Source: Aciduliprofundum sp. MAR08-339 (GTDB lineage Archaea > Thermoplasmatota > Thermoplasmata > Thermoplasmatales > Aciduliprofundaceae). Taken from it: a DNA stretch of 64,000 nt. Below are positions 1 to 64,000 of this stretch, piece after piece. The stretch spans positions 62,001 to 126,000 of the forward strand of contig NC_019942.1 of the NCBI RefSeq assembly GCF_000327505.1, given 5' to 3'. The first letter of the stretch is position 1, and every line of letters starts with the position of its first letter. Under the pieces are notes generated by a model that saw only the letters and a list, made by a program, of their open reading frames with translations, was not told the origin of the DNA and made no database searches. The position numbers and the translations under genes were made by a program.

Positions 1-336
1 AGGCTAACTGTGAAATGCAACAGAAAACCCTCAGAAGATGAAATAAGGGAAATCGAATACCTTGCAAATGAGAAAATAAGGGAAAATGCACCCATAAAGG
101 TGTACACCCTTCCAAGGGAGGAGGCCGAACGATTATTCGGTGAAGAGATGTACGATCTTTTTCCGGTTCCTGAAAGCATAAAGGTTCTAAAAGTGGTCGA
201 GATAGAGGGCTGGAACGTCAATGCCTGCAACAAGGAGCACACAAAAACCACTGGCGAGGTTGGCTCAATAAAAATAAGAAAAACAAGATTCAGAAGGTCA
301 AAGGAACTCCTTGAGATAAGTTTCGATGTGGAGTGA
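1..336 (+). CDS. alaX: Alanyl-tRNA editing protein AlaX, C-terminal part (cut by window edge)
   Basis: The reading frame is open to the first base, so the N-terminus lies outside the window. The visible part (about 111 residues) matches the second half of AlaX / the ThrRS-AlaRS SAD domain, which hydrolyses mischarged Ser- or Gly-tRNA(Ala). The signature is the stretch [19 protein letters not shown] near the C-terminus, equivalent to the family's C-G-G-T-H-x-x-x-T-G-E-I-G zinc-ligand region; the Cys and His are kept but the usual GGT is NKE. The N-terminal HxxxH motif is not visible. A GTG at 10 is in frame but is unlikely to be the true start. Confidence 0.75.
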
Positions 337-351
337 AACTATTAAATATGG
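337..351 (+). promoter_or_regulatory. TATA-like promoter before the NCS2 permease
   Basis: AAACTATTAAATATG lies 30-40 bases upstream of the preferred permease start at 378 and fits an archaeal TATA element. Inference from sequence only. Confidence 0.4.
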
Positions 352-377
352 GATCGATATATTAAATGGGTGGATAC

Positions 378-1772
378 ATGAGTTGGTCTGAAAAACTGGA
401 CTCATATTTTAAAATTAGTGAACATGGCTCAACGGTGAGAACAGAGATTGTAGCAGGTTTCACCACCTTTATGACCATGGCATACATTATTTTCGTGAAC
501 CCCGCAATTTTGAGCCAGACTGGCATGCCCTTTGCCCCCCTCGTGACCACAACAGTACTGGCTTCTGCACTTGCCACTGTGATAATGGGCCTTTACGCAA
601 AAAAGCCCTACGCTCTGGCTCCGGGAATGGGTTTAAACGCGTATTTCACATACACTGTTGTAATCGCCATGGGCTACACCTGGCAAGTTGCCCTGGCAGC
701 GGTTTTCATTGAGGGTCTGATTTTCATCGCCCTTTCAGTGACCAAAGTTAGAACTTGGGTGGCAAACTCGTTCCCGACAAATCTAAAGTACTCAATAGGA
801 GCAGGCATAGGTCTTTTCCTCACATTCATAGGACTAAACAACGCGAGCATAATAAGGTACACGGCAGATAAACTCCTTCCAAACCACCAGGTAGTGGGTG
901 TGGTAATCTCAATGAACTACCTTAATCTACCCTCAGTGGCCATAGCACTGTTTGGAATCACCATAACCATAATATTTCTGGTGAACAGGATAAAGGGTGC
1001 ATTGCTATGGGGCATACTGAGCTCAACCGTGGCGGCGGTCATCTGGGCCTCCATAAGTCCATGGGCTGCATCCAATTTATATCCATCTGGATTCTCCCTA
1101 CCATCCTCACCGGTATCCCTTCCCGCATCAATTGCACCAATAGCACTGCATATGGACTTTGGCGGGCTTATGGCTGCCGGAGCTCTCGGGGTGATATTCG
1201 CATTTTTAATGGTGGATTTCTTTGATACACTTGGCACGGTAACGGGCCTGAGCGCGAAGGTCGGTGATCTGGATGAGAAGGGAAACATCCCAGAGAAACC
1301 ACTGACAAGAATGCTGCTAACAGACGCTTTGGGGACAACCTTCGGCGCACTTATGGGAACATCAACTGTAACAACATACATAGAGAGTGCAGCGGGTGTT
1401 GAGGAAGGAGGACGTACAGGACTAACAAGCGTTGTGGTTTCTCTGCTCTTCCTAACCGGATTGTTCATCACACCCATAATTGCCCTGGTTCCATCTGCCG
1501 CAACTGCACCTGCGTTGATACTCGTGGGCCTGTTCATGCTCTCAAACATGCGCAATGTGAATTTTGAGGACTACACAGAGTACATACCCGCGTTTATGAC
1601 CCTTATAGTGATGCCATTCACCTACAACATATCCAACGGCATAGGTGCAGGTATAATCGCATATGTGATAACAAAAATAGCGTCCAGGAGAGTCAGGGAG
1701 ATAAGCCCTCTGATGTACATTCTCGCCGTCATATTCGCCATATACTTCCTATGGCTCTACTGGCTCCACTAA
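378..1772 (+). CDS. NCS2-family purine/xanthine permease (AzgA/PbuG type)
   Basis: This 464-residue polytopic membrane protein imports a nucleobase such as hypoxanthine, guanine or adenine, probably with a proton. It opens with the family-typical region KISEHGSTVRTEIVAGFTTF and carries GMGLNAYFTY near residue 80 and FFDTLGTVTGLSAK near residue 285, both characteristic of the AzgA/GhxP/PbuG subgroup. Many hydrophobic segments cover the whole length. ATG 378 is preferred over ATG 366 because GGTGGAT lies just before it. It stands alone in a promoter-terminator unit. Exact substrate cannot be read from the sequence. Confidence 0.88.
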   Translation: MSWSEKLDSYFKISEHGSTVRTEIVAGFTTFMTMAYIIFVNPAILSQTGMPFAPLVTTTVLASALATVIMGLYAKKPYALAPGMGLNAYFTYTVVIAMGYTWQVALAAVFIEGLIFIALSVTKVRTWVANSFPTNLKYSIGAGIGLFLTFIGLNNASIIRYTADKLLPNHQVVGVVISMNYLNLPSVAIALFGITITIIFLVNRIKGALLWGILSSTVAAVIWASISPWAASNLYPSGFSLPSSPVSLPASIAPIALHMDFGGLMAAGALGVIFAFLMVDFFDTLGTVTGLSAKVGDLDEKGNIPEKPLTRMLLTDALGTTFGALMGTSTVTTYIESAAGVEEGGRTGLTSVVVSLLFLTGLFITPIIALVPSAATAPALILVGLFMLSNMRNVNFEDYTEYIPAFMTLIVMPFTYNISNGIGAGIIAYVITKIASRRVREISPLMYILAVIFAIYFLWLYWLH

Positions 1773-1788
1773 TTTTTCCCTTTTTTGC
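1771..1788 (+). terminator. T-rich terminator after the permease
   Basis: Two T-runs (TTTTT and TTTTTT) follow the permease stop codon directly, as expected for intrinsic termination by archaeal RNA polymerase. Confidence 0.45.
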
Positions 1789-1821
1789 AAAAATTTTTAA
1801 GGCAAAATCCAATCTTCCGGT

Positions 1822-3012
1822 ATGTTCAATCCCCTCGTATTCCACGGAAATCAGGGTGCAAAGGATATGATGTGCAAGATTGGTGTGAGCAAGGAGGGCA
1901 CAGAAATAATGGACAAAAAATCTAGATTCTTCATTCTGAAACTTGAGAATCTTCCACTCAAAGGTGCCCTACTTTTGAAGCAGGAGGCTCTGGCGGCGGG
2001 TATGGAATGTGCCTTACCCTGGTGCACCGCAGCCCTCAACTGCGAGGAGACGGATGCCGTTCTTTTCGGCACAGAGAGGCAGTTTGAGATTCTCATGGAG
2101 AAGATGAAATTACAGCCTTTCAAGGGCAAAACCATTGCGGAGGAGATGCACAGCGCCATTGAAAATTTTCAGAGAGAAAAATATACCATAAGGGCCAGAG
2201 AGTACAGAGTCTCAATACCACCAACAAAAATAATGGGCATACTCAATGTCACTCCCAATTCCTTCTCTGATGGGGGCAAGTACCTTGATGTGAATAGCGC
2301 CGTGTCCCGGGCCAGGGAAATGGTCAGAGAGGGAGTGGACATAATTGATGTTGGAGGTGAATCCTCACGCCCATTCTCCGAGCCAGTGAGTGAAGAAGAG
2401 GAACTCAGAAGGATCATTCCGGTAATTGAAGAACTGGAAGATATCAAGGTACCAGTATCTGTGGATACCTACAAGCCTAAAGTGGCAGAGGAGGCTCTCA
2501 AGAGGGGGGCAAGCATGGTCAACGACATATACGGGCTGAGAAAAGAGGGAATGGCGAAGGTTGTGGCAGATTATGACGCTGCCGTGGTTATTATGCATAT
2601 GAAGGGTGAGCCAAAGAACATGCAGAGAAATCCATACTACGAGGACACGATTGGGGAAATTGCAAAATTTCTGCGGGATAGAGTTGAATTTGCCCTCAGA
2701 TATGGAATAGAGGAGGACAGGATAATAATTGATCCTGGAATTGGGTTCGGCAAGAGGGTTGAGGATAATCTCCGCATATTGAAGTACATCTCTGCCTTCA
2801 AATCCCTGGGCTTTCCCATTCTCTTAGGCGCATCCAGAAAAAGTTACATGGGTAAACTCTTCAATCTGGATGTGCAGGACAGATTGGAAACCACGCTGGC
2901 CAGCGATGTTATGGCGGTTATGGGTGGAGCATCTATAATCAGGATCCACGATGTTAAGGAAAATGTTAGGGCCATAAGAATGGTGGAGAAAATCATGGAA
3001 GTGGGAATATGA
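1822..3012 (+). CDS. folP: Dihydropteroate synthase (FolP family, archaeal long form)
   Basis: The C-terminal two thirds (from about residue 135) is a complete DHPS TIM barrel: MGILNVTPNSFSDGG, GGESSRP, SVDTYKP, DPGIGFGK, GASRK and the final RIHDV are all present. DHPS condenses dihydropterin pyrophosphate with an aminobenzoate-type partner for folate or methanopterin-type C1 carriers. The first ~130 residues form an extra N-terminal domain seen in archaeal homologues, whose role is unknown. A TATA-like AATTTTTAAG about 25 bases upstream supports a leaderless ATG at 1822. The next gene overlaps the stop by ATGA. Confidence 0.9.
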   Translation: MFNPLVFHGNQGAKDMMCKIGVSKEGTEIMDKKSRFFILKLENLPLKGALLLKQEALAAGMECALPWCTAALNCEETDAVLFGTERQFEILMEKMKLQPFKGKTIAEEMHSAIENFQREKYTIRAREYRVSIPPTKIMGILNVTPNSFSDGGKYLDVNSAVSRAREMVREGVDIIDVGGESSRPFSEPVSEEEELRRIIPVIEELEDIKVPVSVDTYKPKVAEEALKRGASMVNDIYGLRKEGMAKVVADYDAAVVIMHMKGEPKNMQRNPYYEDTIGEIAKFLRDRVEFALRYGIEEDRIIIDPGIGFGKRVEDNLRILKYISAFKSLGFPILLGASRKSYMGKLFNLDVQDRLETTLASDVMAVMGGASIIRIHDVKENVRAIRMVEKIMEVGI

Positions 3013-3500
3013 GGCTGCCCTGGCAATGCCCCACATGCTATGCAGAACTGGGTGATAAGAGTTATGCAAAAATGCTCACCTGCCCTTACTGCGGCTCTCT
3101 GCTCATCGTGAACGGGAAAAACAAGAAATTTTTCAGAGTGCCAAGAGGCAGAGGATGGTATTACTTCTCAAAAATGCCCATGCCCGGATACATAAAATTT
3201 GGAGAATACGAGGAGGCATATGTTTACAAGGAAGAAAAATGGTTTCTCGTAAGAGATGATGGAGTTTATGAGATGCAAGGTATTGCGCATGAGTTTGAGG
3301 GAAAAATGGTGGAAGTAGGAAAAGTGAAGTACATATGGGGAGAGATTCCATTTGTTGCACCCCCCGGGAGCTTGGTAAAAACTGCTAAAAATGGCCACAT
3401 CTTGGCCAAAATTGCACCCAGAGAGACCCTACTCTTTATCAAGAGTGAGGAGAAATTCCCTGACATTTCCGTGAAACTCCTCCAGGGTACCCATGTTTAG
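3009..3500 (+). CDS. Zinc-ribbon protein, DUF4178-like
   Basis: 163 residues. The N-terminus has two CxxC knuckles (CPTC at 7-10, CPYC at 25-28), forming a zinc ribbon. The remainder alternates short beta-strands with aromatic residues (EEAYVYKEEKWFLVRDDG, then GEIPFVAPPGS), reminiscent of DUF4178; that family assignment is tentative. The start overlaps the folP stop (ATGA), so the two are probably co-translated. Its last 72 bases overlap the opposing UPF0200 gene, an unusually long tail-to-tail overlap. Function unknown. Confidence 0.7.
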   Translation: MRLPWQCPTCYAELGDKSYAKMLTCPYCGSLLIVNGKNKKFFRVPRGRGWYYFSKMPMPGYIKFGEYEEAYVYKEEKWFLVRDDGVYEMQGIAHEFEGKMVEVGKVKYIWGEIPFVAPPGSLVKTAKNGHILAKIAPRETLLFIKSEEKFPDISVKLLQGTHV

Positions 3501-3971
3501 AAGCATGTGATCCGAAAGGGCGAACACATTTCCAAGTCCCCATTGAAGTTCTCTCATCTCCCTGCGGACAAACTCATCCCATGTACGCACATCATCTTTT
3601 CTGCCCCTATGCAGAATCCTCTCAAATCTGACCTTTCTGGGGGCAAATATACCCACAAGGTGCACCTCCTCTCCAAGTTCTCCTTTAAACACTTCAACCT
3701 CCTCAATGCATCTGACCCCATCAATGAGGATTTTTCTGCTCCCCTTTATCTTCTCCAAAGTTCTCCAAGCCCAGACATCAATACCATGCATTTCCCTCTC
3801 CTCATGTGCAATTTTTCCCACTATTTCATCCCTCAACTCAAACCCAAGGGATGATACGTGTTCGCGCACAACATCACCCATCCTAACAACATCATAACCC
3901 ATCTGAATTGCGACTTTCACAAACTCTTCCTTCCCTGCACCTGGCATACCAACAAGGAGAATAACCGGCAT
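3429..3971 (-). CDS. UPF0200 / dephospho-CoA-kinase-like NTPase
   Basis: 180 residues beginning almost directly with a P-loop, GMPGAGKEEF (residues 8-17), typical of nucleoside/adenylate-kinase-like folds. The later DGVRC and the R-rich RFERILHRGRKDD segment match archaeal UPF0200 proteins, annotated as dephospho-CoA kinase-like but of unproven function. Its 3' end runs 72 bases into the DUF4178-like gene on the other strand. A short AT-rich gap separates it from the divergent gene at 4079. Confidence 0.75.
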   Translation of the reverse strand: MPVILLVGMPGAGKEEFVKVAIQMGYDVVRMGDVVREHVSSLGFELRDEIVGKIAHEEREMHGIDVWAWRTLEKIKGSRKILIDGVRCIEEVEVFKGELGEEVHLVGIFAPRKVRFERILHRGRKDDVRTWDEFVRREMRELQWGLGNVFALSDHMLLNMGTLEEFHGNVREFLLTLDKE

Positions 3972-4043
3972 AGTAGAGAATTCACGATGGGTTATTTAAT
4001 CCTATTGCTTCTCCCATGATTCTCATCAAGAAGATTCAGAACG

Positions 4044-4056
4044 ATTAATATAAATA
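4044..4056 (+). promoter_or_regulatory. TATA box for leaderless GTG gene
   Basis: GATTAATATAAAT lies about 25 bases before GTG 4079, so the transcript is expected to begin at or next to that codon. Confidence 0.5.
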
Positions 4057-4078
4057 ATTCTCCGTAAAATCATTCACC

Positions 4079-4543
4079 GTGGCCACCATTGAGGAGATCA
4101 GAGAGGATTTCATATACGTGTACTTGGTTGAGTTGGCATTCTTAATTTCACTTATTTTCAATTTTGCATACCTCAATTTGTGGAACGAAGTAATACTCTA
4201 CTCACTTATATTCTGGGCAATATTCATGTTTGAAGACAAAGTAATGAAGTCACTTACCCTCCAGAAAACTAGAGATCTGAAGAGGATTTTTGAACTTATA
4301 AACAGGTGGAAAAGGTACTCAAAGATTGGCATCGCATTTTACCTCTCCCTGATGATAGTGCTTTCAAGCTGGGGAATAATCGCCTACATCTCAAGGTATG
4401 TGCAGATAGAAGCAATAAAAATAATAGTGGAGATTCTTCCATTCTACATTGCAATTTACGTGGGCTGGCTCATATCATTAACCTACATAAAGTCCAGGTA
4501 CACAAAATTGGTGCTCTATCTCCTCAAAAAGAGAAGAAGTTAG
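4079..4543 (+). CDS. Small multi-pass membrane protein, unknown function
   Basis: 154 residues with four hydrophobic segments (about residues 15-35, 38-52, 80-105 and 115-135) separated by a basic loop (KTRDLKRIFELINRWKRY) and ending in a KKRRS tail. No family recognised. The GTG start is supported by the TATA box about 25 bases upstream, implying a leaderless mRNA. It converges with the MscS gene and overlaps its end by 4 bases. Confidence 0.6.
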   Translation: MATIEEIREDFIYVYLVELAFLISLIFNFAYLNLWNEVILYSLIFWAIFMFEDKVMKSLTLQKTRDLKRIFELINRWKRYSKIGIAFYLSLMIVLSSWGIIAYISRYVQIEAIKIIVEILPFYIAIYVGWLISLTYIKSRYTKLVLYLLKKRRS

Positions 4544-5994
4544 GAGTTTGGCCTTACTGGCTTTATGTGCACATCCACCTGTGGGAACGGTATCTCTATG
4601 CCCTCCTTTCTGAAACGGTTCACTATCTCCTGCCTAATCTCACTGGGCACCTCCCACTGCTTCATAACATCCTCAATCCAAACGTAGAGGGAAAAATTCA
4701 AACTTGATGAGCCAAATTCTCTGAATATGACCTGTGGTTCATACTCGCCTCCACGCATAACTCCTGGATGGGATAGGGCTATATCCTTCAGCACATGGAT
4801 AACCTTTGAAACATCACTTCCGTATGACACGCCCACATCTATACGAACCTTCATCCTGTTGTTTGGCCTATTGAAATTGATTATATTCTGGGCGGCAAGT
4901 TTACTGTTGGGCACGAAAACAACGGTGTTTGAGAATATCTCGTAGAGCCTCGTGCTTCTAACACCCACATCCAGCACACGATAAACTCCATCACTATCCT
5001 CAAGCATGATCAAATCTCCAATTCTGAAGGCTTTATCGATAAGAATGTGCAATCCAGAGAAAAAATTACCCAAGGTTTGCTGGGCTGCAAGACCCAACAC
5101 TATGCCCGCAATGCCCATACTTGCCAGAAGAACACTGACATTCACTCCCATTACCTGCAGGATCATCAACCCACCGAGGGTTCCTATGGTAACAATGCCG
5201 AGTTTCTCAAGTATAGGTATGAGAACGTTTTCCAGATCTCCACGCTTACCCTTAGAGAGATGGAACATATAACGGATAACTATGTCCTTGAAGAATCTGT
5301 AAGCCAGCCATGTGACTATGACAACCACTATTATGTTGTAAATCTCGATGATCAGAGGGAACAACCAATTTAAAGGGGACAAAGTAAGAAGTGCTGTGGT
5401 GAGTCCGTAAGATATCACCCATACGGTAATAGGTTTATGCAGGATCTCCACTATGATATCATCCAACTCCGTCTTTGTTATCTTTGCAATTTTCTTTAGA
5501 TAAGGGAACACAATGTAGAGGATCAACGTTATTATGACCCAGGTAAGAATAACATTGAGAAATGTGGCCCAGTACCCGAAACTCGCAGGCCAGGGTATTT
5601 CAAAAAGATAAAAGGGCGTTGAAAGAAAGGAAACATGTAGGGAGTAAATGTACCTCACAACCTCTCCATTTTCATCGTAAACAGAAACTTCAAATGGTAA
5701 ATTGAAGTCACTAACACCGTAACTCTTGGGTGCCCTTAAGTGGATTTTCACCACCTGAGAACCCATGGAATGTATTATGCCGTTGGAGGGAGTAACATTG
5801 ATCTTCCAGCCATTGATCTGTGGAGAATTTATCACAAAAAACACCGATTCATTGCGTGTATTCACAATAGAAAAGCTCAGGCTCACTTCCTCACCACCTC
5901 TCAATTTAACACTGCCCGAAGAGGGCAACACCTGAGCCGTGGCAAGGGGCAAAATAACGATCAGCAACAGCACAATTGCAACAGTTCCTCTCAT
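4540..5994 (-). CDS. MscS-family mechanosensitive channel with extracytoplasmic N-terminal domain
   Basis: 484 residues. A signal peptide (residues 1-20, ending LATAQ) is followed by a beta-rich outer domain of about 100 residues ([17 protein letters not shown]...), several membrane segments, and the MscS pore helix and beta domain near residues 270-330 ([23 protein letters not shown], then RIGDLI). The C-terminal alpha/beta domain ends KPVRPNS. It should release osmolytes under hypo-osmotic stress. The exported N-terminal sandwich is an addition to the minimal MscS and may sense surface or ligand. TATA-like TATAAAAAG follows the operator-free upstream region. Confidence 0.88.
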
Positions 5995-6030
5995 TCAAAG
6001 GGCATATATAAAAAAGAGTATAAAAAGTTA

Positions 6031-8085
6031 TCACAGAAGCAAAAATAGGGGCGCAAGAAGCAGGGATACTATACTCATCAGCTTGATCAGTATGTTTAGA
6101 GACGGCCCCGCCGTATCCTTGAGAGGATCTCCCACAGTGTCTCCCACAACTGCTGCCTTGTGGGCATCGCTTCCCTTGCCTCCAAAATTACCCTTTTCAA
6201 TGAACTTCTTAGCGTTATCCCAGGCACCTCCAGCATTGGCCATGTAAATTGCCAACAGGAATCCGGATGCGATGGACCCGGCCAGTAGCCCTCCAACCGC
6301 CCTAGGGCCAAGACCTGGCGTTATGCCCACCACTATCGGAACTATTATTGCAAGCAGTGTTGGAACTATCATCTTTCTTATGGCAGCCCTTGTGGATATA
6401 TCTATGCACTTCTCGTACTCCGGTGTGGCCTTGCCCTCCATTATACCCGGAATCTCCCTGAACTGACGGCGAACCTCATTAACCATATTCTCAGCAGCAT
6501 GACCAACGGCAAGGAGGGCAAGGGCGCTAAAGAGGAATGGCATCAATGCACCTATGAATATGCCCACCATCACCGAGGGATTGGCAAGATCAATTACTAT
6601 TTTCTGCCCAAGTCCCTCAAGGGTCTGGTTGTAGGTGGCAAAAAGAGCCAGAGCAGTGAGTGCGGCAGAACCTATGGCAAACCCCTTACCTATAGCGGCT
6701 GTGGTATTGCCCACCGCATCAAGTTCTTCGGCACGTTCTCTAACATTTTTACCGAGATTCGCCATTTCCGCAATGCCCGCCGCGTTATCTGCCACCGGAC
6801 CGTAGGTATCCATGCTCAGGGTCATTCCAAGGGTGCTGAGCATACCCACAGCAGCTATGGCTATGCCGTAAAGATCCGCAAGAATGTATGCTATGATTAT
6901 TGCCACAGAGATGGATAGAACTGGAATCACCGTGCTGAGCATTCCTATGGACATTCCTGTTATGAGATTTGTAGCCGCACCCGTTGTGCTCGCCTTTGCA
7001 ATATCCCTTGTGGGTTTGTACCTGTCAGAGGTGTAGTACTCGGTGGAAAAACCTATGATTATTCCCGCAATGAGCCCGGAAACAAGGGCAACAAACATAT
7101 TGTACCAGGGCACAACCTTCCCAATGGATACAAACTTGTAATCTCCGTTGAGGTACATAACCACAAATGCAAGAAGGATCATAACTATGGAACTGGTGAT
7201 GACTCCGCTGTTCATGGCCTTTGAGGGATCCTTGTTTCTCAGCATAACAACCACGGATATGCCAATGAAGGAGGAAATTATTCCTATTGCAGCGAGCAAA
7301 AGGGGCAAGAAAACAATGGCGGTGTTTAGTGCTGAGAAAAGAATTCCTATGGCGATTGCAGAGATTATTGAATCCACATAACTCTCAAAAAGATCGGCAC
7401 CCATTCCCGCAACATCACCAACGTTGTCTCCAACGTTATCGGCTATGACAGCTGGGTTACGGGGATCGTCCTCAGGTATTCCCGCCTCAATTTTACCCAC
7501 AAGATCAGCACCAACATCCGCCGCCTTGGTGTATATACCTCCCCCAACCCTGGCAAATAGGGCGATGGAGCTCGCTCCAAAACCGAAACCGAAAAGAATG
7601 TTTGAAAGCCCCTGGGGATCCACAACATTGAATATGAGGTAAATCGCACTAACACCAAAAAGTCCGAGCCCCACAACGGTTAGACCCATCACAGAGCCTG
7701 ATGAGAAGGCAACCTTCAATCCAGAGTGCATATCCTTTTCAACAGCCTTGGCAGCCCGAACATTTGCAAGGGTAGCTATGCGCATACCCACATTTCCTGA
7801 AAGAGCTGAGAATATGGCACCAACCACAAATCCCACGGGTGTGTACGGGCTCACTCCACCGTTCTTGATGAAACTGAGAAGGTACAGAAACACTGCAACC
7901 ACTATGATGTACACCGAAAGATACCTGTACTCCCTGTTAAGAAATGTCATTGCACCTTTTCTTATGTATCCGGCAATTTCAACCATCCTGCCCTCGCCCT
8001 GGTCCTGTTTTCTAACATAAAGGGCAAATACAAAGGCAACGAGCAGGGATAGCAAACCTACACCCAAAGCAATGTACTCTATCAT
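6031..8085 (-). CDS. hppA: Membrane-bound ion-translocating pyrophosphatase, K+-dependent type
   Basis: 684 residues, about 16 membrane helices. The substrate region near residues 190-240 includes [29 protein letters not shown] and [11 protein letters not shown]; a second acidic cluster near the C-terminus reads [19 protein letters not shown]. The [10 protein letters not shown] segment has Ala at the position where K+-independent enzymes carry Lys, so this is K+-dependent (family rule). Whether H+ or Na+ is pumped cannot be decided here. ATG 8085 is chosen over GTG 8094 because that GTG lies inside the ribosome site GGGTGA. Single-gene unit. Confidence 0.93.
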
Positions 8086-8167
8086 CTCTCTCACCCTTCA
8101 AATTTTGAGGCAAATTAACTTTCAATTATTAAAATTTTGCCCTATTTATTTTGCTCCATTTTCAGCA

Positions 8168-8180
8168 ATGCATATATATT
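8168..8180 (+). promoter_or_regulatory. TATA box for the DUF134 gene
   Basis: ATGCATATATATTAAG places a strong TATA element about 25-30 bases before ATG 8201, consistent with leaderless transcription. Confidence 0.5.
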
Positions 8181-8200
8181 AAGTCGCATTTGTGTAAATA

Positions 8201-8515
8201 ATGAGAGGATATGGCCGTCGTGGCAGGAGACGTGGGCCAAGGTGGATCTCCTACGTGCCTCCCGTAAGCACCTACGCACCAATGGGAATGCCATACACAA
8301 AGAGCATTGTCCTAACGTATTCAGAACTTGAAGCCCTGAGGCTCGTGGATGTGGAAGGATTGACCCAGGAGGAGGCTGCTGCAAGGATGGGTATTTCCCG
8401 AAAAACGCTGTGGAACGATTTGAAGAGCGGAAGGAAAAAAATAGTTGAAGCCCTGCTATACGGCTGGAACATAGAGATAAGAGGAGGAGAAAATTACTAC
8501 GTGAGACAGGATTAA
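8201..8515 (+). CDS. DUF134 (UPF0251) helix-turn-helix DNA-binding protein
   Basis: 104 residues. An Arg/Gly-rich N-terminus (RGYGRRGRRRG) is followed by ELEALRLVDVEGLTQEEAA and a sigma-like helix-turn-helix RMGISRKTLWNDLKSGRKKI (about residues 60-85), the DUF134 signature. These are predicted transcription regulators; the target is unknown. It precedes the PhoU/RCK_C pair by 40 bases and could control it. Confidence 0.82.
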   Translation: MRGYGRRGRRRGPRWISYVPPVSTYAPMGMPYTKSIVLTYSELEALRLVDVEGLTQEEAAARMGISRKTLWNDLKSGRKKIVEALLYGWNIEIRGGENYYVRQD

Positions 8516-8555
8516 GGCGAAAACATTATATCTTTTAATTTTCTTCGCACCAATA

Positions 8556-9128
8556 ATGGAGAATGTCAAGGATTTGCTCGTGGAAATAAAGGAAAAATCG
8601 GAACTCATCGTGGATCTCGCCTATTCTGCCGTAATCCTAGACAGCAAGGATCTGGCAAAGGAAGTTGAAAGCTTAGAGAAAGAAATTGAAGAGCTCACCT
8701 ATAAGATAAGAATCCTCACCATGCTGGCAGCTAACACTCCTGATGAGGCAGAACAACTTGCAGGCATTTTGCAGATGGCCGATTCATCCAAAAATCTGGC
8801 CAATGCGGCGGCTGATATAGCATATCTCCTTGATCTTGACATAACGGCAAGACCGTTTCTCCCAAGTTTGTTCCTGAAGGCCGATGAAAAAATCCATGTT
8901 GTGAGGGTGTATCCAAATTCAAGCATAGTGAACAGAACACTCGGAGATCTAAAGGTGGAAGTTGAGAGCGGTGTGCGAATAATAGCCATAAAGAGGGGAC
9001 GTAGCTGGATTTACGACCCAGAGGATGATGTTAGGATCAAGAGCGAGGATTTGCTCATAGTCAGGGGCACTGAGGACGGATACGAGTTCCTGGATAGGGT
9101 TGCAAGGGGTGAAGAGTCATGGGACTAG
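8556..9128 (+). CDS. PhoU-like + RCK_C (TrkA-C) domain protein, paralogue 1
   Basis: 190 residues. Residues 1-90 are helical and PhoU-like; residues 110-185 fit the TrkA-C/RCK_C regulatory domain (HVVRVYPNSSIVNRTLGDL, then GVRIIAIKRG, then DLLIVRGTEDG). RCK_C domains bind small ligands such as cyclic dinucleotides or K+ and gate cation transporters. No transporter gene is adjacent. The next gene is a paralogue overlapping by 10 bases, so they probably form a heteromeric pair. Confidence 0.85.
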   Translation: MENVKDLLVEIKEKSELIVDLAYSAVILDSKDLAKEVESLEKEIEELTYKIRILTMLAANTPDEAEQLAGILQMADSSKNLANAAADIAYLLDLDITARPFLPSLFLKADEKIHVVRVYPNSSIVNRTLGDLKVEVESGVRIIAIKRGRSWIYDPEDDVRIKSEDLLIVRGTEDGYEFLDRVARGEESWD

Positions 9129-9688
9129 GTGAGAAACTAATCCAGATGAAGAACATATCAGAACTTATGGTTGACCTTGCCTACTCTGCCCTCATATTCA
9201 ACAACAAGGAAATTGCAGAGGAGGTGAAATATTTAGAGGAAAAAATCGATGAAAGTTATTATCACCTTGAGGAGGAGGCAATAAAGCAGGCGATCGAGGA
9301 GAAAAATCCCTATGCTGCGCTGATTCTAATAAGACTTGCAACAAGCATCGAGGCAATTTCAGATTCTGCGGTACAGATTGCAGATGTTGTTCTGCGCGAC
9401 ATTGAACCCCATCCAATCATAAGGGAGAGCATAAGGGAGAGCGATGTGACCATCACCCGCGCCAGGGTAAGAGAGGGGAGCATCCTCGCAAACAGAACCC
9501 TGGGCGATCTTAATCTGGCAAGCGAGACGGGAATGTGGATTATAGCAATTAAGAGAGGTAAAAACTGGATCTTCGGGCCCACTGAAAATACAAAAATACT
9601 TCCAGGAGACATTTTACTCGCAAAGGGACCCATAGAGGGAGTCAGGCATTTCATAAAACTATGCAAGGGCGAGGATAAGAAACTTTAA
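9119..9688 (+). CDS. PhoU-like + RCK_C domain protein, paralogue 2
   Basis: 189 residues with the same layout as its upstream partner: helical PhoU-like half (SELMVDLAYSALIFNNKEIAEEV) and RCK_C half (GSILANRTLGDL, MWIIAIKRGKNWIFGP, GDILLAKGPIEG). The start is set by GGGTGA a few bases before ATG 9119, inside the preceding gene. Translational coupling implies equimolar production. The partner transporter is unidentified. Confidence 0.85.
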   Translation: MGLGEKLIQMKNISELMVDLAYSALIFNNKEIAEEVKYLEEKIDESYYHLEEEAIKQAIEEKNPYAALILIRLATSIEAISDSAVQIADVVLRDIEPHPIIRESIRESDVTITRARVREGSILANRTLGDLNLASETGMWIIAIKRGKNWIFGPTENTKILPGDILLAKGPIEGVRHFIKLCKGEDKKL

Positions 9689-9712
9689 ATAGGTTGCCCA
9701 ATAACCACAAGG

Positions 9713-10954
9713 ATGGTAAAGATGGTAAGAGCGCGGTTTCTTGGAGGCGCAGAGGAGGTTGGAAGCCTCGGATTGTACATGGAATTCGATGAGTTGAGAT
9801 TGCTTTTTGATTATGGGCTCACTCCCTCAAAACCTCCCGCGTATCCCCTACCTGCTCCCCCCGTGGATTCCATGTTTCTAACCCATGTGCATCTTGACCA
9901 TTCGGGCATGGTGCCGAAAATCTCAACAGCCTATGAGGCAAACATATATGCAACAGAGCCAACAAACGCCGTTCTTCCCCTCATGCTCAACGATACAATC
10001 AAGGTAGCCAATATTGAGGGTTTTCCCATTCCATACACAAAGGAGGAGGTTGAAAGCACCACGGATGCGCTCATACCCGTTGAGTACGGAAAGCCCGTTG
10101 AACTTGGCTCATTGGATATAGTGCCCCACAGTGCGGGACACATTCCCGGCAGTGCAATGTACGAGATAAGGGACGATAAAACCATACTCTTCACAGGAGA
10201 TATACAGACCGTAAATACCCATCTCGTATGGGGCACAAAGCCCGTGAAGACTGATGTGCTTATCATGGAGAGTACCTACGCGGGCAGGGAGCACCCTCCC
10301 AGGGACGAAGTGGAGAGAAATTTCCTGGAAAAGATTGAGGAAATCGTGGAACGCGGAGGAAAGGCAGTGGTTCCTGTATTTGCAGTTGGCAGAACCCAGG
10401 AGATCATGCTGATACTGGCAAAAACTGATTATGATGTTTGGATAGATGGTATGGGCAGGTTCATAACAAACCTATTCCTACAGTATCCACAGTACCTGAG
10501 ATCCGCAAAAAAGTTGAAAAGGGCGAGGAACAAGATGAACATTGTTAGAAGGAGGAGTGACAGAAGAAAGGCACTAAATGGGGATGTGATCGTTGCCACC
10601 GGAGGCATGCTTGAGGGGGGTCCCGTTCTGCATTACATAAACCACCTGAAAAATGATAGGAGAAGTGGGATTCTTCTCACAGGATATCAGGTTGAGGGTA
10701 CAAATGGAAGATTGCTCATGGACGAGGGAATACTCGAACTCTACGGGATAAAAGAGAAAATAGATATGGAATTGAATTTCTTTGACTTTTCCGCCCATGC
10801 GGGACATTCAGAACTCGTGGAATTCGCCGAAAAATGCTCACCTGAGAAGATAATACTGATGCACGGCGATAACAGAGAGGCTCTGGCAAAGGATTTGAAA
10901 AATATGGGCTTTGATGTGTTCCTTCCGAAAAACGATGAAGAGTTCCTTATTTAG
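9713..10954 (+). CDS. Beta-CASP metallo-beta-lactamase ribonuclease (archaeal CPSF2-like)
   Basis: 413 residues. The MBL motif THVHLDHSG (about 57-65), the later [15 protein letters not shown] and the beta-[14 protein letters not shown] plus [16 protein letters not shown] near the C-terminus are all present. There is no N-terminal KH region, so it is the short aCPSF2 class rather than aCPSF1. It should process or degrade RNA. TATA-like CTTTAAATAGG about 25 bases upstream supports a leaderless start at 9713, with ATG 9722 as the alternative. rpoK overlaps its end on the other strand. Confidence 0.88.
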
Positions 10955-11120
10955 CCCTCTTCACGGTTATGGGAATAATCCCCTTTTCAAACTCGTACAT
11001 TGCAATATCCAGAGGATCAACTATGTCCTCCGGCAAATGAATCAGAACAGGAGCGCCCATTGATATTTGAAGGGCTCGTGCGCCGATTATGCGCGCTTTC
11101 TCAAATCTCGTGTACTCCAT
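10947..11120 (-). CDS. rpoK: DNA-directed RNA polymerase subunit K (Rpb6/omega)
   Basis: 57 residues, essentially all Rpb6 core: [20 protein letters not shown] then [19 protein letters not shown]. It stabilises the large RNA polymerase subunits. ATG 11120 is preferred to GTG 11129, because that GTG falls within the GGTGGG ribosome site. It overlaps the end of the opposite beta-CASP gene by 8 bases. Confidence 0.95.
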
Positions 11121-11184
11121 AAAACCCACCAGAGGTGCTTAATCCCTTTTCATATTTAAATTTTTAGATGCGATAAATCCAAAT

Positions 11185-12525
11185 ATGCGAGGGAAATGTA
11201 AGGACGTGTACATAGGCATGGACGACACGGATTCACGCAGCGGGATGTGCACCACATACCTTGTAAAGGTTCTTGTTGAAGAGTTTCAAAAGGAGGGGTT
11301 TGATCTTATCGGTCCCCCGAGACTGGTTAGATTGAATCCTAACATACCCTGGAAAACGAGGGGCAACGGTGCCGTGGTTCTAAGAGTTGGAAGGGGATAC
11401 GGGGAGAAAAGAATAGTGGGAGAAATCAGGGGAAGAAAAATCCATGCCTACAGGAACGGCAAGAACATATCCCTAGAACTGAAAGATATTGTGGAAAAGG
11501 TGAAAAATTATTTTGTTCTTGAGAATGATTCCACAAACCCGGGCATTGTGATATCAGAGAGAAAACTACCAGAAAAATTGTACTGGATAACGGTCAGAGG
11601 TGTGGTCTCTCTGGATTATGTTGAAGGGATATTGAAAGAGCACGGGGCAAAATACGCAAAATTCAAAAATGGACGTGGCATAATTGGAGCATCTGCAGGT
11701 ATTGCATGGAGGGCAAGGCATTTCACCTACGAACTTCTCACCTACCTTCCAGAGGATAGGTGGAACAAGGAAAGGTTCATAGATGCCAGGAGCGTAATTG
11801 AGATGGACAGTGAAATAAAGAGCACCTTCGATAACTACGACTATGAAAACGGATACGTCGCCATTGTACCCCATTCAAAAACCCCCGTACTTTACGGTAT
11901 CAGGGGCACGGACCCGGACGATTTAATAAGGGCCAAGGATATGATCATAAGTGAGCAGTACGACTCCTGGTTCCTGTTTCTTACAAACCAGGGCAGTGAC
12001 GACCACATAGTTTCCAAAAAAATAGGGGAAATAGGGATGAACGAGAACGTTAAAATCAGGGGCAAAGTTACAGCAAAGCCCAGAAAAATTGAGGGAGGGC
12101 ACGTGATCCTCACACTGAGGGATAATACGGGCGAGATTGACTGTGCAGCCTACGAACCAACCAAAAATTTCAGGAGGATAGTGGAAGGACTCATTGAAGG
12201 AGACGAGATAGAAGTTTACGGAAGCGTACGCAGTGAGCCAAGAAGCGTAAACATTGAAAAAATACACGTGCTCAAACTGGCAGAAAAAAGGGTAAAGGTC
12301 TCAAATCCCGTATGTCCAAAATGTGGAAGAAAAATGGAAAGCATTGGAAGGGGAAAGGGCTACAGATGCCGCAAATGCGGATTCAAACTACCTGAAAGTG
12401 CAGCCATCTACCGGATAGTTGAGAGGGAAATAAAAGAGGAGTGGTACGAGGTGCCTGTAATAGCCAGGAGACACCTTGCAAAACCCCTGAAAATAATGGG
12501 AAAAAGGTCATCTAAGATATTTTAA
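11185..12525 (+). CDS. tiaS: tRNA(Ile2) 2-agmatinylcytidine synthetase TiaS
   Basis: 446 residues. Starts YIGMDDTDSRSGMCTTYL (family N-terminal motif), then the kinase-like core and IIGASAGIAWR near residue 175. An OB-fold follows (about 290-360; KIRGKVTAKPRKIEGGHVILTLRD) and a C4 zinc ribbon (CPKCGRKM ... CRKCGF, about 375-400). It attaches agmatine to C34 of tRNA-Ile(CAU) so that AUA is read as Ile. Length is normal. Tail-to-tail overlap of 18 bases with the next minus-strand gene. Confidence 0.95.
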   Translation: MRGKCKDVYIGMDDTDSRSGMCTTYLVKVLVEEFQKEGFDLIGPPRLVRLNPNIPWKTRGNGAVVLRVGRGYGEKRIVGEIRGRKIHAYRNGKNISLELKDIVEKVKNYFVLENDSTNPGIVISERKLPEKLYWITVRGVVSLDYVEGILKEHGAKYAKFKNGRGIIGASAGIAWRARHFTYELLTYLPEDRWNKERFIDARSVIEMDSEIKSTFDNYDYENGYVAIVPHSKTPVLYGIRGTDPDDLIRAKDMIISEQYDSWFLFLTNQGSDDHIVSKKIGEIGMNENVKIRGKVTAKPRKIEGGHVILTLRDNTGEIDCAAYEPTKNFRRIVEGLIEGDEIEVYGSVRSEPRSVNIEKIHVLKLAEKRVKVSNPVCPKCGRKMESIGRGKGYRCRKCGFKLPESAAIYRIVEREIKEEWYEVPVIARRHLAKPLKIMGKRSSKIF

Positions 12526-13188
12526 AACCTCCTTTCTGGCATTGTTTCTCTCCTCATCGGTCAATGCTGGCATCTCTCCAGGGGTTCCATTCTTGGATTC
12601 ATGGGACAAGAACATCCCCTCGCTGACCACTCCAAAAAACTCAGCCGGAGGAAGGAGAGCAACTGCGAGTTTTTCACCCTCTTTCACACTCTCAATATTA
12701 GTTACCACAGTTACTACCTTTCCAACGTTAACATTGCATATCCTCAACTTACTTGCATTTGGATGCTTCATCACACTCTCCACCTCACCTATGCGGATAT
12801 CAACAGCGTACTCGGGCTTGGATGGCAGTTTGAGCCGATTTTCAAGATTGTACAGAATGTTGAGACAGAATTTTATATGGGCTATACTGAGAGCACTGAA
12901 CTTCATACCCTTCAACCTGGTCGCCCACTCATTTCCTCCAAGAATATTAACAATATCCACGCAGAATTTTTTAATATCTTCAAGAATGGTTTTGAGATCT
13001 TCCAACTCGCCGTAAGAGTACTTCAACTCCATTATTTTTGCCTCCAGTTCCTTCAAAATGCCACTCTTTTTAACATCCCTCATATTCCCAATGTACTTCT
13101 CCATATCTCTCACGCATTTCTCGGCCATCAGGATCCTGGCATCGCTTGCGGTGTCCATACCCACCCAATATTTTTCCAATAAATACAT
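12508..13188 (-). CDS. tRNA-binding (EMAP/CsaA-type OB-fold) domain protein
   Basis: 226 residues: an N-terminal helical part and a C-terminal OB-fold of the tRNA_bind family (VDIRIGEVESVMKHPNASKLRICNVNVG ... VVTNIESVKEGEKLAVALLPPAEFFGVVSEGMF), like the MetRS C-terminal appendix. A longer frame exists to 13251, but a clear TATA box (13214-13222) lies between, 26 bases before ATG 13188, so the leaderless ATG at 13188 is the start. Likely a tRNA or aminoacylation cofactor; partner unknown. Confidence 0.85.
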   Translation of the reverse strand: MYLLEKYWVGMDTASDARILMAEKCVRDMEKYIGNMRDVKKSGILKELEAKIMELKYSYGELEDLKTILEDIKKFCVDIVNILGGNEWATRLKGMKFSALSIAHIKFCLNILYNLENRLKLPSKPEYAVDIRIGEVESVMKHPNASKLRICNVNVGKVVTVVTNIESVKEGEKLAVALLPPAEFFGVVSEGMFLSHESKNGTPGEMPALTDEERNNARKEVLKYLR

Positions 13189-13213
13189 TTTTCCTCGGTA
13201 TGAGGAGGAAAAA

Positions 13214-13222
13214 GTATATATA
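13214..13222 (-). promoter_or_regulatory. TATA box of the tRNA-binding protein gene
   Basis: GTATATATA, centred about 26 bases from ATG 13188 on the minus strand. It decides the start: anything upstream of it cannot be transcribed from this promoter. Confidence 0.6.
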
Positions 13223-13274
13223 CCCCCCACGTGATACATATCGTCAGACAAAAATTTGAAAAGAGGCAGTTGGA

Positions 13275-13625
13275 ATGTCGGATTCCATAAGGATCACCAT
13301 AAGGCTATCCCGCAATGCGGCGGAGAAGATGGAAGAACTCGTCAAGAGCGGTGAGTTCAAAAACATATCGGAGGTTGTGCGCACAGCCATTGAAAATTTC
13401 CTTGCAGAAAAATTTGCTCCCAGAAACATTGAGAAGATAAGCGTTGATCTGCCAAAGGCCACAGTGGCAATGCTCACACGTCTCGTGGAGGAGGGAGACG
13501 CTGTGGACCTGGACGATGCCATACGCACCGCAGTCAGGGAGTACGTAAGAAAGCAGATTTCCATGCTTGCAAAGGAGAGCATAGAAAGGGGGCTGAAGGA
13601 GGAACTGGAGGAGGGTGAGATATAA
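13275..13625 (+). CDS. Tandem ribbon-helix-helix DNA-binding protein upstream of ftsZ (CdrS-like role)
   Basis: 116 residues containing two RHH units in one chain: IRITIRLSRNAAEKMEELV...ISEVVRTAIENFL (about 5-44) and EKISVDLPKATVAMLTRLV...LDDAIRTAVREYV (about 53-93), followed by an acidic tail. One chain can therefore form the intramolecular equivalent of an RHH dimer. It is directly followed by ftsZ with no spacer. In haloarchaea an RHH protein (CdrS) regulates ftsZ expression; a similar role here is inference. ATG 13275 is the first usable start. Confidence 0.85.
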   Translation: MSDSIRITIRLSRNAAEKMEELVKSGEFKNISEVVRTAIENFLAEKFAPRNIEKISVDLPKATVAMLTRLVEEGDAVDLDDAIRTAVREYVRKQISMLAKESIERGLKEELEEGEI

Positions 13626-14678
13626 TTGAGCATAGAATCCCTTTTCAGAAGGGCCTCCGCCTACGCTCTCGCTGGCCAAGGGTTCTATGAGGATAAGATC
13701 AACGTAGTGGTGGTTGGTGTCGGAGGGGCGGGCTGCAACGCAGTTAACAGAATGAAAAAATTGGGTTTATCCACCCCCACAATTGCCATAAACACGGATA
13801 TGGCACATTTGATGAGCATAGAGGCTGATAAAAAAATCCTCCTAAAAAAGGGCACGAGAGGTCTCGGAGCAGGTGGGCTTGTGGAGAGGGGAGAGAGCAG
13901 TGCCATTCTCGCAAGGAAGGAAATCGCGGAATTTTTCAAGGGTGTGGATGTTGCATTCATAACCACAGGTCTTGGCGGGGGCACTGGAACCGGAGCAACG
14001 CCCGTGATTGCGGATATTGCAAGGGAATTTGGGGCACTCGTTATAACAATAGCCACACTACCATTCAAAATAGAGAAGGCAAGATTCTCCAGAGCCAAGG
14101 ATGGTCTAAGAAGAATTGTAAAATCTTCAAACACAGTGATCGTGCTGGAAAACGATAAACTCATGAAAATTGTGCCCAATTTACCGCTTCAAAAGGCATT
14201 TATGGTCATGGACCAACTGGTGAGCTATACCATCATTTCATTTATTGACGTGCTCACAAAGCCCTCACTTATGAACATAGATCTCTCAGATCTGAGAAGA
14301 TTAATGGCAAGCGGCCGTTTTTCCACAATTCTCATAGGGGAAGGTGATACATACGATCCAAGAAAGATAGTCACTGATGCCCTCAACAGGCCGCTCATAA
14401 TGGATATGGACTACTCAAAGGCGAAGGGAGGGCTAATACACATAACCACAGGGGAGGATGTCCCCATTTCAAAGATCCACGCCGCCATAGACGCCATATC
14501 ATCCATGCTGGAAGATAATTCAAATATAATAATCGGGGCAAGAATAGACCCTGAGTTTGGTGATAGAATGCGTGTCCTTGTTGTTCTCACGGACATAAAG
14601 ATTCCCCTTCTGGAAGAGCGCTATGAGATGGGTGGAGAAAAACTACAAAAAGATTTGAGTCTGGAGAAGATAAGGTAA
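13626..14678 (+). CDS. ftsZ: Cell division GTPase FtsZ
   Basis: 350 residues. Shows VGVGGAGCNAVNRM (30-43), the tubulin signature GGGTGTGATP (117-126) and the T7-loop N217-I-D219-L-S-D222, so both GTP binding and hydrolysis residues are present. It polymerises into the division ring. The start is a TTG directly after the preceding TAA, with GGTGAGAT four bases earlier as ribosome site, indicating tight coupling to the RHH gene. The giant repeat-protein gene follows 46 bases later on the same strand. Confidence 0.95.
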   Translation: MSIESLFRRASAYALAGQGFYEDKINVVVVGVGGAGCNAVNRMKKLGLSTPTIAINTDMAHLMSIEADKKILLKKGTRGLGAGGLVERGESSAILARKEIAEFFKGVDVAFITTGLGGGTGTGATPVIADIAREFGALVITIATLPFKIEKARFSRAKDGLRRIVKSSNTVIVLENDKLMKIVPNLPLQKAFMVMDQLVSYTIISFIDVLTKPSLMNIDLSDLRRLMASGRFSTILIGEGDTYDPRKIVTDALNRPLIMDMDYSKAKGGLIHITTGEDVPISKIHAAIDAISSMLEDNSNIIIGARIDPEFGDRMRVLVVLTDIKIPLLEERYEMGGEKLQKDLSLEKIR

Positions 14679-14712
14679 AATTTAAATCGGGAAGTTTAAT
14701 AAGAGTTAATAA

Positions 14713-14718
14713 GGAGGT
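14713..14718 (+). promoter_or_regulatory. Shine-Dalgarno site of the giant repeat protein
   Basis: GGAGGT, six bases before TTG 14725. It excludes TTG 14719, which touches the site, and shows the gene is translated from a leadered, probably ftsZ-operon, transcript. Confidence 0.6.
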
Positions 14719-14724
14719 TTGAAA

Positions 14725-17700
14725 TTGCCAAGTCCATATCTTAGCAGGATAAAACTCGAGAAAGAGTTAGAGAAAAGGGCACAGGAAATTAAGCAAAAAA
14801 GGGAGAGGTCAGAGAAACTCATAAAGGATATTGAATCTGGCCTAAACATTCTCAAAAAATATGTGGATGTGGGGACATATTTAAATGATTTCAAAAAGGC
14901 CAAGGATGCCTTTTCAATCAAGGATTTTGATAAGGCACTTGGAATCCTAGAACCAATGTTCACCAAGCTGAGCAGTGAGGCCACCAAGGTATTTGAAGAG
15001 AACGAGAAAAAGATCGCCAAACTTCTTTCCTCCGGAAAAATAGAAGATTCTGCAAAAATAAAGGCGAATATGGATGAGGCAAAATCCAAACTCTCCACAA
15101 ATTTTGTTGAAAGTTTGAACATAATGGAAAACATTTCATTGCAGATTTCATCTTCCCTAAAAGACCTTGCGGAAAGAAGGAGAAGAGAGATACTCGCAAA
15201 AATAACGGGTCTTGAAAATTTTGAGGATATAAAAGAGGAAATTGAAAAAATCAGCGGTTCCTCTCTGGAAATACTGGATTCCCTAGAAAAAATTGAGAAA
15301 AAGATAAGGGATAGGGTAAAGAAAATAATGAATGAGAAAATAACCGAGGCAGACAAGCTCATAGCCATAGCAAAATCAGCCCACTACACCCTACCTGTGG
15401 ATGAGGGCAAGAAAAACGATGCTGAAAATGCGCTGAAAAACGGAGATTTCCCCGCAGCGATAAGGGCCTCCAACGAGTATCTCAAGGATACAAAAAGCGC
15501 ATTTAAGCTGTTCTTCACCAAGATTATAGACATATCCAAGATCCTGATCGGAGAAGGGGAAGCGATGGGGGAGGATATGAGCGGTCCCAAATCCCTTCTG
15601 GAGAGGGCAAAGGAGGCCTATGAAAAAGAAGAACTTGAAGAGGCCGTGAACCTTGTAAGAAAGGCCACCGAGGAAGCCGAGAAAATAAAACTCAGAAAGG
15701 TCATGGACCTCATAAAAATAGCAAGGGATAGACTTCTGGAGGCAAAGAACAACGGCATTGACATAGGCCCATATCTATCAATGATAGAGAATGCAAGAAA
15801 TTTCATAAAAATAGGCAAGCACAAAAGGGCCTACGATACTGTGCAAAACGCCATAAATATGGTTGAGAGGAGAGTAAATCTTTATTCACAACTCAAAAGT
15901 GAGATAAAGGAACTGAAGGATACCATTGAAGGTTTCAAAAGGGAAAACATAATTTTGGAGGGGGTTGAGGACAAACTTGCTGATATTGAGAAGAAGGTGG
16001 ATGAAAAGCCAGAGGATGCAGAGAGGATGATAGATGACCTGAAAAATTTAATCAAGGTAAACATCAGGGAAATAGCCACCTCCCTAACCCAGGAAATAAA
16101 CTCCAGGATATCCAAGGCCCAGGAGGCGGGAATTGACCTTGAGGATTTGAAAATCGAGGTTGACAACACCTACAAATTAATTGAGGAGGAAAATTACAAG
16201 GATGCCATAATAACCCTTCGTAAGATTGAGGAGAGATTGTACACGAACATCCTTGATTCAATAAAATCCCGCATCTCAGATTTTGAGAAATACGAGGAGT
16301 TAAAAAGAGAGCTGGAAGATCTCAAAAATTATGTGGATTCAGGGGATATAGATAGCTCTCTTGAAAAGGTAAAGGCCATGGAGAGTGAGGTTTTCAAGAT
16401 AGAAGCAAAGAAATACGAAGATATGCTGATTGACTTGGAGAGCAAGTGTGACTTCCTCAGATCTCTCGGAGAGGACGTATCAAAAATAGAGGAGTACATA
16501 AACTCCGCAAGGAATGCTCTTAATTCCAAGGATCTTGGAAAGGTAGAAGAACACGTTAAGGAGGCAAGGGCACTTATTGAGACATTTTCAAAGAGCATAG
16601 CACAGAGAGCATTTGAATCCGCAAAGGATTCCCTAGACGATGCGATCAGAGCCGGCATAGACGTGAAGAAAAATGGAATAGAGGATATGCTCACTGAGGC
16701 TGAAAAATGCCTTAAAAACGGAGATTACCAGGGAGTTCTTGAACACACATCCAAGTTGAAGAAGTTGGTGCAGGAACTTATTGGTAAAATTAAGAAATTG
16801 GATGAGAGAAGAGGTGCACTTGAAAACAGATTGGAAGAACTAAGAGATATGGGGCTGAAAGTTAATGAACTGGAAAAACTGCTCAAAGATATAGAGAGGG
16901 AAATCAAAGAGAACAACTTTGATTCTGCAGAAGAATTAACAAATCAGGGATTTGAGAGAGCAACTCTTATCCAACTGGAGGAGAAAATAGAAGCCCTGAA
17001 AGATGAAATAGAAGCGCTGGGAAGAATAATGAGGGATTTCAATTTGAGAAAGGAGTACCTGAGCATAACTGGAGAGTTCTTTTTGAAGTACAGGAATAAG
17101 GAGTATGAGGCTCTTGAAGAGGTGGGAAAAGAGACACTTGAAAAATTGAGAAAATCTGTGGAGAAGGTGTTTGAAAATTACGTTTCTCAGATTGAGAGTA
17201 TGGTTCAGGATCTTCAGGACATGGGTGCAACCATCAACACAAAACCAATCAGGGAAGGAAAAGAGATGTTCTGGGGAGGAGACATCATAGGCGCATTTTC
17301 CATCCTAAAGAAATTTGAGGAGGATGTGAAGAGAATTCACGGAGACAAGATGAAACTTCAGGAGATTGAAGATAGGATCTCCTCCCTCCTGGCAATAATG
17401 TCCTCTCTGGGTCTGAACTCTGACAAATTTGCAGAGAGGATAAAAGAGATTGAGGAAATTGAAGATAACACAGAAAAAATAAGCAAACTTGAAGAACTCC
17501 TAAAGGAGTTAGAAGATGCGATAAGAGAGAAGATAAATGCCATCCTTTCCACCGTAGAAAATGAACTTGACAAAATGCGCAGGATGGGAGAGGATGTGAC
17601 TGCGGCCGAGGGCATGATCTCACGTGCTAGAAGCCAAATGAACCAAGGAAATTATAAGACTGCACTTTATTTGATGTTTGAAGCCCTAGAAGAGGTGGAG

Positions 17701-19482
17701 AATATTGAAATGCAAAAGAATACTGCCTATGAAATGCTCAGGACCACGGAGATGAAGATAAAGAGCATGGGTCGTTTACTTCCTCCAGACATAATAAAGG
17801 AATACAAGAACGCAAGAATTCTATTTTTAAATGAGAGGTACAGAGAAGCCATACACAGAATCTTGGAGATAAGTGAGAAACTATGGAGCATTGAAAGGAC
17901 CATATACATCATAAAGGATAGAAATGCCAAGATAAAGGTTTACATCCAGCAAGCCAAGAAGAAGGGCATAGATATGAAGAATGTGCTTCTCTCGCTGGCA
18001 AGGGCAAAGAGTGAACTTCAGAAACTGAATTACGAGGCGGCACTGAGGTTTGTTAACGATGCATACAAGAGGGCAAGGAGATCAATTGAGAGTACGAAGG
18101 AGCAGTACAGGGTAAAATATGAGCCACTTTTGAAAATGCTCATCGAGTTCGATCTGCGCGATAAATTTGGAGATCTGGTAAAGTCCATCGACGAGGCCTT
18201 TGAAAAAGATGACATATCAAGGGCGGAGAGCCTGATAAACCAGTTAAAGGTAGAGATAGATAATGCGTTGAAAGAAAGGATGAGAGCCTTTATGGATGAA
18301 TTTGAAGAGAGGAGAGCCTTCGTAGAAAACTCGTCTCTCAGAAACAAGATCAATCTTGCGGAGGAGAGGAGAAAACTTGAAGAACTAATGAAAAATCCAA
18401 GAGATTTCTTTAAAAATTTTCCCAAGGTTATGGAGAAGGTGGATTCCATCATCCCTGAAATTCTAAAAAATTACATAGATGAATTCGTAGAGAATGTGAA
18501 AAACTTTGAAAAAGCAGGAGTGAGTGTTTCGGATTACATTGAAAAGGCAAAGGACCTGGCAGATAAAATAGGAGAGAGAGATTACAAGGAGATTATGGAA
18601 GACCTTCAATCCCTTAAAAATAACTTTGAAGTTTACATTGATGAGTATTCCAAGGAGAAAATGCAGCGTTCTTTATCCATGGTTGCAAAGTACAGCAAGA
18701 AGAAAGCCGAGGAGTTCAAGGAGAGAATGGAGGAACTATACCAGAAAAAGGATTATCTCAACCTGATCAAATTGACTGATGAGGCCATATCCTATGTAGG
18801 CAACTATAGAAATCTTGTAAGCAGGTTCAACACAAAGGCTCTCAGCCTTAAGGATCTGATAAAGCGTGCCATTTCCCTGGGTTTGAATATGGATAAGCAG
18901 ATAAAAAAACTGAAGGTTATTCTCGCCTCTCCAGAGGATCTTGAAAAGGCCATCGAGAAGATGGATGTAATTGCCAATGAGATAAACGAGGAAATTGACA
19001 AACTAAAGCCGGAGATAAGGGTAACGATAATGAATGCAAACAAGACGGATGACAGGTACATGGTCAAACTTGAAATAAAGAACACAGGAAATGTGGATGC
19101 AAATAACATATCCATCACAATGAACGGGGCTTTGAACACCGATAAGCCAATAGGGGTTGTGAAACTTGCAAAATCAGGCACCGAATACGTGGATACGCTA
19201 TTAACTCCGGGAGAAGGGGATGCTGTGCATATAAATTTAAAATATCAGAGGTTCGATAACAGGGAATATGAAGAAGAAATAACAACAAAGTTCAAGGTAA
19301 GCAAGAAGGGATTCCACATCGAGAAAAATAAGGAGAAGGTTAAATGTACTCTATGCCGTGGTACAATACTTCCAGGACTGGATATTGTGGTATGCGACAA
19401 CTGCGGTGCCGTTTATCATCTTCCATGTGCCAAGAGAGTGGGCAAATGCTTAAAATGCGGCACACCATTCAACTTCGAGTGA
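14725..19482 (+). CDS. Giant helical-repeat (spectrin/TPR-like) protein with CARDB-like and RING-like zinc domains
   Basis: 1585 residues, rich in Lys and Glu, no signal peptide or membrane segment, so cytoplasmic. Residues about 45-1430 are some 23 degenerate repeats of roughly 55-65 residues. A unit reads helix, a Gly-[IL]-[DN] or Gly-Glu-Asp turn, a helix of the form [IL]xxA+xxL, then Gly-[DNK]-[YF]xxA and a third helix; clear copies start near 15735, 16107, 16633, 16831, 17569 and 17945. Residues ~1430-1525 look like a CARDB/Ig-type sandwich (VKLEIKNTGNVDANNISI). The last 45 residues hold C-x2-C, C-x2-C-x4-H-x2-C and C-x2-C as in prokaryotic RING fingers. TTG 14725 is set by GGAGGT. Function unknown; its place behind ftsZ suggests a cytoskeletal or division role (inference). 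Confidence 0.85.
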   Translation: MPSPYLSRIKLEKELEKRAQEIKQKRERSEKLIKDIESGLNILKKYVDVGTYLNDFKKAKDAFSIKDFDKALGILEPMFTKLSSEATKVFEENEKKIAKLLSSGKIEDSAKIKANMDEAKSKLSTNFVESLNIMENISLQISSSLKDLAERRRREILAKITGLENFEDIKEEIEKISGSSLEILDSLEKIEKKIRDRVKKIMNEKITEADKLIAIAKSAHYTLPVDEGKKNDAENALKNGDFPAAIRASNEYLKDTKSAFKLFFTKIIDISKILIGEGEAMGEDMSGPKSLLERAKEAYEKEELEEAVNLVRKATEEAEKIKLRKVMDLIKIARDRLLEAKNNGIDIGPYLSMIENARNFIKIGKHKRAYDTVQNAINMVERRVNLYSQLKSEIKELKDTIEGFKRENIILEGVEDKLADIEKKVDEKPEDAERMIDDLKNLIKVNIREIATSLTQEINSRISKAQEAGIDLEDLKIEVDNTYKLIEEENYKDAIITLRKIEERLYTNILDSIKSRISDFEKYEELKRELEDLKNYVDSGDIDSSLEKVKAMESEVFKIEAKKYEDMLIDLESKCDFLRSLGEDVSKIEEYINSARNALNSKDLGKVEEHVKEARALIETFSKSIAQRAFESAKDSLDDAIRAGIDVKKNGIEDMLTEAEKCLKNGDYQGVLEHTSKLKKLVQELIGKIKKLDERRGALENRLEELRDMGLKVNELEKLLKDIEREIKENNFDSAEELTNQGFERATLIQLEEKIEALKDEIEALGRIMRDFNLRKEYLSITGEFFLKYRNKEYEALEEVGKETLEKLRKSVEKVFENYVSQIESMVQDLQDMGATINTKPIREGKEMFWGGDIIGAFSILKKFEEDVKRIHGDKMKLQEIEDRISSLLAIMSSLGLNSDKFAERIKEIEEIEDNTEKISKLEELLKELEDAIREKINAILSTVENELDKMRRMGEDVTAAEGMISRARSQMNQGNYKTALYLMFEALEEVENIEMQKNTAYEMLRTTEMKIKSMGRLLPPDIIKEYKNARILFLNERYREAIHRILEISEKLWSIERTIYIIKDRNAKIKVYIQQAKKKGIDMKNVLLSLARAKSELQKLNYEAALRFVNDAYKRARRSIESTKEQYRVKYEPLLKMLIEFDLRDKFGDLVKSIDEAFEKDDISRAESLINQLKVEIDNALKERMRAFMDEFEERRAFVENSSLRNKINLAEERRKLEELMKNPRDFFKNFPKVMEKVDSIIPEILKNYIDEFVENVKNFEKAGVSVSDYIEKAKDLADKIGERDYKEIMEDLQSLKNNFEVYIDEYSKEKMQRSLSMVAKYSKKKAEEFKERMEELYQKKDYLNLIKLTDEAISYVGNYRNLVSRFNTKALSLKDLIKRAISLGLNMDKQIKKLKVILASPEDLEKAIEKMDVIANEINEEIDKLKPEIRVTIMNANKTDDRYMVKLEIKNTGNVDANNISITMNGALNTDKPIGVVKLAKSGTEYVDTLLTPGEGDAVHINLKYQRFDNREYEEEITTKFKVSKKGFHIEKNKEKVKCTLCRGTILPGLDIVVCDNCGAVYHLPCAKRVGKCLKCGTPFNFE

Positions 19483-19486
19483 TTCC

Positions 19487-20974
19487 ATGCTACAAAAAAG
19501 ATTTGGACTGGCAAAAATTACGGAGGGAGAAATAACAACTCCCGGGCTACTCAAGGTGGGAGAGGACATAGAATTCAGGAATAACTCATTCCGATTCCTG
19601 GATTTTGAAATTGAGAGGGATGTGCTCTTCTCTCCATTATTCAAGGAGAGAGAAATAAAAATAAAGGAGAGCATTTACCTTGTTCCAAACATTCTCACCA
19701 TGCTCAGGAACACAAGGGATCTTGTGGATTTTACCATTGATTTGAGGGAAAGAATAGGTTACGACAAACTTCTTTACGCTCCCGGCACTCCTCCACACCT
19801 GTTTCCAATAATGGTATATCTGGGCTACGACCTATTTGACAACTCCATTGAAAAGATGGATGAATACTCATTCCTTGGACCGGGAAGGGGCATTGATAAC
19901 TTTTCAGAACTCATGATCAAGCAGGTAAGAATTGCCCTGGAAAACGGGAATCTCAGAGAACTGGTGGAGAGCGTTCCAAACGTAAAGGCAAAGGAGATTC
20001 TGAGGTACCTAGATATGAAGTACTACCACATCCAAGAGAGATTCTATCCAGTGTGGTCCAGAACGCTCAAGGCAGTTTCCCTGGATTCTCTTTTCAGACC
20101 GGATATTCAGAGATGGTTGGAACGTTTGAGGGAGAGATACAAAAAACCAGATTGGGCAAAATACCTTCTTCTCATACCCTGCAGTGCGAGAAAACCATAT
20201 TCGGAGTCCAGAAGCCACAGGGAGATGAGGTTGTATATAAAGAGCACAATGCATGAGGTCATACTCACTTCCCCACTAGCCCTCGTTCCCAGAGAACTTG
20301 AAAGGTTCTATCCTGCCCAGAATTACGATATACCTGTGATCGGACACTGGTACGAGGATGAGAAGAAAATTATAGAAGAAAATCTACGATGGTACCTGGA
20401 AAACAATGAATACGAAGGAATAGTCTCCTTTCTCCCCGAAAGCATGAAATTCTTGGAAAAATTGCTTAACGAGTTCGGTGTAGTACAGATATGGGGCAAA
20501 GATTTTGAAAATCTTGAAAAAGAAACGAGAAAACTCGGATACCATGTACCCAGAGGAAAAATGGAACTGGAAAACATGAAATCCCTTGCAAGATTCCAGT
20601 TTGGAACCTGTGAGGATATGCTTGATGGAGCAAAGATAAAGGGCAGGTACCAGCAGATCAACATCTGGAAGGATGGAAAAAGATTATTCGGGTACAATCC
20701 GGAGAAGGGTATGCTCACCCTAACTGAGGAGTCCGCAAAATGCTTGCTCTCTGAGGGTAAGTACATTGTAGAAATAGACGACTTCTACCCGGAGGGTGAT
20801 GTTTTTGCCGCTGGTATAAACTATGCTTCCGAGGAGATTAGGGAGGGAGACGAGGTTGCGATCGCCCACAAAAATGAGTTAAGGGGATGGGGCATTGCAA
20901 GGATGAGTTCCTGGGACATGGTGGAGCAGAGAAGGGGAAAGGCCGTGAAACTTAGAGGGAGGGTCAAAGGTTAA
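19487..20974 (+). CDS. arcS: Archaeosine synthase ArcS (TgtA2)
   Basis: 495 residues. The catalytic-core signature LLIPCSARKPYSESRSH is near residue 230, and a PUA RNA-binding domain fills the C-terminus (GDVFAAGINYASEEIREGDEVAIAH...GWGIARMSS). ArcS converts preQ0 at tRNA position 15 towards archaeosine. Its ATG lies four bases after the stop of the giant repeat-protein gene, so it is probably on the same transcript, although no functional link is obvious. It overlaps the end of the polB gene on the other strand by 4 bases. Confidence 0.9.
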   Translation: MLQKRFGLAKITEGEITTPGLLKVGEDIEFRNNSFRFLDFEIERDVLFSPLFKEREIKIKESIYLVPNILTMLRNTRDLVDFTIDLRERIGYDKLLYAPGTPPHLFPIMVYLGYDLFDNSIEKMDEYSFLGPGRGIDNFSELMIKQVRIALENGNLRELVESVPNVKAKEILRYLDMKYYHIQERFYPVWSRTLKAVSLDSLFRPDIQRWLERLRERYKKPDWAKYLLLIPCSARKPYSESRSHREMRLYIKSTMHEVILTSPLALVPRELERFYPAQNYDIPVIGHWYEDEKKIIEENLRWYLENNEYEGIVSFLPESMKFLEKLLNEFGVVQIWGKDFENLEKETRKLGYHVPRGKMELENMKSLARFQFGTCEDMLDGAKIKGRYQQINIWKDGKRLFGYNPEKGMLTLTEESAKCLLSEGKYIVEIDDFYPEGDVFAAGINYASEEIREGDEVAIAHKNELRGWGIARMSSWDMVEQRRGKAVKLRGRVKG

Positions 20975-22719
20975 AACCACTGCTTTATAGGACTCACCCC
21001 GAATGGCTCAAATGTGCGATTTATTGTTTCATCGTACAGTTTCAGATAATAATTCACATCGACATCCTTGGGGTGAACCATCTCAATTGGTCTTGCCCTG
21101 TGGGTTGGACCTCCAGCTCCACGAACAATGGCAATGTAAATGTACATACCCCTGTGAACTTCAATCCCAAAATTCTCCATCAGCAATCTCGCAGCGACAC
21201 TCGCCTTTGTGGCCTTCTCATACTCCTCTGGCTTCTTGGTCATCTGCTCCACAATTGCAATTTCTTCAATTTCAAAATCAAAACCACTTATCCTGCGACG
21301 GTACTTATTTCTTATACTTCTTGCCTCATCGTACTCACCCTTCAAAAGATGCTCAACAACTGACCTCTGGGCCTCCTTTATTATGGAAGGGTAATCCCGG
21401 CGTATGTATTCAAGCCCAACCCCGTAAACCTTTTCGGATGATAGATGTGCGTATTTTTTCTTGCTCCAGTAAACTGCCCTATCTGCAATTCTCTCAAACT
21501 CCAGATCCAGTGGAAGGGAGGAATTTATATCTTCCAAGATCCTATCAACATCACCACCAGTGAACTGGATGCCATCCGTGTCTATATATATCACCTTACC
21601 ACCCATGCCCTCTATCCTTTTCTTCACCTCCTTTATATAGTATCTCGCAAGGGCTGCTATAAGCTGCGCTGCATTTCTATTGTAGTAAGTGGCTCCATTC
21701 CACCCCATATAGCCGTACATGGCATTTGCCATAACCTTCAATGCTCTCTGCTCAGCATCCAGCTTCTTGCTGTATTTATCCCTCAATATCTTTTTAATTT
21801 CCTGCCTTCTAATTAAAAAGTCTTCAATAAGATGAGGTATGACTCCCTGAAAATCCCTCCTTACCCTGTGTCTTGTACCCTCAACCTCAACCATTTCGCC
21901 CTCCCCCATATCCACAGTTTCGGGACTTATGTTCCATACCCTGATTATGCTCGGATACATGCTCTGGAAATCAAGATACACGACACTCTCATAAACTCCA
22001 GGAGATTTAAGATACACGTACCCTCCCTCGTATCTACCCTTTCCCCCAACCCTTATCTTCCCTATTTTTCTCTTTTCCATCTCCCTTTTCACAAGCACAT
22101 CTATGAGTTCTCCCACAGTCATTCTCGTCTGTCTGTGCAAGGGCACACCCGTGATTTCACTCAAACTCTCCTGGAAAGGTAGAATCTCAGAGGAAATTTT
22201 TTCCACAATTGAAATGTAATCCCTCGCATATTTTTCCATATCTTCCTGTAACAGATCCTTCAGTTTGAACTGGAAAATCCTCTTGAATTTAAGACCGACC
22301 GCACCCGCAAGTTCGTCAATATCCTTCGTTGGGAGATTTGGAAAATCGCGCCAAGCTATGGAAAACATATCAATATTCTCCCTTCCATGAATTTTTGTTT
22401 CCTTTAAAATTATGCCCCTGAAATATTTACCGGAAAATTCAATTTCACTTCCATCTCTCCCAAGATTCAATGGAATCCCATACATTCTTGATCTTTCTTT
22501 GAGAAGTGGAAAATCCTCAGAATCCTGCCTGAATCCTATAACCCTGTCGGGATCATAGGCCTTGAATATCTCAACAAATCTTTCAATAATCTCGCGTTCT
22601 CCACCATCCAGAATCTCAAGGTTATCGCTTTTCACCGCAATGAGATTTATTCTATCCCTCTTGGGATTTATGTAATTGCACTCCGTTCTTGAAAATACCT
22701 TGAAATACAGGGTTCTCAT
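20971..22719 (-). CDS. Short family B DNA polymerase with degenerate exonuclease
   Basis: 582 residues against about 770-800 for replicative archaeal PolB. The polymerase motifs are intact: A, YLDFQSMYPSI (Asp250); B, KVMANAMYGYMGW; C, YIDTDGI (Asp380, Asp382); and WSKKKYA. The N-terminal ~120 residues that hold the uracil-sensing domain are absent. The Exo I D-x-E is replaced (YFKVF, residues 5-9), Exo II keeps Asp66 but its Asn is Arg64, and Exo III is off register (YARD). It is therefore probably a non-proofreading polymerase, possibly for repair or translesion synthesis, resembling the PolB2 class but with catalytic residues kept. A TATA-like TTTTAATATC lies upstream. Confidence 0.88.
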   Translation of the reverse strand: MRTLYFKVFSRTECNYINPKRDRINLIAVKSDNLEILDGGEREIIERFVEIFKAYDPDRVIGFRQDSEDFPLLKERSRMYGIPLNLGRDGSEIEFSGKYFRGIILKETKIHGRENIDMFSIAWRDFPNLPTKDIDELAGAVGLKFKRIFQFKLKDLLQEDMEKYARDYISIVEKISSEILPFQESLSEITGVPLHRQTRMTVGELIDVLVKREMEKRKIGKIRVGGKGRYEGGYVYLKSPGVYESVVYLDFQSMYPSIIRVWNISPETVDMGEGEMVEVEGTRHRVRRDFQGVIPHLIEDFLIRRQEIKKILRDKYSKKLDAEQRALKVMANAMYGYMGWNGATYYNRNAAQLIAALARYYIKEVKKRIEGMGGKVIYIDTDGIQFTGGDVDRILEDINSSLPLDLEFERIADRAVYWSKKKYAHLSSEKVYGVGLEYIRRDYPSIIKEAQRSVVEHLLKGEYDEARSIRNKYRRRISGFDFEIEEIAIVEQMTKKPEEYEKATKASVAARLLMENFGIEVHRGMYIYIAIVRGAGGPTHRARPIEMVHPKDVDVNYYLKLYDETINRTFEPFGVSPIKQWF

Positions 22720-22749
22720 AATTCAAAATCCACTAAAAGATATTAAAAT

Positions 22750-23682
22750 CTATCGCAAATTCAAGTAGGAAGTTAACTGCTTCATCACCATCCTGATCTC
22801 TTCTTCACCAGGAAGGTTGGGGTAATTGTAAATCATGCCACCCGGTCTTTCATTGTAAAAAGGTCTGTTGCAACCCGGGCATCCAGAGGTGAGAAAAGGT
22901 ATGCCCCTGAGCACATTTCCCATCTCATCCTCCGGAATGGAAATGCTGGATATTTTGCCATCTTCAAACTCTGCAAATTCCCGGTAACCCTTGAAGATAA
23001 GGTACCTTGAAAGCTGTATGGCACGGTATCTCCCTACAGGAGGGGCAGACCCTCCAAGAACCGGAGTGTAGGAGAAAAGAGCCACGGTTATGCCAATCTC
23101 GTACAATTTCTCCATAAGGGTATAAATATCCAGATCCTCCTCGCCAAGACCAACAATGAGATGGGTATTGGCAGCACCGAAAATTTCCCTAGCCTGGAGC
23201 AATGCGTTCCAATGAGAGGACCAAGTAAAGCGATTTCCGACATCCTTACCCTTAACCCTGTCAAATAGTTTCGGATTGGCAGCGTCAAGGGCTATGCTGA
23301 GAATTTCCACGCCTGCATCCCTAAGTTTTTTCATATCTTCACGGGAAATTGGAACTATTGAAACCGAAACGGGTATATCTGGCAGAATTGGAAGTATGCT
23401 CAAAAGATCCTCCACAACCTCCGGATAATCAAGGGTTTGAAAGCATATACGGGAGAATCCACGAATGTTTTTAAGCACGGAGACATGGTATTCGGGCCAG
23501 AGAATTCTTGAAAGATATCCCTCCCTCCTGGCATCCCTTCTTTGAGAGCAAAACGAGCAGTTGGATACGCATTTCTCCCCCAGCATAATGTATGCTGTTG
23601 TGGGCTCTGCAAGCATCCTGCCCCTGTGCAATCCCATCTTAACCGCTGTACCATAGGATAAACGAATCCTTATGGGCTTCAT
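22750..23682 (-). CDS. Radical SAM enzyme, biotin/lipoate-synthase-like
   Basis: 310 residues. CVSNCSFC (about 38-45) is the CxxxCxxC site for the SAM [4Fe-4S] cluster. A second Cys pair near the C-terminus, SGCPGCNRPFYNERPGG, suggests an auxiliary cluster or substrate-binding site. Overall resemblance is to archaeal biotin-synthase-like proteins, some of which act as the two-component lipoyl synthase (LipS1/LipS2); that specific role is a hypothesis. It overlaps the trmY stop by 4 bases and is third in the SRP54-trmY operon. Confidence 0.78.
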   Translation of the reverse strand: MKPIRIRLSYGTAVKMGLHRGRMLAEPTTAYIMLGEKCVSNCSFCSQRRDARREGYLSRILWPEYHVSVLKNIRGFSRICFQTLDYPEVVEDLLSILPILPDIPVSVSIVPISREDMKKLRDAGVEILSIALDAANPKLFDRVKGKDVGNRFTWSSHWNALLQAREIFGAANTHLIVGLGEEDLDIYTLMEKLYEIGITVALFSYTPVLGGSAPPVGRYRAIQLSRYLIFKGYREFAEFEDGKISSISIPEDEMGNVLRGIPFLTSGCPGCNRPFYNERPGGMIYNYPNLPGEEEIRMVMKQLTSYLNLR

Positions 23683-24248
23683 AAACCTCGCCTGTCCAGT
23701 TCATTATGAACTATGGTAATTGTGTGAGATGCAAGTATGCTTCTCGGTCCAACGGATATACGGGCATCTGCAAATTCCAAAATCATCTTCTCTTCCTCCG
23801 GGCTGAAATTCACACTATCGCTGAGGATAAAGGCGGATTTATCCGAGAGAGCTATCCCCCTCATATCTTCACCTTTCTCGTGGAGATAATAAATCCTGCC
23901 CAGGGATTTGATCTCTTCAATAACCTCTCTGAAACTCTCACGCTTCACATAAAATCCAGGAGAACTGCATATTTCCTCATCATCCATTTTTATTATTGCA
24001 TTTCTGATGAGCGCGGCTGTGCTTCTCTCATCAGGATTCAGGTACTTGACCCTTGAAGAATCAATTTTTATTCTCGCAGAGATCTGGGGAAAATACGCTA
24101 AAAAGATCACATCCCTCCTTATGTCATGGGAAAGAAAAATGGAGGCATTTATGCATCTTGCAATCACATCGATCCTACCAGAGCCAGGAAGGTCGTTTAG
24201 ATTTATATCGCCCCTGAACTTGTGACCTACAACCAAGAATGACCTCAT
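23679..24248 (-). CDS. trmY: tRNA pseudouridine(54) N1-methyltransferase TrmY
   Basis: 189 residues of the SPOUT fold. FLVVGHKFRGDINLNDLPGSGRIDVIARCINAS, at the N-terminus, and the LSHDIRRDV that follows are the TrmY signature; the C-terminal half has the knot-forming SVGPRSILASHTITIVHNELDRRG. It methylates pseudouridine 54 in the T-loop, giving m1-psi54. The start ATGA overlaps the srp54 stop, and the radical SAM gene overlaps its own end. Confidence 0.92.
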   Translation of the reverse strand: MRSFLVVGHKFRGDINLNDLPGSGRIDVIARCINASIFLSHDIRRDVIFLAYFPQISARIKIDSSRVKYLNPDERSTAALIRNAIIKMDDEEICSSPGFYVKRESFREVIEEIKSLGRIYYLHEKGEDMRGIALSDKSAFILSDSVNFSPEEEKMILEFADARISVGPRSILASHTITIVHNELDRRGL

Positions 24249-25594
24249 GCCAATCCCGAAAAGTCAAAATCTCCACTCTTCATCTGCCTTCTCAGAGCGC
24301 GCATTAGTTTACGATTTCCACGCATCTGCTTCATTGCCTTCCTCATCCTGTGATACTCCTTGAGAAGCGCACGAACCTCCTGCTCGCTCTTGCCACTGCC
24401 ACGGGCTATACGCCTTATTCTGGATGCCTTTATTATTTCTGGGTTCTCCAGTTCCTCATAGGTCATGGAGTCCATAATTATGCGGTACCTCTTCAATTTC
24501 TCCTCGCTCTCCTCCACCATATTCTTATCTATGTCTCCCATTTTGAAGAAAGGAATGGAATAGAGAATTTTCTGAAGCAGACCAGGCTTGGCCATCTGCT
24601 CCCAGATCTCGTACATATCCTTGAGGTTGAACTTTCCGCTCATCATCTTCTCCATGACCTTCTCCGCCCTCTCCTCATCCATCTCAAGTTCCTTGGCGGT
24701 CTCAAGTAGAGTTTCCAGGTCGCCCATTCCCAATAGGCGTGAGATGAAACGTGTTGGATTGAAATGCTCAAGATCATCAAGATGCTCTCCCGTGCCTATG
24801 AATACCACAGGCGCTCCTGTGGCTGCAACCGCGCTTAAGGCTCCTCCACCCTTGGCAGAGCCGTCCATCTTCGTTATTATCACTCCGGTTATGCCAACAG
24901 CATCGTGAAAAGCTTTGGCCTGCTTACCCGCCTGCTGTCCTATAGTGGCATCCATAACAAGGAAAATCTCATCTGGTTGAATTATCTCCTTCAGATCCTT
25001 TATCTCCTCAATCAGATCGTCCTCCAATGCATGCCTGCCGGATGTGTCAAATATCTTAACCTGTGCCTCACGGATCTTTCGCATAGCCTCACTTGCAATC
25101 CTTCTCGCATCCTTTTCGCCAGGAATTCCGAACACAGGCACATTGATCTGCTCTCCAATCTGCTTCAACTGCTCATAGGCAGCGGGTCTATGAACATCAC
25201 AGGCCACAAGGGCAACGCTGAGCCCCTTCTTGTGAAAATACTTCGCAAGTTTTCCCGCAGTTGTGGTCTTACCCTGTCCGTACAGGCCGACGAGCATAAT
25301 CTTCTGGGGCTTCAGTGCCACTTCCTTTTCTCTGCCCAGAATGGCAACTAGTTCCTCATAGATTATTTTTATGAGAAAATCGCGATGACTCATTCCACTC
25401 GGAGGCTTTTCCTCCATTGCACGGCGCTCCACATTCTTTGATAATTTCAAGGCGAGATGCACCTCAACATCCGCCTTCAAAAGGGCACGCTGTATGTCAC
25501 GCACCACTTCCTTTATCAAGGACTCATCCACATAACCTACCTTAGATATCTTTCTGAGCGTGTTTCTTAGGGATTCACCCAGGGAATCAAGCAT
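24245..25594 (-). CDS. srp54: Signal recognition particle protein SRP54
   Basis: 449 residues: N-domain four-helix bundle (1-90), GTPase G-domain with GLYGQGKTTTAGKL, DVHRPAAYEQL, DTSGRH and TKMDGSAKGGG, then the Met-rich M-domain (KAMKQMRGNRKLMRALRRQM) that binds signal peptides and 7S RNA. It targets nascent membrane and secreted proteins to the translocon. A TATA-like CTTTTAAATG about 25 bases upstream fits a leaderless start. First gene of the srp54-trmY-radical SAM operon. Confidence 0.96.
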   Translation of the reverse strand: MLDSLGESLRNTLRKISKVGYVDESLIKEVVRDIQRALLKADVEVHLALKLSKNVERRAMEEKPPSGMSHRDFLIKIIYEELVAILGREKEVALKPQKIMLVGLYGQGKTTTAGKLAKYFHKKGLSVALVACDVHRPAAYEQLKQIGEQINVPVFGIPGEKDARRIASEAMRKIREAQVKIFDTSGRHALEDDLIEEIKDLKEIIQPDEIFLVMDATIGQQAGKQAKAFHDAVGITGVIITKMDGSAKGGGALSAVAATGAPVVFIGTGEHLDDLEHFNPTRFISRLLGMGDLETLLETAKELEMDEERAEKVMEKMMSGKFNLKDMYEIWEQMAKPGLLQKILYSIPFFKMGDIDKNMVEESEEKLKRYRIIMDSMTYEELENPEIIKASRIRRIARGSGKSEQEVRALLKEYHRMRKAMKQMRGNRKLMRALRRQMKSGDFDFSGLA

Positions 25595-25629
25595 AGACCT
25601 TTAACGCGTGGCACATTTAAAAGTTTTGC

Positions 25630-27933
25630 TCAATCGCATGTGCCATCCCTGCAGGCAGCGGTTTCAGTGGAATCTAACTTGACATACTCCTCGGGAAACA
25701 ACTTTAACTGGACCATCTCTTCCTTTCTCTCCATAAGTTTCTCAATAGCCCTATCCGCCTTCTCTATGACTTGCTCCTTCTTGCTCTTGTCCCTGTATAT
25801 GGTTATGCCCTTACATTTGAGTTTGAAGGCAAGCATATAGGCGTTTTCCACATCCTGGGGAGTTGCATCGTACCTCAAATTCACAGTCTTGCTAACGGCA
25901 TTATCCACATACTTCTGGAAGGCAGCCTGCATCGCCACATGCCATTCAGGACTGATATCATGGGCTGTGCGGAACAGCCTCTTTATCTCCTCCGGAACGT
26001 CAAGATTTTGTATGCTTCCAGATTTTGCAATTTCAAGCATGAGATCCTCTGAGTAAAATCCACGCTTCTTTGCAATTTCTTCAAATAAAGAATTCACCTC
26101 AAGTAGCTCCTCTCCCTCAAGCACTCGGCGAATGAATGCTATGGCAAATAAAGGCTCTATGCTTGATGAAGTGCCTGCGATTATGCTTATGGTGCCCGTT
26201 GGTGCTATCGTGGTCGTGGTCGCGTTCCTTATTCTTATGCCCCTCTTCCACCACTCGCTCCCCTCCCACGCAGGAAACACTCCTCTCTTCTCCGCAAGTT
26301 TCATGCTCGCCCTGTGCGATTCGTCGTTTATGAATTTCATTACCTTCTCGGCCAGTTCTATGGCCTCCTCGCTATCGTACGGTATCCCTAACTTGATCAG
26401 CATCTCTGCCCAGCCCATTACGCCCAAGCCTATCTTTCGAGTTAGCAGGGTCATACGCTCTATCTGTGGCAGAGGATACTTGTTCGCGTCTATAACATTA
26501 TCAAGGAAATGCACCGCAGTATGCACCGTTCTGCGAAGTCTATCCCACTTCACCTTCCCATTCTCAACGAAGAGCGATAGATTTATTGAGCCCAGATTGC
26601 AGGATTCGTAGGGCAATAGGGGTTGCTCTCCGCACGGATTCGTGCTCTCTATCTCGCCCAGATGCTTCACCGGATGCTTCCTGTTTATCTCGTCTATGAA
26701 TATTATTCCCGGATCTCCTGTCTTCCAAGCCTGCGTCACTATTAAATCCCATACCTGCCTCGCCCTTATCCTCTTAACCTCCTCCCCCGTCCTTGGATTT
26801 CTCAATGCATAATCCTCATCGTTGAGCAACGCTTCCATGAATTCATCCGTTATCGCCACGCTTATGTTGAAGTTACTCAGCACCCTGTTCTCGCTGTCCT
26901 TCGATGTGATGAAATCCAAAATGTCCGGATGATGCACGCTCAGCACTCCCATGTTCGCGCCCCTTCTCTTTCCTCCCTGCTTTATTACATCAGTCGCCAC
27001 ATCAAATACACGCATGAAACTTAAGGGCCCTGAGGCCACACCCATTGTGCTCGCCACTATGTCCCCCTTGGGCCTCAATCGTGAGAATGAGAATCCAGTT
27101 CCTCCCCCGCTCTTGTGAATCATGGCCGCATATTTGACCGCGTCAAATATGCCCTCTATGCTGTCAGGCACAGGAAGAACAAAGCACGCGCTTAACTGCC
27201 CTAACTTCGTGTTCGCGTTCATTAACGTGGGAGAGTTTGGAATGAACAGGCGATTCACCATAAGAGAGTAGAACTCCCTGGTCCTCTCCTCCAAAACATC
27301 CCACTTATCGCTCAGAATGCGCATAAACTCGGAAAAATCCACCTTCATATGCCCCTTCAGGTTCAATCTCCTGTAAGCACGACGGAGCATTTCATATTCG
27401 TAGGTGCTCAAATTGTGCTTACCCGTGAACTCCGTCTTTCTAATTTTCTGCTTTCCACTGATATCGTAAACTTCCTCGAAATAAAGGGCATCCACGAGGG
27501 CCACAAATTTTGCAACGCGATAAAACATCTGCCTTGGCGTTTCCACAATATTACCGTTCTCATCCTTCAAAAGATACCTCGCTTCAAGGACCTTCACGGC
27601 ATTTATACTTAACTTGAGATCATCCTTCACACCAATAATCTCCTTTGCCTCCCTGACTCTCTTCCTGTTCTCCCTGTAAAGAATGTAGGCCTTTGCCGTG
27701 GACACATATTTTTTTTCCATAAGTACCTTCTCAACCTCGTCCTGAATCTGCTCAACTGTGGGCACATCGTACTTCCTGATTCTCTCCTCCACGAGGATGG
27801 ATAAATCCTCCGCCACCCTCTCGGGCTCATCAACCTCTCCCGTTTCCAGAAATGCCTTCTTTATGGCGTTTACAATCCTTCTTCTATCGTAAAGCACGTA
27901 GTCTCCACTTCTCTTCCTCACCAAACTGGGCAT
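25630..27933 (-). CDS. nrdJ: Adenosylcobalamin-dependent (class II) ribonucleoside-diphosphate reductase
   Basis: 767 residues. N-terminal ATP-cone (about 1-95), then the ten-stranded barrel with [44 protein letters not shown] (active-site Cys and Glu) and [10 protein letters not shown]. The C-terminal redox pair is ACRDGTCD. It reduces ribonucleotides using cobalamin and no oxygen, fitting an anaerobe or oxygen-variable habitat. ATG 27933 is preferred to the adjacent GTG 27936; TATA-like TATAATTTTTTA lies about 25-30 bases upstream. Single-gene unit. Confidence 0.96.
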
Positions 27934-27963
27934 CACGCATATATGGGATTTTGGGATAAAAAA

Positions 27964-28620
27964 TTATAGGTGCAGGGCCTCGTACCTCGCGATGATCTCG
28001 TAGGCGGCAACCCAGGCCATGAGGGTTTCATCGGCAATTGATACTCTTCTGGCAAATTCAACGTTGCTCAGAAAATCACCGCTGGGGAAACCACCAATTA
28101 TAAACGTAACATCCTGAGGAATTTCAAAATCCTTGAGATTCACCCTCTCACCCTTCTCGGAGAGAACTATTACGGGATCACCTATCTCCATGGCCAGTGA
28201 TTGAAGGGATTTCCTCTCAACCCACATCAGAGGAGAATCGCAATTTGGAACGCACTCATTGTGAAATAGATTCTCCATAAGCCCCACGAAGCGGGGATAG
28301 GACTTCGGCAAACGGGTTTCGGGAGATATGTGGATAACCTCATTGTTTCTGGTGTGCACATAAACTCTCAGTTTGCCCCGATGATTTAGGATTGATTCCT
28401 GCACATTCATAAGGAAGAAATGCACGATGTCTGGTCTGCCACGCCTTTCGGCTTCGCTTCCATACTTGCTCCTTATGGCCTGATGATGGTAGGTGGCATC
28501 CAAGAGCAGATTTGAGGGTCTCTTCTTCCTAGCCCTAGCATGCTTCACTACTGCGGGATGTCCCTGAATCTCACGGGGCACGATTTCCAGTTCGCTATCC
28601 GCCAGGATTATGTGCATCAT
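27964..28620 (-). CDS. nep1: rRNA small-subunit pseudouridine N1-methyltransferase Nep1/Emg1
   Basis: 218 residues, SPOUT-class. Recognised from LLDATYHHQAI, RGRPDIVHFFLMNVQESILN and, near the C-terminus, IIGGFPSGDF, the SAM-binding knot. It methylates the hypermodified pseudouridine of helix 35 in 16S rRNA and helps small-subunit assembly. It starts inside the stop of the preceding small gene, so the two form an operon. Confidence 0.93.
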   Translation of the reverse strand: MMHIILADSELEIVPREIQGHPAVVKHARARKKRPSNLLLDATYHHQAIRSKYGSEAERRGRPDIVHFFLMNVQESILNHRGKLRVYVHTRNNEVIHISPETRLPKSYPRFVGLMENLFHNECVPNCDSPLMWVERKSLQSLAMEIGDPVIVLSEKGERVNLKDFEIPQDVTFIIGGFPSGDFLSNVEFARRVSIADETLMAWVAAYEIIARYEALHL

Positions 28621-28901
28621 CCGAATATGGCCCCCATTCCAAGAGAGGCTTCCTCCTCTTCCTCTTTTATCTTTTTGTATACCTTCTCCGCCTCTTCATC
28701 CCTTATCTCAAACTCACCAGCAATCTCTCTGGCGCGTCTCAGGGCTTCCTCGCTTCCCTCTACCAGGATGTATACCTCATTTCCCCCCATTCCAAGAGAT
28801 CTGGAATCCCTCTTGACTATGGTCTGTCTCGCGATTACGTCATCTTCGTAAATCCTGCGTATCTTTAGATCCTCTCCCTTGAATCTGAATACTGCGTACA
28901 T
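28617..28901 (-). CDS. Small acidic protein co-transcribed with nep1, unknown function
   Basis: 94 residues from ATG 28901 (GTG 28910 possible). N-terminal beta-rich half (MYAVFRFKGEDLKIRRIYEDDVIARQ) and a helical, highly Glu/Lys-rich C-terminus (EEAEKVYKKIKEEEEEAS) ending in GMGAIFG. Its stop overlaps the nep1 start by 4 bases, suggesting a ribosome-assembly context. TATA-like CTTTAATTACC at about 28932-28942. No family recognised. Confidence 0.65.
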   Translation of the reverse strand: MYAVFRFKGEDLKIRRIYEDDVIARQTIVKRDSRSLGMGGNEVYILVEGSEEALRRAREIAGEFEIRDEEAEKVYKKIKEEEEEASLGMGAIFG

Positions 28902-29038
28902 ATCAATCACACTTCCCGTAAATTCCCAAGGTAATTAAAGATTTCTAACATCCGCTTTGATCCCCCGCACTTGCTTTAATGAAATCAAAATAAAAAACAT
29001 AAGTGGAAAAAATTATATTCAATGAATTTATTCATACC

Positions 29039-29413
29039 ATGGTGAAAAATATGGATGGCAAGAAGGAAAATTTGAGTTTTGCACAGAGAGCCATAAGGAG
29101 CCCCAAACTCATCTATGCCGGCATAATAATCTCTGTGATTCTAATATACATAGGTGCCATTCTTTCATCTACGGCGCCATTCTACGATAGCAGTACCAGC
29201 GTTTTCTTTATGTTCTTATCCGCCATAATATACAACCTGGGAATACTCTGGCTCGTGTTGATATTTTTGGGACTCGGAATTGGCAGACACGATTATCCCC
29301 AGTGGGTCAGAGTCTCCCTCATAGTCGCAGCGTTCCTTCTGATACTGTTCGGGCTAATGAATTTTAAAGATAGTATAATTCTCTACAGATTTAGCACCCA
29401 AATCATCCTCTAA
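29039..29413 (+). CDS. Small membrane protein, unknown function
   Basis: 124 residues with three hydrophobic segments (about 25-48, 58-82 and 92-112). A longer frame starts at GTG 29003, but AATTATATTC at 29011-29020 is a TATA element about 26 bases before ATG 29039, so the shorter form is chosen. A T-run follows the stop. No family recognised. Confidence 0.55.
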   Translation: MVKNMDGKKENLSFAQRAIRSPKLIYAGIIISVILIYIGAILSSTAPFYDSSTSVFFMFLSAIIYNLGILWLVLIFLGLGIGRHDYPQWVRVSLIVAAFLLILFGLMNFKDSIILYRFSTQIIL

Positions 29414-29450
29414 TTTTTTTATATGCAAGGATTAAGTACAACTTCCACAT

Positions 29451-29705
29451 ATGGTAAATATGCTCAAAGCCACGGTAATTGTGAAACTCAAAGGGGGCGT
29501 GGACGATCCCGAGGGAAGGACAATAAAGCACAGTCTGGAACTTTTGAATTTTGAAGGGATAGAGGATGTCAAGGTTGCCAAATTGTACGAGATTTACCTT
29601 GATAAGCCCCTGGAAGAGGGCAGAAAAGAAGTGGAGGAGATGATACGCAAACTCCTTGTGAATCCCGTGATACACGATTACGAGTTAAGGGTGGAGGAGA
29701 TATGA
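29451..29705 (+). CDS. purS: Phosphoribosylformylglycinamidine synthase subunit PurS
   Basis: 84 residues. The typical PurS layout is kept: KATVIVKLKGGVDDPEGRTI, then VKVAKLYEIYLD and NPVIHDYEL. PurS bridges PurL and PurQ in FGAM synthetase, the fourth step of purine synthesis. purS, purL and purQ form one operon with an ATGA overlap to purL. Start may be ATG 29460 rather than 29451. TATA-like TTTTTTATATGC at about 29413-29425. Confidence 0.95.
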   Translation: MVNMLKATVIVKLKGGVDDPEGRTIKHSLELLNFEGIEDVKVAKLYEIYLDKPLEEGRKEVEEMIRKLLVNPVIHDYELRVEEI

Positions 29706-32008
29706 TATTGAGAGAGATCTTTCCGGGAGTCCATGAGGTTAAAATTCTCAGTGCCAGTGATGAGGAATTGAACGAGATAAACGAGAGCATGGGCCTTGCA
29801 CTTAGCTTGAATGAGATGAAAAAATTGCAGGAATTTTTCAGAGAGATTGGAAGGGAGCCAACTGATTTGGAGATTCACGCAATTGCGCAGGGATGGAGTG
29901 AGCACTGCTCCTACAAATCATCAAAAAAGGTGCTAAAGGAGCACATATTTGGAATACCATCCGAGAATGCCATAATAGTGATGCAGGATGATGCAGGAGT
30001 GGTGGAATTCAATGAGGACTATGCTTATGTATTCAAGATTGAGAGCCATAACCACCCAAGCGCTGTGGAGCCTTACGGTGGGGCGGCCACTGGAGTGGGC
30101 GGAATAATAAGGGATGTACTCAACATGGGTGCAAAACCCATTGCCCTCGTGGATCCCCTGTTCTTCGGTCCACCCGATTATCCCTACGAGAAACTCAATC
30201 CCGGAATAAAGCATCCCCTCTACCTTATGAAGGGTGTCATTGCAGGTATAAGAGATTACGGGAATCGTGTGGGCATACCCACAGTTGCCGGCATAACATA
30301 CTTCCATGAGGATTTTGTGAACAACATTCTCGTTAATGCCGGATGCCTTGGAATAGTGAGAAAGGACAAGATTGTGAGAAGCATAGTAACCGAGCCTGGA
30401 CTCAAGTTCGTCATGGTGGGCGGCAGGACAGGCAGGGATGGAATCCACGGCGTGAATTTCGCCTCAAAAATTCTCACGGAGAAGAGTGAGGAGGAGAAGC
30501 AGGCTGTGCAGCTGGGCAATCCCATAATAAAAGAGCCACTGATTCATGTGGTATTGGAGGCAAATGATGCAGGTATAATTGAAGGAATGAAGGACCTTGG
30601 GGGAGGAGGCTTGGGAAGCGTTGTTGGAGAGATGTGCCACGCTGGAGGAGTTGGTGCCGATATTCATCTGGAAAATGTGCTCCTGAAGGAGAAGAATATG
30701 GCACCCTGGGAGATATGGGTCAGCGAGAGTCAGGAGAGAATGCTTCTGGCCCTGAGGGAAGAAAACATGCCCAAACTCAGAGAAATATGCAAGAAATGGG
30801 ACGTTGAGATGAGCGTAATAGGAAAGAGTGTTGAGGGGGAGAATTTGAGAATATTCTGGCATGGAAATCTCATCGCAAATCTACCCTTGGATTTTGTTAC
30901 CGCTGGCGTGGAGTATGACAGGCCATACAGGATGGAGAAGATTACGAAAAAACAGGAGATTCCCCTTGAACCAAATTACAGAAGAGTTCTCCTTTCACTC
31001 CTGAATTCTCCAAACATAGGGAGCAAAGAATGGATAATAAGACAGTACGACCACGAGGTTCAGGGAAGAACCGCAATAAAGCCCATGCAGGGCATAATTG
31101 GGTACGAAACACATGGAGATGCGGCCGTGCTAAAACCCCTAAAGGATTCATGGAAGGGTATTGCCATAACAACCGTGGCAAATCCCCAGATTGCAAAGAT
31201 TAACCCGTACTTAGGCGCGCTATACACCGTGGATGAGGCCGTACGCAATCTCGTATCTGTTGGAGCTAAACCACACGCATTCTCAGATTGCCTCAATTTT
31301 GGAAATCCGGAGAATGAGGAGATCATGGGAGAGTTCCGAGAATCGTGCAGGGGATTGGGCGAGGCTGCAAGATTTTTGGGCATACCATTTGTTTCAGGAA
31401 ATGTTAGTTTTTACAACGAGGCCTTCGGAAAGAACATACCACCAACGGTTGTGCTCATGGCCGTTGGAATAGTGGAAGATGTTAGAAAGGCTACCACCGT
31501 GGATTTCAAAGGAGAGGGAAACTCCTTATACCTCGTGGGTGAGACGAGGGAGGAGATGGGTGGAAGCGAATACTACAGGCTCATAGGAGCGGAGAGCACC
31601 ACCGTGCCAGAGGTGAATTTGAAGGAGCTGAGATCGAGAAGCGAGGAGATACTGAGAGCCATGAATCTTGGACTCATAGCCTCCTGTCATGATGTGTCCC
31701 AGGGAGGTCTAGCAGTGACCCTAGCAGAGATGAGCATAGGTGGAAATCTGGGTGCTGAAATAGACCTTGCCCCCATTGGCTTCATGCGCGCGGATTTCAA
31801 ACTGTTTTCAGAGAGTGCAACCAGATGGGTGTGCGAAGTCAAAAACGGGAAGGATGAGGAATTTGAGGAGGTGGTGAAGGCGAGAAAGATAGGTATCGTT
31901 GGAGGAGACACCCTCAAGGTCAGGGACGGAAACAGGTGGTTATTTAACATACATCTGAACATCCTTCGCAATGAATGGAGAAACGCGTTGAAGGGGTACA
32001 TGGGGTGA
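29702..32008 (+). CDS. purL: Phosphoribosylformylglycinamidine synthase subunit PurL
   Basis: 768 residues, the small archaeal/Gram-positive PurL that needs separate PurS and PurQ. AIAQGWSEHCSYKSSKK (about 61-77), ESHNHPSAVEPYGGAATGVGG, the later MKDLGGGGLGSVVGEM and the C-terminal SCHDVSQGGLAVTLAEM are ATP- and FGAR-binding signatures. Converts FGAR to FGAM with ammonia supplied by PurQ. Second gene of purSLQ. Confidence 0.97.
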   Translation: MILREIFPGVHEVKILSASDEELNEINESMGLALSLNEMKKLQEFFREIGREPTDLEIHAIAQGWSEHCSYKSSKKVLKEHIFGIPSENAIIVMQDDAGVVEFNEDYAYVFKIESHNHPSAVEPYGGAATGVGGIIRDVLNMGAKPIALVDPLFFGPPDYPYEKLNPGIKHPLYLMKGVIAGIRDYGNRVGIPTVAGITYFHEDFVNNILVNAGCLGIVRKDKIVRSIVTEPGLKFVMVGGRTGRDGIHGVNFASKILTEKSEEEKQAVQLGNPIIKEPLIHVVLEANDAGIIEGMKDLGGGGLGSVVGEMCHAGGVGADIHLENVLLKEKNMAPWEIWVSESQERMLLALREENMPKLREICKKWDVEMSVIGKSVEGENLRIFWHGNLIANLPLDFVTAGVEYDRPYRMEKITKKQEIPLEPNYRRVLLSLLNSPNIGSKEWIIRQYDHEVQGRTAIKPMQGIIGYETHGDAAVLKPLKDSWKGIAITTVANPQIAKINPYLGALYTVDEAVRNLVSVGAKPHAFSDCLNFGNPENEEIMGEFRESCRGLGEAARFLGIPFVSGNVSFYNEAFGKNIPPTVVLMAVGIVEDVRKATTVDFKGEGNSLYLVGETREEMGGSEYYRLIGAESTTVPEVNLKELRSRSEEILRAMNLGLIASCHDVSQGGLAVTLAEMSIGGNLGAEIDLAPIGFMRADFKLFSESATRWVCEVKNGKDEEFEEVVKARKIGIVGGDTLKVRDGNRWLFNIHLNILRNEWRNALKGYMG

Positions 32009-32012
32009 TTAT

Positions 32013-32768
32013 ATGAGAGTTGCAATACTTCAAATTGAGGGTACGAACTGCGAGGAGGAGAGTTACACCGCATTTAAAGAACTGGGGCACGAGCCAGAAT
32101 ATGTGCATTTGAATCTCCTTAAATGGGGCAAAAAAAGCCTGGAAGATTACGACATGCTCTTTATTCCCGGAGGATTCTCCGCGGGAGATTACATTCGCGC
32201 TGGTGCCATATTTGCTGCAAGATTGAAGGCTATAGCCCTAAAGGATATAAAAAAATTCGTGGATGAAGGGAAGAAAATAATGGGGGTATGCAATGGATTT
32301 CAGGTTCTCATAGAACTGGGCCTTTTACCAGGCACAAACGGAATAAGTGAGGTACCAGAGGCCGCTCTTATGATAAACGATTCCAATCGCTTTGAATGTC
32401 GGTGGACATATCTGAAGAAATTGCAGGATGGGCTCTTCACAAGTGATGTGCCTGAGATCATATCACTCCCGGTGGCCCACGGGGAGGGAAAATTCGTCAC
32501 CAGCGAGAGAATAATGGAGGAAATAATTGAAAATGGGCAGATAGCATTCAAATATGTCAAGCCCGACGGCTCCAAGGCCACATATCCCTGGAATCCAAAT
32601 GGCTCAATGGAGGATATTGCCGCATTGACGAATCCTGAGGGAAATGTCCTTGGCATGATGCCACACCCTGAGAGGGCATTCTTCCCGTATCAGCATCCGG
32701 ATTGGATGAGGTTTAAAAGGAAGCGTGGAGATGGATATCACATATTTTCCTCGTTAAGCAAACATTAA
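32013..32768 (+). CDS. purQ: Phosphoribosylformylglycinamidine synthase subunit PurQ (glutaminase)
   Basis: 251 residues, class I glutamine amidotransferase. Nucleophile Cys in GVCNGFQVLIELGLLPG (about 90-106) and the His/Glu pair in MMPHPERAFFPYQHPDW near the C-terminus. Delivers ammonia from glutamine to PurL. Four bases after the purL stop; last gene of the purine operon. Confidence 0.97.
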   Translation: MRVAILQIEGTNCEEESYTAFKELGHEPEYVHLNLLKWGKKSLEDYDMLFIPGGFSAGDYIRAGAIFAARLKAIALKDIKKFVDEGKKIMGVCNGFQVLIELGLLPGTNGISEVPEAALMINDSNRFECRWTYLKKLQDGLFTSDVPEIISLPVAHGEGKFVTSERIMEEIIENGQIAFKYVKPDGSKATYPWNPNGSMEDIAALTNPEGNVLGMMPHPERAFFPYQHPDWMRFKRKRGDGYHIFSSLSKH

Positions 32769-32799
32769 ATATGATGTGTATAATTTCCCCACGAGGGAG

Positions 32800-33453
32800 A
32801 TGGGTGAAGCAATTGGTGTGATAGCCACAATTATAAATGCGATACTATTTTTATCCGTATCCATCTATGTGCTATTCACAAAAGGGGAGAAAAACCTGAG
32901 TCACTATTTTTTCTCAATAATGAGCTTTTTCCTGTTCCTATACAGCATAGTGGAGGCGCTAAAATTCACAGAGGAATACGATACCGCACTTCTCATGGCT
33001 AGAATAGCACCCTCGCTCTTGGCCCTTTCACTTTACTTTTTTGTCCTGTTCACACACTATCTGCGAAGGGGATGGAATGTGAAAGAAGCCATACTCCTAT
33101 TCCTCCCGATGATCCTTGCATTCAGCATTTCCTACACTAATATGATAGATGGCCTGCGTTCTTCCTCCTACGGTTGGGTATCCATGTTTAATATGCCCGC
33201 TCTCGCCATATATTACCTAATTATGGGAAGTTATATAGTGCTGGGCATCGCAAATCTATTCATTCTGCATCGCTACGTGGATGGGAAATTCAAAAGGAAA
33301 ATTCTATACCTCATTATAGGCAGTTTTGTGGTTCTGTTTTTATCAATGCTCTACGTGCTTCAGGTAATTGAAAACGAGTATCTCCTTCCATTCTTAAACA
33401 TATCAATCCTGATTTTAGGACTCATATATTTCTACACCCTGATCTCACCATAA
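32800..33453 (+). CDS. Seven-helix membrane protein resembling a histidine-kinase 7TM sensor module
   Basis: 217 residues, almost wholly hydrophobic with about seven helices of 18-22 residues and short loops. The pattern resembles HisKA_7TM sensor regions, but no kinase, HAMP or other output domain follows, so it is either a stand-alone sensor or an unrelated protein. ATG 32800 is chosen over GTG 32776: TTAAATATGA at 32764 lies upstream and GAGGGAG precedes the ATG. Confidence 0.6.
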   Translation: MGEAIGVIATIINAILFLSVSIYVLFTKGEKNLSHYFFSIMSFFLFLYSIVEALKFTEEYDTALLMARIAPSLLALSLYFFVLFTHYLRRGWNVKEAILLFLPMILAFSISYTNMIDGLRSSSYGWVSMFNMPALAIYYLIMGSYIVLGIANLFILHRYVDGKFKRKILYLIIGSFVVLFLSMLYVLQVIENEYLLPFLNISILILGLIYFYTLISP

Positions 33454-33454
33454 C

Positions 33455-33754
33455 TCAAATACCCAGAAGTTTCTTGGCCTGGGGAGACATCATATCAGGA
33501 TTCCATGGCGGATCAAAGGTCACCTCAATATCCACATTCTCCACACCCTCAATTGCCTTTACCTTCTGATAAACATCGGCAATTATGGCATTTGCCAGAG
33601 GACATGTGGGCGTTGTAAGTGTCATCTTTATGTAAACATCCTTGCCGTTATCCACACGAACCTCGTAAATCAAACCCAGGTTAACAACATCCACTCCAAG
33701 TTCAAAATCAATGGCCCTTTTGAGGGCATCCCAGACCTCCTTCTCGCTGACCAT
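33455..33754 (-). CDS. MIP18 / DUF59 family iron-sulfur assembly protein
   Basis: 99 residues. VWDALKRAIDFELGVDVVNLGLIYEV, then TLTTPTCPLANAI with the conserved Cys, and FDPPWNPDMMSPQAKKLLG are the DUF59 signature (PaaD/SufT/MIP18). Members help load iron-sulfur clusters into target proteins. AT-rich TTTAAATATATAA at about 33770-33785 is its promoter, back to back with that of kptA. Confidence 0.9.
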   Translation of the reverse strand: MVSEKEVWDALKRAIDFELGVDVVNLGLIYEVRVDNGKDVYIKMTLTTPTCPLANAIIADVYQKVKAIEGVENVDIEVTFDPPWNPDMMSPQAKKLLGI

Positions 33755-33848
33755 GGTCGCAAAAATGGCAATTATATATTTAAATTTGTGGATACTCAGT
33801 GGATAACCTTTATATCCTGTTTTCTATTCCTCGTTAGGTGGTGATGGA

Positions 33849-34604
33849 ATGGTTCAGTTGAGAGAGTGTGAAAAGCATGGGCCGTTTAGGGGCGATGTTT
33901 GTCCGATTTGCGGTGAGGAGGGAAAGTTCCTTCTTAATGACTGGGAATTGACGGCAATAAGCAGAATGCTTGCGGGTATTTTAAGACATTTTCCTGAGAG
34001 GTTTCATGTTCAACTTGATGATAGAGGATGGGCGGATATTTACCAGATTGTAAAAGGAATAAAGAGAAAGCATCCACGATTCAGATGGCTCAAAACAAAG
34101 CACATAATAGCAATAGTGCTAACGGATGATAAGGGCAGGTATCAGTTGGATGTTGAGCATAACCGGGTTAGAGCCACCTACGGGCACTCAATAAAGGTTG
34201 ACCTCAGCGATCTCCCAACAGAGGGTATACCAGAAAAACTGTATTATCCCACCACAGAGGAGGAACTGGAGTACATCAAGGAGATAGGTCTTCAGCCTGG
34301 TGATAGGAAATGGGTACACCTAAGCAAGACCTATGAGGATGCGTACATTGCCGGACTGCACCGCGTGGAAGAGCCAATAATCTTAGAAATAGACACTCAA
34401 AAAGCCATCGAGGGAGGATACCAGATATACAGAGCAGCAAAAACCGTGTTCATAGCAGCTCAGATACCCCCTGAATTCATCAGCGTGGCGGAGAAAAGAG
34501 AAATCGAGATACCAGAGGAAGAACTTGAAAAAATAGAGGAGGAGAAGAGAAGACGTGAGAGAAAACTCCAGAGAGAGATGGAAAAGAGGGAGAAAAAAAT
34601 TTAA
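33849..34604 (+). CDS. kptA: Probable RNA 2'-phosphotransferase KptA/Tpt1 with N-terminal zinc ribbon
   Basis: 251 residues. An N-terminal CxxH/CxxC-type ribbon (CEKHGPFRGDVCPICG) is followed by the KptA core: LAGILRHFPERF, DDRGWADI, RATYGHS and the ADP-ribosylation site region WVHLSKTYEDAYIAGLHR. Transfers an RNA 2'-phosphate to NAD+. The C-terminus is a Glu/Lys/Arg-rich helix. ATG 33849 is set by GGTGGTGAT. The tRNA-Ala gene begins 31 bases after the stop. Confidence 0.92.
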   Translation: MVQLRECEKHGPFRGDVCPICGEEGKFLLNDWELTAISRMLAGILRHFPERFHVQLDDRGWADIYQIVKGIKRKHPRFRWLKTKHIIAIVLTDDKGRYQLDVEHNRVRATYGHSIKVDLSDLPTEGIPEKLYYPTTEEELEYIKEIGLQPGDRKWVHLSKTYEDAYIAGLHRVEEPIILEIDTQKAIEGGYQIYRAAKTVFIAAQIPPEFISVAEKREIEIPEEELEKIEEEKRRRERKLQREMEKREKKI

Positions 34605-34634
34605 AATACTGCTTTGGAATACTCTAACTCCCAT

Positions 34635-34708
34635 GGGCCGGTAGATCAGACCGGAAGATCGCCACCTTGGCATGGTGGAGGCCGCGGGTTCAAATCCCGC
34701 CCGGTCCA
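34635..34708 (+). tRNA. tRNA-Ala (anticodon GGC)
   Basis: 74 bases. Acceptor GGGCCGG pairs with CCGGTCC and contains the G3:U70 alanine identity pair. D-stem GATC/GATC; anticodon stem CCACC/GGTGG with loop TTGGCAT (anticodon GGC); T-arm GCGGG-TTCAAAT-CCCGC; discriminator A. CCA is not encoded. TATA-like AATTTAAAATAC overlaps the kptA stop about 30 bases upstream. Two further copies of its 3' end follow. Confidence 0.93.
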
Positions 34709-34834
34709 TTCCGCTACGCTCCATGGAGCAGGCTTATGTTCTCCTGTCGTCGAACATCCAGCCCGGTCCACTCACTTCGTTCGTGAACACGGGCTAAGTC
34801 GAAAATTGTAAATTTTCTCCTCCCACCCGGTCCA
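34696..34834 (+). repeat. Three spaced copies of the tRNA-Ala 3' end (CCxxCCCGGTCCA)
   Basis: The 13-mer CCCGCCCGGTCCA ends the tRNA at 34708. Near-identical CCAGCCCGGTCCA ends at 34770 and CCCACCCGGTCCA at 34834, spaced 62 and 64 bases. Between them are a perfect 12-bp palindrome (GCTCCATGGAGC, 34718-34729) and an inverted repeat closing GCCCG (34761) with CGGGC (34794). Possible traces of integration at the tRNA or of partial tRNA duplication. The 250 bases from 34709 to 34955 hold no other gene that I can see. Confidence 0.55.
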
Positions 34835-34955
34835 CCAAGCCCCTTTAAAAAATGTGCTTTACCCCCAAACAATTATTTTTTGAATAACTCGTTAAATATT
34901 TCGTATTTTTCTATCGTCCGATCCATTAAGTCCCTTTGTTGGAGATGGGCTTGAA

Positions 34956-35327
34956 CTAAGGACAATCCAAATCTTTCACAAACGGCTTTATATCAATAAC
35001 CGGTGTACCATCGTAGGCGTCAATATCCTCAATCTCTATTGTTAGGCCCTCAATTCTGTAAATTTTCACATTGTATAATGCAACTGGATTCGGGCGCACC
35101 GGAGAGCGTGTTGCAAATACTCCCCTAACGGGATATCCCGGCTCCCCATGGGAATGAACCTTCAGAATTTTCCTCCTATCTCCATCACTTTTATGAAACC
35201 AGAGAAGCAGCAGGATTCTGTTGAAATTTGATAGGCCGTAGAGAGCATCTTTGTACTCATCAAATATCTCAACTCTGGGTTTTCCATCCCTTTTAAAAAT
35301 CCCAACGGGGTATATTTTGTAGTTCAT
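34956..35327 (-). CDS. tRNA (t6A37-N6)-methyltransferase TrmO family
   Basis: 123 residues, single-domain TrmO/YaeB type. YPVGIFKRDG, LLLLWFHKSD, GVFATRSPVRPNPVALYNVK and DAYDGTPVIDIKPFV are the SAM-binding and barrel signatures. Expected to methylate t6A37 in tRNA, although archaeal members may act on other substrates. ATG 35327 follows GGTG and a TATA-like TTTTTTAACTT about 25-30 bases upstream; TTG/ATG/GTG alternatives lie up to 35342. Confidence 0.85.
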   Translation of the reverse strand: MNYKIYPVGIFKRDGKPRVEIFDEYKDALYGLSNFNRILLLLWFHKSDGDRRKILKVHSHGEPGYPVRGVFATRSPVRPNPVALYNVKIYRIEGLTIEIEDIDAYDGTPVIDIKPFVKDLDCP

Positions 35328-35387
35328 AGACACCATATACAAAAATAAGTTAAAAAAGTTGCATCATAAAACAAAAATTGTTGATTT

Positions 35388-37025
35388 TCAATTTTTGGCA
35401 TCGTTTTCCTCCAGAAACCTTTGATGATACTCCTCCAGAAGTTTTCTAATGGTTTTCCCTATTTTTATGTAATCAATTTCCTTCAAATTGGCCAAGGATA
35501 TACGTGCGGAAGGGTGCAGAACCTCAAATCCTCTGCCAGGCAACAGTACAACCCCAGCCTCCTGAGCTAGGCGGATCACAAACTCCTCGGGAGGTAGTGC
35601 ATTCACAAACCAACTGGCAAACTCCCTACCGTAAAGCCGCTTCGCAAGCCTCTCAGTATCAAGCAGGGTATAGTAGTAGGCATAGTTCGTATGCTCGCTT
35701 GGCTCAATTCCCAAACCCCTGTAAAGCGCACCGTATCTGCGCTGAAGAACATGCCTCACTGCATTTTTGTATCTTTCCTGCTCATCCATGAGAGCGTAAA
35801 GGGCAAATAGAACCATCTGAACCTGCTGGGGTGTGGATAGCCCGGCAGTATGCCTTAGAGCAACGTTCCTGCTATCTGCCACAAGCCTATCTATAAATTT
35901 TAATTTTCTGGCATCTGGGGTTATTGGAGAGTATCTTCTTTCCATCTGCTCCTGTACATCTTCAGGCAATTTGCGAATGAGGGTATCAACCACATTTTTC
36001 CTGTGCATAGCAATAACACCAAGGCGCCATCCTGTGGCTCCAAAATATTTTGAGAATGAATACACGAGGATTGTGTTGTGGGGCAAAACGGTGTAAATGG
36101 ATTTAAAATTCTCCGTAAATGTAGCGTAAACATCATCTGTAATGATTAGCAGATCCTTTCTGTGTTTTTCAACTATTTTTCTGATCTTTTCAAGGGTATT
36201 CTCCTGAAGTTTGACCGATGTTGGGTTGCCAGGATTCACAATAAACAGGGCCTTAATATCCCTATCCCTTAGTTTATCCAGCTCGTCATCGGGTATCTGA
36301 AAACCGGTATCCTCACGGGAAAAAATCTCCAAGATCTCCAATCTATATGTATCAAGTTTTGGAATTTCAAGATAGGGGCTGAATATTGGCACAGCGAGGG
36401 CTATTTTATCTCCAGCATTCAGTATGTGATTTGCATGAAGGGATTCAAACAGGTAAGCCATGGCAGCGGTGCCTCCCTCCACGGCGAATAACTGGGTTTC
36501 GTCCACCAGAGAGTAGCCAAGATCATAGCCAGCACCCATCTCCTTCATAATGTACCTTGCAACTATCTTCTCGGAGAGAGAAAGCATACGTGGAGGCGAG
36601 GGGTAATCGCATCCCAAATAACCCTGGACCATCTCATGGAGAAAATCTCCCGCAGAAAGGCCAAGATAATCTCTCACGTAACTAACTGCGGAGTTCAGAA
36701 ATGCTGTTCCCCTCTCATTCCAGTGGTTTCTCACAAATATTTCAAACCTTGCCTCTATTCCCTCCCTGTCACTGTGCCCTCCAATCAGATCACCCATGTA
36801 GCCAAAGTGTCTCTCTGCCTCACTTAATGCAAATTTTCCCAGTTGCAAAAAAGCATACCTGGGAATCAAAGCCAGGAAATTCGGATTGCCCCTGCCAGCA
36901 TTGAGCATCATCCGCTCTGATTTTCTTCTGGCAATTTTAACAAGAAGTTCCTTCAACTCAAAGGGACTCAATTCTTCAAGTTTCACACCCTTAAGAGCCT
37001 TTTCCACGTCTTTTATTCTGGCCAT
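35388..37025 (-). CDS. asdA: Aspartate 4-decarboxylase / aspartate aminotransferase (AsdA family)
   Basis: 545 residues, a long fold-type I PLP enzyme. NAGRGNPNFLALIPRYAF near residue 45 and the extended N-terminal arm are typical of L-aspartate beta-decarboxylase, and SFSKYFGATGWRLG carries the PLP lysine. It converts aspartate to alanine and CO2. In bacteria the aspartate/alanine antiporter AspT is usually adjacent and the pair generates proton-motive force; no AspT is present here. GAGGTG precedes ATG 37025. A tRNA-Leu gene lies upstream on the same strand. Confidence 0.9.
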   Translation of the reverse strand: MARIKDVEKALKGVKLEELSPFELKELLVKIARRKSERMMLNAGRGNPNFLALIPRYAFLQLGKFALSEAERHFGYMGDLIGGHSDREGIEARFEIFVRNHWNERGTAFLNSAVSYVRDYLGLSAGDFLHEMVQGYLGCDYPSPPRMLSLSEKIVARYIMKEMGAGYDLGYSLVDETQLFAVEGGTAAMAYLFESLHANHILNAGDKIALAVPIFSPYLEIPKLDTYRLEILEIFSREDTGFQIPDDELDKLRDRDIKALFIVNPGNPTSVKLQENTLEKIRKIVEKHRKDLLIITDDVYATFTENFKSIYTVLPHNTILVYSFSKYFGATGWRLGVIAMHRKNVVDTLIRKLPEDVQEQMERRYSPITPDARKLKFIDRLVADSRNVALRHTAGLSTPQQVQMVLFALYALMDEQERYKNAVRHVLQRRYGALYRGLGIEPSEHTNYAYYYTLLDTERLAKRLYGREFASWFVNALPPEEFVIRLAQEAGVVLLPGRGFEVLHPSARISLANLKEIDYIKIGKTIRKLLEEYHQRFLEENDAKN

Positions 37026-37112
37026 TATAAACACCTCTCAAGCAGATCATTATCTCTTACATATCCTTCATATAAAAACATACCTCCTGGTTATGAAAAT
37101 CCAAACGCAAGT

Positions 37113-37196
37113 GCGGGGGCTGGGATTTGAACCCAGGAACCCCTACGGGACTGGCCCCTCAAGCCAGCGCCTTTGGCCAAGCTCGACAACCCCCGC
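37113..37196 (-). tRNA. tRNA-Leu (anticodon GAG)
   Basis: 84 bases, class II. Acceptor GCGGGGG/CCCCCGC; anticodon stem CTGGC/GCCAG with loop TTGAGGG (anticodon GAG); long variable arm TCCCGTAGGGGTTCC; T-arm CTGGG-TTCAAAT-CCCAG. CCA not encoded. TATA-like AAATTAATATG about 30 bases upstream on the minus strand. Confidence 0.93.
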
Positions 37197-37225
37197 TCTG
37201 AGGGGATTATGAATAACATATTAAT

Positions 37226-38104
37226 TTATCTTTCGCTCAAGTTTATGCTCATACCTGCGTGGAGTTTATGGAATTTATCCCCAAATGCTTCTGAAAATTC
37301 ACATTCTGCTCGCAAACCCGTGCAGTGACCAGTGTAAATCTCCTTCACTCCCATATCCAGCAAATCTCTAACAGTTCTCTTTATGCGTTTCTCACTTGCA
37401 TTCACAAGGTGAAATCCACCAATAACCGCGCGGACATCCTTCATACCTGTAATCTCCACTGCTCTTTTCACCATGCCAACAATTCCGGGATGTGAGCACC
37501 CTCCTACCACCACAAGCCCACCCTCAGTTATCATAGCCAGACCGATCTCATCCTCCATAAAGTCCGGAAGGTACTGATTATCCTTTTTCATAAAAACTCC
37601 TGTGCTCTTCATTACCTCGTAATCAACCCTGTTCCCATTTAAAATCTCTCCAAGAGTCCAAACACCCGGGAGAATCTTCCACGGCTCCCTACGAAGAATC
37701 CACCTTGCGCCAAGCGTCTCAGCCCTCTCGCGCATATCCATTGGAGGACCTATGTAACGGGTTTCCTTTCCAACCGCGTATGATTCTTTGAAAATATCGG
37801 GATGTGCAATCACATTCACCTCCTTCCCCATCTTTTCCAGCACGCCCAGCAGTCCTCCAGTATGGTCGTAATGGCTGTGGGAAAGGACTATGCTCTCCAA
37901 GGACCCAAGATCCAGAGCAAGCATCTGGGCGTTGAAAAGCACTGGCTCTGCATGGTTTCCCGTATCAAACAGAATTCTGTGCTCTTCCAGACCCATTTTC
38001 ATTTCAATAAAGAAGGATATGCCATGCTGGGCCCAGAACCTGCTGCTGTACCCCGCAAAATCTTCGGCAAGAACGTGTATGCATACATCTGATATTCCCT
38101 GCAT
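37226..38104 (-). CDS. Metallo-beta-lactamase-fold protein, beta-RFAP/DHPS-like (MJ0301 type)
   Basis: 292 residues. VLSHSHYDHTGGL (about 75-87), VVVGGCSHPGI near 200 and YTGHCTGLRAE near 265 are the metal-binding and family motifs of the group often annotated as dihydropterin-ribofuranosylaminobenzene-phosphate synthase. A pterin role would fit with the DHPS gene at 1822, but the archaeal annotation is not firmly proven. Diverges from the NUDIX gene. Confidence 0.8.
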   Translation of the reverse strand: MQGISDVCIHVLAEDFAGYSSRFWAQHGISFFIEMKMGLEEHRILFDTGNHAEPVLFNAQMLALDLGSLESIVLSHSHYDHTGGLLGVLEKMGKEVNVIAHPDIFKESYAVGKETRYIGPPMDMRERAETLGARWILRREPWKILPGVWTLGEILNGNRVDYEVMKSTGVFMKKDNQYLPDFMEDEIGLAMITEGGLVVVGGCSHPGIVGMVKRAVEITGMKDVRAVIGGFHLVNASEKRIKRTVRDLLDMGVKEIYTGHCTGLRAECEFSEAFGDKFHKLHAGMSINLSER

Positions 38105-38147
38105 AAAGATAAAATGCACACATTTTACTTATCCTTTTCCGCACCAA

Positions 38148-38160
38148 AAAATATAAATTT
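38148..38160 (+). promoter_or_regulatory. TATA box of the NUDIX gene
   Basis: AAAATATAAATTT lies about 25 bases before ATG 38180 and shows that the longer frame starting at 38114 is not used. Confidence 0.5.
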
Positions 38161-38179
38161 AGCGGTAGAATGTAAAACT

Positions 38180-38599
38180 ATGAGAAGGGAGAAGTCCGCA
38201 GGGGCCGTTGTGTTCAATACAAAAACGAGAAAATATCTCATACTGCACTATCCAACAGGGCACTGGGACTTCCCCAAGGGCCACGTGGAGAAGGGGGAGG
38301 ATGAGACAAAGGCGGCCATGAGAGAGATATTTGAGGAAACGGGAATAGAGGTGGACCTAATTTTCGGATTCAGGGAGATCGTAAGGTACCACTTCAGAGA
38401 GGGAGGAACACTGGTGGAAAAGACCGTGATTTATTTTCTGGGTACAACAGAGAAGGAGGAGGTACGACTATCCTACGAACACGATGGTTATCAATGGCTC
38501 AATTACAGAGATGCGCTTAATAGGATAACCTATGAATCATCAAAAAAAGTGTTGGTAAAGGCGCATCTGTTCCTGCAGAAGATGGGCTACGACTCATAG
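38180..38599 (+). CDS. NUDIX hydrolase, probable diadenosine tetraphosphatase
   Basis: 139 residues. Complete NUDIX box GHVEKGEDETKAAMREIFEETGI (about 32-54). The early SAGAVVFNTKTRKYLILHYPTGHWDFPKG fits the Ap4A hydrolase subgroup, which removes dinucleoside polyphosphates made by aminoacyl-tRNA synthetases. Leaderless start at 38180. Its last 13 bases overlap the opposing amidohydrolase gene. Confidence 0.88.
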   Translation: MRREKSAGAVVFNTKTRKYLILHYPTGHWDFPKGHVEKGEDETKAAMREIFEETGIEVDLIFGFREIVRYHFREGGTLVEKTVIYFLGTTEKEEVRLSYEHDGYQWLNYRDALNRITYESSKKVLVKAHLFLQKMGYDS

Positions 38600-39723
38600 A
38601 TCACCCTACCCTCACCTATGCTCATTATTGGCCAAGATTCCATGCTAAGGGGCTCACCGTTCCAAATGACCATTGAGGCTTTGTAACCCTTACTTATCTT
38701 TCCTATTTTCTTAGCCCCAATTATATCTGCGGCATTTCCGGAAATCAGTGCGATGACCTGCTCCCGGGTCATACCGAACCTGCGGAAGAAGCGCAGTTGA
38801 AGATACAGGTTCCTCTGCAGAACAACAGGGTGATCACTCATAACTGCAAATCTCAAACCGGAATCAACAATGAACCTTATGTTATGCCATGATTCGTTCT
38901 TCAATTCAACCTTGTAGGAGAATGAATCCACTGGTCCGTAGATCACATCCATTCCCATTCTCTTCACCTTTTCCCAGAGTTCTGGAGAGTGCACATCACA
39001 ACCGTGATTTATAACGGCACGAATTCCAAACTCATTGACGAGGTTCATGAGGGTGATGATATCATCCTCCTTGTGCACATGCACCATCAGCGGCATCTTC
39101 CCATCCAGTATTGAAATGAATATCTCTGTGAGGGGCTCAACCTCCTCAGGCTCCTTCTTTCCCTTGTTAAGCAAAGATTTTGTTTTCTTGGCCTTCATAA
39201 GCTCCTCCCGGAGCATGGCAATTGCACCCATCCGCGTGGTGGGTCTCGTGCCTTTCCAGTCGGTGGTGCTGCGTGGATTGTATCCAAGGGCAGCTTTTAT
39301 CCCCACATTCTTAACGAATGCATCGCCTATATCCCTCGCAAAATTGCGAATAAGCGCAGTATAACCACCAATTATGTTCCCGCTACCGGGCATCACATGG
39401 GAGTACAGCACACCAAATTCAACGCTCTCCCTAAAGGCAGGATCATCCATGTAAATGGAGTGAATTGCATTGACAAGGGGATATATTGCGTTCATCTGCT
39501 CATTTGTCTCATCCTCCTGATAGGGCTCCCCGCTCCTTGCCATACCTATGTGGCAGTGGGGATCTATGAAACCTGGAGTTACGATGCCTTCTCCAATCAC
39601 CTCGGCTCCACCACGTTCCCTGGATATGCCCTTTATTTCATCCTCCTCAAAAAGCACATAGACGTCCTTTCTGGCCTTCGCTCCCGTACCATCATAAAGA
39701 ACCTTTGCTTTTATGGCCTTCAT
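38587..39723 (-). CDS. Metal-dependent amidohydrolase
   Basis: 378 residues. Ligand motif GFIDPHCHIGMA (about 52-62), a second His pair in MVHVHKEDD (near 214), an HGCD site near 243 and VMSDHPVVL (near 297) trace a complete amidohydrolase barrel; the flanking strands form the usual beta-sandwich (KASMVIWNGEP). Similar to imidazolonepropionase-like/dihydroorotase-like hydrolases. Substrate unknown. Confidence 0.85.
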   Translation of the reverse strand: MKAIKAKVLYDGTGAKARKDVYVLFEEDEIKGISRERGGAEVIGEGIVTPGFIDPHCHIGMARSGEPYQEDETNEQMNAIYPLVNAIHSIYMDDPAFRESVEFGVLYSHVMPGSGNIIGGYTALIRNFARDIGDAFVKNVGIKAALGYNPRSTTDWKGTRPTTRMGAIAMLREELMKAKKTKSLLNKGKKEPEEVEPLTEIFISILDGKMPLMVHVHKEDDIITLMNLVNEFGIRAVINHGCDVHSPELWEKVKRMGMDVIYGPVDSFSYKVELKNESWHNIRFIVDSGLRFAVMSDHPVVLQRNLYLQLRFFRRFGMTREQVIALISGNAADIIGAKKIGKISKGYKASMVIWNGEPLSMESWPIMSIGEGRVIYES

Positions 39724-39797
39724 AGTGGAGTAATCGCACAGTGGTGCATTAACCTTTTCATGGGAATTTTAAAATATGAGATTGAAGATTTGTATGC

Positions 39798-40451
39798 ATG
39801 GAAGTGGCAATTGTGACGGGTGCAAGCAGGGGCATTGGCAGGGCAACAGCATTGAAACTTGCAGAGGAATACGCCGTTGTGGTGAACTACCACCACCAGG
39901 AGAGCAGGGCTATGGAGGTTGTTGCAGCCATTGAAAATAAAGGGGGAAAGGCAATAGCGGTTCAGGGAGACGTGAGCAACTACGAAGATGCAAAGAGGAT
40001 CGTGGAGAATTCCACAGAGATGGGAAAATTGAAGATTCTGGTGAACAACGCTGGTGTTTATGATGTGAAACCTTTCATAAGAACCCTGCCAAGCGAGTGG
40101 GAGCGCATATTTCAGGTCAACGTTTTTGGCATGTTTAATATGATACACGCATCAATTGAGCACATGGAGTGGGGCAAGATCGTTAATATAGCATCAATAA
40201 TCGGTCTTCACCCAATGGCACGGGCTGCACCCTACTGCTCTTCCAAGGCCGCTGTGATTGCACTCACAAAATCTCTGGCTCAGGAACTGGGACCGAAGAT
40301 AAAGGTAATGTGCGTTGCCCCGGGCCCCACGGATACGGATATGCTCAGAAGAATCCACGGTCCCATGCCGGCAGATCCTCCAGAGAAGGTGGCAAACGTG
40401 ATAATGGAAATCATAAAATCAGGAGTTGAAGGAGAGTGCAGGGTGGTTTAA
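39798..40451 (+). CDS. Short-chain dehydrogenase/reductase (FabG-like)
   Basis: 217 residues. TGASRGIGRATALKL binds NAD(P), NNAGV is the structural motif, and the catalytic set is Ser in NIASIIG with Y-x-x-x-K in YCSSKAAV. The protein is shorter than typical 245-residue FabG and lacks most of the C-terminal substrate loop, so substrate cannot be assigned. Converges with the Cys-rich small gene by 4 bases. Confidence 0.9.
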   Translation: MEVAIVTGASRGIGRATALKLAEEYAVVVNYHHQESRAMEVVAAIENKGGKAIAVQGDVSNYEDAKRIVENSTEMGKLKILVNNAGVYDVKPFIRTLPSEWERIFQVNVFGMFNMIHASIEHMEWGKIVNIASIIGLHPMARAAPYCSSKAAVIALTKSLAQELGPKIKVMCVAPGPTDTDMLRRIHGPMPADPPEKVANVIMEIIKSGVEGECRVV

Positions 40452-40684
40452 TCGAATAGAACGAGTTCTTCCTCCTCTATCCACTCCTTATAGTGGGGGC
40501 ATTTTTTGTTCTTTCCATCGCAGGTGAATATGTGCAATTTCTTACAGTACCCGTCACGCCAGTATGCACATACTCCCTCAGGAACCATGTACTTTCCATA
40601 ATCCTCGCACTTCTCCTCTATGCACTTGAATCCCTTATACCGGCCATGGCAAATGCCCTCGTCATCTATAAAAATGCACTTCAT
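40448..40684 (-). CDS. Cysteine-rich small protein, unknown function
   Basis: 78 residues with eight Cys (3, 12, 21, 26, 39, 47, 55, 62) and several Tyr/Trp, followed by an acidic tail EEEELVLFD. The spacing suggests metal binding, perhaps two four-Cys sites. It begins directly downstream of tRNA-Arg on the same strand and may be transcribed with it. No family recognised. Confidence 0.6.
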   Translation of the reverse strand: MKCIFIDDEGICHGRYKGFKCIEEKCEDYGKYMVPEGVCAYWRDGYCKKLHIFTCDGKNKKCPHYKEWIEEEELVLFD

Positions 40685-40690
40685 TCAGCG

Positions 40691-40764
40691 GGCGCGGCGG
40701 GATTCGAACCCGCGACTTGCAGCTTAGGAGGCTGCCGCCATATCCTGGCTAGGCCACGCGCCCC
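40691..40764 (-). tRNA. tRNA-Arg (anticodon CCT)
   Basis: 74 bases. Acceptor GGGCGCG/CGCGCCC; anticodon stem GCAGC/GCTGC with loop CTCCTAA (anticodon CCT); T-arm GCGGG-TTCGAAT-CCCGC. CCA not encoded. A long open frame on the plus strand crosses this gene but is not real. Confidence 0.93.
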
Positions 40765-40840
40765 AATGGGTATTGGGATTTCCCTTATAAAAAATTCGCT
40801 CATGGAAAATCATAATATACGGGAAAATTATGGCTACCGT

Positions 40841-41278
40841 ATGAGAAAAGGGCTGCTGTATATCGGCCTTGCACTGATAATCATAGGATTTGGAGCCTAC
40901 ATTTTGTTTCCATCGCACGTGTTCACCCCCGCCTATTCGGTTGATTCAGAAAACTACAAGGTCGGAGAGAAGATCACCGTTTACGGAGTGATCACGGATA
41001 TGAGATACTCGCAAATTCTGAATGCAACGATCATAGAACTGGATGGAAAATTGGATGTACTTGCCCACGGGAACATTGAAGGGTGCCACATTGGAGACGA
41101 GGTTTACATGACGATAAAGAAAACGTCAGCAGTGAGCGTTGGAACTTTCCAGATAACCTACTGGAGCAAGGAGAGAAGCGAGATGGGAAAGGTGAAATTC
41201 TACAGAGATCTATCTGAGGGCACTGCCATTCTTGGAATAATCCTTGTGATTGCAGGTGCTGTACTGCGTAGAGAATGA
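40841..41278 (+). CDS. Membrane protein with two helices flanking a beta-rich domain
   Basis: 145 residues: an N-terminal membrane helix (about 5-24), a central extracytoplasmic beta domain of about 95 residues (YKVGEKITVYGVITDMR...) that looks like a small OB or barrel fold, and a C-terminal helix (GTAILGIILVIAGAVL). Function unknown. TATA-like CATAATATAC about 26 bases upstream supports leaderless ATG 40841. Confidence 0.6.
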   Translation: MRKGLLYIGLALIIIGFGAYILFPSHVFTPAYSVDSENYKVGEKITVYGVITDMRYSQILNATIIELDGKLDVLAHGNIEGCHIGDEVYMTIKKTSAVSVGTFQITYWSKERSEMGKVKFYRDLSEGTAILGIILVIAGAVLRRE

Positions 41279-41325
41279 GAAAATTTTTATATTCTCTCAC
41301 AATTCCCCCACTTGAGGTGATATAG

Positions 41326-41532
<207 letters not shown>

Positions 41533-41568
41533 AGGAAAATTTATTAAAACCCTTTACTTTTCCCTTTT

Positions 41569-42144
41569 ATGCTTCTTATTGTTAGCGAGTATTTTAAGAA
41601 CTTCCCTGCAAGGAAAAAGGTAGCCGAATTATTGGTAAATCTTGGCATATCGGTTAGAAATTCTAAACTGTACATCGGAGATGTGGATGTGCCAGTAAAT
41701 TCCATAGCCGAAGTAGCGGGAGTGAACCGCAAAATAGTTTATCACACCATTGATTACATTGAAAAAACCTATGAGTTGAGAAGCATATTTGAGAGACTGG
41801 AACCTAAACTCTCTCTATCAAAGGTTGCACCCATAATGGGCTGGGAAGTTCTTGAGATAGAGTTCAAAAAGCCAAAATACGGGTGTCTGCTGGAGAGGAT
41901 ATTCAAGATTTTAAGTGATTCCTCCTGTGAGATAAGGCAAATAATAGGCGAGCGGCTATGGACAAATGGGAGTAAGGTTACCATCGTGCTGGAAAAACCG
42001 ATTAGCATGGATGCCGTTGGCCTCATAAGAAAACTTGATGGGGTTGAGACAATAACCCTGCACACCTCCGAGATGGATAAACAAAAGATAGTGTGCAGTT
42101 ACTGCAAGGTGAAGTACTGCCCAAGAAAGATATCGATAAGGTAA
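41569..42144 (+). CDS. ACT-domain regulator of amino acid metabolism (COG2150-like)
   Basis: 191 residues. N-terminal helix-turn-helix-like region (ARKKVAELLVNLGISVRN, then SIAEVAGVNRKIVYHTIDYI), a central ACT-like ligand domain (about 95-170) and a C-terminal Cys cluster CSYCKVKYC that may hold a metal. Predicted transcription or metabolic regulator responding to an amino acid. TATA-like TTTATTAAAA about 30 bases before the start. Confidence 0.75.
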   Translation: MLLIVSEYFKNFPARKKVAELLVNLGISVRNSKLYIGDVDVPVNSIAEVAGVNRKIVYHTIDYIEKTYELRSIFERLEPKLSLSKVAPIMGWEVLEIEFKKPKYGCLLERIFKILSDSSCEIRQIIGERLWTNGSKVTIVLEKPISMDAVGLIRKLDGVETITLHTSEMDKQKIVCSYCKVKYCPRKISIR

Positions 42145-42149
42145 ATGAC

Positions 42150-44456
42150 CTATTCTCTTTTTGAAATGTACCTCTTTTTGTAAATAACAATACAAATGAA
42201 AATGGCCGTTAAAGCCATTCCCAAAATTTCCAAATCTATCCAAATATAATCCCCACCAGAGGATTCTTTACCCCAATTCTTATTTGGAACATTATAGGAT
42301 ATGGTGACCATCTCACTTGGATCGCTCTCTCCTATGGCATTTACCGCAGTTACATAGAAAACATACACCCCAGGATATTTGGGGGTGTAATTGTAGTAGA
42401 GAATTTTATTACGATACGGATAAATTCTAGCTATCAACTCTCCATTGCAGTATACCCTGTATTCAAAAATCTCCCAGCCACCGTTATCTCTGGAGGCGTT
42501 CCACGTTATATTAATATGATTTCCCTCATTGATCACCGTAAGATTTAAAGGTGGAGAGGGAATTGCACCTGCACGACCAATAACCTCCTTGGACTTTGGA
42601 CCCTCTCCATACTTGTTAACCGCACTTACACCATATAAGTAGGAGGCCCCATTTGTCACATTGGCATCCACATAATACAACTGTGCCGCAGGAACCACGG
42701 CAATCAACACCCAACTCAGTGGCCCTTGTGGGCATGGAGGGGGGAAGATATAGAGTGCACGGTATACTTTGTAATACTCAACATCAGAAGCCCCCTTATT
42801 TAGAGGTGGTTCCCAAGAAATATAAATATATCCTCTCTCGCTGTGTGTCCTTAAATTTAATGGCTTCCCGGGGACTCCTGGAACTCCTCTAACAACATTG
42901 CTTCTTAAACTCTCTTTTTCAGAGTTGAATGCGGTAACGTAATATTCATATTTCACCCCGTTCATAACAGATGTATCATTGTAATATAATCTCGTGGCCG
43001 GCAATGTGGCAATACCCTTACCATTTCTGTAAATTATGTATCCAACTATGGGCGATGAGCCATTCCCCACAGGAGAGCGCCATGATATATTTAGATACCC
43101 ATCGCCATATATGAGCCTTAATTTTCTAGGTGGAGTGGGTTCAATTTTGTAGTTCGTTGGTATGTATTTGAGTGGATAATAGTCAATCCCCTTCCCAATT
43201 TTATATGGATAATCAACAATGCCATCTCCATTTTTATCGTTGGTATCGTTGTTTCTGGCCCAATCATCCCAGTAATTTCCGTATCCAGAAGGATCGTACC
43301 ACCTCGCAGCACCATCTTCATCATAGGCCTGAATTAGAGAGCTGTTATATTTATCCCCCGAACCACGATTGTAAAAGAATGAATTGTTGTATATTTCTAT
43401 GGATTTACCTCGTGAAACATCAATTCCCATACCGTTAAACGCTATCAGATTTTTCACAATAAGAATATTTTGAGAATCATACACCTCAATACCCTCAAAA
43501 TCATTATAGGTGATCCTATTGCTCTCAACAACTGCGCCCACATCATAAATGAAGCTTACTCCTTCCCCTGAACTGATAGATATATCATTTTTATCCAAAG
43601 TAATATTCTTTCCATTTGTAACTTGTATCCCATAACAATCAGAATTCATTATTTTGTTTCCCCTGATCATAGCTTCCTCAGGAGATTCAAGGCTAATTCC
43701 ATAACATTGGGATTTCCCACCCATAATGGTATTGTTCTCTATCAAAATGAACTTGGATAGGTCCATCCACATTGCTTCCCGCGGCCTATCTGAATACTTC
43801 AAGCCTCTTTTAACCTTTATTTCATTCTTGATAATCTTCAAGTGTGCAGAGAATTCAAATAATATGCCCCCCTCTTTGTAGTAAGATATGGTATTGTTGA
43901 GCAAGGTAATATTGGTCACATAACGACCGAGTACAAAACTTTCTCCCCTCTCAAAATAATTGTCAGAGATTTTAACATTTTCAGATCGTTTAATATACAC
44001 TCCGCCTTCGTCTTCTGCATAAAACTCATTATGCACCACATCCACATTTGAAGACTCATAAATGGAAATGGCCATTTCATCCTTATAGAAGATATTGTTC
44101 TCAATCACGGCATTTGCCACATTGTAAAGTTTAATCCCCGAAATTATATTTTCGTTATCGTTATGAGCAAAGGAAATGTTGCAGTTTCTTATTATAAAAT
44201 GCACCGTGGTGTTTGATATAAATATTCCATTAGTCTGAAAAGGCACCTTCATCGTAATGTTCTTTATTATGTACGGGTTTTCAGCGCTTCCATCTCCCGA
44301 CCAGTTCATTTTACTAGCCCATTCCCGAAACTCCTCATTTCCATTGATTCCGGTCACATTCTCCGTATATTGAGAAAACCCCAGTGATATCTGATGGGAG
44401 GATAACAAAAATATAACCACGAAAAGCAAACCTACAAATCTAATCGCCCCGTGCAT
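42150..44456 (-). CDS. Secreted right-handed beta-helix (NosD-like) protein with fibronectin type III repeats and membrane anchor
   Basis: 768 residues. Signal peptide (1-25), a NosD/parallel beta-helix region (about 60-400) of repeated Asn-rich rungs (VIENNIF, VVHNEFY, KISDNYF), a spacer with a DTNDKNGDGIVDYPY calcium-type loop, three FN3 domains (about 430-710; PPRKLRL, PGKPLNLR, PPLNLTV) and a C-terminal membrane helix with basic tail. Cell-surface protein, perhaps carbohydrate- or adhesion-related. Many N-x-S/T sites. Own promoter TTATTTATTT. Confidence 0.85.
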   Translation of the reverse strand: MHGAIRFVGLLFVVIFLLSSHQISLGFSQYTENVTGINGNEEFREWASKMNWSGDGSAENPYIIKNITMKVPFQTNGIFISNTTVHFIIRNCNISFAHNDNENIISGIKLYNVANAVIENNIFYKDEMAISIYESSNVDVVHNEFYAEDEGGVYIKRSENVKISDNYFERGESFVLGRYVTNITLLNNTISYYKEGGILFEFSAHLKIIKNEIKVKRGLKYSDRPREAMWMDLSKFILIENNTIMGGKSQCYGISLESPEEAMIRGNKIMNSDCYGIQVTNGKNITLDKNDISISSGEGVSFIYDVGAVVESNRITYNDFEGIEVYDSQNILIVKNLIAFNGMGIDVSRGKSIEIYNNSFFYNRGSGDKYNSSLIQAYDEDGAARWYDPSGYGNYWDDWARNNDTNDKNGDGIVDYPYKIGKGIDYYPLKYIPTNYKIEPTPPRKLRLIYGDGYLNISWRSPVGNGSSPIVGYIIYRNGKGIATLPATRLYYNDTSVMNGVKYEYYVTAFNSEKESLRSNVVRGVPGVPGKPLNLRTHSERGYIYISWEPPLNKGASDVEYYKVYRALYIFPPPCPQGPLSWVLIAVVPAAQLYYVDANVTNGASYLYGVSAVNKYGEGPKSKEVIGRAGAIPSPPLNLTVINEGNHINITWNASRDNGGWEIFEYRVYCNGELIARIYPYRNKILYYNYTPKYPGVYVFYVTAVNAIGESDPSEMVTISYNVPNKNWGKESSGGDYIWIDLEILGMALTAIFICIVIYKKRYISKRE

Positions 44457-44539
44457 AGAGTAAAAGAGATTTACTCAAATAAATAACTTTCCCAAACTGC
44501 ACCGATGAATATAAATCCCATCAAACTTTATGGACAATT

Positions 44540-44806
44540 ATGACAGACATTGATGAACTTATGGACGAGATCGAAGGGCTTAAACTCGAAATTAATGCCC
44601 TGCGGAAGGAGATCAAGGAAATCCCTCCACACAAGCACTGCCTCAACTGCGGAATTGCCATTCCTCCTGACAAGGATTTCTGCTCAAAGAAGTGTGAGGA
44701 CCAGTGGAACATGATGATCAAGAAAAAGAAGAGATTCACCTACATATGGCTCCTGTTCCTGGGAATCCTGTTCGTGATCCTCATGTTAAGCTACGGTGGG
44801 TTATGA
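44540..44806 (+). CDS. DUF2116-type zinc-binding membrane-anchored small protein
   Basis: 88 residues: coiled-coil N-terminus (IDELMDEIEGLKLEINALRKEI), zinc site HCLNCG...DFCSKKCEDQW (about 34-55) and one C-terminal membrane helix (WLLFLGILFVILML). The zinc motif matches DUF2116. Leaderless: AATATAAATC about 25-30 bases upstream. Overlaps the coaD start by ATGA. Confidence 0.8.
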   Translation: MTDIDELMDEIEGLKLEINALRKEIKEIPPHKHCLNCGIAIPPDKDFCSKKCEDQWNMMIKKKKRFTYIWLLFLGILFVILMLSYGGL

Positions 44807-45762
44807 AACGCGTGGTAGTTGGCGGAACCTTCGAATTTCTGCACAGGGGACACAGGGCATTGTTGGAGAGAGCCTTTGAACTCGGTGACTTTGTGGTCAT
44901 TGGTATAACAGGTGATGGATTCAAAAACAGCTGCACGGTCAGATTTGAAGATAGAAGGAAGGAGGTTGAGAATTTCGTGAGGCAATTCGGAAAGGAATAC
45001 AGAATCCTTGAGATTCACGATAAATACGGCCCAACCCTCACGGAGGATTTTGACATAATTGTGGTATCAAAGGAGACTAGAAAAACCGCAGAGGAGATCA
45101 ACATACTCCGTGAAAAAAGGGGATTGAAAGATATTCAAATCGTAGAGATACCTATTTTTTACGCCGAGGACCTACTCCCCATCTCCTCAAGAAGGATTCG
45201 CAACGGAGAGATAGACAAGGAGGGTAGGAGATTAAAGCCCCTTATTGTGCATGTGGGCTCGGCAAATCCGTCCAAGATACGAGCTGTTGAGAAGGTCTTC
45301 AGAGAGCTTTTCAATTTTGAAATTGTGGTGAGAGGTGTGGACGTTGAGTCAAACGTGCCTCCCCAGCCCAGGGACTCTGAGACCATAGAAGGTGCCATAA
45401 ATCGGGCAAAAAACGCAATTGAAAACGCAGATTATGCCATAGGTATAGAGGCCGGCCTGTTCTGGAATGAAGAGGTTAAGGAGTATTTTGATAAGGCATT
45501 TTGCGCCATTCTGGACAAATACGGAAATTTAACCTACGGTTACTCGGGTGGATTCACGTATCCCCACAGAGTGATTGAGATGGTAGAAAAAGGTATGGAA
45601 GTAGGAGAAGCCATGGAAATAATATCGGGCATAAAGGAAATAAAGAAGGGAATGGGAGCCATAGGATACCTAAGCAAGGGAAAAATAAAAAGAGATGAGT
45701 TTAATGCACAGGCAGTGCTCATGGCAATGATTCCACGCATCAGCCACGAACTCTACTTCTGA
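44803..45762 (+). CDS. Fusion: phosphopantetheine adenylyltransferase (CoaD) + inosine/xanthosine triphosphatase
   Basis: 319 residues. Residues 1-145 are the archaeal PPAT: VVVGGTFEFLHRGHRALLERA with the nucleotidyltransferase H-x-G-H, and ISSRRIR near 135. Residues 150-319 are the YjjX/MJ0226-like non-canonical purine NTPase: HVGSANPSKIRAVEKVF, VPPQPRDSETIEGAINRA, AIGIEAGLF. The first half makes dephospho-CoA, the second removes ITP/XTP. Start from ATG 44803 in the overlap with the DUF2116 gene. End overlaps the opposing gene by 23 bases. Confidence 0.9.
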   Translation: MKRVVVGGTFEFLHRGHRALLERAFELGDFVVIGITGDGFKNSCTVRFEDRRKEVENFVRQFGKEYRILEIHDKYGPTLTEDFDIIVVSKETRKTAEEINILREKRGLKDIQIVEIPIFYAEDLLPISSRRIRNGEIDKEGRRLKPLIVHVGSANPSKIRAVEKVFRELFNFEIVVRGVDVESNVPPQPRDSETIEGAINRAKNAIENADYAIGIEAGLFWNEEVKEYFDKAFCAILDKYGNLTYGYSGGFTYPHRVIEMVEKGMEVGEAMEIISGIKEIKKGMGAIGYLSKGKIKRDEFNAQAVLMAMIPRISHELYF

Positions 45763-47671
45763 ACAACAGTACAATTGCAATAAAAGCCACCATGATATAC
45801 GCTGCATTTAACTCTGGCACTGAAGGGAGAACCTGTGCAATTTTTACGGAGGATGTGGAAGATACCCCCGTTGAATTCACAATTGTAACATAGTAATACA
45901 CATTCCCCGATGTATCTTGGGCGGGTATGTACCCCACGTAGCTGCCATTGTGATACTGCATCCAAACCACGTGCCACTCATCGCCGCTCACATTTTTATA
46001 GTAGAGCAGTGCCTGATACTCTTCCCCACTTTTCACCGTTATTTTTATGGGTGAGCCAACATAGGCAGTGTTCTGCACAATTTCCCCAATGGATGGATAT
46101 GTTAGATTATTCCCGAGAGCGTAGAGGTACCCATTGTTGGAGGCTACAAGCACATAAGAATCCGCAATTATTGGAGATGATAAAATGTAATTCTCTGGCC
46201 TCAAGGTGATGCTCCAGTAGGGCGTTCCATTTGTGAAGGTAGCGTAGAGTGTCCCATTCTGGGTATTCGTGACAGCAAGGACCTCATCACCCACACATAT
46301 AACTCCACCCTGCACAGGGCCGTTCAAACTCAAACTCCACAGAATCTGAGAGTTCGTGCCCTCATCCTCTATGCCGTATAGCGTACCGTTGTTATTACCA
46401 ACAAATATACCTCTATTCTTAACCGCAGGAGAGGATACCGAACTTCCTATGTTTAAACTCCATCTCAAGGTGCCGTTCATATTGAGAGATATCAATTTTC
46501 CACCGGAAGTTACAAAGTAAATATTCCCATTCTCAACTGCAACTGATGATCTTACAGATGAATCTGTTGTGTAATTCCAGTAATACGTGCCATTTGCATT
46601 TATACACTGAACTCCATATGGAGGGTTCCACTGGTAGGATGTGTTCTCTATACCCCCCATTGGCACTATTATCTTTCCGTCATAAAATGCTGGTACACCA
46701 AAATAATTGCTCCCCATGAGCGTGAGGTCCCATTCCTCCGTGCCGTTAAGGGCATTTATGGCGTACAACTTCCCCACAGAGCCAAGATTGAAGGTGGCAA
46801 CGAAAACCATGGGTTTCTTGTCCACAATCCCCAAAGCAGGTGAGGATGCTATATCCTCACCGATGTAAACTTGCCAAGCCAATGTTCCATTGTTCACATA
46901 AAATGCTCTGAGATACTTATCGGAGGTCCCTATGATCACGTATTTCCCAAACAGTACAGGTGAAGCAATGCCATAGTATCCAGCGGCTCCGGAGGTGGTG
47001 TTCCAGAGCAACGTGCCGTTCATATTCAGGGCATACAGCGCAGAAGAATCGGCAATGAATATCTCCCCATCCCCAGATACGGGTGTGGATGAGAACCCCC
47101 ATGATGATTGACCCCTAAATTTCCAGACAACATCGGGAGCATATATTGTTTTTTCAGAGGATGCGGTGTTATTCATATTACCCCTGGGAACACCCCATAC
47201 CCCATAATGCCCCGGATAGGCCAGGGACCCTGTATAGGGCACCCACGAAGGATTATCCACAGTGTAAACCCAAGCAATCAAATCTCCATTACTGAGATTC
47301 AGGGAGGATGCACCCACGCTTGATGATATCCATTGATAGCTATTGTTGCTCCACAACATAAGGTGCCAGTAATAACCCGTACCAGCCCAATCGTTCTTGT
47401 CCCATCCAATTTGATTCACAAACGCACCATAGGAACTCCATGAAACATTTATGCCCAATCCCAGTTCCTCACAGGCAAGTTCCGTTGCCATTATGGCCGT
47501 ATGATTATCTGATGGGAGATAGACATTGGCGGTAAGCACTTCCTGATTTCCAAACTGGAATATTACAGATACCACCGTCTCGGAGTTCCCCGTCATACCT
47601 GAACCAGCGCCTCCCGTAAGAAGCAAAGCAACCACCATGAGCAGCGACACCAACCATATTTTCCCACCCAT
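45740..47671 (-). CDS. Secreted DUF4430 + PQQ-like beta-propeller protein with C-terminal anchor
   Basis: 643 residues. Signal peptide (1-24), a DUF4430-like domain (about 30-140, with GWDKNDWAGTGYYWHLMLWSN), a PQQ-like propeller (about 170-530; repeats such as GEIFIADSSALYALNMNGTLLWN, GTLYGIEDEG and GYLYALGN), a beta domain and a C-terminal hydrophobic anchor starting VPELNAAYI with basic end RSRVRG. The end resembles archaeal sorting/anchor tails but no standard sortase motif is clear. Surface protein, ligand unknown. GAGGTGATT precedes ATG 47671. Confidence 0.82.
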   Translation of the reverse strand: MGGKIWLVSLLMVVALLLTGGAGSGMTGNSETVVSVIFQFGNQEVLTANVYLPSDNHTAIMATELACEELGLGINVSWSSYGAFVNQIGWDKNDWAGTGYYWHLMLWSNNSYQWISSSVGASSLNLSNGDLIAWVYTVDNPSWVPYTGSLAYPGHYGVWGVPRGNMNNTASSEKTIYAPDVVWKFRGQSSWGFSSTPVSGDGEIFIADSSALYALNMNGTLLWNTTSGAAGYYGIASPVLFGKYVIIGTSDKYLRAFYVNNGTLAWQVYIGEDIASSPALGIVDKKPMVFVATFNLGSVGKLYAINALNGTEEWDLTLMGSNYFGVPAFYDGKIIVPMGGIENTSYQWNPPYGVQCINANGTYYWNYTTDSSVRSSVAVENGNIYFVTSGGKLISLNMNGTLRWSLNIGSSVSSPAVKNRGIFVGNNNGTLYGIEDEGTNSQILWSLSLNGPVQGGVICVGDEVLAVTNTQNGTLYATFTNGTPYWSITLRPENYILSSPIIADSYVLVASNNGYLYALGNNLTYPSIGEIVQNTAYVGSPIKITVKSGEEYQALLYYKNVSGDEWHVVWMQYHNGSYVGYIPAQDTSGNVYYYVTIVNSTGVSSTSSVKIAQVLPSVPELNAAYIMVAFIAIVLLFRSRVRG

Positions 47672-47771
47672 TGAATCACCTCAAATTTATTTTACTTTTT
47701 TCCAGAAAACTTTAAAATATTTAAAAATTGGCCCATAAAGATTTAAATACCTCAGCATATTGCGTTTTGGG

Positions 47772-48629
47772 ATGAATGCCACTGCAAGAACTCTGGGATT
47801 ATTCGCAATACTCACGCTTCTATTTGTGGGAATAGGATATCTGATCGGCATGTACTATGGAGATACTTTGACATCACTTCTATTCTTCCTTATTCTCGCA
47901 CTTGTGCTCAATCTTTTCTCCTATTTTTACAGTTCAAAAATTGTGCTCTGGAGTTATAGGGCAAGAATAATAAGCGAGGAGGAAAACCCGCGGCTCTACG
48001 GTATAGTGAAAAATGTGGCAATGAAGGCAGATATTCCCACGCCAAGGGTTGCCATCATCCCTATCTCCCTGCCAAACGCCTTTGCCACCGGAAGAAATCC
48101 AAAAAATGCCGTTGTATGCGTGACCGAGGGGTTGCTTCGAATTCTGAACGATGATGAACTTGAGGGAGTTATTGGGCATGAAATAGGCCACATAAAGGAT
48201 AGGGACATTCTCATAATGACCGTTGCAGCCACCATAACCGGAGCACTGTCGTTCATGAGTCGTGCGTACCTGTGGAGAAGTGTGTTCAGTAGAGATGAGG
48301 ATGATTTTCTCGCCTACATATTCATCGCTCTTGCCGCCCTTGGAGCATTGCTTATTCAACTGGCCATATCCAGATCAAGGGAGTTCAAGGCCGATGAGCA
48401 GAGCGCAAGGATAACCAAGAAGCCTCTGGCACTGGCCTCTGCCCTCAGAAAACTGGAATACCACGCATCAAGAAATCCTCTGAGAAGGGGCAATCCATCC
48501 ACCGCATCACTGTTCATTGTGAACCCGTTCAGGGGATACGGCTTCATAAGGCTGTTTTCAACGCATCCTCCCACGGAGGAAAGAATAAGAAGATTGGAAA
48601 AAATGGCAAGAGAGTTTTCATACCTTTAA
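47772..48629 (+). CDS. htpX: HtpX-like M48 zinc metalloprotease
   Basis: 285 residues. Two N-terminal membrane helices (about 8-60), zinc site HEIGHIKDRD (about 137-146), two further helices, then the third ligand region SREFKADEQSA and the closing FSTHPPTEERI. It degrades damaged membrane proteins. TATA-like GATTTAAATAC about 25 bases upstream favours ATG 47772 over TTG 47760. Overlaps the aEF-1beta gene end by 4 bases. Confidence 0.93.
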   Translation: MNATARTLGLFAILTLLFVGIGYLIGMYYGDTLTSLLFFLILALVLNLFSYFYSSKIVLWSYRARIISEEENPRLYGIVKNVAMKADIPTPRVAIIPISLPNAFATGRNPKNAVVCVTEGLLRILNDDELEGVIGHEIGHIKDRDILIMTVAATITGALSFMSRAYLWRSVFSRDEDDFLAYIFIALAALGALLIQLAISRSREFKADEQSARITKKPLALASALRKLEYHASRNPLRRGNPSTASLFIVNPFRGYGFIRLFSTHPPTEERIRRLEKMAREFSYL

Positions 48630-48892
48630 ATCAGGGTAACCTCTTCTATAACTACGCCCTGCACACCTTCAATCTCACCCAGGGCCTTTTCAATTTGATC
48701 CGCAACGCCCCCCTCATCCTTCACTATAACCTTCACAACCAGTGCCTTCAATCCAAAGGCTATGGGCTGCAGATCAAACTCGGCAATTTTTCCCACATTG
48801 CCAATTTTATTTTTCACTTCTTCCTTCATCTTCTCAAAGTTAACATCCACGCCTTCAGGCATAATCTTGTAGGTTATTAAAACATCTCCCAT
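48626..48892 (-). CDS. Translation elongation factor aEF-1beta
   Basis: 88 residues, the nucleotide-exchange domain only: GDVLITYKIMPEGVDVNFEKM, DLQPIAFGLKALVVKVIV and the ending EGVQGVVIEEVTLI. Exchanges GDP for GTP on aEF-1A. ATG 48892 is chosen because GAGGTGAG precedes it; the longer frame to 48916 overlaps that site. Transcribed after the zinc-ribbon gene, a common archaeal pairing. Confidence 0.95.
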   Translation of the reverse strand: MGDVLITYKIMPEGVDVNFEKMKEEVKNKIGNVGKIAEFDLQPIAFGLKALVVKVIVKDEGGVADQIEKALGEIEGVQGVVIEEVTLI

Positions 48893-48902
48893 TTTGCTCA
48901 CC

Positions 48903-49070
48903 TCATGGACCTTCAAACCCGCAGTTGGGGCATCTGTACGGTATGCTCTGCTCCCTGCACCTGTTGCATCTCGCTATGAGAGCGCCGCAATTGGGGCATT
49001 GAAACACAACGGAACCTTCATCGGTAAGTCCTCTTCCGCATGATGTGCAGAATTCTATCGTCTCTTCCAT
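48903..49070 (-). CDS. Zinc-ribbon RNA-binding protein (COG2888/DUF1610 type)
   Basis: 55 residues with four CxxC knuckles (CTSC, CPNC, CNRC, CPNC), making two zinc sites. This short protein is commonly encoded before aEF-1beta in archaea and predicted to act in translation. GGTGAG before ATG 49070 sets the start. Ten bases separate it from the aEF-1beta start. Confidence 0.88.
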   Translation of the reverse strand: MEETIEFCTSCGRGLTDEGSVVFQCPNCGALIARCNRCREQSIPYRCPNCGFEGP

Positions 49071-49153
49071 ATTCTCACCTGTTAGAGGGTATTGGCCTTT
49101 CATTTAAAAAGATTATGGCAATTTTTTTACACGTATATTTCATACCCAAAATT

Positions 49154-49690
49154 ATGAGAACAAAAATTCTGGGGTATTTCGGCATAATCACCCTAATCGT
49201 TTACTGGTCATTCACCATAGCAAGCATCCTCCAGAATCCATGGTTCTCCGTTATGCATAACGCTCTCAGCGATTTGGGCTCAGATTCCGCCTGCTGCCCG
49301 TGGATTTACAATTACGGGCTCATCCTGGCATCCCCATTCCTTCTGGTATTCTCCCTATACCTCATATACTCTGCTCAAAACAAGCTGGAAACCGTGGGCG
49401 GGGCCTTTATCTCCATATCCTCCATATTTCTCGCCCTCATAGGTGTGTTCCACAGCGGAACCAGGCCACACACCTTCGTGGCACCCTATTTCTTCCTGCA
49501 GTTCTTCGTTGGTATGCTGGTCTGGGGCATTGGCACTTGGGGTGCCATAAAAAAATTGACAATTGCGCTCTTCATACTGGCCTTCATAGGAGCATTTATA
49601 CCTTGGCCCTCCACAGCCACCCTTGAGATCTACGAAATTGCTCTGATAGGTATATTCGTATCTGCATTTCCCTCAATCAAGGAAGATTAG
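49154..49690 (+). CDS. DUF998 family membrane protein
   Basis: 178 residues, six hydrophobic segments. FSVMHNALSDLGSDSACC near residue 38 and VGVFHSGTRPHTFVAPYFF near 97 are DUF998 features. Function unknown. Starting at ATG 49154 avoids overlap with the divergent zinc-ribbon gene. Ends 18 bases into the DUF2284 gene on the other strand. Confidence 0.82.
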   Translation: MRTKILGYFGIITLIVYWSFTIASILQNPWFSVMHNALSDLGSDSACCPWIYNYGLILASPFLLVFSLYLIYSAQNKLETVGGAFISISSIFLALIGVFHSGTRPHTFVAPYFFLQFFVGMLVWGIGTWGAIKKLTIALFILAFIGAFIPWPSTATLEIYEIALIGIFVSAFPSIKED

Positions 49691-50173
49691 AGAGTAGAGC
49701 ACGTTCTCCCCAAAATCTATTCTCACAAAGGAGGTGATCTCAACCCCTATGGCATCAAGGGAAGGACGGACATCCTGGATTCTGGGGCATATACCACTCC
49801 TCTCATACTCGCATTCCCTGCAGAGATTACAGGCTCCTGGAAACAGGGCAAAGACATAGGGATACCTTGAAAACAGTTCCCTCTCACGATTCAGGATGTA
49901 ATTCAACACATCCCTCTTCTCATCTTCAAAATTTTCCATATCCACTTCAAATTTCAGGAGAAGGGCTCTTTTATAACTCTTAACCCACTCCCTAGCCTCA
50001 CGCCAGGATGGAACCAATGGGGGACAAGAGGGCCTCTTTCCATAGAAGGTGCAAGTACGGCATTTCCACACGGGTCTGGGGGATACAACGATTCTCGAGG
50101 CATCAATCTCCATCTCATAGACCAATTTCACGATGGGAAATACTCTCACAAAGATTAAATCTTCGCCAACCAT
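49673..50173 (-). CDS. DUF2284 predicted metal-binding protein
   Basis: 166 residues with nine Cys: CRTCTFYGKRPSCPP (about 38-52) and CNLCRECEYERSGICPR (about 113-130), the DUF2284 double cluster motif, possibly for an iron-sulfur or zinc centre. Function unknown. Divergent from the aminotransferase gene with only 8 bases between start codons. Confidence 0.82.
   Translation of the reverse strand: MVGEDLIFVRVFPIVKLVYEMEIDASRIVVSPRPVWKCRTCTFYGKRPSCPPLVPSWREAREWVKSYKRALLLKFEVDMENFEDEKRDVLNYILNRERELFSRYPYVFALFPGACNLCRECEYERSGICPRIQDVRPSLDAIGVEITSFVRIDFGENVLYSLIFLD
50149..50160 (+). promoter_or_regulatory. TATA box of aminotransferase inside the DUF2284 coding region
   Basis: AAGATTAAATCT, about 25-30 bases before ATG 50182, lies within the first codons of the divergent DUF2284 gene, whose own TATA-like GCTTTTATCA (50186-50195) lies inside the aminotransferase gene. 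The two promoters interlock. Confidence 0.45.
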
Positions 50174-50181
50174 GCCCCATT

Positions 50182-51372
50182 ATGATAAAAGCATCGGTAC
50201 GTTCAAAGAGAATTGAATACGCGATACGCGATGTCCTTGTTCCGGCAAGGGAACTTGAGAAAAAGGGAATTGAGGTGCTCAAACTCAACATTGGAGATCC
50301 AATAAAGTATGATTTCAAAACACCTGAGCATATCCGCAAGGCGGCCGCGGAGGCGGTGATGAACTCCAGAAGCGAATACTCACCTTCAGAGGGATTACCA
50401 GAATTGAGAGAGGCCATAGTGGAGAAGGAGAAAAATTACGGAGTGGACATAACCACCGATGATGTGGTTGTTACCACGGGCGTGACTGAGGCTCTTATGC
50501 TCATCTTTGCTGCGGCCCTTGATCCCGGAGAGGAGATTCTCGTTCCCGGACCGACTTACCCGCCGTACATCACATATCCCACATTCTACGACGGAAAGGC
50601 AATATCTTACCGTACGGTTGAGGAAGACGAATGGCAGCCGGACATAGATGATATCCGCAGGAAGATAACTTCAAAGACCAAGGCAATTGCTGTCATCAAT
50701 CCAAACAATCCTACAGGTGCGTATTACGGGGAAAAGGTGCTGAGAGAAATAGCGGACCTTGCCGGCGAGCACGGGATTTTCCTCATAAGTGATGAGATTT
50801 ACGATAAGATGCTCTACGACGATGAGTTCATCTCTCCCGCAAAAATCGCAAAGGACGTTCCAATGATTATTCTTAACGGAATTTCCAAGGTATATCTCGC
50901 TCCGGGATGGAGAATTGGATACCTTGCCATCAGAGATGCGGAGGGTAAACTTGAGGATATTCGCGATGGCATAATGCGTCAGGCCCGTGCCAGGCTCTGT
51001 GCAAACACCCCGCTGCAGCTGGGCTACCTTGCGGCGTTGAAGGGGCCACAGGATCACATAAGAAAAACAATGGACATCCTGCGCAAGCGCAGAGACTATG
51101 TAACAAAGAGGGTTGGGGAAATTGATGGACTCAGTGTTGTGCCTCCGAATGGAGCATTTTACATGTTCATAAAGATTGAAGGTTGCAACGATGATAAGAA
51201 ATTCGTGCTGGATCTCCTGAGGAAGAAGCATGTTCTCACCGTACACGGCTCAGGGTTCTGCCCCGTCTACGGCAGAGGGCATTTCAGGATAGTGAACCTA
51301 CCACCAGTGGAATATCTAGAAAGGGCCTTTGATAGGATAGAGGAGTTTATGCGAGAGGATAAGTTTTTATAA
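50182..51372 (+). CDS. Class I aminotransferase, probable alanine aminotransferase
   Basis: 396 residues. LNIGDPIKYDFKTPEHI at the N-terminus, INPNNPTGAYY near 174, ISDEIYDKMLYDDEF near 205 and PLP lysine in NGISKVYLAPGWRIGY (about 236-251) match archaeal alanine aminotransferases. Interconverts alanine/2-oxoglutarate and pyruvate/glutamate. A frame extending back to 50008 overlaps DUF2284 and is rejected. Could pair metabolically with the AsdA product alanine. Confidence 0.9.
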   Translation: MIKASVRSKRIEYAIRDVLVPARELEKKGIEVLKLNIGDPIKYDFKTPEHIRKAAAEAVMNSRSEYSPSEGLPELREAIVEKEKNYGVDITTDDVVVTTGVTEALMLIFAAALDPGEEILVPGPTYPPYITYPTFYDGKAISYRTVEEDEWQPDIDDIRRKITSKTKAIAVINPNNPTGAYYGEKVLREIADLAGEHGIFLISDEIYDKMLYDDEFISPAKIAKDVPMIILNGISKVYLAPGWRIGYLAIRDAEGKLEDIRDGIMRQARARLCANTPLQLGYLAALKGPQDHIRKTMDILRKRRDYVTKRVGEIDGLSVVPPNGAFYMFIKIEGCNDDKKFVLDLLRKKHVLTVHGSGFCPVYGRGHFRIVNLPPVEYLERAFDRIEEFMREDKFL

Positions 51373-51374
51373 TT

Positions 51375-51390
51375 TTTAGGCATGCCTAAA
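51375..51390. promoter_or_regulatory. Perfect 16-bp palindrome TTTAGGCATGCCTAAA, probable operator
   Basis: TTTAGGCATGCCTAAA is fully self-complementary and lies between a TATA-like TTTTATAATTTT (51364-51375) and ATG 51393, where a bound repressor would block transcription start. The TTAGGC-GCCTAA form resembles metal-dependent DtxR/IdeR-family boxes (established for bacterial and some archaeal sites). Control by iron or manganese is inference. Confidence 0.6.
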
Positions 51391-51392
51391 CC

Positions 51393-51815
51393 ATGAAGGT
51401 GGCAATAAGCACAGAGGACGGTTTCACAATAACGAGAGACCACTTTGGAGAGGGAAATGAGTTTCTGATCTACGAGTTAAGCAGGGATGAGATCAAACTG
51501 ATAGAGAGAAGGATAAACAGCACACCCGAAGAAGATGAGCACGGCAGCAGGGAAAAGGCAAGGGCCATATCCTCACTTCTGAAGGATATTCCAGTTCTTG
51601 TAGGCTATCAATTTGGACCGAATATACTTAGAATAAAGGACAAGTTTTTACCTGTGCTCTCAAAGGAGGCAAGAATTGAGAAAACGCTGGAACTTCTAAA
51701 GAAACATTACAATTCAATTGAGAAAGAAGCGAAAAGCAGGGGCCATGTGGTTATACTTATGGAAGATTCAGTTAGAGTGGTGAAAATTAATGCCACAAAC
51801 GCAAAAGATTTTTAA
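51393..51815 (+). CDS. NifX/NifB-type dinitrogenase cofactor-binding domain protein
   Basis: 140 residues. VAISTEDGFTITRDHFGEGNEFLIYEL and the later LLKDIPVLVGYQFGPNILRIKDKFLPVLSK resemble the FeMo-cofactor binding fold (NifX, NafY, VnfX), here probably an iron-sulfur-binding or carrier protein in a non-fixing organism; the assignment is moderate. The upstream 16-bp palindrome suggests metal control. Confidence 0.68.
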   Translation: MKVAISTEDGFTITRDHFGEGNEFLIYELSRDEIKLIERRINSTPEEDEHGSREKARAISSLLKDIPVLVGYQFGPNILRIKDKFLPVLSKEARIEKTLELLKKHYNSIEKEAKSRGHVVILMEDSVRVVKINATNAKDF

Positions 51816-51847
51816 TTCTGCCACCATATCCCCAAGAAGGTGATAAT

Positions 51848-53716
51848 ATGAACGATATGGAGTATCTGAAAAGCGTTATGGATGAAGAGCAGTACAGGAA
51901 GATTGAGAAAATAAACAACCCTGAACTTTACAGTTTTCTGGCTGAACATATCAAATTACTCAGACCATCAAAAATTTTCGTGGCAAATGATAGCGCAACT
52001 GACGAACTGTACATAAGAAATAAGGCAATAGTGTATGAGGAGGAGCGTCTCCTGAAAACACCTGGACACACCGTGCATTTTGACAACTACTACGATCAGG
52101 CAAGGGATAAGGCCCACACCTACATTCTAACACCCCATGGTGAGAAATTACCCTATCTAAACACAATGAAGAGGGACGATGGGCTAAGGGAAGTGAAGAA
52201 AATAATGGATGGAATAATGGAGGGTAAGGAACTCTTCATTCTCTTCTTCTCATTGGGTCCCAAGAACTCTCCATTCATGGTACCAACTGTACAACTCACA
52301 GACTCAGCCTACGTGGCGCACAGCGAGTTCATACTTTACCGCAAAGCCTATGATGTGTTCGTTGGCAATCCAAACATGGAATTTTTAAAATTTGTGCATT
52401 CTGAGGGTGAGGTTGATGAACGCAAAACCAGTAAAAACCTTGACAAGAGGAGAATTATGATCGATCTTGAGGGAAACATAACCTATGCGGTGAATACCCA
52501 GTACGCGGGAAACACTATAGGTCTCAAGAAGCCCGCATTCAGACTTACCATAAACAAGGCTGTTAAGGAAGGGTGGCTCAGCGAGCACATGTTCCTCATG
52601 GGTGTTAACGGTCCCAATGGACGCGTTACTTACTTTACCGGGGCATTTCCAAGCATGTGCGGAAAGACAAGTACCTGCATGCTTATAGGAGAGAGACTTG
52701 TGGGAGACGACCTTTCATTCATAAAGGAGATAGATGGGGAAGCACGTGCAGTGAATGTGGAGAACGGTGTATTCGGCATAATTCAAGGGGTCAATAAGGA
52801 GGACGATCCCTACATATGGGAGGTACTTCACAGCCCCCACGAACTCATATTCTCAAATATTCTGGTACACGAAGGTAAGCCCTACTGGAACGGAATGGGC
52901 GAAGAGATACCATGCGAGGGAGAAAACCACAGTGGCAAATGGTGGTGCGGAAAGAAGGATGCCGAGGGAAATGAGATACCTCCAAGCCACAAGAACGGAA
53001 GGTTCACCGCCCGCTTAGAATACTTCCCCAACCTGGATAGGGAAGCACTCAATGCAAAGAACGGTGTGAAACTCTCGGGCATGATCTTTGGAGGACGCGA
53101 CTCCGATACATGGCCTCCCGTGTGCGAGTCATTCAACTGGCAGCATGGGGTCATTATGAAGGGCGCTTCAATTGAGTCAGAGACTACAGCTGCAACCCTC
53201 GGCAAGGAAGGGGTTAGGAAGTTCAACATAATGTCCATACTGGACTTCATGTCCGTGCATCTAGGAAAATACATAGAGAACTACTTGAATTTCGGCAAGA
53301 AACTAAAGAATCCACCAAGGATCTTTGCTGTTAACTACTTCCTGAAAGACAAGAATGGAAACTATCTCAACAGCAAACTTGACAAAAAAATCTGGCTCAA
53401 GTGGATGGACCTTCGCGTGCACGGCGAGGTGGATGCCATTGAGACACCCATAGGATACATACCACACTACGAGGACCTGGAAAGGTTGTTCAAGGAGATA
53501 TTTGGAAGAGATTACACAAGGGAAGAGTACGAGGAGCAGTTCAAGATTCGCGTGCCCGAACTTCTTAGCAAGATACACCGCATAAGAGAGATCTACGGAA
53601 GCATGGACAACATACCAGATGAGCTATTCCAGGAACTGGATGCTGAGGAGAAGAGGCTCATGGAGGCAAAAGAAAAATACGGAGAGTACATCTCTCCATT
53701 CAAATTTCTCTCCTGA
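51848..53716 (+). CDS. pckG: Phosphoenolpyruvate carboxykinase (GTP)
   Basis: 622 residues. Kinase-1a loop with the reactive Cys, FPSMCGKTSTCML (about 276-288), FGGRDSDTWPPV near 418 and NWQHGV with the following GASIESETTAA near 440 are GTP-PEPCK motifs. Links oxaloacetate and PEP in gluconeogenesis. Preceded by AAGGTGATA. It may be transcribed with the NifX-like gene 30 bases upstream. Confidence 0.96.
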   Translation: MNDMEYLKSVMDEEQYRKIEKINNPELYSFLAEHIKLLRPSKIFVANDSATDELYIRNKAIVYEEERLLKTPGHTVHFDNYYDQARDKAHTYILTPHGEKLPYLNTMKRDDGLREVKKIMDGIMEGKELFILFFSLGPKNSPFMVPTVQLTDSAYVAHSEFILYRKAYDVFVGNPNMEFLKFVHSEGEVDERKTSKNLDKRRIMIDLEGNITYAVNTQYAGNTIGLKKPAFRLTINKAVKEGWLSEHMFLMGVNGPNGRVTYFTGAFPSMCGKTSTCMLIGERLVGDDLSFIKEIDGEARAVNVENGVFGIIQGVNKEDDPYIWEVLHSPHELIFSNILVHEGKPYWNGMGEEIPCEGENHSGKWWCGKKDAEGNEIPPSHKNGRFTARLEYFPNLDREALNAKNGVKLSGMIFGGRDSDTWPPVCESFNWQHGVIMKGASIESETTAATLGKEGVRKFNIMSILDFMSVHLGKYIENYLNFGKKLKNPPRIFAVNYFLKDKNGNYLNSKLDKKIWLKWMDLRVHGEVDAIETPIGYIPHYEDLERLFKEIFGRDYTREEYEEQFKIRVPELLSKIHRIREIYGSMDNIPDELFQELDAEEKRLMEAKEKYGEYISPFKFLS

Positions 53717-53719
53717 TTT

Positions 53720-54265
53720 TTAAATGCTCCAATTTCCCCTTCTTATTTTGAGACCGATTACCAAGAAGAGAATTCCATCCACAAACAGAACCAAACCCAG
53801 AAACAATCCTATGAAAAACTGGGAAGTTTCCTGCCACCCAACCACTATCCAGAGATCAAGCATAAGACATAGAATGCCCACAAGTATGGCTGCCGACTCC
53901 CCCTTCTGAGACCTTATACTCCTTGCCAGCATAAAATTGGTAATAGCAGCCGACAGGAAGAAGAGAGCAGCTATGGCAGTCAATATCTTCAACCCCAGAA
54001 CAGGGGAGAGTAAACTAATGAGTCCAAGGAACAGCAGAATAAGGGATTTAGTAATGAGAACCTTACTCTCTCCAAGAGTCGTGAAGTAGAGAAAGCCAAA
54101 AATCAAACCTGCAGATACAAGGACAAATCCAACGAGGTATATCACTGCCCTAGAGAACAGCCAGGGAAATCCCATGCCAAGCACACCTATGATCAGTAAA
54201 AAGATACCTCCGAGTGTGTGGGAATTAAGCCTTTCTTCTATCCGATAATCAAGCTTTGAGACCAT
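53720..54265 (-). CDS. HdeD/DUF308-like membrane protein
   Basis: 181 residues with six evenly spaced hydrophobic helices in three pairs. GGIFLLIIGVLGMGFPWLFSRAV and GLFLGLVLFVDGILFLVIG are typical of DUF308/HdeD proteins. In enterobacteria HdeD is linked to acid resistance; archaeal role unknown. Its start overlaps the end of the glycerophosphodiesterase gene by 17 bases. A second paralogue lies in the oxidative operon at 56195. Confidence 0.8.
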   Translation of the reverse strand: MVSKLDYRIEERLNSHTLGGIFLLIIGVLGMGFPWLFSRAVIYLVGFVLVSAGLIFGFLYFTTLGESKVLITKSLILLFLGLISLLSPVLGLKILTAIAALFFLSAAITNFMLARSIRSQKGESAAILVGILCLMLDLWIVVGWQETSQFFIGLFLGLVLFVDGILFLVIGLKIRRGNWSI

Positions 54266-54965
54266 GGGTCCTCTCCCTCAATTTAAGCATTTTTTCGACT
54301 TCGTCCGTTATGACCATCTCGTACAGCCCTTCAAACACCTCAAGATCCTCAGGTGAATTCGGGGTCCAGAACCCTATTCTAACACCAAAAAGCCTGTAGA
54401 AGCGAATGAGAGCCCGGGAGCCAGCCTTTCCAAAACTGGATAATTGGTAAGGTAGATTGAGATAATGGGGCTTGAGGGAGTATATCCACCGGGGAATGGT
54501 GTACAGCTTGTTTACGTCTCCTATGAGAATCCCTATCCTGGCCTCTTTACTGAGTTTTCTCAACCTCTTCAATGCCTTTATATTGAACGATGAGAATAGG
54601 GTACGCTCCATTGCATCATACTCCTCAACTATTTTTAGGGCTCCCTCAACGGAGCTCTCATCCTTAATCTCCACATTTATTATGGCATACCCCGGGAGTT
54701 TCTCATACACCTCCCTCAGAAGGGGTATAGGCTCTCCCTGAATATTGTACCTACCAATCTCTTCCTGAGTAGATTTTTTTACATCAACGTTGACACCTGC
54801 CGTTTTTCTCAGGTTTCTATCATGGGATACCTGTATTTCTCCATCCTTTGTGAGCCAGATATCCAGTTCAACTCCATCTGCACCATACTCTATGGCCTTC
54901 ATAAATGCAAGAAGTGTGTTTGGAGGATACTTTGCAGAGTAGCCTCTGTGACCCAGAATAATCAT
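54249..54965 (-). CDS. Glycerophosphodiester phosphodiesterase
   Basis: 238 residues. GHRGYSAKYPPNTLLAFMKAIEYGADGVELDIWLTKDG at the N-terminus contains the HR, E-N/P-N and E-x-D metal/catalytic set, with SHD shortly after. Releases glycerol phosphate from deacylated phosphodiesters. No signal peptide, so cytoplasmic. Co-transcribed with the HdeD-like gene. Confidence 0.92.
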   Translation of the reverse strand: MIILGHRGYSAKYPPNTLLAFMKAIEYGADGVELDIWLTKDGEIQVSHDRNLRKTAGVNVDVKKSTQEEIGRYNIQGEPIPLLREVYEKLPGYAIINVEIKDESSVEGALKIVEEYDAMERTLFSSFNIKALKRLRKLSKEARIGILIGDVNKLYTIPRWIYSLKPHYLNLPYQLSSFGKAGSRALIRFYRLFGVRIGFWTPNSPEDLEVFEGLYEMVITDEVEKMLKLRERTHGLKA

Positions 54966-54985
54966 ACACGATTCACCAAAACTGA

Positions 54986-55273
54986 TTATCTCATTTCTTC
55001 AACCTCTTCCGCCCCATGCTGAATGGCATCTTCAACTTCTAGATCAAGATCCTTCAAGAGACGTAGAAACTCTCCAAAATGTTCCTTTTCTTCCTGGGCA
55101 ATGTCCAAGAACACCTTCTTAACAAGCTCGCTCTTAGCCAAAGAGGCCATCTGCTCGTAGAGATTTATGGCATCCAGCTCGGCAATAATACCTATTCTAA
55201 CAAGTTCCACATCGGGCTGCTCCTTACCCAGAGCCTCCAGTTTCTCAAGATCAAACGGAATTTTAGACAACAT
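54986..55273 (-). CDS. Stand-alone ferritin-like protein related to encapsulin cargo
   Basis: 95 residues. RIGIIAELDAINLYEQMA and FLDIAQEEKEHFGEFLRLL supply the Glu and ExxH diiron ligands of encapsulated-ferritin-like two-helix proteins; the same sequence style forms the N-terminal domain of the Pyrococcus encapsulin. Here it is not fused to a shell protein and no shell gene is in the window. ATG 55273 starts the conserved part. TATA-like AGTATTATATG at 55309-55318 gives it its own promoter behind the operon terminator. Confidence 0.82.
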   Translation of the reverse strand: MLSKIPFDLEKLEALGKEQPDVELVRIGIIAELDAINLYEQMASLAKSELVKKVFLDIAQEEKEHFGEFLRLLKDLDLEVEDAIQHGAEEVEEMR

Positions 55274-55320
55274 TTCACATCCCCTCATAGATATGCACAA
55301 ACTCACATATAATACTTTCC

Positions 55321-55336
55321 AAAAAAATAAAAAAAG
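55321..55336 (-). terminator. T-rich terminator of the oxidative-defence operon
   Basis: On the minus strand the peroxiredoxin stop is followed by CTTTTTTTATTTTTTT, a strong archaeal intrinsic terminator, separating the operon from the promoter of the ferritin-like gene. Confidence 0.65.
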
Positions 55337-55337
55337 T

Positions 55338-55979
55338 TTAGAGGCTCTTGTGGCAGAGCCACCAGTCGTAGCACTCTATCTCGCCCTTCTTCTTTCTCTC
55401 CTCTCTGTCCTTTATGGCATCGGTCGTACCTGCAGGCGGAATGATAACATGGTCCTTTATGAGCTCATTCTCAGGCCACTTGTGCGGGAGAGCCACGCCG
55501 TTCTTGTCGCTCACCTGCAGAGCTTTCAAGGCACGAAGAATCTCGTCCCAGTCTCTGCCAACCTCTGCAGGATAATACACTATTGCCCTTATTGTACCCT
55601 TTGGGTCCACAATGAACACTGCTCTTGCAGTATTGCTTGCTCCGGAAGGAATCATCCCCAGCTTTTCTGCAAGTACACCGCGGTCATCAGCGATTATGGG
55701 AAACTCTATCTCCACTCCGAGATTCTCTTTTATCCACTCTGCCCATTTCAGATGCGCAAACACCTGATCAATGCTCAGCCCTATTACCTCTGCACCGAGT
55801 TCCCTGAATTTCTCCAATCGTATCTGCATACCATAGAATTCGGTTGTGCACACAGGTGTGAAATCACCCGGGTGCGAGAACAGAACGAACCACTTCCCTG
55901 CGAATGCATCAGGCAGCTTCATTGTGCCATGTGTCGTTTTCACTTCCACTTCCGGGAATTTTTCTCCTATCACTACCAT
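55338..55979 (-). CDS. Peroxiredoxin, Prx6/archaeal thioredoxin-peroxidase type
   Basis: 213 residues. Peroxidatic Cys in [11 protein letters not shown] (about residue 44), conserved [14 protein letters not shown] and a C-terminal CYDWWLCHK with two further Cys, as in the archaeal 1-Cys-like decameric peroxiredoxins. Reduces H2O2 and alkyl hydroperoxides. GGAGGTGA precedes ATG 55979. Last gene of the operon. Confidence 0.95.
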
Positions 55980-56004
55980 TTTTCATCACCTCCTTTGCGC
56001 GTGA

Positions 56005-56205
56005 TTACGATGGTGCGTAATAGCACCTTTTAGGGCTCGTAATCTTGCCCTCTTTCTTCAATTTCTTTATTATCTTATCCACTTCCTTCTTATCCACTCC
56101 AAGCATGTCCGCTATCTCCTGTGTCTTCAGAGGCTTGCCCGCATCTTTCATCACTTTTAGCACCTCTTCCTCACTCACCATATTCATCACATCCTCATTC
56201 TCCAT
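56005..56205 (-). CDS. Winged-helix transcription regulator
   Basis: 66 residues: one winged helix-turn-helix (EEVLKVMKDAGKPLKTQEIADMLGVDKKEVDKIIKKLKKEGKI) with a basic C-terminus. Has no sensing Cys apart from RCYYAP near the end. Placed inside the oxidative operon, it may autoregulate it. The start may be ATG 56187 or 56181, as no ribosome site precedes 56205. Overlaps the HdeD-like gene by 11 bases. Confidence 0.78.
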   Translation of the reverse strand: MENEDVMNMVSEEEVLKVMKDAGKPLKTQEIADMLGVDKKEVDKIIKKLKKEGKITSPKRCYYAPS

Positions 56206-56701
56206 ACGCGCTCAACACGAGCATCATTATTCCATCAAGGAATAGTTCAATCCCTATAAACAGTCCAATCAGCCAAGATGAGTTCCCGGGCCAGCCTGCG
56301 AATATCAGTATACCAAGTATGAAGGAGATTATCCCTGTGAATAGGGGAGCCCACCAGCCCCTGTACTGGGTTCTGGCTGCAAAGGCCACAATCACTGTAA
56401 CGATACCCATCAGCAGGAACCATAGCCCAACAATGAACGTCATTGCAGATAGCGAGCTCTGTGGGTACACAAACATAAGTATGCCGAATATCAACAGTAC
56501 AATACCCACAAGGAAATTCACCCAGCCTCCCTTGAAACCGGCCACTAGGAATATTATTCCACCCAGTACAAGTAGTCCGGCCAGAAGATACAGAACCACC
56601 CCTGTGGCAAATTCTGGTGCCAGCATTCCAATTAAACCGAGTATGATTAGGATTATGCCGCCGATTTGGTAGCTTTTCTTGTCCACCGTGACGGTTTCCA
56701 T
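56195..56701 (-). CDS. HdeD/DUF308-like membrane protein in the oxidative operon
   Basis: 168 residues, six hydrophobic helices in three helix pairs with repeated G-x-x-x-x-x-G-I/L patterns (GGIILIILGLIGMLAPEFATGVV, then GIVLLIFGILMFVYP, LGILIFAGWPGNSSW). Paralogue of the protein at 53720. Begins immediately after the superoxide reductase stop. Role unknown; context suggests membrane stress protection. Confidence 0.82.
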   Translation of the reverse strand: METVTVDKKSYQIGGIILIILGLIGMLAPEFATGVVLYLLAGLLVLGGIIFLVAGFKGGWVNFLVGIVLLIFGILMFVYPQSSLSAMTFIVGLWFLLMGIVTVIVAFAARTQYRGWWAPLFTGIISFILGILIFAGWPGNSSWLIGLFIGIELFLDGIMMLVLSAYGE

Positions 56702-57049
56702 TTACTCCACCGACACTTCGTTCTGCCACAGCCCGTGTATGTTGCAGTAGCTCAGAGCCATCAGCTTGCCCTTCTTTCCTGTCTTGAAGTAGAATTTCGC
56801 CTTTGGCTCGCTAAGCGGATCGCCATGGTTTGTGAATGCAACCCTGCCAACCAGTATGGGGAACTGCCCGTCCTCCGGCTGGAAATACAATTCAATCCAC
56901 GCTATGTGGTGCTCAGGCGTGTTTGGATGTGCAATCTCCTTTCCCACGCTCACTTCTACCTCTATCTCCTCGCCGTTCTTCTTGTATTCAATCACGGGCA
57001 CATGCTTCTCTCCTTTCCAGTCTCCACTCTTTATGGTCTCACTCAACAT
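56702..57049 (-). CDS. sorA: Superoxide reductase (neelaredoxin, 1Fe type)
   Basis: 115 residues. EKHVPVIE (Glu/Lys and first His), HPNTPEHHIAWIELYF (His ligands) and CNIHGLW (Cys and His) complete the [Fe(His)4Cys] centre; there is no N-terminal desulforedoxin domain. Reduces superoxide to H2O2 without making O2. Rubredoxin from the same operon is the likely donor. GGAGGTGAT precedes ATG 57049. Confidence 0.96.
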   Translation of the reverse strand: MLSETIKSGDWKGEKHVPVIEYKKNGEEIEVEVSVGKEIAHPNTPEHHIAWIELYFQPEDGQFPILVGRVAFTNHGDPLSEPKAKFYFKTGKKGKLMALSYCNIHGLWQNEVSVE

Positions 57050-57064
57050 TTTCAATCACCTCCT

Positions 57065-57580
57065 TTATTTTTCCTCATTCACGAGAGGAACGTAACTTCT
57101 TTTTGCCAATTCGCGGTCAAGCATCAACAAACCCTGACCTTTATCGCCAATCATCTTGAGCATCTGAATGATTTCCTCATCGTTCGCCTCTTCCTCAACC
57201 TGCTCGTCCACGTACCACTGCAGAAGATTGAATGTAGCACGATCTTTCTTCTTCTCCGCAAGGTCCACTAAGTTGTTTATGCACTCGGTTATGTGTCTCT
57301 CGTGCTTCAGCGTCTCCTCAAACGCATGCAATGGAGAATTCCACTCGTGCGGGGGCTCATTTATGGAGTAGAGCTTCACTCTCCCTCCTCTTTCAATCAA
57401 ATACCGATAGAATTTCATTGCGTGGTCCATCTCCTCCTGGTACTGCACGTACATCCAGTTTGCGAATCCTCTCAGCCCGATGGACTCAAAGTATCCGGAC
57501 ATGGAGAGGTACAGGTACGCCGAGTACATCTCCTCATTTATCTGCTTGTTTATCGCCTCTTCTATATCCTTATCTATCAT
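57065..57580 (-). CDS. ftn: Ferritin
   Basis: 171 residues, four-helix ferritin with diiron ligands Glu in INEEMYSAYLYLSMSGYFE, YQEEMDHAMKFYRYL and the later VDEQVEEEANDEEIIQML. Oxidises and stores iron, keeping it from peroxide chemistry. GGAGGTGA before ATG 57580 sets the start. In the operon between the rhodanese fusion and superoxide reductase. Confidence 0.95.
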   Translation of the reverse strand: MIDKDIEEAINKQINEEMYSAYLYLSMSGYFESIGLRGFANWMYVQYQEEMDHAMKFYRYLIERGGRVKLYSINEPPHEWNSPLHAFEETLKHERHITECINNLVDLAEKKKDRATFNLLQWYVDEQVEEEANDEEIIQMLKMIGDKGQGLLMLDRELAKRSYVPLVNEEK

Positions 57581-57593
57581 CTTTTTCACCTCC

Positions 57594-58190
57594 TTACCTC
57601 AATATCTCGTAAAATTCCTCGTACGGCATCTGTACGAGGTGCGCGGGCATCGTCATGAATGCCCTCTTAAAGTCCTCCTCAAGATGGGATTTATCGTGTA
57701 TCTCCTTTGATTCCCAGTATGTGAGGATTACATATTTTTCGGGATTTATTTCTAAATCTCTCATCTCCCCCGGAAGCCCGGAGCCAATCGCTGACACGCC
57801 GCTAATCTTAAGAAGCTGAGAGCCCAGAAATCCCGGATATCTCTCAGTCTTCTTGCATAGTTCTTTTACTCTCTCTTCAAATTCCTTTTCGTGGCCAGGG
57901 CGCACCACAACGAAGTTCATTGCGCACATCACATCCTTTCCTTCCCACTGATATTCTCGCAGTTCATCCTCTGGAATAATCTCTGCTTCCACGCCCATCT
58001 TCTCAAGTTTTTCCCTCGCGATCTCAGCCCTGAATTCTGTGTTGCAGTAGAGTTTGAGTTTTTTCTCCTTGCATATCTTCCTTAGGAAAGATTCGTACAT
58101 CTCAAGGTGCATTATGGGGATGTTTATCGCGCCCTTGATATGGTTCTTCACGAACTCGTGCTGGCTCCGAACATCCACTATTATCTCCAT
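57594..58190 (-). CDS. Rhodanese-like + ABM (antibiotic biosynthesis monooxygenase) domain fusion
   Basis: 198 residues. The first ~85 form a rhodanese domain (IIVDVRSQHEFVKNHIKGAINIP) with the Cys in LYCNTEFRA as likely persulfide site. Residues ~90-198 are a dimeric alpha/beta-barrel of the ABM type (NFVVVRPGHEKEFEERV, YVILTYWESKEIHDKS), a fold also used for heme degradation. The fusion may handle sulfane sulfur or heme under oxidative stress; specific activity unknown. Confidence 0.82.
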   Translation of the reverse strand: MEIIVDVRSQHEFVKNHIKGAINIPIMHLEMYESFLRKICKEKKLKLYCNTEFRAEIAREKLEKMGVEAEIIPEDELREYQWEGKDVMCAMNFVVVRPGHEKEFEERVKELCKKTERYPGFLGSQLLKISGVSAIGSGLPGEMRDLEINPEKYVILTYWESKEIHDKSHLEEDFKRAFMTMPAHLVQMPYEEFYEILR

Positions 58191-58199
58191 ACCTTCACC

Positions 58200-58706
58200 T
58201 CAGAACTTCACGAATTTTTCGCGGGGCGCGTTGCACACGGGACATTTCTCAGGCGGGTCCTCTCCGACGTATGTGTACCCGCACACTGGGCAGATGTATA
58301 TGCTCTTCTCCTCCATATCCTCCTTGTTCTCCGCCCTTTCCTTTGCCTCACCGTATAATTTTGCGTGTATCTTCTCCGCCTCAATTGCGTAGTGGAACGA
58401 CATCTCTGCGCCCTTCTCCCCGAAATACTTGGCTAGTTCCAGGTATGCAGGGTACATGTCATCCACCTCAAAACTCTCGCCATCAATTGCGCTCTGCAAA
58501 TTCTCAGGCGTGCTCTTTATGTATCCCAGATTCCTCGCATGGTTCTTTGCGTGCACGAATTCCGCATAAGCTATCGCCCTGAATAAACGAGCGATGTTCT
58601 TCTTTCCCTCTTTCTCTGCAACTTCCGCGAAGATTGAGTATTTCATGTGCGCCATGCTCTCTCCCGCGAAAGCCTCTTCCAAACTCTTCTTAACCATTTT
58701 TCTCAT
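58200..58706 (-). CDS. rbr: Rubrerythrin
   Basis: 168 residues. Diiron four-helix bundle ([52 protein letters not shown]) and a C-terminal rubredoxin site ([29 protein letters not shown]). Peroxidase using rubredoxin-type electrons. GGAGGTG precedes ATG 58706. Five bases after the katG stop. Confidence 0.95.
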
Positions 58707-58711
58707 AATTT

Positions 58712-60925
58712 TCACCTCCTTTTTTTACCCATATCTGACATTCCCAATTTCAAATCAAACCTATCTATGTTCATAACTTTATTCCACGCCCTTATGAAAT
58801 CATGAACAAATTTTTCTTTTGCATCATCGCTGGCGTAAACTTCTGCAATTGCCCTTAGCTCGTCATGATGCCCGAATATTAAATCAACCCTCGTTGCTTT
58901 AAATTTCATCTCCCCGCTTTTTCTATCGTAGCCTCCAAAGAGATAACGATGTTCATCCTCTTGTCTCCACTCAATTCCCATATCAAGGAGATTCACGAAG
59001 AAATCGTTTGTGAGCACTTCTGGAGAATCTGTGAGAACCCCATATTTTTGATATCTGTAAACAGCTCCGAGTACCCTTAAGCCACCAACAAGAACAACCA
59101 TTTCAGGCACTGTGAGTGTTAAAAGCTGAGCTTTATCCACCAGGAAGTACTCTGGAGTTGTGTAAATATCGCTTTCATCAAATTCTGCAGGATTTTTGAA
59201 GTAGTTCCTGAAGCCATCTGCGAAGGGCTCTATCTCCTTGTAGAATTCCACTTCAACCTGCTCCTGCGTGACATCAACCCTGCCCGGAGTGAATGGAACT
59301 CTCACATTGAAACCTGCTTTTCTGGCCGCTTCCTCTATTGCTGCATTCCCTCCGAGAATTATCAGATCTGCAATTGAAACTCTCTTGTTACTTCCCTTTC
59401 TCTCCTGCTCCTCATTGAACTCCTGCTGAATATTCTCATAGATGCCAATTATTCTTTTCAAATCCTCTGGATGGTTAACATCCCACTCGTTCATGGGGTA
59501 AAGTCTTATTCTCGCCCCGTTTGCTCCGCCTCTTCTGTCAGAATTTCTGTATGTGGAGGCAGATGCCCATGCCGTGTAGACAAGTTGAGAAATGCTCAGA
59601 CCGGAAGAGATAATCCGTCTCTTCAACTCCTCAATATTCTTCTCGTCAATCAGATCGTAATCCCTTTCGGGAAGAGGATCCTGCCAGACAAACTCCTCTT
59701 CGGGAACATAAGGCCCCACATAACATGTTTTCGGCCCCATATCCCTGTGGGTGAGTTTGAACCATGCCCTTGCAAAAGCCTTCTCAAACTCCTGGGGATT
59801 TTCAAGAAATCTTCTGGCTATTTTGGAATATATTGGATCATATCTCAACGCCAGATCCGCAGTTAACATTCTTGGTCTGTGCTTTTTGTTCGGGTCATGC
59901 GCATCTGGAATTATCTCCGGAGCATCCTTGGCAACCCATTGTGGTTTTCCATCAGGACTCTTTTCAAGTTCCCATTCATAATTGAACATGAATCTCAGAT
60001 ACTGTATACCGAACTTTGTTGGAGTTGTGGACCATGTGAGTTCAAATCCAGATGTGTATGTATCAGAACCCTTGCCACTTCCGTAGCTGAATTCCCAACC
60101 AAGCCCCCCAGATTCCAGGGGAGAGGAACTGGGATCAGGCCCAAGATATTTGCTTGACCCAGCACCGTGACATTTTCCAAATGCATGGCCTCCGGCTATT
60201 AAAGCAACCGTTTCTTCATCATTCATTCCCATTCTGCTAAAAGCAACCCTTATATCCTTTGCAGATTCCACCGGATCAGGATTGCCCCCGGACCCCGCAG
60301 GATTTACATAAATCAACCCCATTTCTGTTGCCGCGTACGGCTTCCTAAGCTTACCCTTCTCAAATCTCTTATCTCCGGTGAGCATCTCTTCTTCTTTTCC
60401 CCAGTCCGGGCTCTCATCTGGTTCAAAGATATCCTCACGACCGAGGGAAAAACCTAAAGTTTTCACACCCATATCCTCAAGGGCAACTGTACCTGCAAGA
60501 ATGATCAAATCCGCCCAGGAAAGCTTTCTTCCGTATTTCTTTTTTATGGGCCAGAGGAGCCTTATGGCCTTATCAAGACCAATATTATCAGGCCAGTTAA
60601 TCCTCAGAGGAAAGCGAATGCTGCCGTTCCTTGCTCCTCCTCTACCATCGTAAATTCTGTAACTTCCCGAACTGTGCCAGGCAAGACGGACAAAAAGCGG
60701 GCCGTAATGTCCGAAATCTGGGGGCCACCAATCCTGCGGAGTTTTCATAAGTTTCTTTAAATCTTCAATAACCGCATCAACATCAAGGTCCTTAACCTCT
60801 CTGATGTAATCAAAGTCCATCCCATAGGGATGCTGAGCAGGGCAGTTCTGCCGCAGGATTTTTAAATTCAACCTGTTTGGCCACCAGTCCGTTATCCATC
60901 TTTTTCTATATTCTATTTTTTTCAT
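58712..60925 (-). CDS. katG: Catalase-peroxidase KatG
   Basis: 737 residues, full-length two-domain enzyme. Distal heme site [11 protein letters not shown] with Trp and His, Tyr in GLIYVNP and Met in AFSRMGMND form the KatG Met-Tyr-Trp adduct; the proximal His is in [10 protein letters not shown]. The C-terminal duplicated domain lacks heme as usual. It removes H2O2 by catalase and peroxidase activity. ATG 60925 follows GAGGTGAAGAGG. KatG is mostly bacterial, so lateral acquisition is plausible. Confidence 0.96.
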
Positions 60926-60935
60926 CCTCTTCACC

Positions 60936-61424
60936 TCAGGGGCCCGCATGCATCATTGGCCAATACTCATCGTAATTTTCAAAATTTTTCAAATTCTCCA
61001 ATTCTTTGGCAAGGATGTCGTAATGACCCTGCTCCATGTTCGCAAGAATCTGCAGCATTTTTCTGCTCTCATCATCTTCAACTTTGTTTTTAAGGCTCTC
61101 GTAGAAATCCTTCGCTGCAAGCTCCGCATTCATCGCATCTTCAATTATCTCGCTGAGCAATCTTTCCTCCGAGGGATCCACCTCTGGCAGAGGCACTGGA
61201 GTTTTCTCAGGAACTTCTATTTCCTCATCGGGAAACTTTTGCCTGTAAAACGCTTCCAGATAAGCACGATGCTTGTCCTCCTCTCCCGCCAGAAAGTTCA
61301 GGCGGTCTTTCAAAAGTGCGTTCTTGACCCTACTCGCAAGAGTGCGATAAAGCTCTCCACTGTCAATCTCGCTCTTTATTGCAGCGAGCAGCAGGGTTTT
61401 TAAATTATACTCTTCTAAATTCAT
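60936..61424 (-). CDS. Ferritin-like / rubrerythrin-type diiron protein (COG1633)
   Basis: 162 residues, four-helix bundle with ligands in [45 protein letters not shown] and [15 protein letters not shown]. There is no rubredoxin domain. Likely peroxide or iron handling. The start overlaps the PrxQ stop by 4 bases. Confidence 0.85.
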
Positions 61425-61873
61425 TTTGCCACCTCCTTTAATGTTTTCAATACCTCTTCAACATGACCGGCAACGCGCACCTTCTTCCATTCCTTCACGA
61501 TATTGCCCTCGAGGTCTATCAGGAAAGTGCTTCTAATCGTGCCGTAATATTCCCTACCATAATTTTTCTTCTTGCCCCACGCGCCGTATTTCTCTATGAC
61601 CTCATGGCTCTCGTCGCTGAGTAGCAGGATATTTAGTTCGTGCTTGTTTATAAATTTTTCGTGGGATTTGGGCGAGTCCTTGCTTATGCCGATTATAACC
61701 GCGTTCAACTTTTCAAATTCCTCCTTATTCTCTGTGAATTCCTTCGCCTCTCTAGTGCATCCGGATGTGTTGTCCTTGGGATAAAAATAAAGAACCACCC
61801 ACTTTCCTCGGAAATCACGGAGGCAATGCTCCTCTCCCCGATAATCCGGAAGGCAGAAGTCCGGCGCCTTCAT
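61421..61873 (-). CDS. bcp: Peroxiredoxin, BCP/PrxQ type
   Basis: 150 residues. APDFCLPDYRG, then VVLYFYPKDNTSGCTREAKEF with the peroxidatic Cys (about residue 39), and GTIRSTFLIDLEGNI. The resolving Cys usually five residues after the first (CTxxxxC) is replaced, so this is a 1-Cys or atypical 2-Cys form. Overlaps neighbours by 4 bases on both sides. Confidence 0.93.
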   Translation of the reverse strand: MKAPDFCLPDYRGEEHCLRDFRGKWVVLYFYPKDNTSGCTREAKEFTENKEEFEKLNAVIIGISKDSPKSHEKFINKHELNILLLSDESHEVIEKYGAWGKKKNYGREYYGTIRSTFLIDLEGNIVKEWKKVRVAGHVEEVLKTLKEVAK

Positions 61874-63057
61874 TTCAGCACCCCCAGTTCCCTATGCTTC
61901 TCGGCAATATTCTTCGCAAATTCATCTATCTTCTCATAATCCTCTTCCTTTGGCAAACCTTTGATTAGGAGTGGATCAAGCAATTCAACCTTCAACGCGC
62001 CAAGATTCGCCTTGAGTATGTCCACCGTTCTCCCGCCCCAGCCATAGGAGCCCATTATTCCAATGAACTTGGCCTTGGGTTTTAGAGCATTTATCAAGTA
62101 GGCAGCGTAAACAGCATTTGGGTGCGGTCCGGATAGCATCGTTGGTGTTGCCAGAACTATTGTGGTGACATCCACCATATCCATGGCAAACTCTCCCATA
62201 TCCACAGTTATCAAATTCCTTATCTTTACCTCAACCCCCAATTTGTTGAGCTGATGGGCCAGATAATTTACCATTAATTTTGTGCTGCCATGCATTGATA
62301 CATAGCCTATGAGAACCTCGTTCTTTGTTTCAGGGGAGATCCATTCCTTGTAGGCATCAATTATGAACTTTGGATCGCTGTATGCGGGTCCGTGGCTCGG
62401 TGCAATTATCTTCGGGTCCAAATCCTCAATTTTCTTTATGTTCCTCGCTATTATGTGGCGGAATGGCATCATTATCTCCGCGTAGTATCTCTTCGCCTCA
62501 TGATAGATGCGGTCGTACTGCTCCGCAAAGGTGTGTGTCGTCGCCGCGTGAGAGCCGAAGAAATCACAGGTAAAGGCAATGCGCTCCTCAACGAGGAATG
62601 TGGTCATAGTTTCCGGCCAGTGAACCCATGGCGTCATGTAGAACTTAAGTGTTCTGTCCCCAAGGGAGAGTTCATCACCCTCATTTATTACGAGGAAAAC
62701 ATCATCTTTTAGATGAAGGAGATCCTCCTCAAAGCCCTTGCACTTTGCGTTGGTTACAACCTTCGCATCGGGATACCTTTCAAGAAGCATGGGTATTGAG
62801 CCGGAATGATCCTGCTCGGCATGATTGGACACTATGTAGTCAATCCTTTCAACACCCAGATCCCTCAAATTCAAAAGCAATTCATCAACTCTTTCGGGTT
62901 CCACTGTGTCAATAAGTACCGTTTTTTCACTGCCCTTAACAAGGTACGAGTTGTAACTCGTACCCTGCGGTGTGGGAACTATCTCATCAAATAGAGTACG
63001 TTCCCAGTCAATCGCTCCAACATTGTAAACCCTGTCACTTATCTTTCTCACTGGCAT
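61870..63057 (-). CDS. fprA: Flavodiiron protein FprA (O2 reductase)
   Basis: 395 residues. Lactamase-like domain with diiron ligands in SNHAEQDHSG and the later Asp of TCDFFGSH and His of APSHGPAY; flavodoxin domain from about 250 (VLIGYVSMHGSTKLM, ATPTMLSGPHPN). Reduces O2 (or NO) to water with electrons from rubredoxin. GGTGGAT before ATG 63057. Rubredoxin is encoded immediately upstream. Confidence 0.95.
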   Translation of the reverse strand: MPVRKISDRVYNVGAIDWERTLFDEIVPTPQGTSYNSYLVKGSEKTVLIDTVEPERVDELLLNLRDLGVERIDYIVSNHAEQDHSGSIPMLLERYPDAKVVTNAKCKGFEEDLLHLKDDVFLVINEGDELSLGDRTLKFYMTPWVHWPETMTTFLVEERIAFTCDFFGSHAATTHTFAEQYDRIYHEAKRYYAEIMMPFRHIIARNIKKIEDLDPKIIAPSHGPAYSDPKFIIDAYKEWISPETKNEVLIGYVSMHGSTKLMVNYLAHQLNKLGVEVKIRNLITVDMGEFAMDMVDVTTIVLATPTMLSGPHPNAVYAAYLINALKPKAKFIGIMGSYGWGGRTVDILKANLGALKVELLDPLLIKGLPKEEDYEKIDEFAKNIAEKHRELGVLK

Positions 63058-63059
63058 AT

Positions 63060-63218
63060 TCAATCCACCTTCTCAAACATGTCCTTACTTGCTCCACAAA
63101 CGGGACAGACCCAGTCCTCTGGCAAATCCTCAAAGGGTGTTCCAGCTGGAACATCACTATCGGGATCTCCCACTGCCGGATCATATATGTATCCACACAC
63201 CATACATCTCCATCTCAT
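63060..63218 (-). CDS. rd: Rubredoxin
   Basis: 52 residues: [20 protein letters not shown]...[18 protein letters not shown]. Two CxxC knuckles bind one iron, and the DP-GD and DW positions are canonical. Electron donor for FprA, superoxide reductase and rubrerythrin. GGAGGTGA lies just before ATG 63218, and its start overlaps the stop of the upstream small ORF (ATGA). Confidence 0.95.
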
Positions 63219-63355
63219 TTTTTCACCTCCTTTTCAAATATCTCTCCCATCCATCCCTCATCCAAAGGTACGGGGTGGTAGTCTCGGGCCGGAAAACCGG
63301 CCCTCACCGACTGCCCCAAAATATGAGAGATGGGTGTGTCAGCGTGACCCTTCAT
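63215..63355 (-). CDS. Putative 46-residue small protein in the oxidative operon
   Basis: The frame from ATG 63355 to TGA 63215 encodes 46 residues (N-terminus [21 protein letters not shown]-terminus [13 protein letters not shown]). It starts two bases after the flavin reductase stop and ends in an ATGA overlap with rubredoxin, which is how real operon genes here are joined. It has no membrane segment or Cys. A GC hairpin (63286-63303) lies inside it. No family recognised; a structured intercistronic leader is the alternative. Confidence 0.5.
63286..63303 (-). other. GC-rich hairpin GGGCCGG-AAAA-CCGGCCC
   Basis: A perfect 7-bp GC stem with a four-base loop, unlike the surrounding composition, within the small ORF and 68 bases before the rubredoxin start. 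There is no T-run after it, so it is not an intrinsic terminator. It could affect message stability or ribosome loading of rubredoxin. Confidence 0.45.
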
Positions 63356-63357
63356 TC

Positions 63358-63867
63358 TCACTTGCCTCCTATGTAGGTGGCCGCCTTTTCAGGTGTTTTA
63401 CCCTTCACCACATTGTGGTAATAATCGTAGGTCATGGGACGCCCCTCCCCCAGTTTCTCCGCGTCCACAACTTCTCCCACAAATAGGGTGTGAGTTCCAA
63501 CATCAATTGAGTCAACAACCCTGGCCTCTATGTATCCAAGGGAATGATCAAGCACGATTGGAGCACCTGTAACTCCTATCTTGTACCTTGTGTTGTCAAA
63601 CTTACTTACATCCCTTCCACTTCTGAATCCAAACAGACCTATGAATTTGAATGGAGCCTCTGTGGAGAGTATTGAGACTGAGAACACACCACTGGACTCA
63701 ATAAACTCATGCGTGAGATTTTCTTTATTTATGCTTATTGCGATTCTTGCAGGTTTTGATGTTATCTGAAAGGCAGTGTTGGCTATCTGCCCGTTCAATT
63801 TTCCATCTTTAACTGAGGAAATCACATACATTCCATAGCTCAATTCATGGAGCACCTTCCTATCCAT
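63358..63867 (-). CDS. Flavin reductase-domain protein (flavoredoxin, Hrb-like)
   Basis: 169 residues. HELSYGMYVISSVKDGKLNGQIANTAFQITSKPARIAISINKE is the FMN-binding flavin-reductase fold, with SGVFSVSIL and the later GYIEARVVDSIDVGTHTLFVGEV. In Moorella the homologous domain fused to rubredoxin (Hrb) passes NADH electrons to FprA; here the two parts are separate genes just before fprA. First gene of the operon, leaderless from its TATA box. Confidence 0.9.
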   Translation of the reverse strand: MDRKVLHELSYGMYVISSVKDGKLNGQIANTAFQITSKPARIAISINKENLTHEFIESSGVFSVSILSTEAPFKFIGLFGFRSGRDVSKFDNTRYKIGVTGAPIVLDHSLGYIEARVVDSIDVGTHTLFVGEVVDAEKLGEGRPMTYDYYHNVVKGKTPEKAATYIGGK

Positions 63868-63886
63868 ATGGTAGGTAATAGGTTCG

Positions 63887-63897
63887 AATTATATAAG
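63887..63897 (-). promoter_or_regulatory. Promoter of the oxidative-defence operon
   Basis: CTTATATAATT on the minus strand is a strong TATA box about 25 bases before ATG 63867. Further upstream, TTTGAATTTCAAA (63905-63917 region) is an inverted repeat with 5-base arms, and CCTATCCATATGGTAGG (63859-63875) is a near-palindrome covering the start codon; both are candidate operators. Confidence 0.55.
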
Positions 63898-63935
63898 AGT
63901 TTCGTTTGAATTTCAAATCAATTACTTTGAGAAAA

Positions 63936-63946
63936 CTTTAATAAGG
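63936..63946 (+). promoter_or_regulatory. TATA box of the Lrp/AsnC-like gene
   Basis: CTTTAATAAGG is about 25-30 bases before ATG 63969, divergent from the operon promoter. Confidence 0.45.
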
Positions 63947-63968
63947 AGTTTCCATTTATGTACAAATA

Positions 63969-64000
63969 ATGGATAAAAAAGATTTAAAAATCATAGAATT
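63969..64000 (+). CDS. Start of a probable Lrp/AsnC-family regulator (cut by window edge)
   Basis: Only ten residues are visible, MDKKDLKIIE, which match the opening of the first helix of Lrp/AsnC regulators (xDxxDxKILxxL). It diverges from the oxidative operon and shares its 100-base control region, so it could regulate it. The family call rests on very little sequence. Confidence 0.45.
   Translation, partial: MDKKDLKIIE

Follow-up and report, generated by a model that had tools for sequence, protein, structure and literature searches.

What does a protein of 1585 residues, encoded directly behind an ftsZ gene and its likely ribbon-helix-helix regulator, contribute to the archaeal cell, and does it belong to cell division at all? 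The question is raised by a locus in the deep-sea-vent archaeon Aciduliprofundum sp. MAR08-339, whose genome is a single contig of 1,437,090 bases. The locus lies within a window of 64,000 nucleotides, the whole stretch of DNA that was analysed, and positions below are those of the window unless the genome is named. To our knowledge, few archaeal FtsZ partners are known apart from SepF and the PRC-barrel proteins. The giant protein is here called GIANT, a name of our own.

The locus and its probable regulator

The features of the locus are as follows.

13215 to 13222, forward strand: probable TATA box of the cluster promoter, TATATATA, 60 nt 5' of the RHH start codon, predicted by direct reading of the sequence
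13275 to 13625, forward strand: tandem ribbon-helix-helix (RHH) protein, CdrS-like, 116 aa (ATG at 13275, stop at 13623-13625; Pfam RHH_1)
13626 to 14678, forward strand: FtsZ of the CdrS-linked (FtsZ2-type) clade, 350 aa (TTG at 13626, stop at 14676-14678; TIGR00065 and paralogue tree)
14681 to 14687, forward strand: TATA-like element TTTAAAT, 44 nt 5' of the GIANT start
14713 to 14717, forward strand: ribosome-binding site GGAGG, 7 nt 5' of the GIANT TTG
14725 to 19482, forward strand: GIANT, 1585 aa, class-wide in Thermoplasmata (TTG at 14725, stop at 19480-19482)
14725 to 18999, forward strand: predicted helical rod of GIANT, residues 1-1425 (AlphaFold2 models, unit spacing, N-termini)
19015 to 19290, forward strand: predicted Ig/CARDB-like beta domain of GIANT, residues ~1431-1522 (strands in the model; Foldseek; CARDB near-match in a homologue)
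19327 to 19476, forward strand: RING-type treble-clef zinc domain (C4HC3) of GIANT, residues 1535-1584 (Pfam Prok-RING_1, PF14446)
19487 to 20974, forward strand: ArcS, archaeosine synthase alpha subunit, 495 aa (NF053620 and PF17884)

The RHH stop codon is followed by the TTG of ftsZ with a gap of 0 nt, and 46 nt separate the ftsZ stop from the GIANT start. Reading of the sequence and its open reading frames bears out the order, strand, spacing and ribosome site that an initial annotation had given for RHH, ftsZ and GIANT. The three genes it grouped stand, and its cluster was incomplete in that a fourth co-directional gene, arcS, begins 4 nt past GIANT. The ArcS assignment comes from NF053620 (E 2.7e-123, its 412 bits lying below the cut-off of 600) and from PF17884, which is matched above its cut-off.

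The RHH protein matches Pfam RHH_1 (PF01402) in two stretches (E 1e-10), and likewise the NCBIfam CdrS profile NF058555 (two stretches, E 2.6e-14, 52.9 bits), whose equivalog cut-off of 100 is missed; judged by these profiles, it is CdrS-like and stands outside the membership of the haloarchaeal CdrS model. Its neighbour passes the FtsZ model TIGR00065 with 305 bits against a cut-off of 295.2 and carries the tubulin signature loop GGGTGTG, here as GGGTGTGATP. The window genome holds 7 tubulin-superfamily genes, and 7 were also counted in each of three further genomes of the Aciduliprofundum/DHVE2 family (f1). In a tree of the FtsZs of the window's order, the RHH-linked copies form one group (branch support 93/89), to which the label FtsZ2-type is given on a comparison confined to FtsZs of this order. 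The FtsZ of locus L002 sits in the other superclade, and its downstream gene is secE-like by eye; a copy preceding a secE-like gene is the usual FtsZ1 setting. The position of the RHH gene, co-directional and immediately 5' of ftsZ, is that of a cdrS-ftsZ2 locus. Profiles and tree together uphold the earlier view that an RHH regulator of this kind adjoins ftsZ, the regulation itself being probable by analogy. Since an RHH gene beside ftsZ2 has already been described across archaea (PMC7439475; PMC9871819), this half of the locus repeats a known arrangement, with the RHH domain duplicated in the present case.

The GIANT gene had been thought to lack a clear promoter of its own, a claim made doubtful, if not contradicted, by comparison within the f1 family. 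T(A/T)TTAAAT or a near variant lies 41-44 nt 5' of the GIANT start in 12 of the 12 f1 loci with an intergenic gap, a spacing that holds even though the box lies at variable distances from the ftsZ stop. In genome G006 the ftsZ-GIANT gap is only 12 nt, the box is absent and there is no room for a promoter. GIANT thus probably has its own TATA promoter, as predicted from the sequence, and the conserved box argues for partly independent expression.

Predicted architecture of the giant protein

AlphaFold2 models and the spacing of the units describe the rod as ~23 predicted units of ~61 aa, each made of a short helix of ~14 and a long helix of ~40 residues. The protein was modelled as two halves with mean pLDDT of 84.8 and 85.5, and the low pTM of these models makes the overall curvature unreliable. 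No transmembrane segment is seen in GIANT, the maximum 19-residue hydropathy being 1.3 and lying within the zinc domain. The initial description of a cytoplasmic helical-repeat protein therefore holds as regards the missing membrane segment and the regular, spectrin- or TPR-like predicted repeats; it had overlooked the Ig-like and zinc domains that follow the rod. The Ig-like domain finds transglutaminase 2 and AP2-appendage-type Ig folds with Foldseek (E about 1e-3), and one homologue matches CARDB slightly below the cut-off. The zinc domain matches PF14446 with E 7.5e-14 and 51.9 bits, above the gathering cut-off of 29.1. The ligands follow a closely spaced C4HC3 pattern with a weak likeness to PHD; seven of the eight ligand positions are invariant in 16 homologues, and the eighth (C1560) is kept in at least 90%. 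Within f1, GIANT is most conserved in this tail and in the regions about residues 306-427 and 977-1098. The same zinc tail also caps DUF835 proteins in genus g2.

Among solved structures the rod finds no counterpart. A Foldseek comparison of the N-terminal rod with the PDB gave nothing significant (best vinculin, E 0.45), a search of PDB sequences with the rod profile gave no useful match, and TPR-type models are matched in places by some homologues. Neither SMC_N nor a hinge is found in GIANT with Pfam, and Rad50 models are matched only weakly, in the manner of coiled coils and far below cut-off; the ATPase heads and hinge that mark SMC/Rad50 proteins are absent. Literature searches on Prok-RING in archaea and on Thermoplasmata FtsZ with SMC/ScpA returned nothing on GIANT.

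Conservation, decay and changing neighbours

Within the f1 family the order RHH-FtsZ-GIANT is kept in 13 of 13 loci with upstream sequence, from four genera, two of these loci revealing just the end of ftsZ. ArcS comes after GIANT in every f1 locus whose contig extends far enough. The outer genes vary by genus (labels partly by eye): a PolB-like gene lies 3' of the block in g1 and g4, a pyrophosphatase-like gene in g2, and the upstream genes differ too. Because the block persists between genera whose GIANT proteins share only ~35% identity, and does so between differing flanks, the synteny goes beyond chance. The proposed synteny of ftsZ and the giant gene is thus found in every genome of the family where the contig permits.

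In the sister family f3 the same slot has decayed. In all nine of the nine loci with upstream sequence, an RHH gene comes first, a protein occupies the FtsZ slot behind it, and GIANT or ArcS is third. The slot protein, of ~290 aa, aligns to FtsZ with hhalign (E 4e-6, probability 87%, collinear across 258 columns), its profile re-finds the proteins that PF00091 finds, and the GGGTGTG loop is absent from it; on these alignments it is a relative of FtsZ that has degenerated. It precedes a shorter GIANT of about 1290-1340 aa in genera g14, g17 and g146, and ArcS comes next where the contig continues. In genus g7 GIANT is exactly missing from 6 of 6 loci, and ArcS stands directly after the slot protein. 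GIANT is absent from 20 of the 20 genomes listed for the Thermoplasma-type family f6, and those f6 FtsZs that were examined fall outside the CdrS-linked clade. Erosion or loss of GIANT thus goes with degeneration or loss of the CdrS-linked FtsZ in f3 and f6, a pattern that is suggestive only, because these losses amount to two or three evolutionary events, a mere handful.

Beyond these families, the GIANT profile matches 164 of 300 Thermoplasmata genomes and 57 of 91 genera. Full frames across the class run to ~1400-1670 aa and share an N-terminal motif of ~20 residues, and most end in the zinc tail, which is apparently missing in families f15 (L098, L099), f24 (L109) and f25 (L110). The idea that GIANT serves as a cell-shape element for a wall-less organism is rejected on this distribution, the protein being missing from every sampled Thermoplasma-type genome but widespread in the remainder of the class.

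The neighbours of GIANT change along with the lineages. The RHH-FtsZ pair lies apart from GIANT in f4 and f5. ArcS is the 3' neighbour in f1, f3 and f4, and in the window's order it is a steadier companion of GIANT than FtsZ. In families f19, f22, f25, f27, f28 and f30 GIANT follows directly after SMC-ScpA-ScpB in the same orientation; since the six make up a single clade, they count as one arrangement and not six. Within the window's own order, genome G020 has SMC-ScpA 5' of GIANT, with an RNA-polymerase subunit gene on the opposite strand between ScpA and GIANT. In the window genome SMC-ScpA sit elsewhere, at about 1,066,900-1,069,650 of the genome. In the other families GIANT adjoins neither FtsZ nor SMC in the stretches read, and the neighbours are very varied. 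As FtsZ adjacency is confined to two families (f1 and f3), and SMC-ScpA-ScpB precedes GIANT in a clade of six, GIANT cannot be counted as a component reserved for a single FtsZ operon.

A shared distribution of GIANT and ScpA was also considered and rejected. PF02616 finds ScpA in f1, f4 and f5 and misses it in f6 and f3, an apparent match to the pattern of GIANT that reflects the insensitivity of this model: with a custom profile, the f3 and f6 genomes read are seen to carry ScpA immediately behind SMC. The distribution of SepF does not track that of GIANT.

Candidate roles and known systems

Taken together, the Aciduliprofundum/DHVE2 family would have its CdrS-FtsZ2 division locus here, with a giant scaffold protein of the whole class added to it. 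The tandem RHH protein may regulate a transcript that also carries ftsZ, and GIANT would be made by read-through and probably also from its own TATA promoter. Going by the models, GIANT would form a long cytoplasmic rod of ~23 helical repeats along its full length, whose zinc-domain tail and conserved patches (residues ~306-427 and ~977-1098) may bind partners. It would most likely organise or space FtsZ2 filaments and could possibly link them to the chromosome machinery SMC-ScpAB, a link suggested because GIANT sits after smc-scpA-scpB in another clade. The genome context thus gives an about even chance that GIANT acts as a rod-shaped scaffold in FtsZ2 division, perhaps with a tie to the segregation of chromosomes. 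The wider proposal, of a Thermoplasmata-wide rod that couples SMC-ScpAB segregation to FtsZ2 division in parallel to EzrA and with a different repeat, we hold to be unlikely.

The main rival supposes that GIANT does something unrelated, be it as a general scaffold or in a translation-linked or stress role, and is co-transcribed with ftsZ and arcS by chance. The great variety of its neighbours outside the window's order, its probable promoter and a coupling to ArcS, a tRNA-modification enzyme, that is as tight as or tighter than that between FtsZ and GIANT would all fit such an origin, as would the informational genes often found in archaeal ftsZ neighbourhoods (PMC9871819). However, the RHH-FtsZ-GIANT block has been retained while its flanks were rearranged, GIANT has been eroded or lost where the CdrS-linked FtsZ has degenerated or gone, and it has a separate link to condensin genes, so that chance co-transcription appears rather unlikely.

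That same link could be read the other way round, with GIANT mainly a partner of the chromosome and condensin, and its FtsZ neighbourhood in f1 and f3 a lineage-specific relocation sharing only regulation with division. The class-wide presence of GIANT as against an FtsZ linkage of two families would agree with this, together with the SMC-ScpA-ScpB genes directly 5' in the six-family clade and SMC-ScpA 5' in G020. Yet SMC-ScpA lie away from GIANT in the window genome, and the phyletic match to ScpA vanished with the better profile, ScpA following SMC in genomes without GIANT too; a primary condensin role is accordingly judged improbable. A true RING E3 at the C-terminus, which would make GIANT a large adaptor through which division proteins are turned over or modified in a ubiquitin-like way, is the least credible of the readings and very improbable: the above-cut-off Prok-RING_1 match and the matching tail on the g2 DUF835 proteins speak for it, but the ligands are not of the classical C3HC4 type, the tail is apparently absent in f15, f24 and f25, and no ubiquitin-like genes are seen adjoining GIANT.

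Kept throughout a class, and placed beside ftsZ2 in one lineage but beside condensin genes in a different one, GIANT is a testable candidate for a scaffold of archaeal division or segregation. The lineages with a decayed FtsZ slot and a shrunken or lost GIANT would offer a natural experiment.

Among known systems, the locus shares with the cdrS-ftsZ2 operon of haloarchaea and other archaea (PMC7439475, PMC8406309) an RHH regulator immediately 5' of an FtsZ2-type gene, probably co-transcribed with it; it differs in its tandem RHH domain and in the GIANT and ArcS genes that follow, and there is no CdrL gene in the stretch read around it. Prok-RING_1 (PF14446) accounts for the C-terminal ~50 residues of GIANT, the rest of which lies outside that family. 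With the SMC-ScpA-ScpB condensin operon it shares a position, as the next gene in the six-family clade, and no SMC domains. In bacteria (Firmicutes), EzrA is a spectrin-like rod that regulates FtsZ (PMC4243239), and the likeness of an FtsZ-linked cytoplasmic rod of head-to-tail helical repeats is, for GIANT, an analogy drawn from genes and models. EzrA has 5 repeats of ~100 aa, whereas the ~61-aa unit of GIANT, a short and a long helix, is not the ~100-aa triple-helix spectrin repeat, and GIANT has no transmembrane segment and carries the Ig-like and zinc domains in addition. No sequence match or significant structural match joins the two (Foldseek E 6.7), so that EzrA is by analogy the closest working counterpart and GIANT no member of its family. 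Overall, the cdrS-ftsZ2 pair is already known, and the giant partner is the new part.

The FtsZ position in the sister family

In the sister family f3, the slot that follows the ribbon-helix-helix (RHH) gene is occupied by a degenerate FtsZ-like family without the GGGTGTG loop, which is present in 13 of the 15 f3 genomes searched. In its genus g7, the predicted helical-repeat protein GIANT is precisely absent from between the FtsZ-like gene and the archaeosine synthase gene.

L044:52-951, L118:5111-5974 and L262-L269: degenerate FtsZ-like family, f3
L262, L263, L264, L267, L268, L269: g7 loci lacking GIANT

Neighbouring and related genes in family f1

A gene labelled by eye as family-B-like DNA polymerase adjoins the cluster and is kept in genera g1 and g4. 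The window genome also carries a further RHH and tubulin gene pair.

Window 20971-22719, minus strand: putative family-B-like polymerase, short (582 aa)
L006:1028-2148 (C1 about 1,241,860-1,242,980): 124-aa RHH protein, its end meeting a divergent 250-aa tubulin-superfamily protein

Zinc tail and repeats in other proteins

The GIANT-type zinc tail is also found on proteins of about 1000-1100 aa in genus g2, arranged as tandem pairs (L050:1591-8075; also L051 and L052), and the L050 pair additionally contains DUF835 domains. The GIANT repeat profile matches open frames larger still than GIANT, most of them from elsewhere in the phylum.

G336:C92:98759-109171: 7295-aa frame
G118:C11: 3421 aa
G323:C3: 3198 aa
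G316:C3: 3155 aa

Follow-up and report, generated by a model that had tools for sequence, protein, structure and literature searches.

A short B-family DNA polymerase with a canonical polymerase site and an altered exonuclease site in Aciduliprofundum

Results

We analysed a window of 64,000 nucleotides from contig NC_019942.1 of Aciduliprofundum sp. MAR08-339. The ORF call, Pfam, an ortholog set and an AlphaFold model identify the gene at 20971..22719, on the minus strand, as coding for a short B-family DNA polymerase. Its reading frame starts with an ATG and encodes 582 amino acids, on which Pfam finds DNA_pol_B at 2.6e-41. The gene converges with an arcS-like gene (archaeosine synthase alpha; 19487..20974, plus strand), whose best model scores 412 bits, under that model's cut-off of 600. 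This convergent neighbour is present in the genome of the window and in seven others (eight genomes), and it lies outside the polymerase system. Upstream and on the same strand, the annotation of the window places lipS2 (lipoyl synthase; 22750..23682, minus strand), which is probably merely a transcriptional neighbour. No conserved operon with repair genes was found; the gene is flanked by the arcS-like gene and, in a subset of the genomes, also by lipS2. The 30 bases between the polymerase start and the lipS2 stop (22720..22749) contain an in-frame stop, two codons ahead of the ATG, and leave no room for an N-terminal domain, as the preliminary description of this DNA had stated.

Structure alignment places the first residue of the AlphaFold model (mean pLDDT 92.3) on residue 135 of the KOD and 9N polymerases; against 9N polymerase, the VIA Z is 28.2 over 566 residues, with model residues 1..579 lying on chain residues 135..754. 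Similarly, the Pfam exo1 match is partial (profile positions 143-231 of 242). According to the model, the short polymerase begins at the Exo I strand and the uracil-sensing N-terminal domain is absent, in agreement with what had been proposed from the sequence. The uracil pocket of KOD polymerase comprises residues 7-119 (PMC8596578), all of which fall within the missing part, so the short polymerase should be without this pocket. A split polymerase with its N-terminal domain encoded elsewhere was also considered, and a PF03104 scan of the genome matched the short gene and a 779-aa PolB only; there is no separate N-terminal domain gene within reach of this model, which a strongly diverged domain could escape.

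The gene is found in 10 of the 18 sampled genomes of the Aciduliprofundum family, and nine copies are intact; the ortholog in genome G003 is 67% identical. A sequencing error or a lost 5′ end, which the preliminary description had named as a possible objection, is ruled out, since the intact copies of the eight other genomes begin at the same residue. The open frame ahead of the start measures 2-29 codons in these eight genomes and one codon in the window. The tenth copy, from a MAG (L011 in genome G013), is broken by a stop codon and was excluded from all alignments, so that ortholog counts refer to the nine intact copies. In three unsaturated ortholog pairs, dN is well under dS in both domains (for L004/L006, dN/dS values of 0.098/1.323 in the exonuclease-like domain and 0.047/0.985 in the polymerase domain), and the gene is under purifying selection.

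The exonuclease-like domain (residues 1-190; 22150..22719, minus strand), delimited by Pfam, the model and the motif table, has retained its fold and lost its catalytic residues; 44 of the 155 alignment columns over residues 37-190 are invariant among the nine orthologs. In Exo I, FDIE has become FKVF in the window protein. K7 (22699..22701, minus strand), a position that we take to be D141 in KOD numbering, replaces the catalytic Asp and is K in 9/9 orthologs; the same position is D in six of seven full-length PolBs of the phylum and in 16/16 PolBs of the order, the two Thermococcales rows of the motif table not covering it. The Exo I Glu is L, I or F in all nine. The Exo II Asn is replaced by R64 (22528..22530, minus strand; K/R in 9/9) and the Exo III Asp by Y168 (22216..22218, minus strand; Y in 9/9). 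The only Exo carboxylate left is D69, at the second position of Exo II (22513..22515, minus strand; D in 9/9). Three of the four Exo carboxylates are thus replaced in every ortholog, and the full set of PolB3 proofreading acids is absent. Another register for Exo III was tried and rejected: residue 167 is D in three orthologs, N in two, E in two and K in two, and with Asp in only 3/9 beside an invariant Tyr 168, re-registering does not rescue the motif. The changes in Exo I, Exo II and an off-register Exo III had all been read from the window alone; the loss of these catalytic residues extends to the whole ortholog set, and alignment recovers one carboxylate, D69.

The polymerase domain (palm, fingers and thumb; residues 225-582; 20974..22047, minus strand), recognized by Pfam, the model and the alignment, carries all of the expected motifs. 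Motif A is YLDFQSMYPS (residues 248-257; 21949..21978), motif B KVMANAMYGY (residues 328-337; 21709..21738) and motif C IYIDTDGI with both Asp present (residues 377-384; 21568..21591), all three on the minus strand and with checked positions; the KxY motif aligns at KKKY (residues 420-423; 21451..21462, minus strand). All nine orthologs keep intact motifs A (DxxSxYP), B (KxxxNxxYG) and C (YxDTD) as well as KxY, including the catalytic Asp residues already noted in the window protein. The polymerase site therefore looks intact, and we predict polymerase activity. The protein ends in WF (20974..20979, minus strand), invariant in 9/9 orthologs, which resembles the end of the PIP-like tails of relatives; compared with a complete PIP box, the tail is missing the Gln and one of the conserved hydrophobic positions. 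The last model block, with the WF, is of low confidence (pLDDT 44). The terminal WF is possibly a minimal clamp-binding tail.

The same genome encodes PolD (DP2) and a full-length 779-aa PolB with intact Exo motifs, so the short polymerase need not be a replicase. We tentatively assign the 779-aa PolB to B4 from its Exo III YCxxD. A PolB3 label for this type in the order was dropped, as Exo III YC in 16/16 sequences fits the Delta-like B4 as described in PMC7544198; the Exo I and motif A cysteines named there for B4 were not found in the short motif stretches of the 779-aa type. Beyond the preliminary description, the short gene forms a conserved family, and searches of the 18 family genomes found no PolB2-type, PPB2 or Y-family polymerase gene. 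The PPB2 profile (arCOG07300) matches in 0/18 family genomes versus 35/43 other genomes of the order. In four genomes of genus g2 (93-99% complete), the searches made found neither the short gene nor PolB2 nor a Y-family polymerase, which indicates that the function is dispensable and that any replacement of PolB2 and Y-family enzymes is not strict.

In the polymerase domain, the short polymerase shares 36% identity with two Thermococcales PolBs, 25% with the PolB2 of the order and ~27% with the 779-aa type. DTDG and KKY are common to all nine orthologs and both Thermococcales rows, whereas full-length phylum PolBs, B4-like PolBs and E. coli Pol II have DTDS and KRY; in motif B, the short family has K..N..YG versus K..L/V..FG in PolB2. 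Polymerase-domain states shared with one group only number six for Thermococcales, five for B4-like PolBs (a count inflated because fewer groups had to differ), three for PolB2 and two for full-length phylum PolBs; in the exonuclease region, they number four for Thermococcales, four for phylum PolBs and two for B4-like PolBs. These counts lean weakly to Thermococcales.

The first ML tree joins the short family to Thermococcales with support of 85.6/70, on a stem branch of 1.19 substitutions per site, and a later tree from a reduced set does so with 81.1/55. Both separate a B1-3-like group of PolB3, PolB2 and the short family from the B4-like PolB of the order (91.7/91 and 92.5/96). In AU tests, a position as sister of PolB2 reaches p=0.47 in the later reduced set, versus 0.44 for the PolB3 placement, and p=0.50, 0.57 and 0.48 in the other three sequence sets; in the outgroup-free set, it is the most likely topology, 2.0 log units ahead, and grouping with full-length phylum PolBs is borderline (p=0.05). 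Grouping with the organism's own 779-aa type is rejected in the later set only (p=0.0085, versus 0.062 and 0.27 in earlier sets). The two later AU rounds used 12 of 19 order PolB2, and the later set and one set of the preceding round used 6 of 16 B4-like sequences. Of the phylum loci L038-L046, L040 and L044 (no ORF in the motif screen) were excluded throughout, and the divergent L046 was excluded from the trees and retained in the motif table; the near duplicates L022, L057 and L067 were excluded from the main tree. The ML trees thus group the short family with Thermococcales, and the AU tests do not reject a sister relation to PolB2. Among the PolB groups compared (two Thermococcales PolBs, the PolB2 of the order, B4-like and full-length phylum PolBs), the short polymerase is closest in sequence to Thermococcales PolB3.

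Discussion

We propose that the short polymerase is a single-chain, exonuclease-dead, PolB3-like B-family polymerase with a translesion or repair role like that of PolB2/Dpo2 and Pol zeta, and we give this reading a probability of about 0.5. Like the Thermococcales PolB3 (KOD, 9N, Pfu and Pyrococcus abyssi PolB), it has the polymerase fold and motifs, DTDG, KKKY and the fold of the exonuclease domain; unlike them, it is a short protein without the N-terminal uracil-pocket domain and the Exo catalytic acids. Thermococcales PolB3 also carry a C-terminal clamp box, in place of which the short protein has just its final WF. The organism's own 779-aa PolB is likewise of the B family but is full-length, with intact Exo motifs.

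A PolB3-type enzyme may have been truncated where its N-terminal domain meets the exonuclease domain. Once brought to a stalled primer terminus, perhaps via a clamp contact of the C-terminal WF, it would extend primers whose ends a proofreading enzyme would degrade and, having no read-ahead pocket, might copy past template uracil. The old exonuclease domain would persist as a folded scaffold. The charge reversal at its active site (Asp to Lys and Asn to Lys/Arg) is fixed in 9/9 orthologs, and the basic K7 and K/R64 in the old metal site may grip the 3′ end or keep it out, in either case without cleavage. One could go further and imagine, although we consider this doubtful, a second archaeal translesion extender independent of PolB2: a one-chain PolB3 derivative with a charge-reversed exonuclease site and WF clamp docking, successor of the PolB2 mutasome and Y-family polymerases. 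Its N-terminal domain would have been lost at the exact boundary, a frayed primer end would be held uncut, and the polymerase site would have stayed canonical.

PolB2 enzymes were long held to be dead because their motif C is altered along with the exonuclease. The preliminary description had set the short polymerase apart from PolB2 as enzymes usually impaired in the polymerase site instead. This contrast fails, as PolB2 have lost the exonuclease motifs too, and the PolB2 tested in PMC8764526 extend actively, Sulfolobus Dpo2 being described there as an active extender without exonuclease. The short polymerase therefore resembles PolB2 more than had been implied, and it shares with the Sulfolobus Dpo2 mutasome (PolB2, PPB2 and iRadA) a lost exonuclease site, a place as second PolB beside the replicase and a presumed translesion role. 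However, its motif C is YxDTDG in 9/9 orthologs, whereas the first Asp is absent from 19/19 order and 2/2 haloarchaeal PolB2, with His for Tyr in 18 of the 19. Ahead of the Gly pair, PolB2 have Asp in 21/21 sequences (19 order and two haloarchaeal), then K/R in 17/21, which we infer to be the published PPB2-contacting D(K/R) motif; the short orthologs have Y(E/T)GG in 9/9 and no such motif. The short polymerase is thus not a typical PolB2.

It is possible, though on balance we doubt it, that the short polymerase branched off early in the PolB2 lineage, as the sister of PolB2, retained a canonical motif C, lost or never gained iRadA and PPB2, and does PolB2-like work without a mutasome. The AU tests (p=0.47-0.57) and the outgroup-free likelihood are compatible with such a branch. 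According to PMC11791011, some TACK PolB2 retain DxD, so a canonical motif C alone is not decisive against PolB2; by their description there, these enzymes also have a rather complete, inactive exonuclease fold, but they were picked for adjacent iRadA and PPB2, and the PPB2 profile has no match in any of the 18 family genomes. Makarova et al. (PMC4104785) describe a sister group of PolB2 in two Methanocella species, made up of predicted-active PolBs accompanied by a PPB2 gene. Against this branch stand the higher identity to Thermococcales, the shared DTDG and KKY, a motif B unlike that of PolB2, the absence of D(K/R)GG, the lack of a PPB2 match in the 18 family genomes, and the ML trees, with moderate to weak support.

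Instead of acting as a translesion enzyme, the short polymerase could fill gaps or serve base-excision repair on short patches, a task that calls for neither proofreading nor uracil sensing. We regard this as rather unlikely. The same anatomy would serve, and Thermococcus kodakarensis PolB is reported to matter for repair and not for replication (PMC6759347). However, such work would not need the loss of proofreading, and exonuclease-inactivated PolB2 and Pol zeta are described as extenders (PMC11791011). Pol zeta, an extender of the B family whose exonuclease domain is inactivated (PMC7544198, PMC11791011), is an analogy only, its multiple subunits and metal-binding C-terminal domain being its own (PMC7544198).

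A mobile-element or viral polymerase residing in the chromosome is very improbable. The A. boonei casposon carries a PolB of another group (PMC7544198), the presence of the short gene is patchy within genus g2, and phage family phrog_262 matches at 154 bits, as expected from general B-family likeness. Nevertheless, the arcS-like neighbour is constant in eight genomes, and the viral, plasmid, phage and structure searches gave no support for a viral or casposon origin. The viral_contigs scan, which requires exact short patterns, returned one weak relative (25%, residues 226-512); plasmid and phage matches were all <60%, and at most 26.5% among the best 50 of 140 and 84 records; and viral structures matched worse (best E 1.1e-30 versus 1.5e-43 for Thermococcales). 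A phage DNA search with the genome's other PolB gave no match and has no bearing on the short polymerase. A catalytically dead structural paralog or decaying pseudogene is just as hard to credit: the exonuclease site is destroyed, the stem branch is long and one MAG copy is interrupted, but the polymerase catalytic residues are all invariant in 9/9 orthologs and dN is well under dS.

From a biological perspective, the short polymerase separates two changes that occur together in PolB2, as the exonuclease site and the uracil sensor are gone and the canonical polymerase site is untouched. It is thus testable whether loss of proofreading and of the N-terminal domain suffices for a translesion extender, or whether an altered motif C with iRadA and PPB2 is needed. 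The question bears on DNA damage tolerance in an archaeon without a detected Y-family polymerase or PolB2. The carriers of the gene are a group of deep-sea vent archaea.

Architecture and distribution of the short polymerase

The short B-family polymerase is encoded by an ORF of 582 aa with an ATG start (20971-22719, minus strand), in a genome consisting of one contig of 1,437,090 bases. Pfam recognizes its polymerase domain and matches the exonuclease profile over its later portion alone, and its closest solved structures by sequence are Thermococcales PolB proteins (Pyrococcus abyssi, 255 bits). Foldseek and VIA-align both rank the 9N and KOD polymerases at the top for its AlphaFold model (22 sequences, pLDDT 92.3, pTM 0.85). 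The Foldseek TM score to 9N/KOD is 0.89 by query length; VIA-align gives Z 28.2 and 2.8 Å over 566 residues, with model residues 1 to 579 lying on chain residues 135 to 754, so that the modeled protein opens with the Exo I strand, as the preliminary description had claimed, and has no counterpart of KOD before residue 135. Its claim that there is no room upstream for a lost N-terminus also holds, with lipS2 ending 30 bases upstream of the ORF and the frame closed by a stop two codons ahead of the ATG.

Among 61 related genomes searched, the gene is present in 10 of the 18 Aciduliprofundaceae, namely in 4/4, 1/1, and 4/4 genomes of genera g1, g3, and g4, 1/8 of g2, and 0/1 of g5. The nine intact proteins measure 581-583 aa, the eight others being 58-68% identical to the window protein; the tenth copy, interrupted in its MAG, was excluded. 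Elsewhere in the order, across 43 genomes, no ortholog was found, the best match there (151 bits, 30%) being to a full-length PolB. Across 389 genomes of the phylum, 13 match at E <= 1e-44, a threshold outside which more diverged short forms would fall: three have the short form, all of this family, and the remaining ten are longer PolBs with open frames of 690-839 aa.

Motif states and selection

The nine intact orthologs are alike and strengthen the initial observation. In all nine, the Exo I Asp is replaced by Lys and the Exo I Glu by Leu, Ile, or Phe, the Exo II Asn by Lys or Arg, and the Exo III Asp by Tyr. The proposed loss of the exonuclease site is borne out at these positions. The second Exo II Asp (D69) is retained in 9/9; D66 is likewise present in 9/9. 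The polymerase motifs are intact, as proposed, with the motif A Asp, motif B K..N..YG, motif C YxDTDG, and KKY each found in 9/9. In the three non-saturated ortholog pairs, dN and dS were 0.098/1.323 (exonuclease) and 0.047/0.985 (polymerase) for L004/L006, 0.101/1.245 and 0.049/0.939 for L005/L006, and 0.031/0.194 and 0.027/0.233 for L004/L005. In each domain dN falls well short of dS, so both are under purifying selection, the dead exonuclease domain included. Mean pairwise identity is 63% in the exonuclease domain (residues 37-190) versus 71% in the palm and fingers.

Relation to PolB2 and PolB3

The short polymerase is not the PolB2 of its order. A second PolB occurs in 36 of the 43 genomes of the other families, with open frames of 628-734 aa except one given as 693 or 1005. 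In the 19 of these 36 read for motifs, the first Asp of motif C is missing (19/19), the motif's Tyr is replaced by His (18/19), and motif B has the form K..L/V..FG (19/19), in contrast to YxDTDG and K..N..YG in all nine short orthologs. The D(K/R) motif reported for PolB2 (PMC7544198, PMC11791011) appears to be an Asp that directly precedes the Gly pair N-terminal of motif A. This Asp is present in 21/21 PolB2, followed by K/R in 17/21, whereas at this site the short orthologs read Y(E/T)GG (9/9), like the two Thermococcales sequences. One PolB2 of the order is 29.5-33.2% identical to haloarchaeal plasmid PolBs (best 20 of 130 records). In another PolB (L066, on G018:C24), the open frame spans 1119 aa and some 330 codons interrupt the Pfam match at profile positions 203/229, perhaps an intein near motif C.

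PolB2 is reported to be partnered by PPB2 and iRadA (PMC11791011, PMC4104785). Small PPB2-like genes lie directly upstream of PolB2 in ten aligned loci, and a profile built from these ten genes matches 35 of the 43 genomes from the order's other families and 0/18 of the Aciduliprofundum family. At PolB2 loci such as L049-L051, L056, L059, and L060, short diverged ORFs of ~119-192 aa, possibly extremely decayed iRadA, are found upstream of PolB2 and PPB2.

A tree built on 351 polymerase-domain columns from 53 sequences recovers the short family as monophyletic (100/100) with a long stem (1.19) and places it with Thermococcales PolB (85.6/70); once a crenarchaeal PolB3 is added (39 sequences, 346 columns), support for the latter grouping is 81.1/55. 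A split of PolB3, PolB2, and the short family from the remainder is supported at 91.7/91 and 92.5/96 in these two trees, respectively. Polymerase-domain identity (36% to Thermococcales versus 25% to the order's PolB2), DTDG, and KKY likewise favor a Thermococcales affinity, and exclusively shared states lean weakly the same way. The short polymerase is therefore probably derived from PolB3, with "Thermococcales" meaning the nearest within a small PolB3 sample (two Thermococcales, one crenarchaeal, and six Thermoplasmatota PolB3-like sequences). However, placement as the sister of PolB2 is rejected in no AU test (p 0.50, 0.57, 0.48, 0.47) and, when the outgroup is omitted, is the topology of highest likelihood by a margin of 2.0 log units. 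Grouping with the organism's 779-aa PolB type is rejected in the 39-sequence set (AU p=0.0085) but not in two other tests (0.062, 0.27).

Possible function

Dpo2, whose exonuclease motifs are likewise lost, is reported to be a robust polymerase without exonuclease activity, extending from mismatches and from primers that end at lesions (PMC8764526). Structural modeling and motif conservation together depict the short polymerase as a predicted exonuclease fold stripped of its catalytic residues, joined to conserved polymerase motifs and without an N-terminal domain. Such an enzyme could extend primer ends past lesions, or carry out gap filling with no proofreading. At metal-binding/substrate positions, the invariant Lys and the Lys/Arg suggest a reversed charge, which may bind DNA or form salt bridges with the retained D66 and D69, rather than simple decay. 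The invariant C-terminal WF resembles the PIP-like tail ends of relatives, QQSLEKWF (L039) and QSDLSWWF (L062), suggesting a minimal clamp contact.

The short polymerase is of interest as a case in which two changes, lost proofreading and an altered polymerase site, are uncoupled, its activity being predicted and its origin PolB3-like or sister to PolB2. Among the open-access papers listed by our searches, no title or abstract opening describes this family; earlier trees may already include the gene, filed under PolB2 or PolB3. Related papers are PMC2527604 (on an "inactivated" family), PMC3984812, and PMC4153887.

Other polymerases and genomic setting

The host genome also encodes PolD (DP2) and one full-length PolB of 779 aa with intact Exo motifs, whose Exo III sequence, YCxxD, fits the Delta-like B4 group reported in Thermoplasmatota (PMC7544198). 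Y-family polymerases were found in 0/18 genomes of the family and in 8 of the 43 others above the cut-off, with one further below. As the PolB2/PPB2 and Y-family searches were both blank, neither archaeal translesion polymerase was found in the family, in which 10/18 genomes have the short polymerase. The short polymerase does not strictly complement their absence, because four g2 genomes (G004, G008, G010, G012; 93-99% complete) have no match to any of the three. Elsewhere in the order, four genomes of family f6 (G022, G040, G046, G057) have a Y-family polymerase and no PolB2 or PPB2 match, a hint that either type may stand in for the other; four others (G025, G031, G042, G060) have both.

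No repair operon surrounds the short polymerase at its loci. An arcS-like gene is adjacent and convergent in eight genomes, and lipS2 lies directly upstream in the host genome, G006, G009, and, by its ORF, G013, and at another location in others. Adjoining the arcS-like gene, a highly charged protein of 1587 aa (14719-19482, plus strand) looks coiled-coil-like by eye and ends in a C-terminal prokaryotic RING finger (PF14446, 7.5e-14); similar long charged ORFs occur at loci L033-L036.
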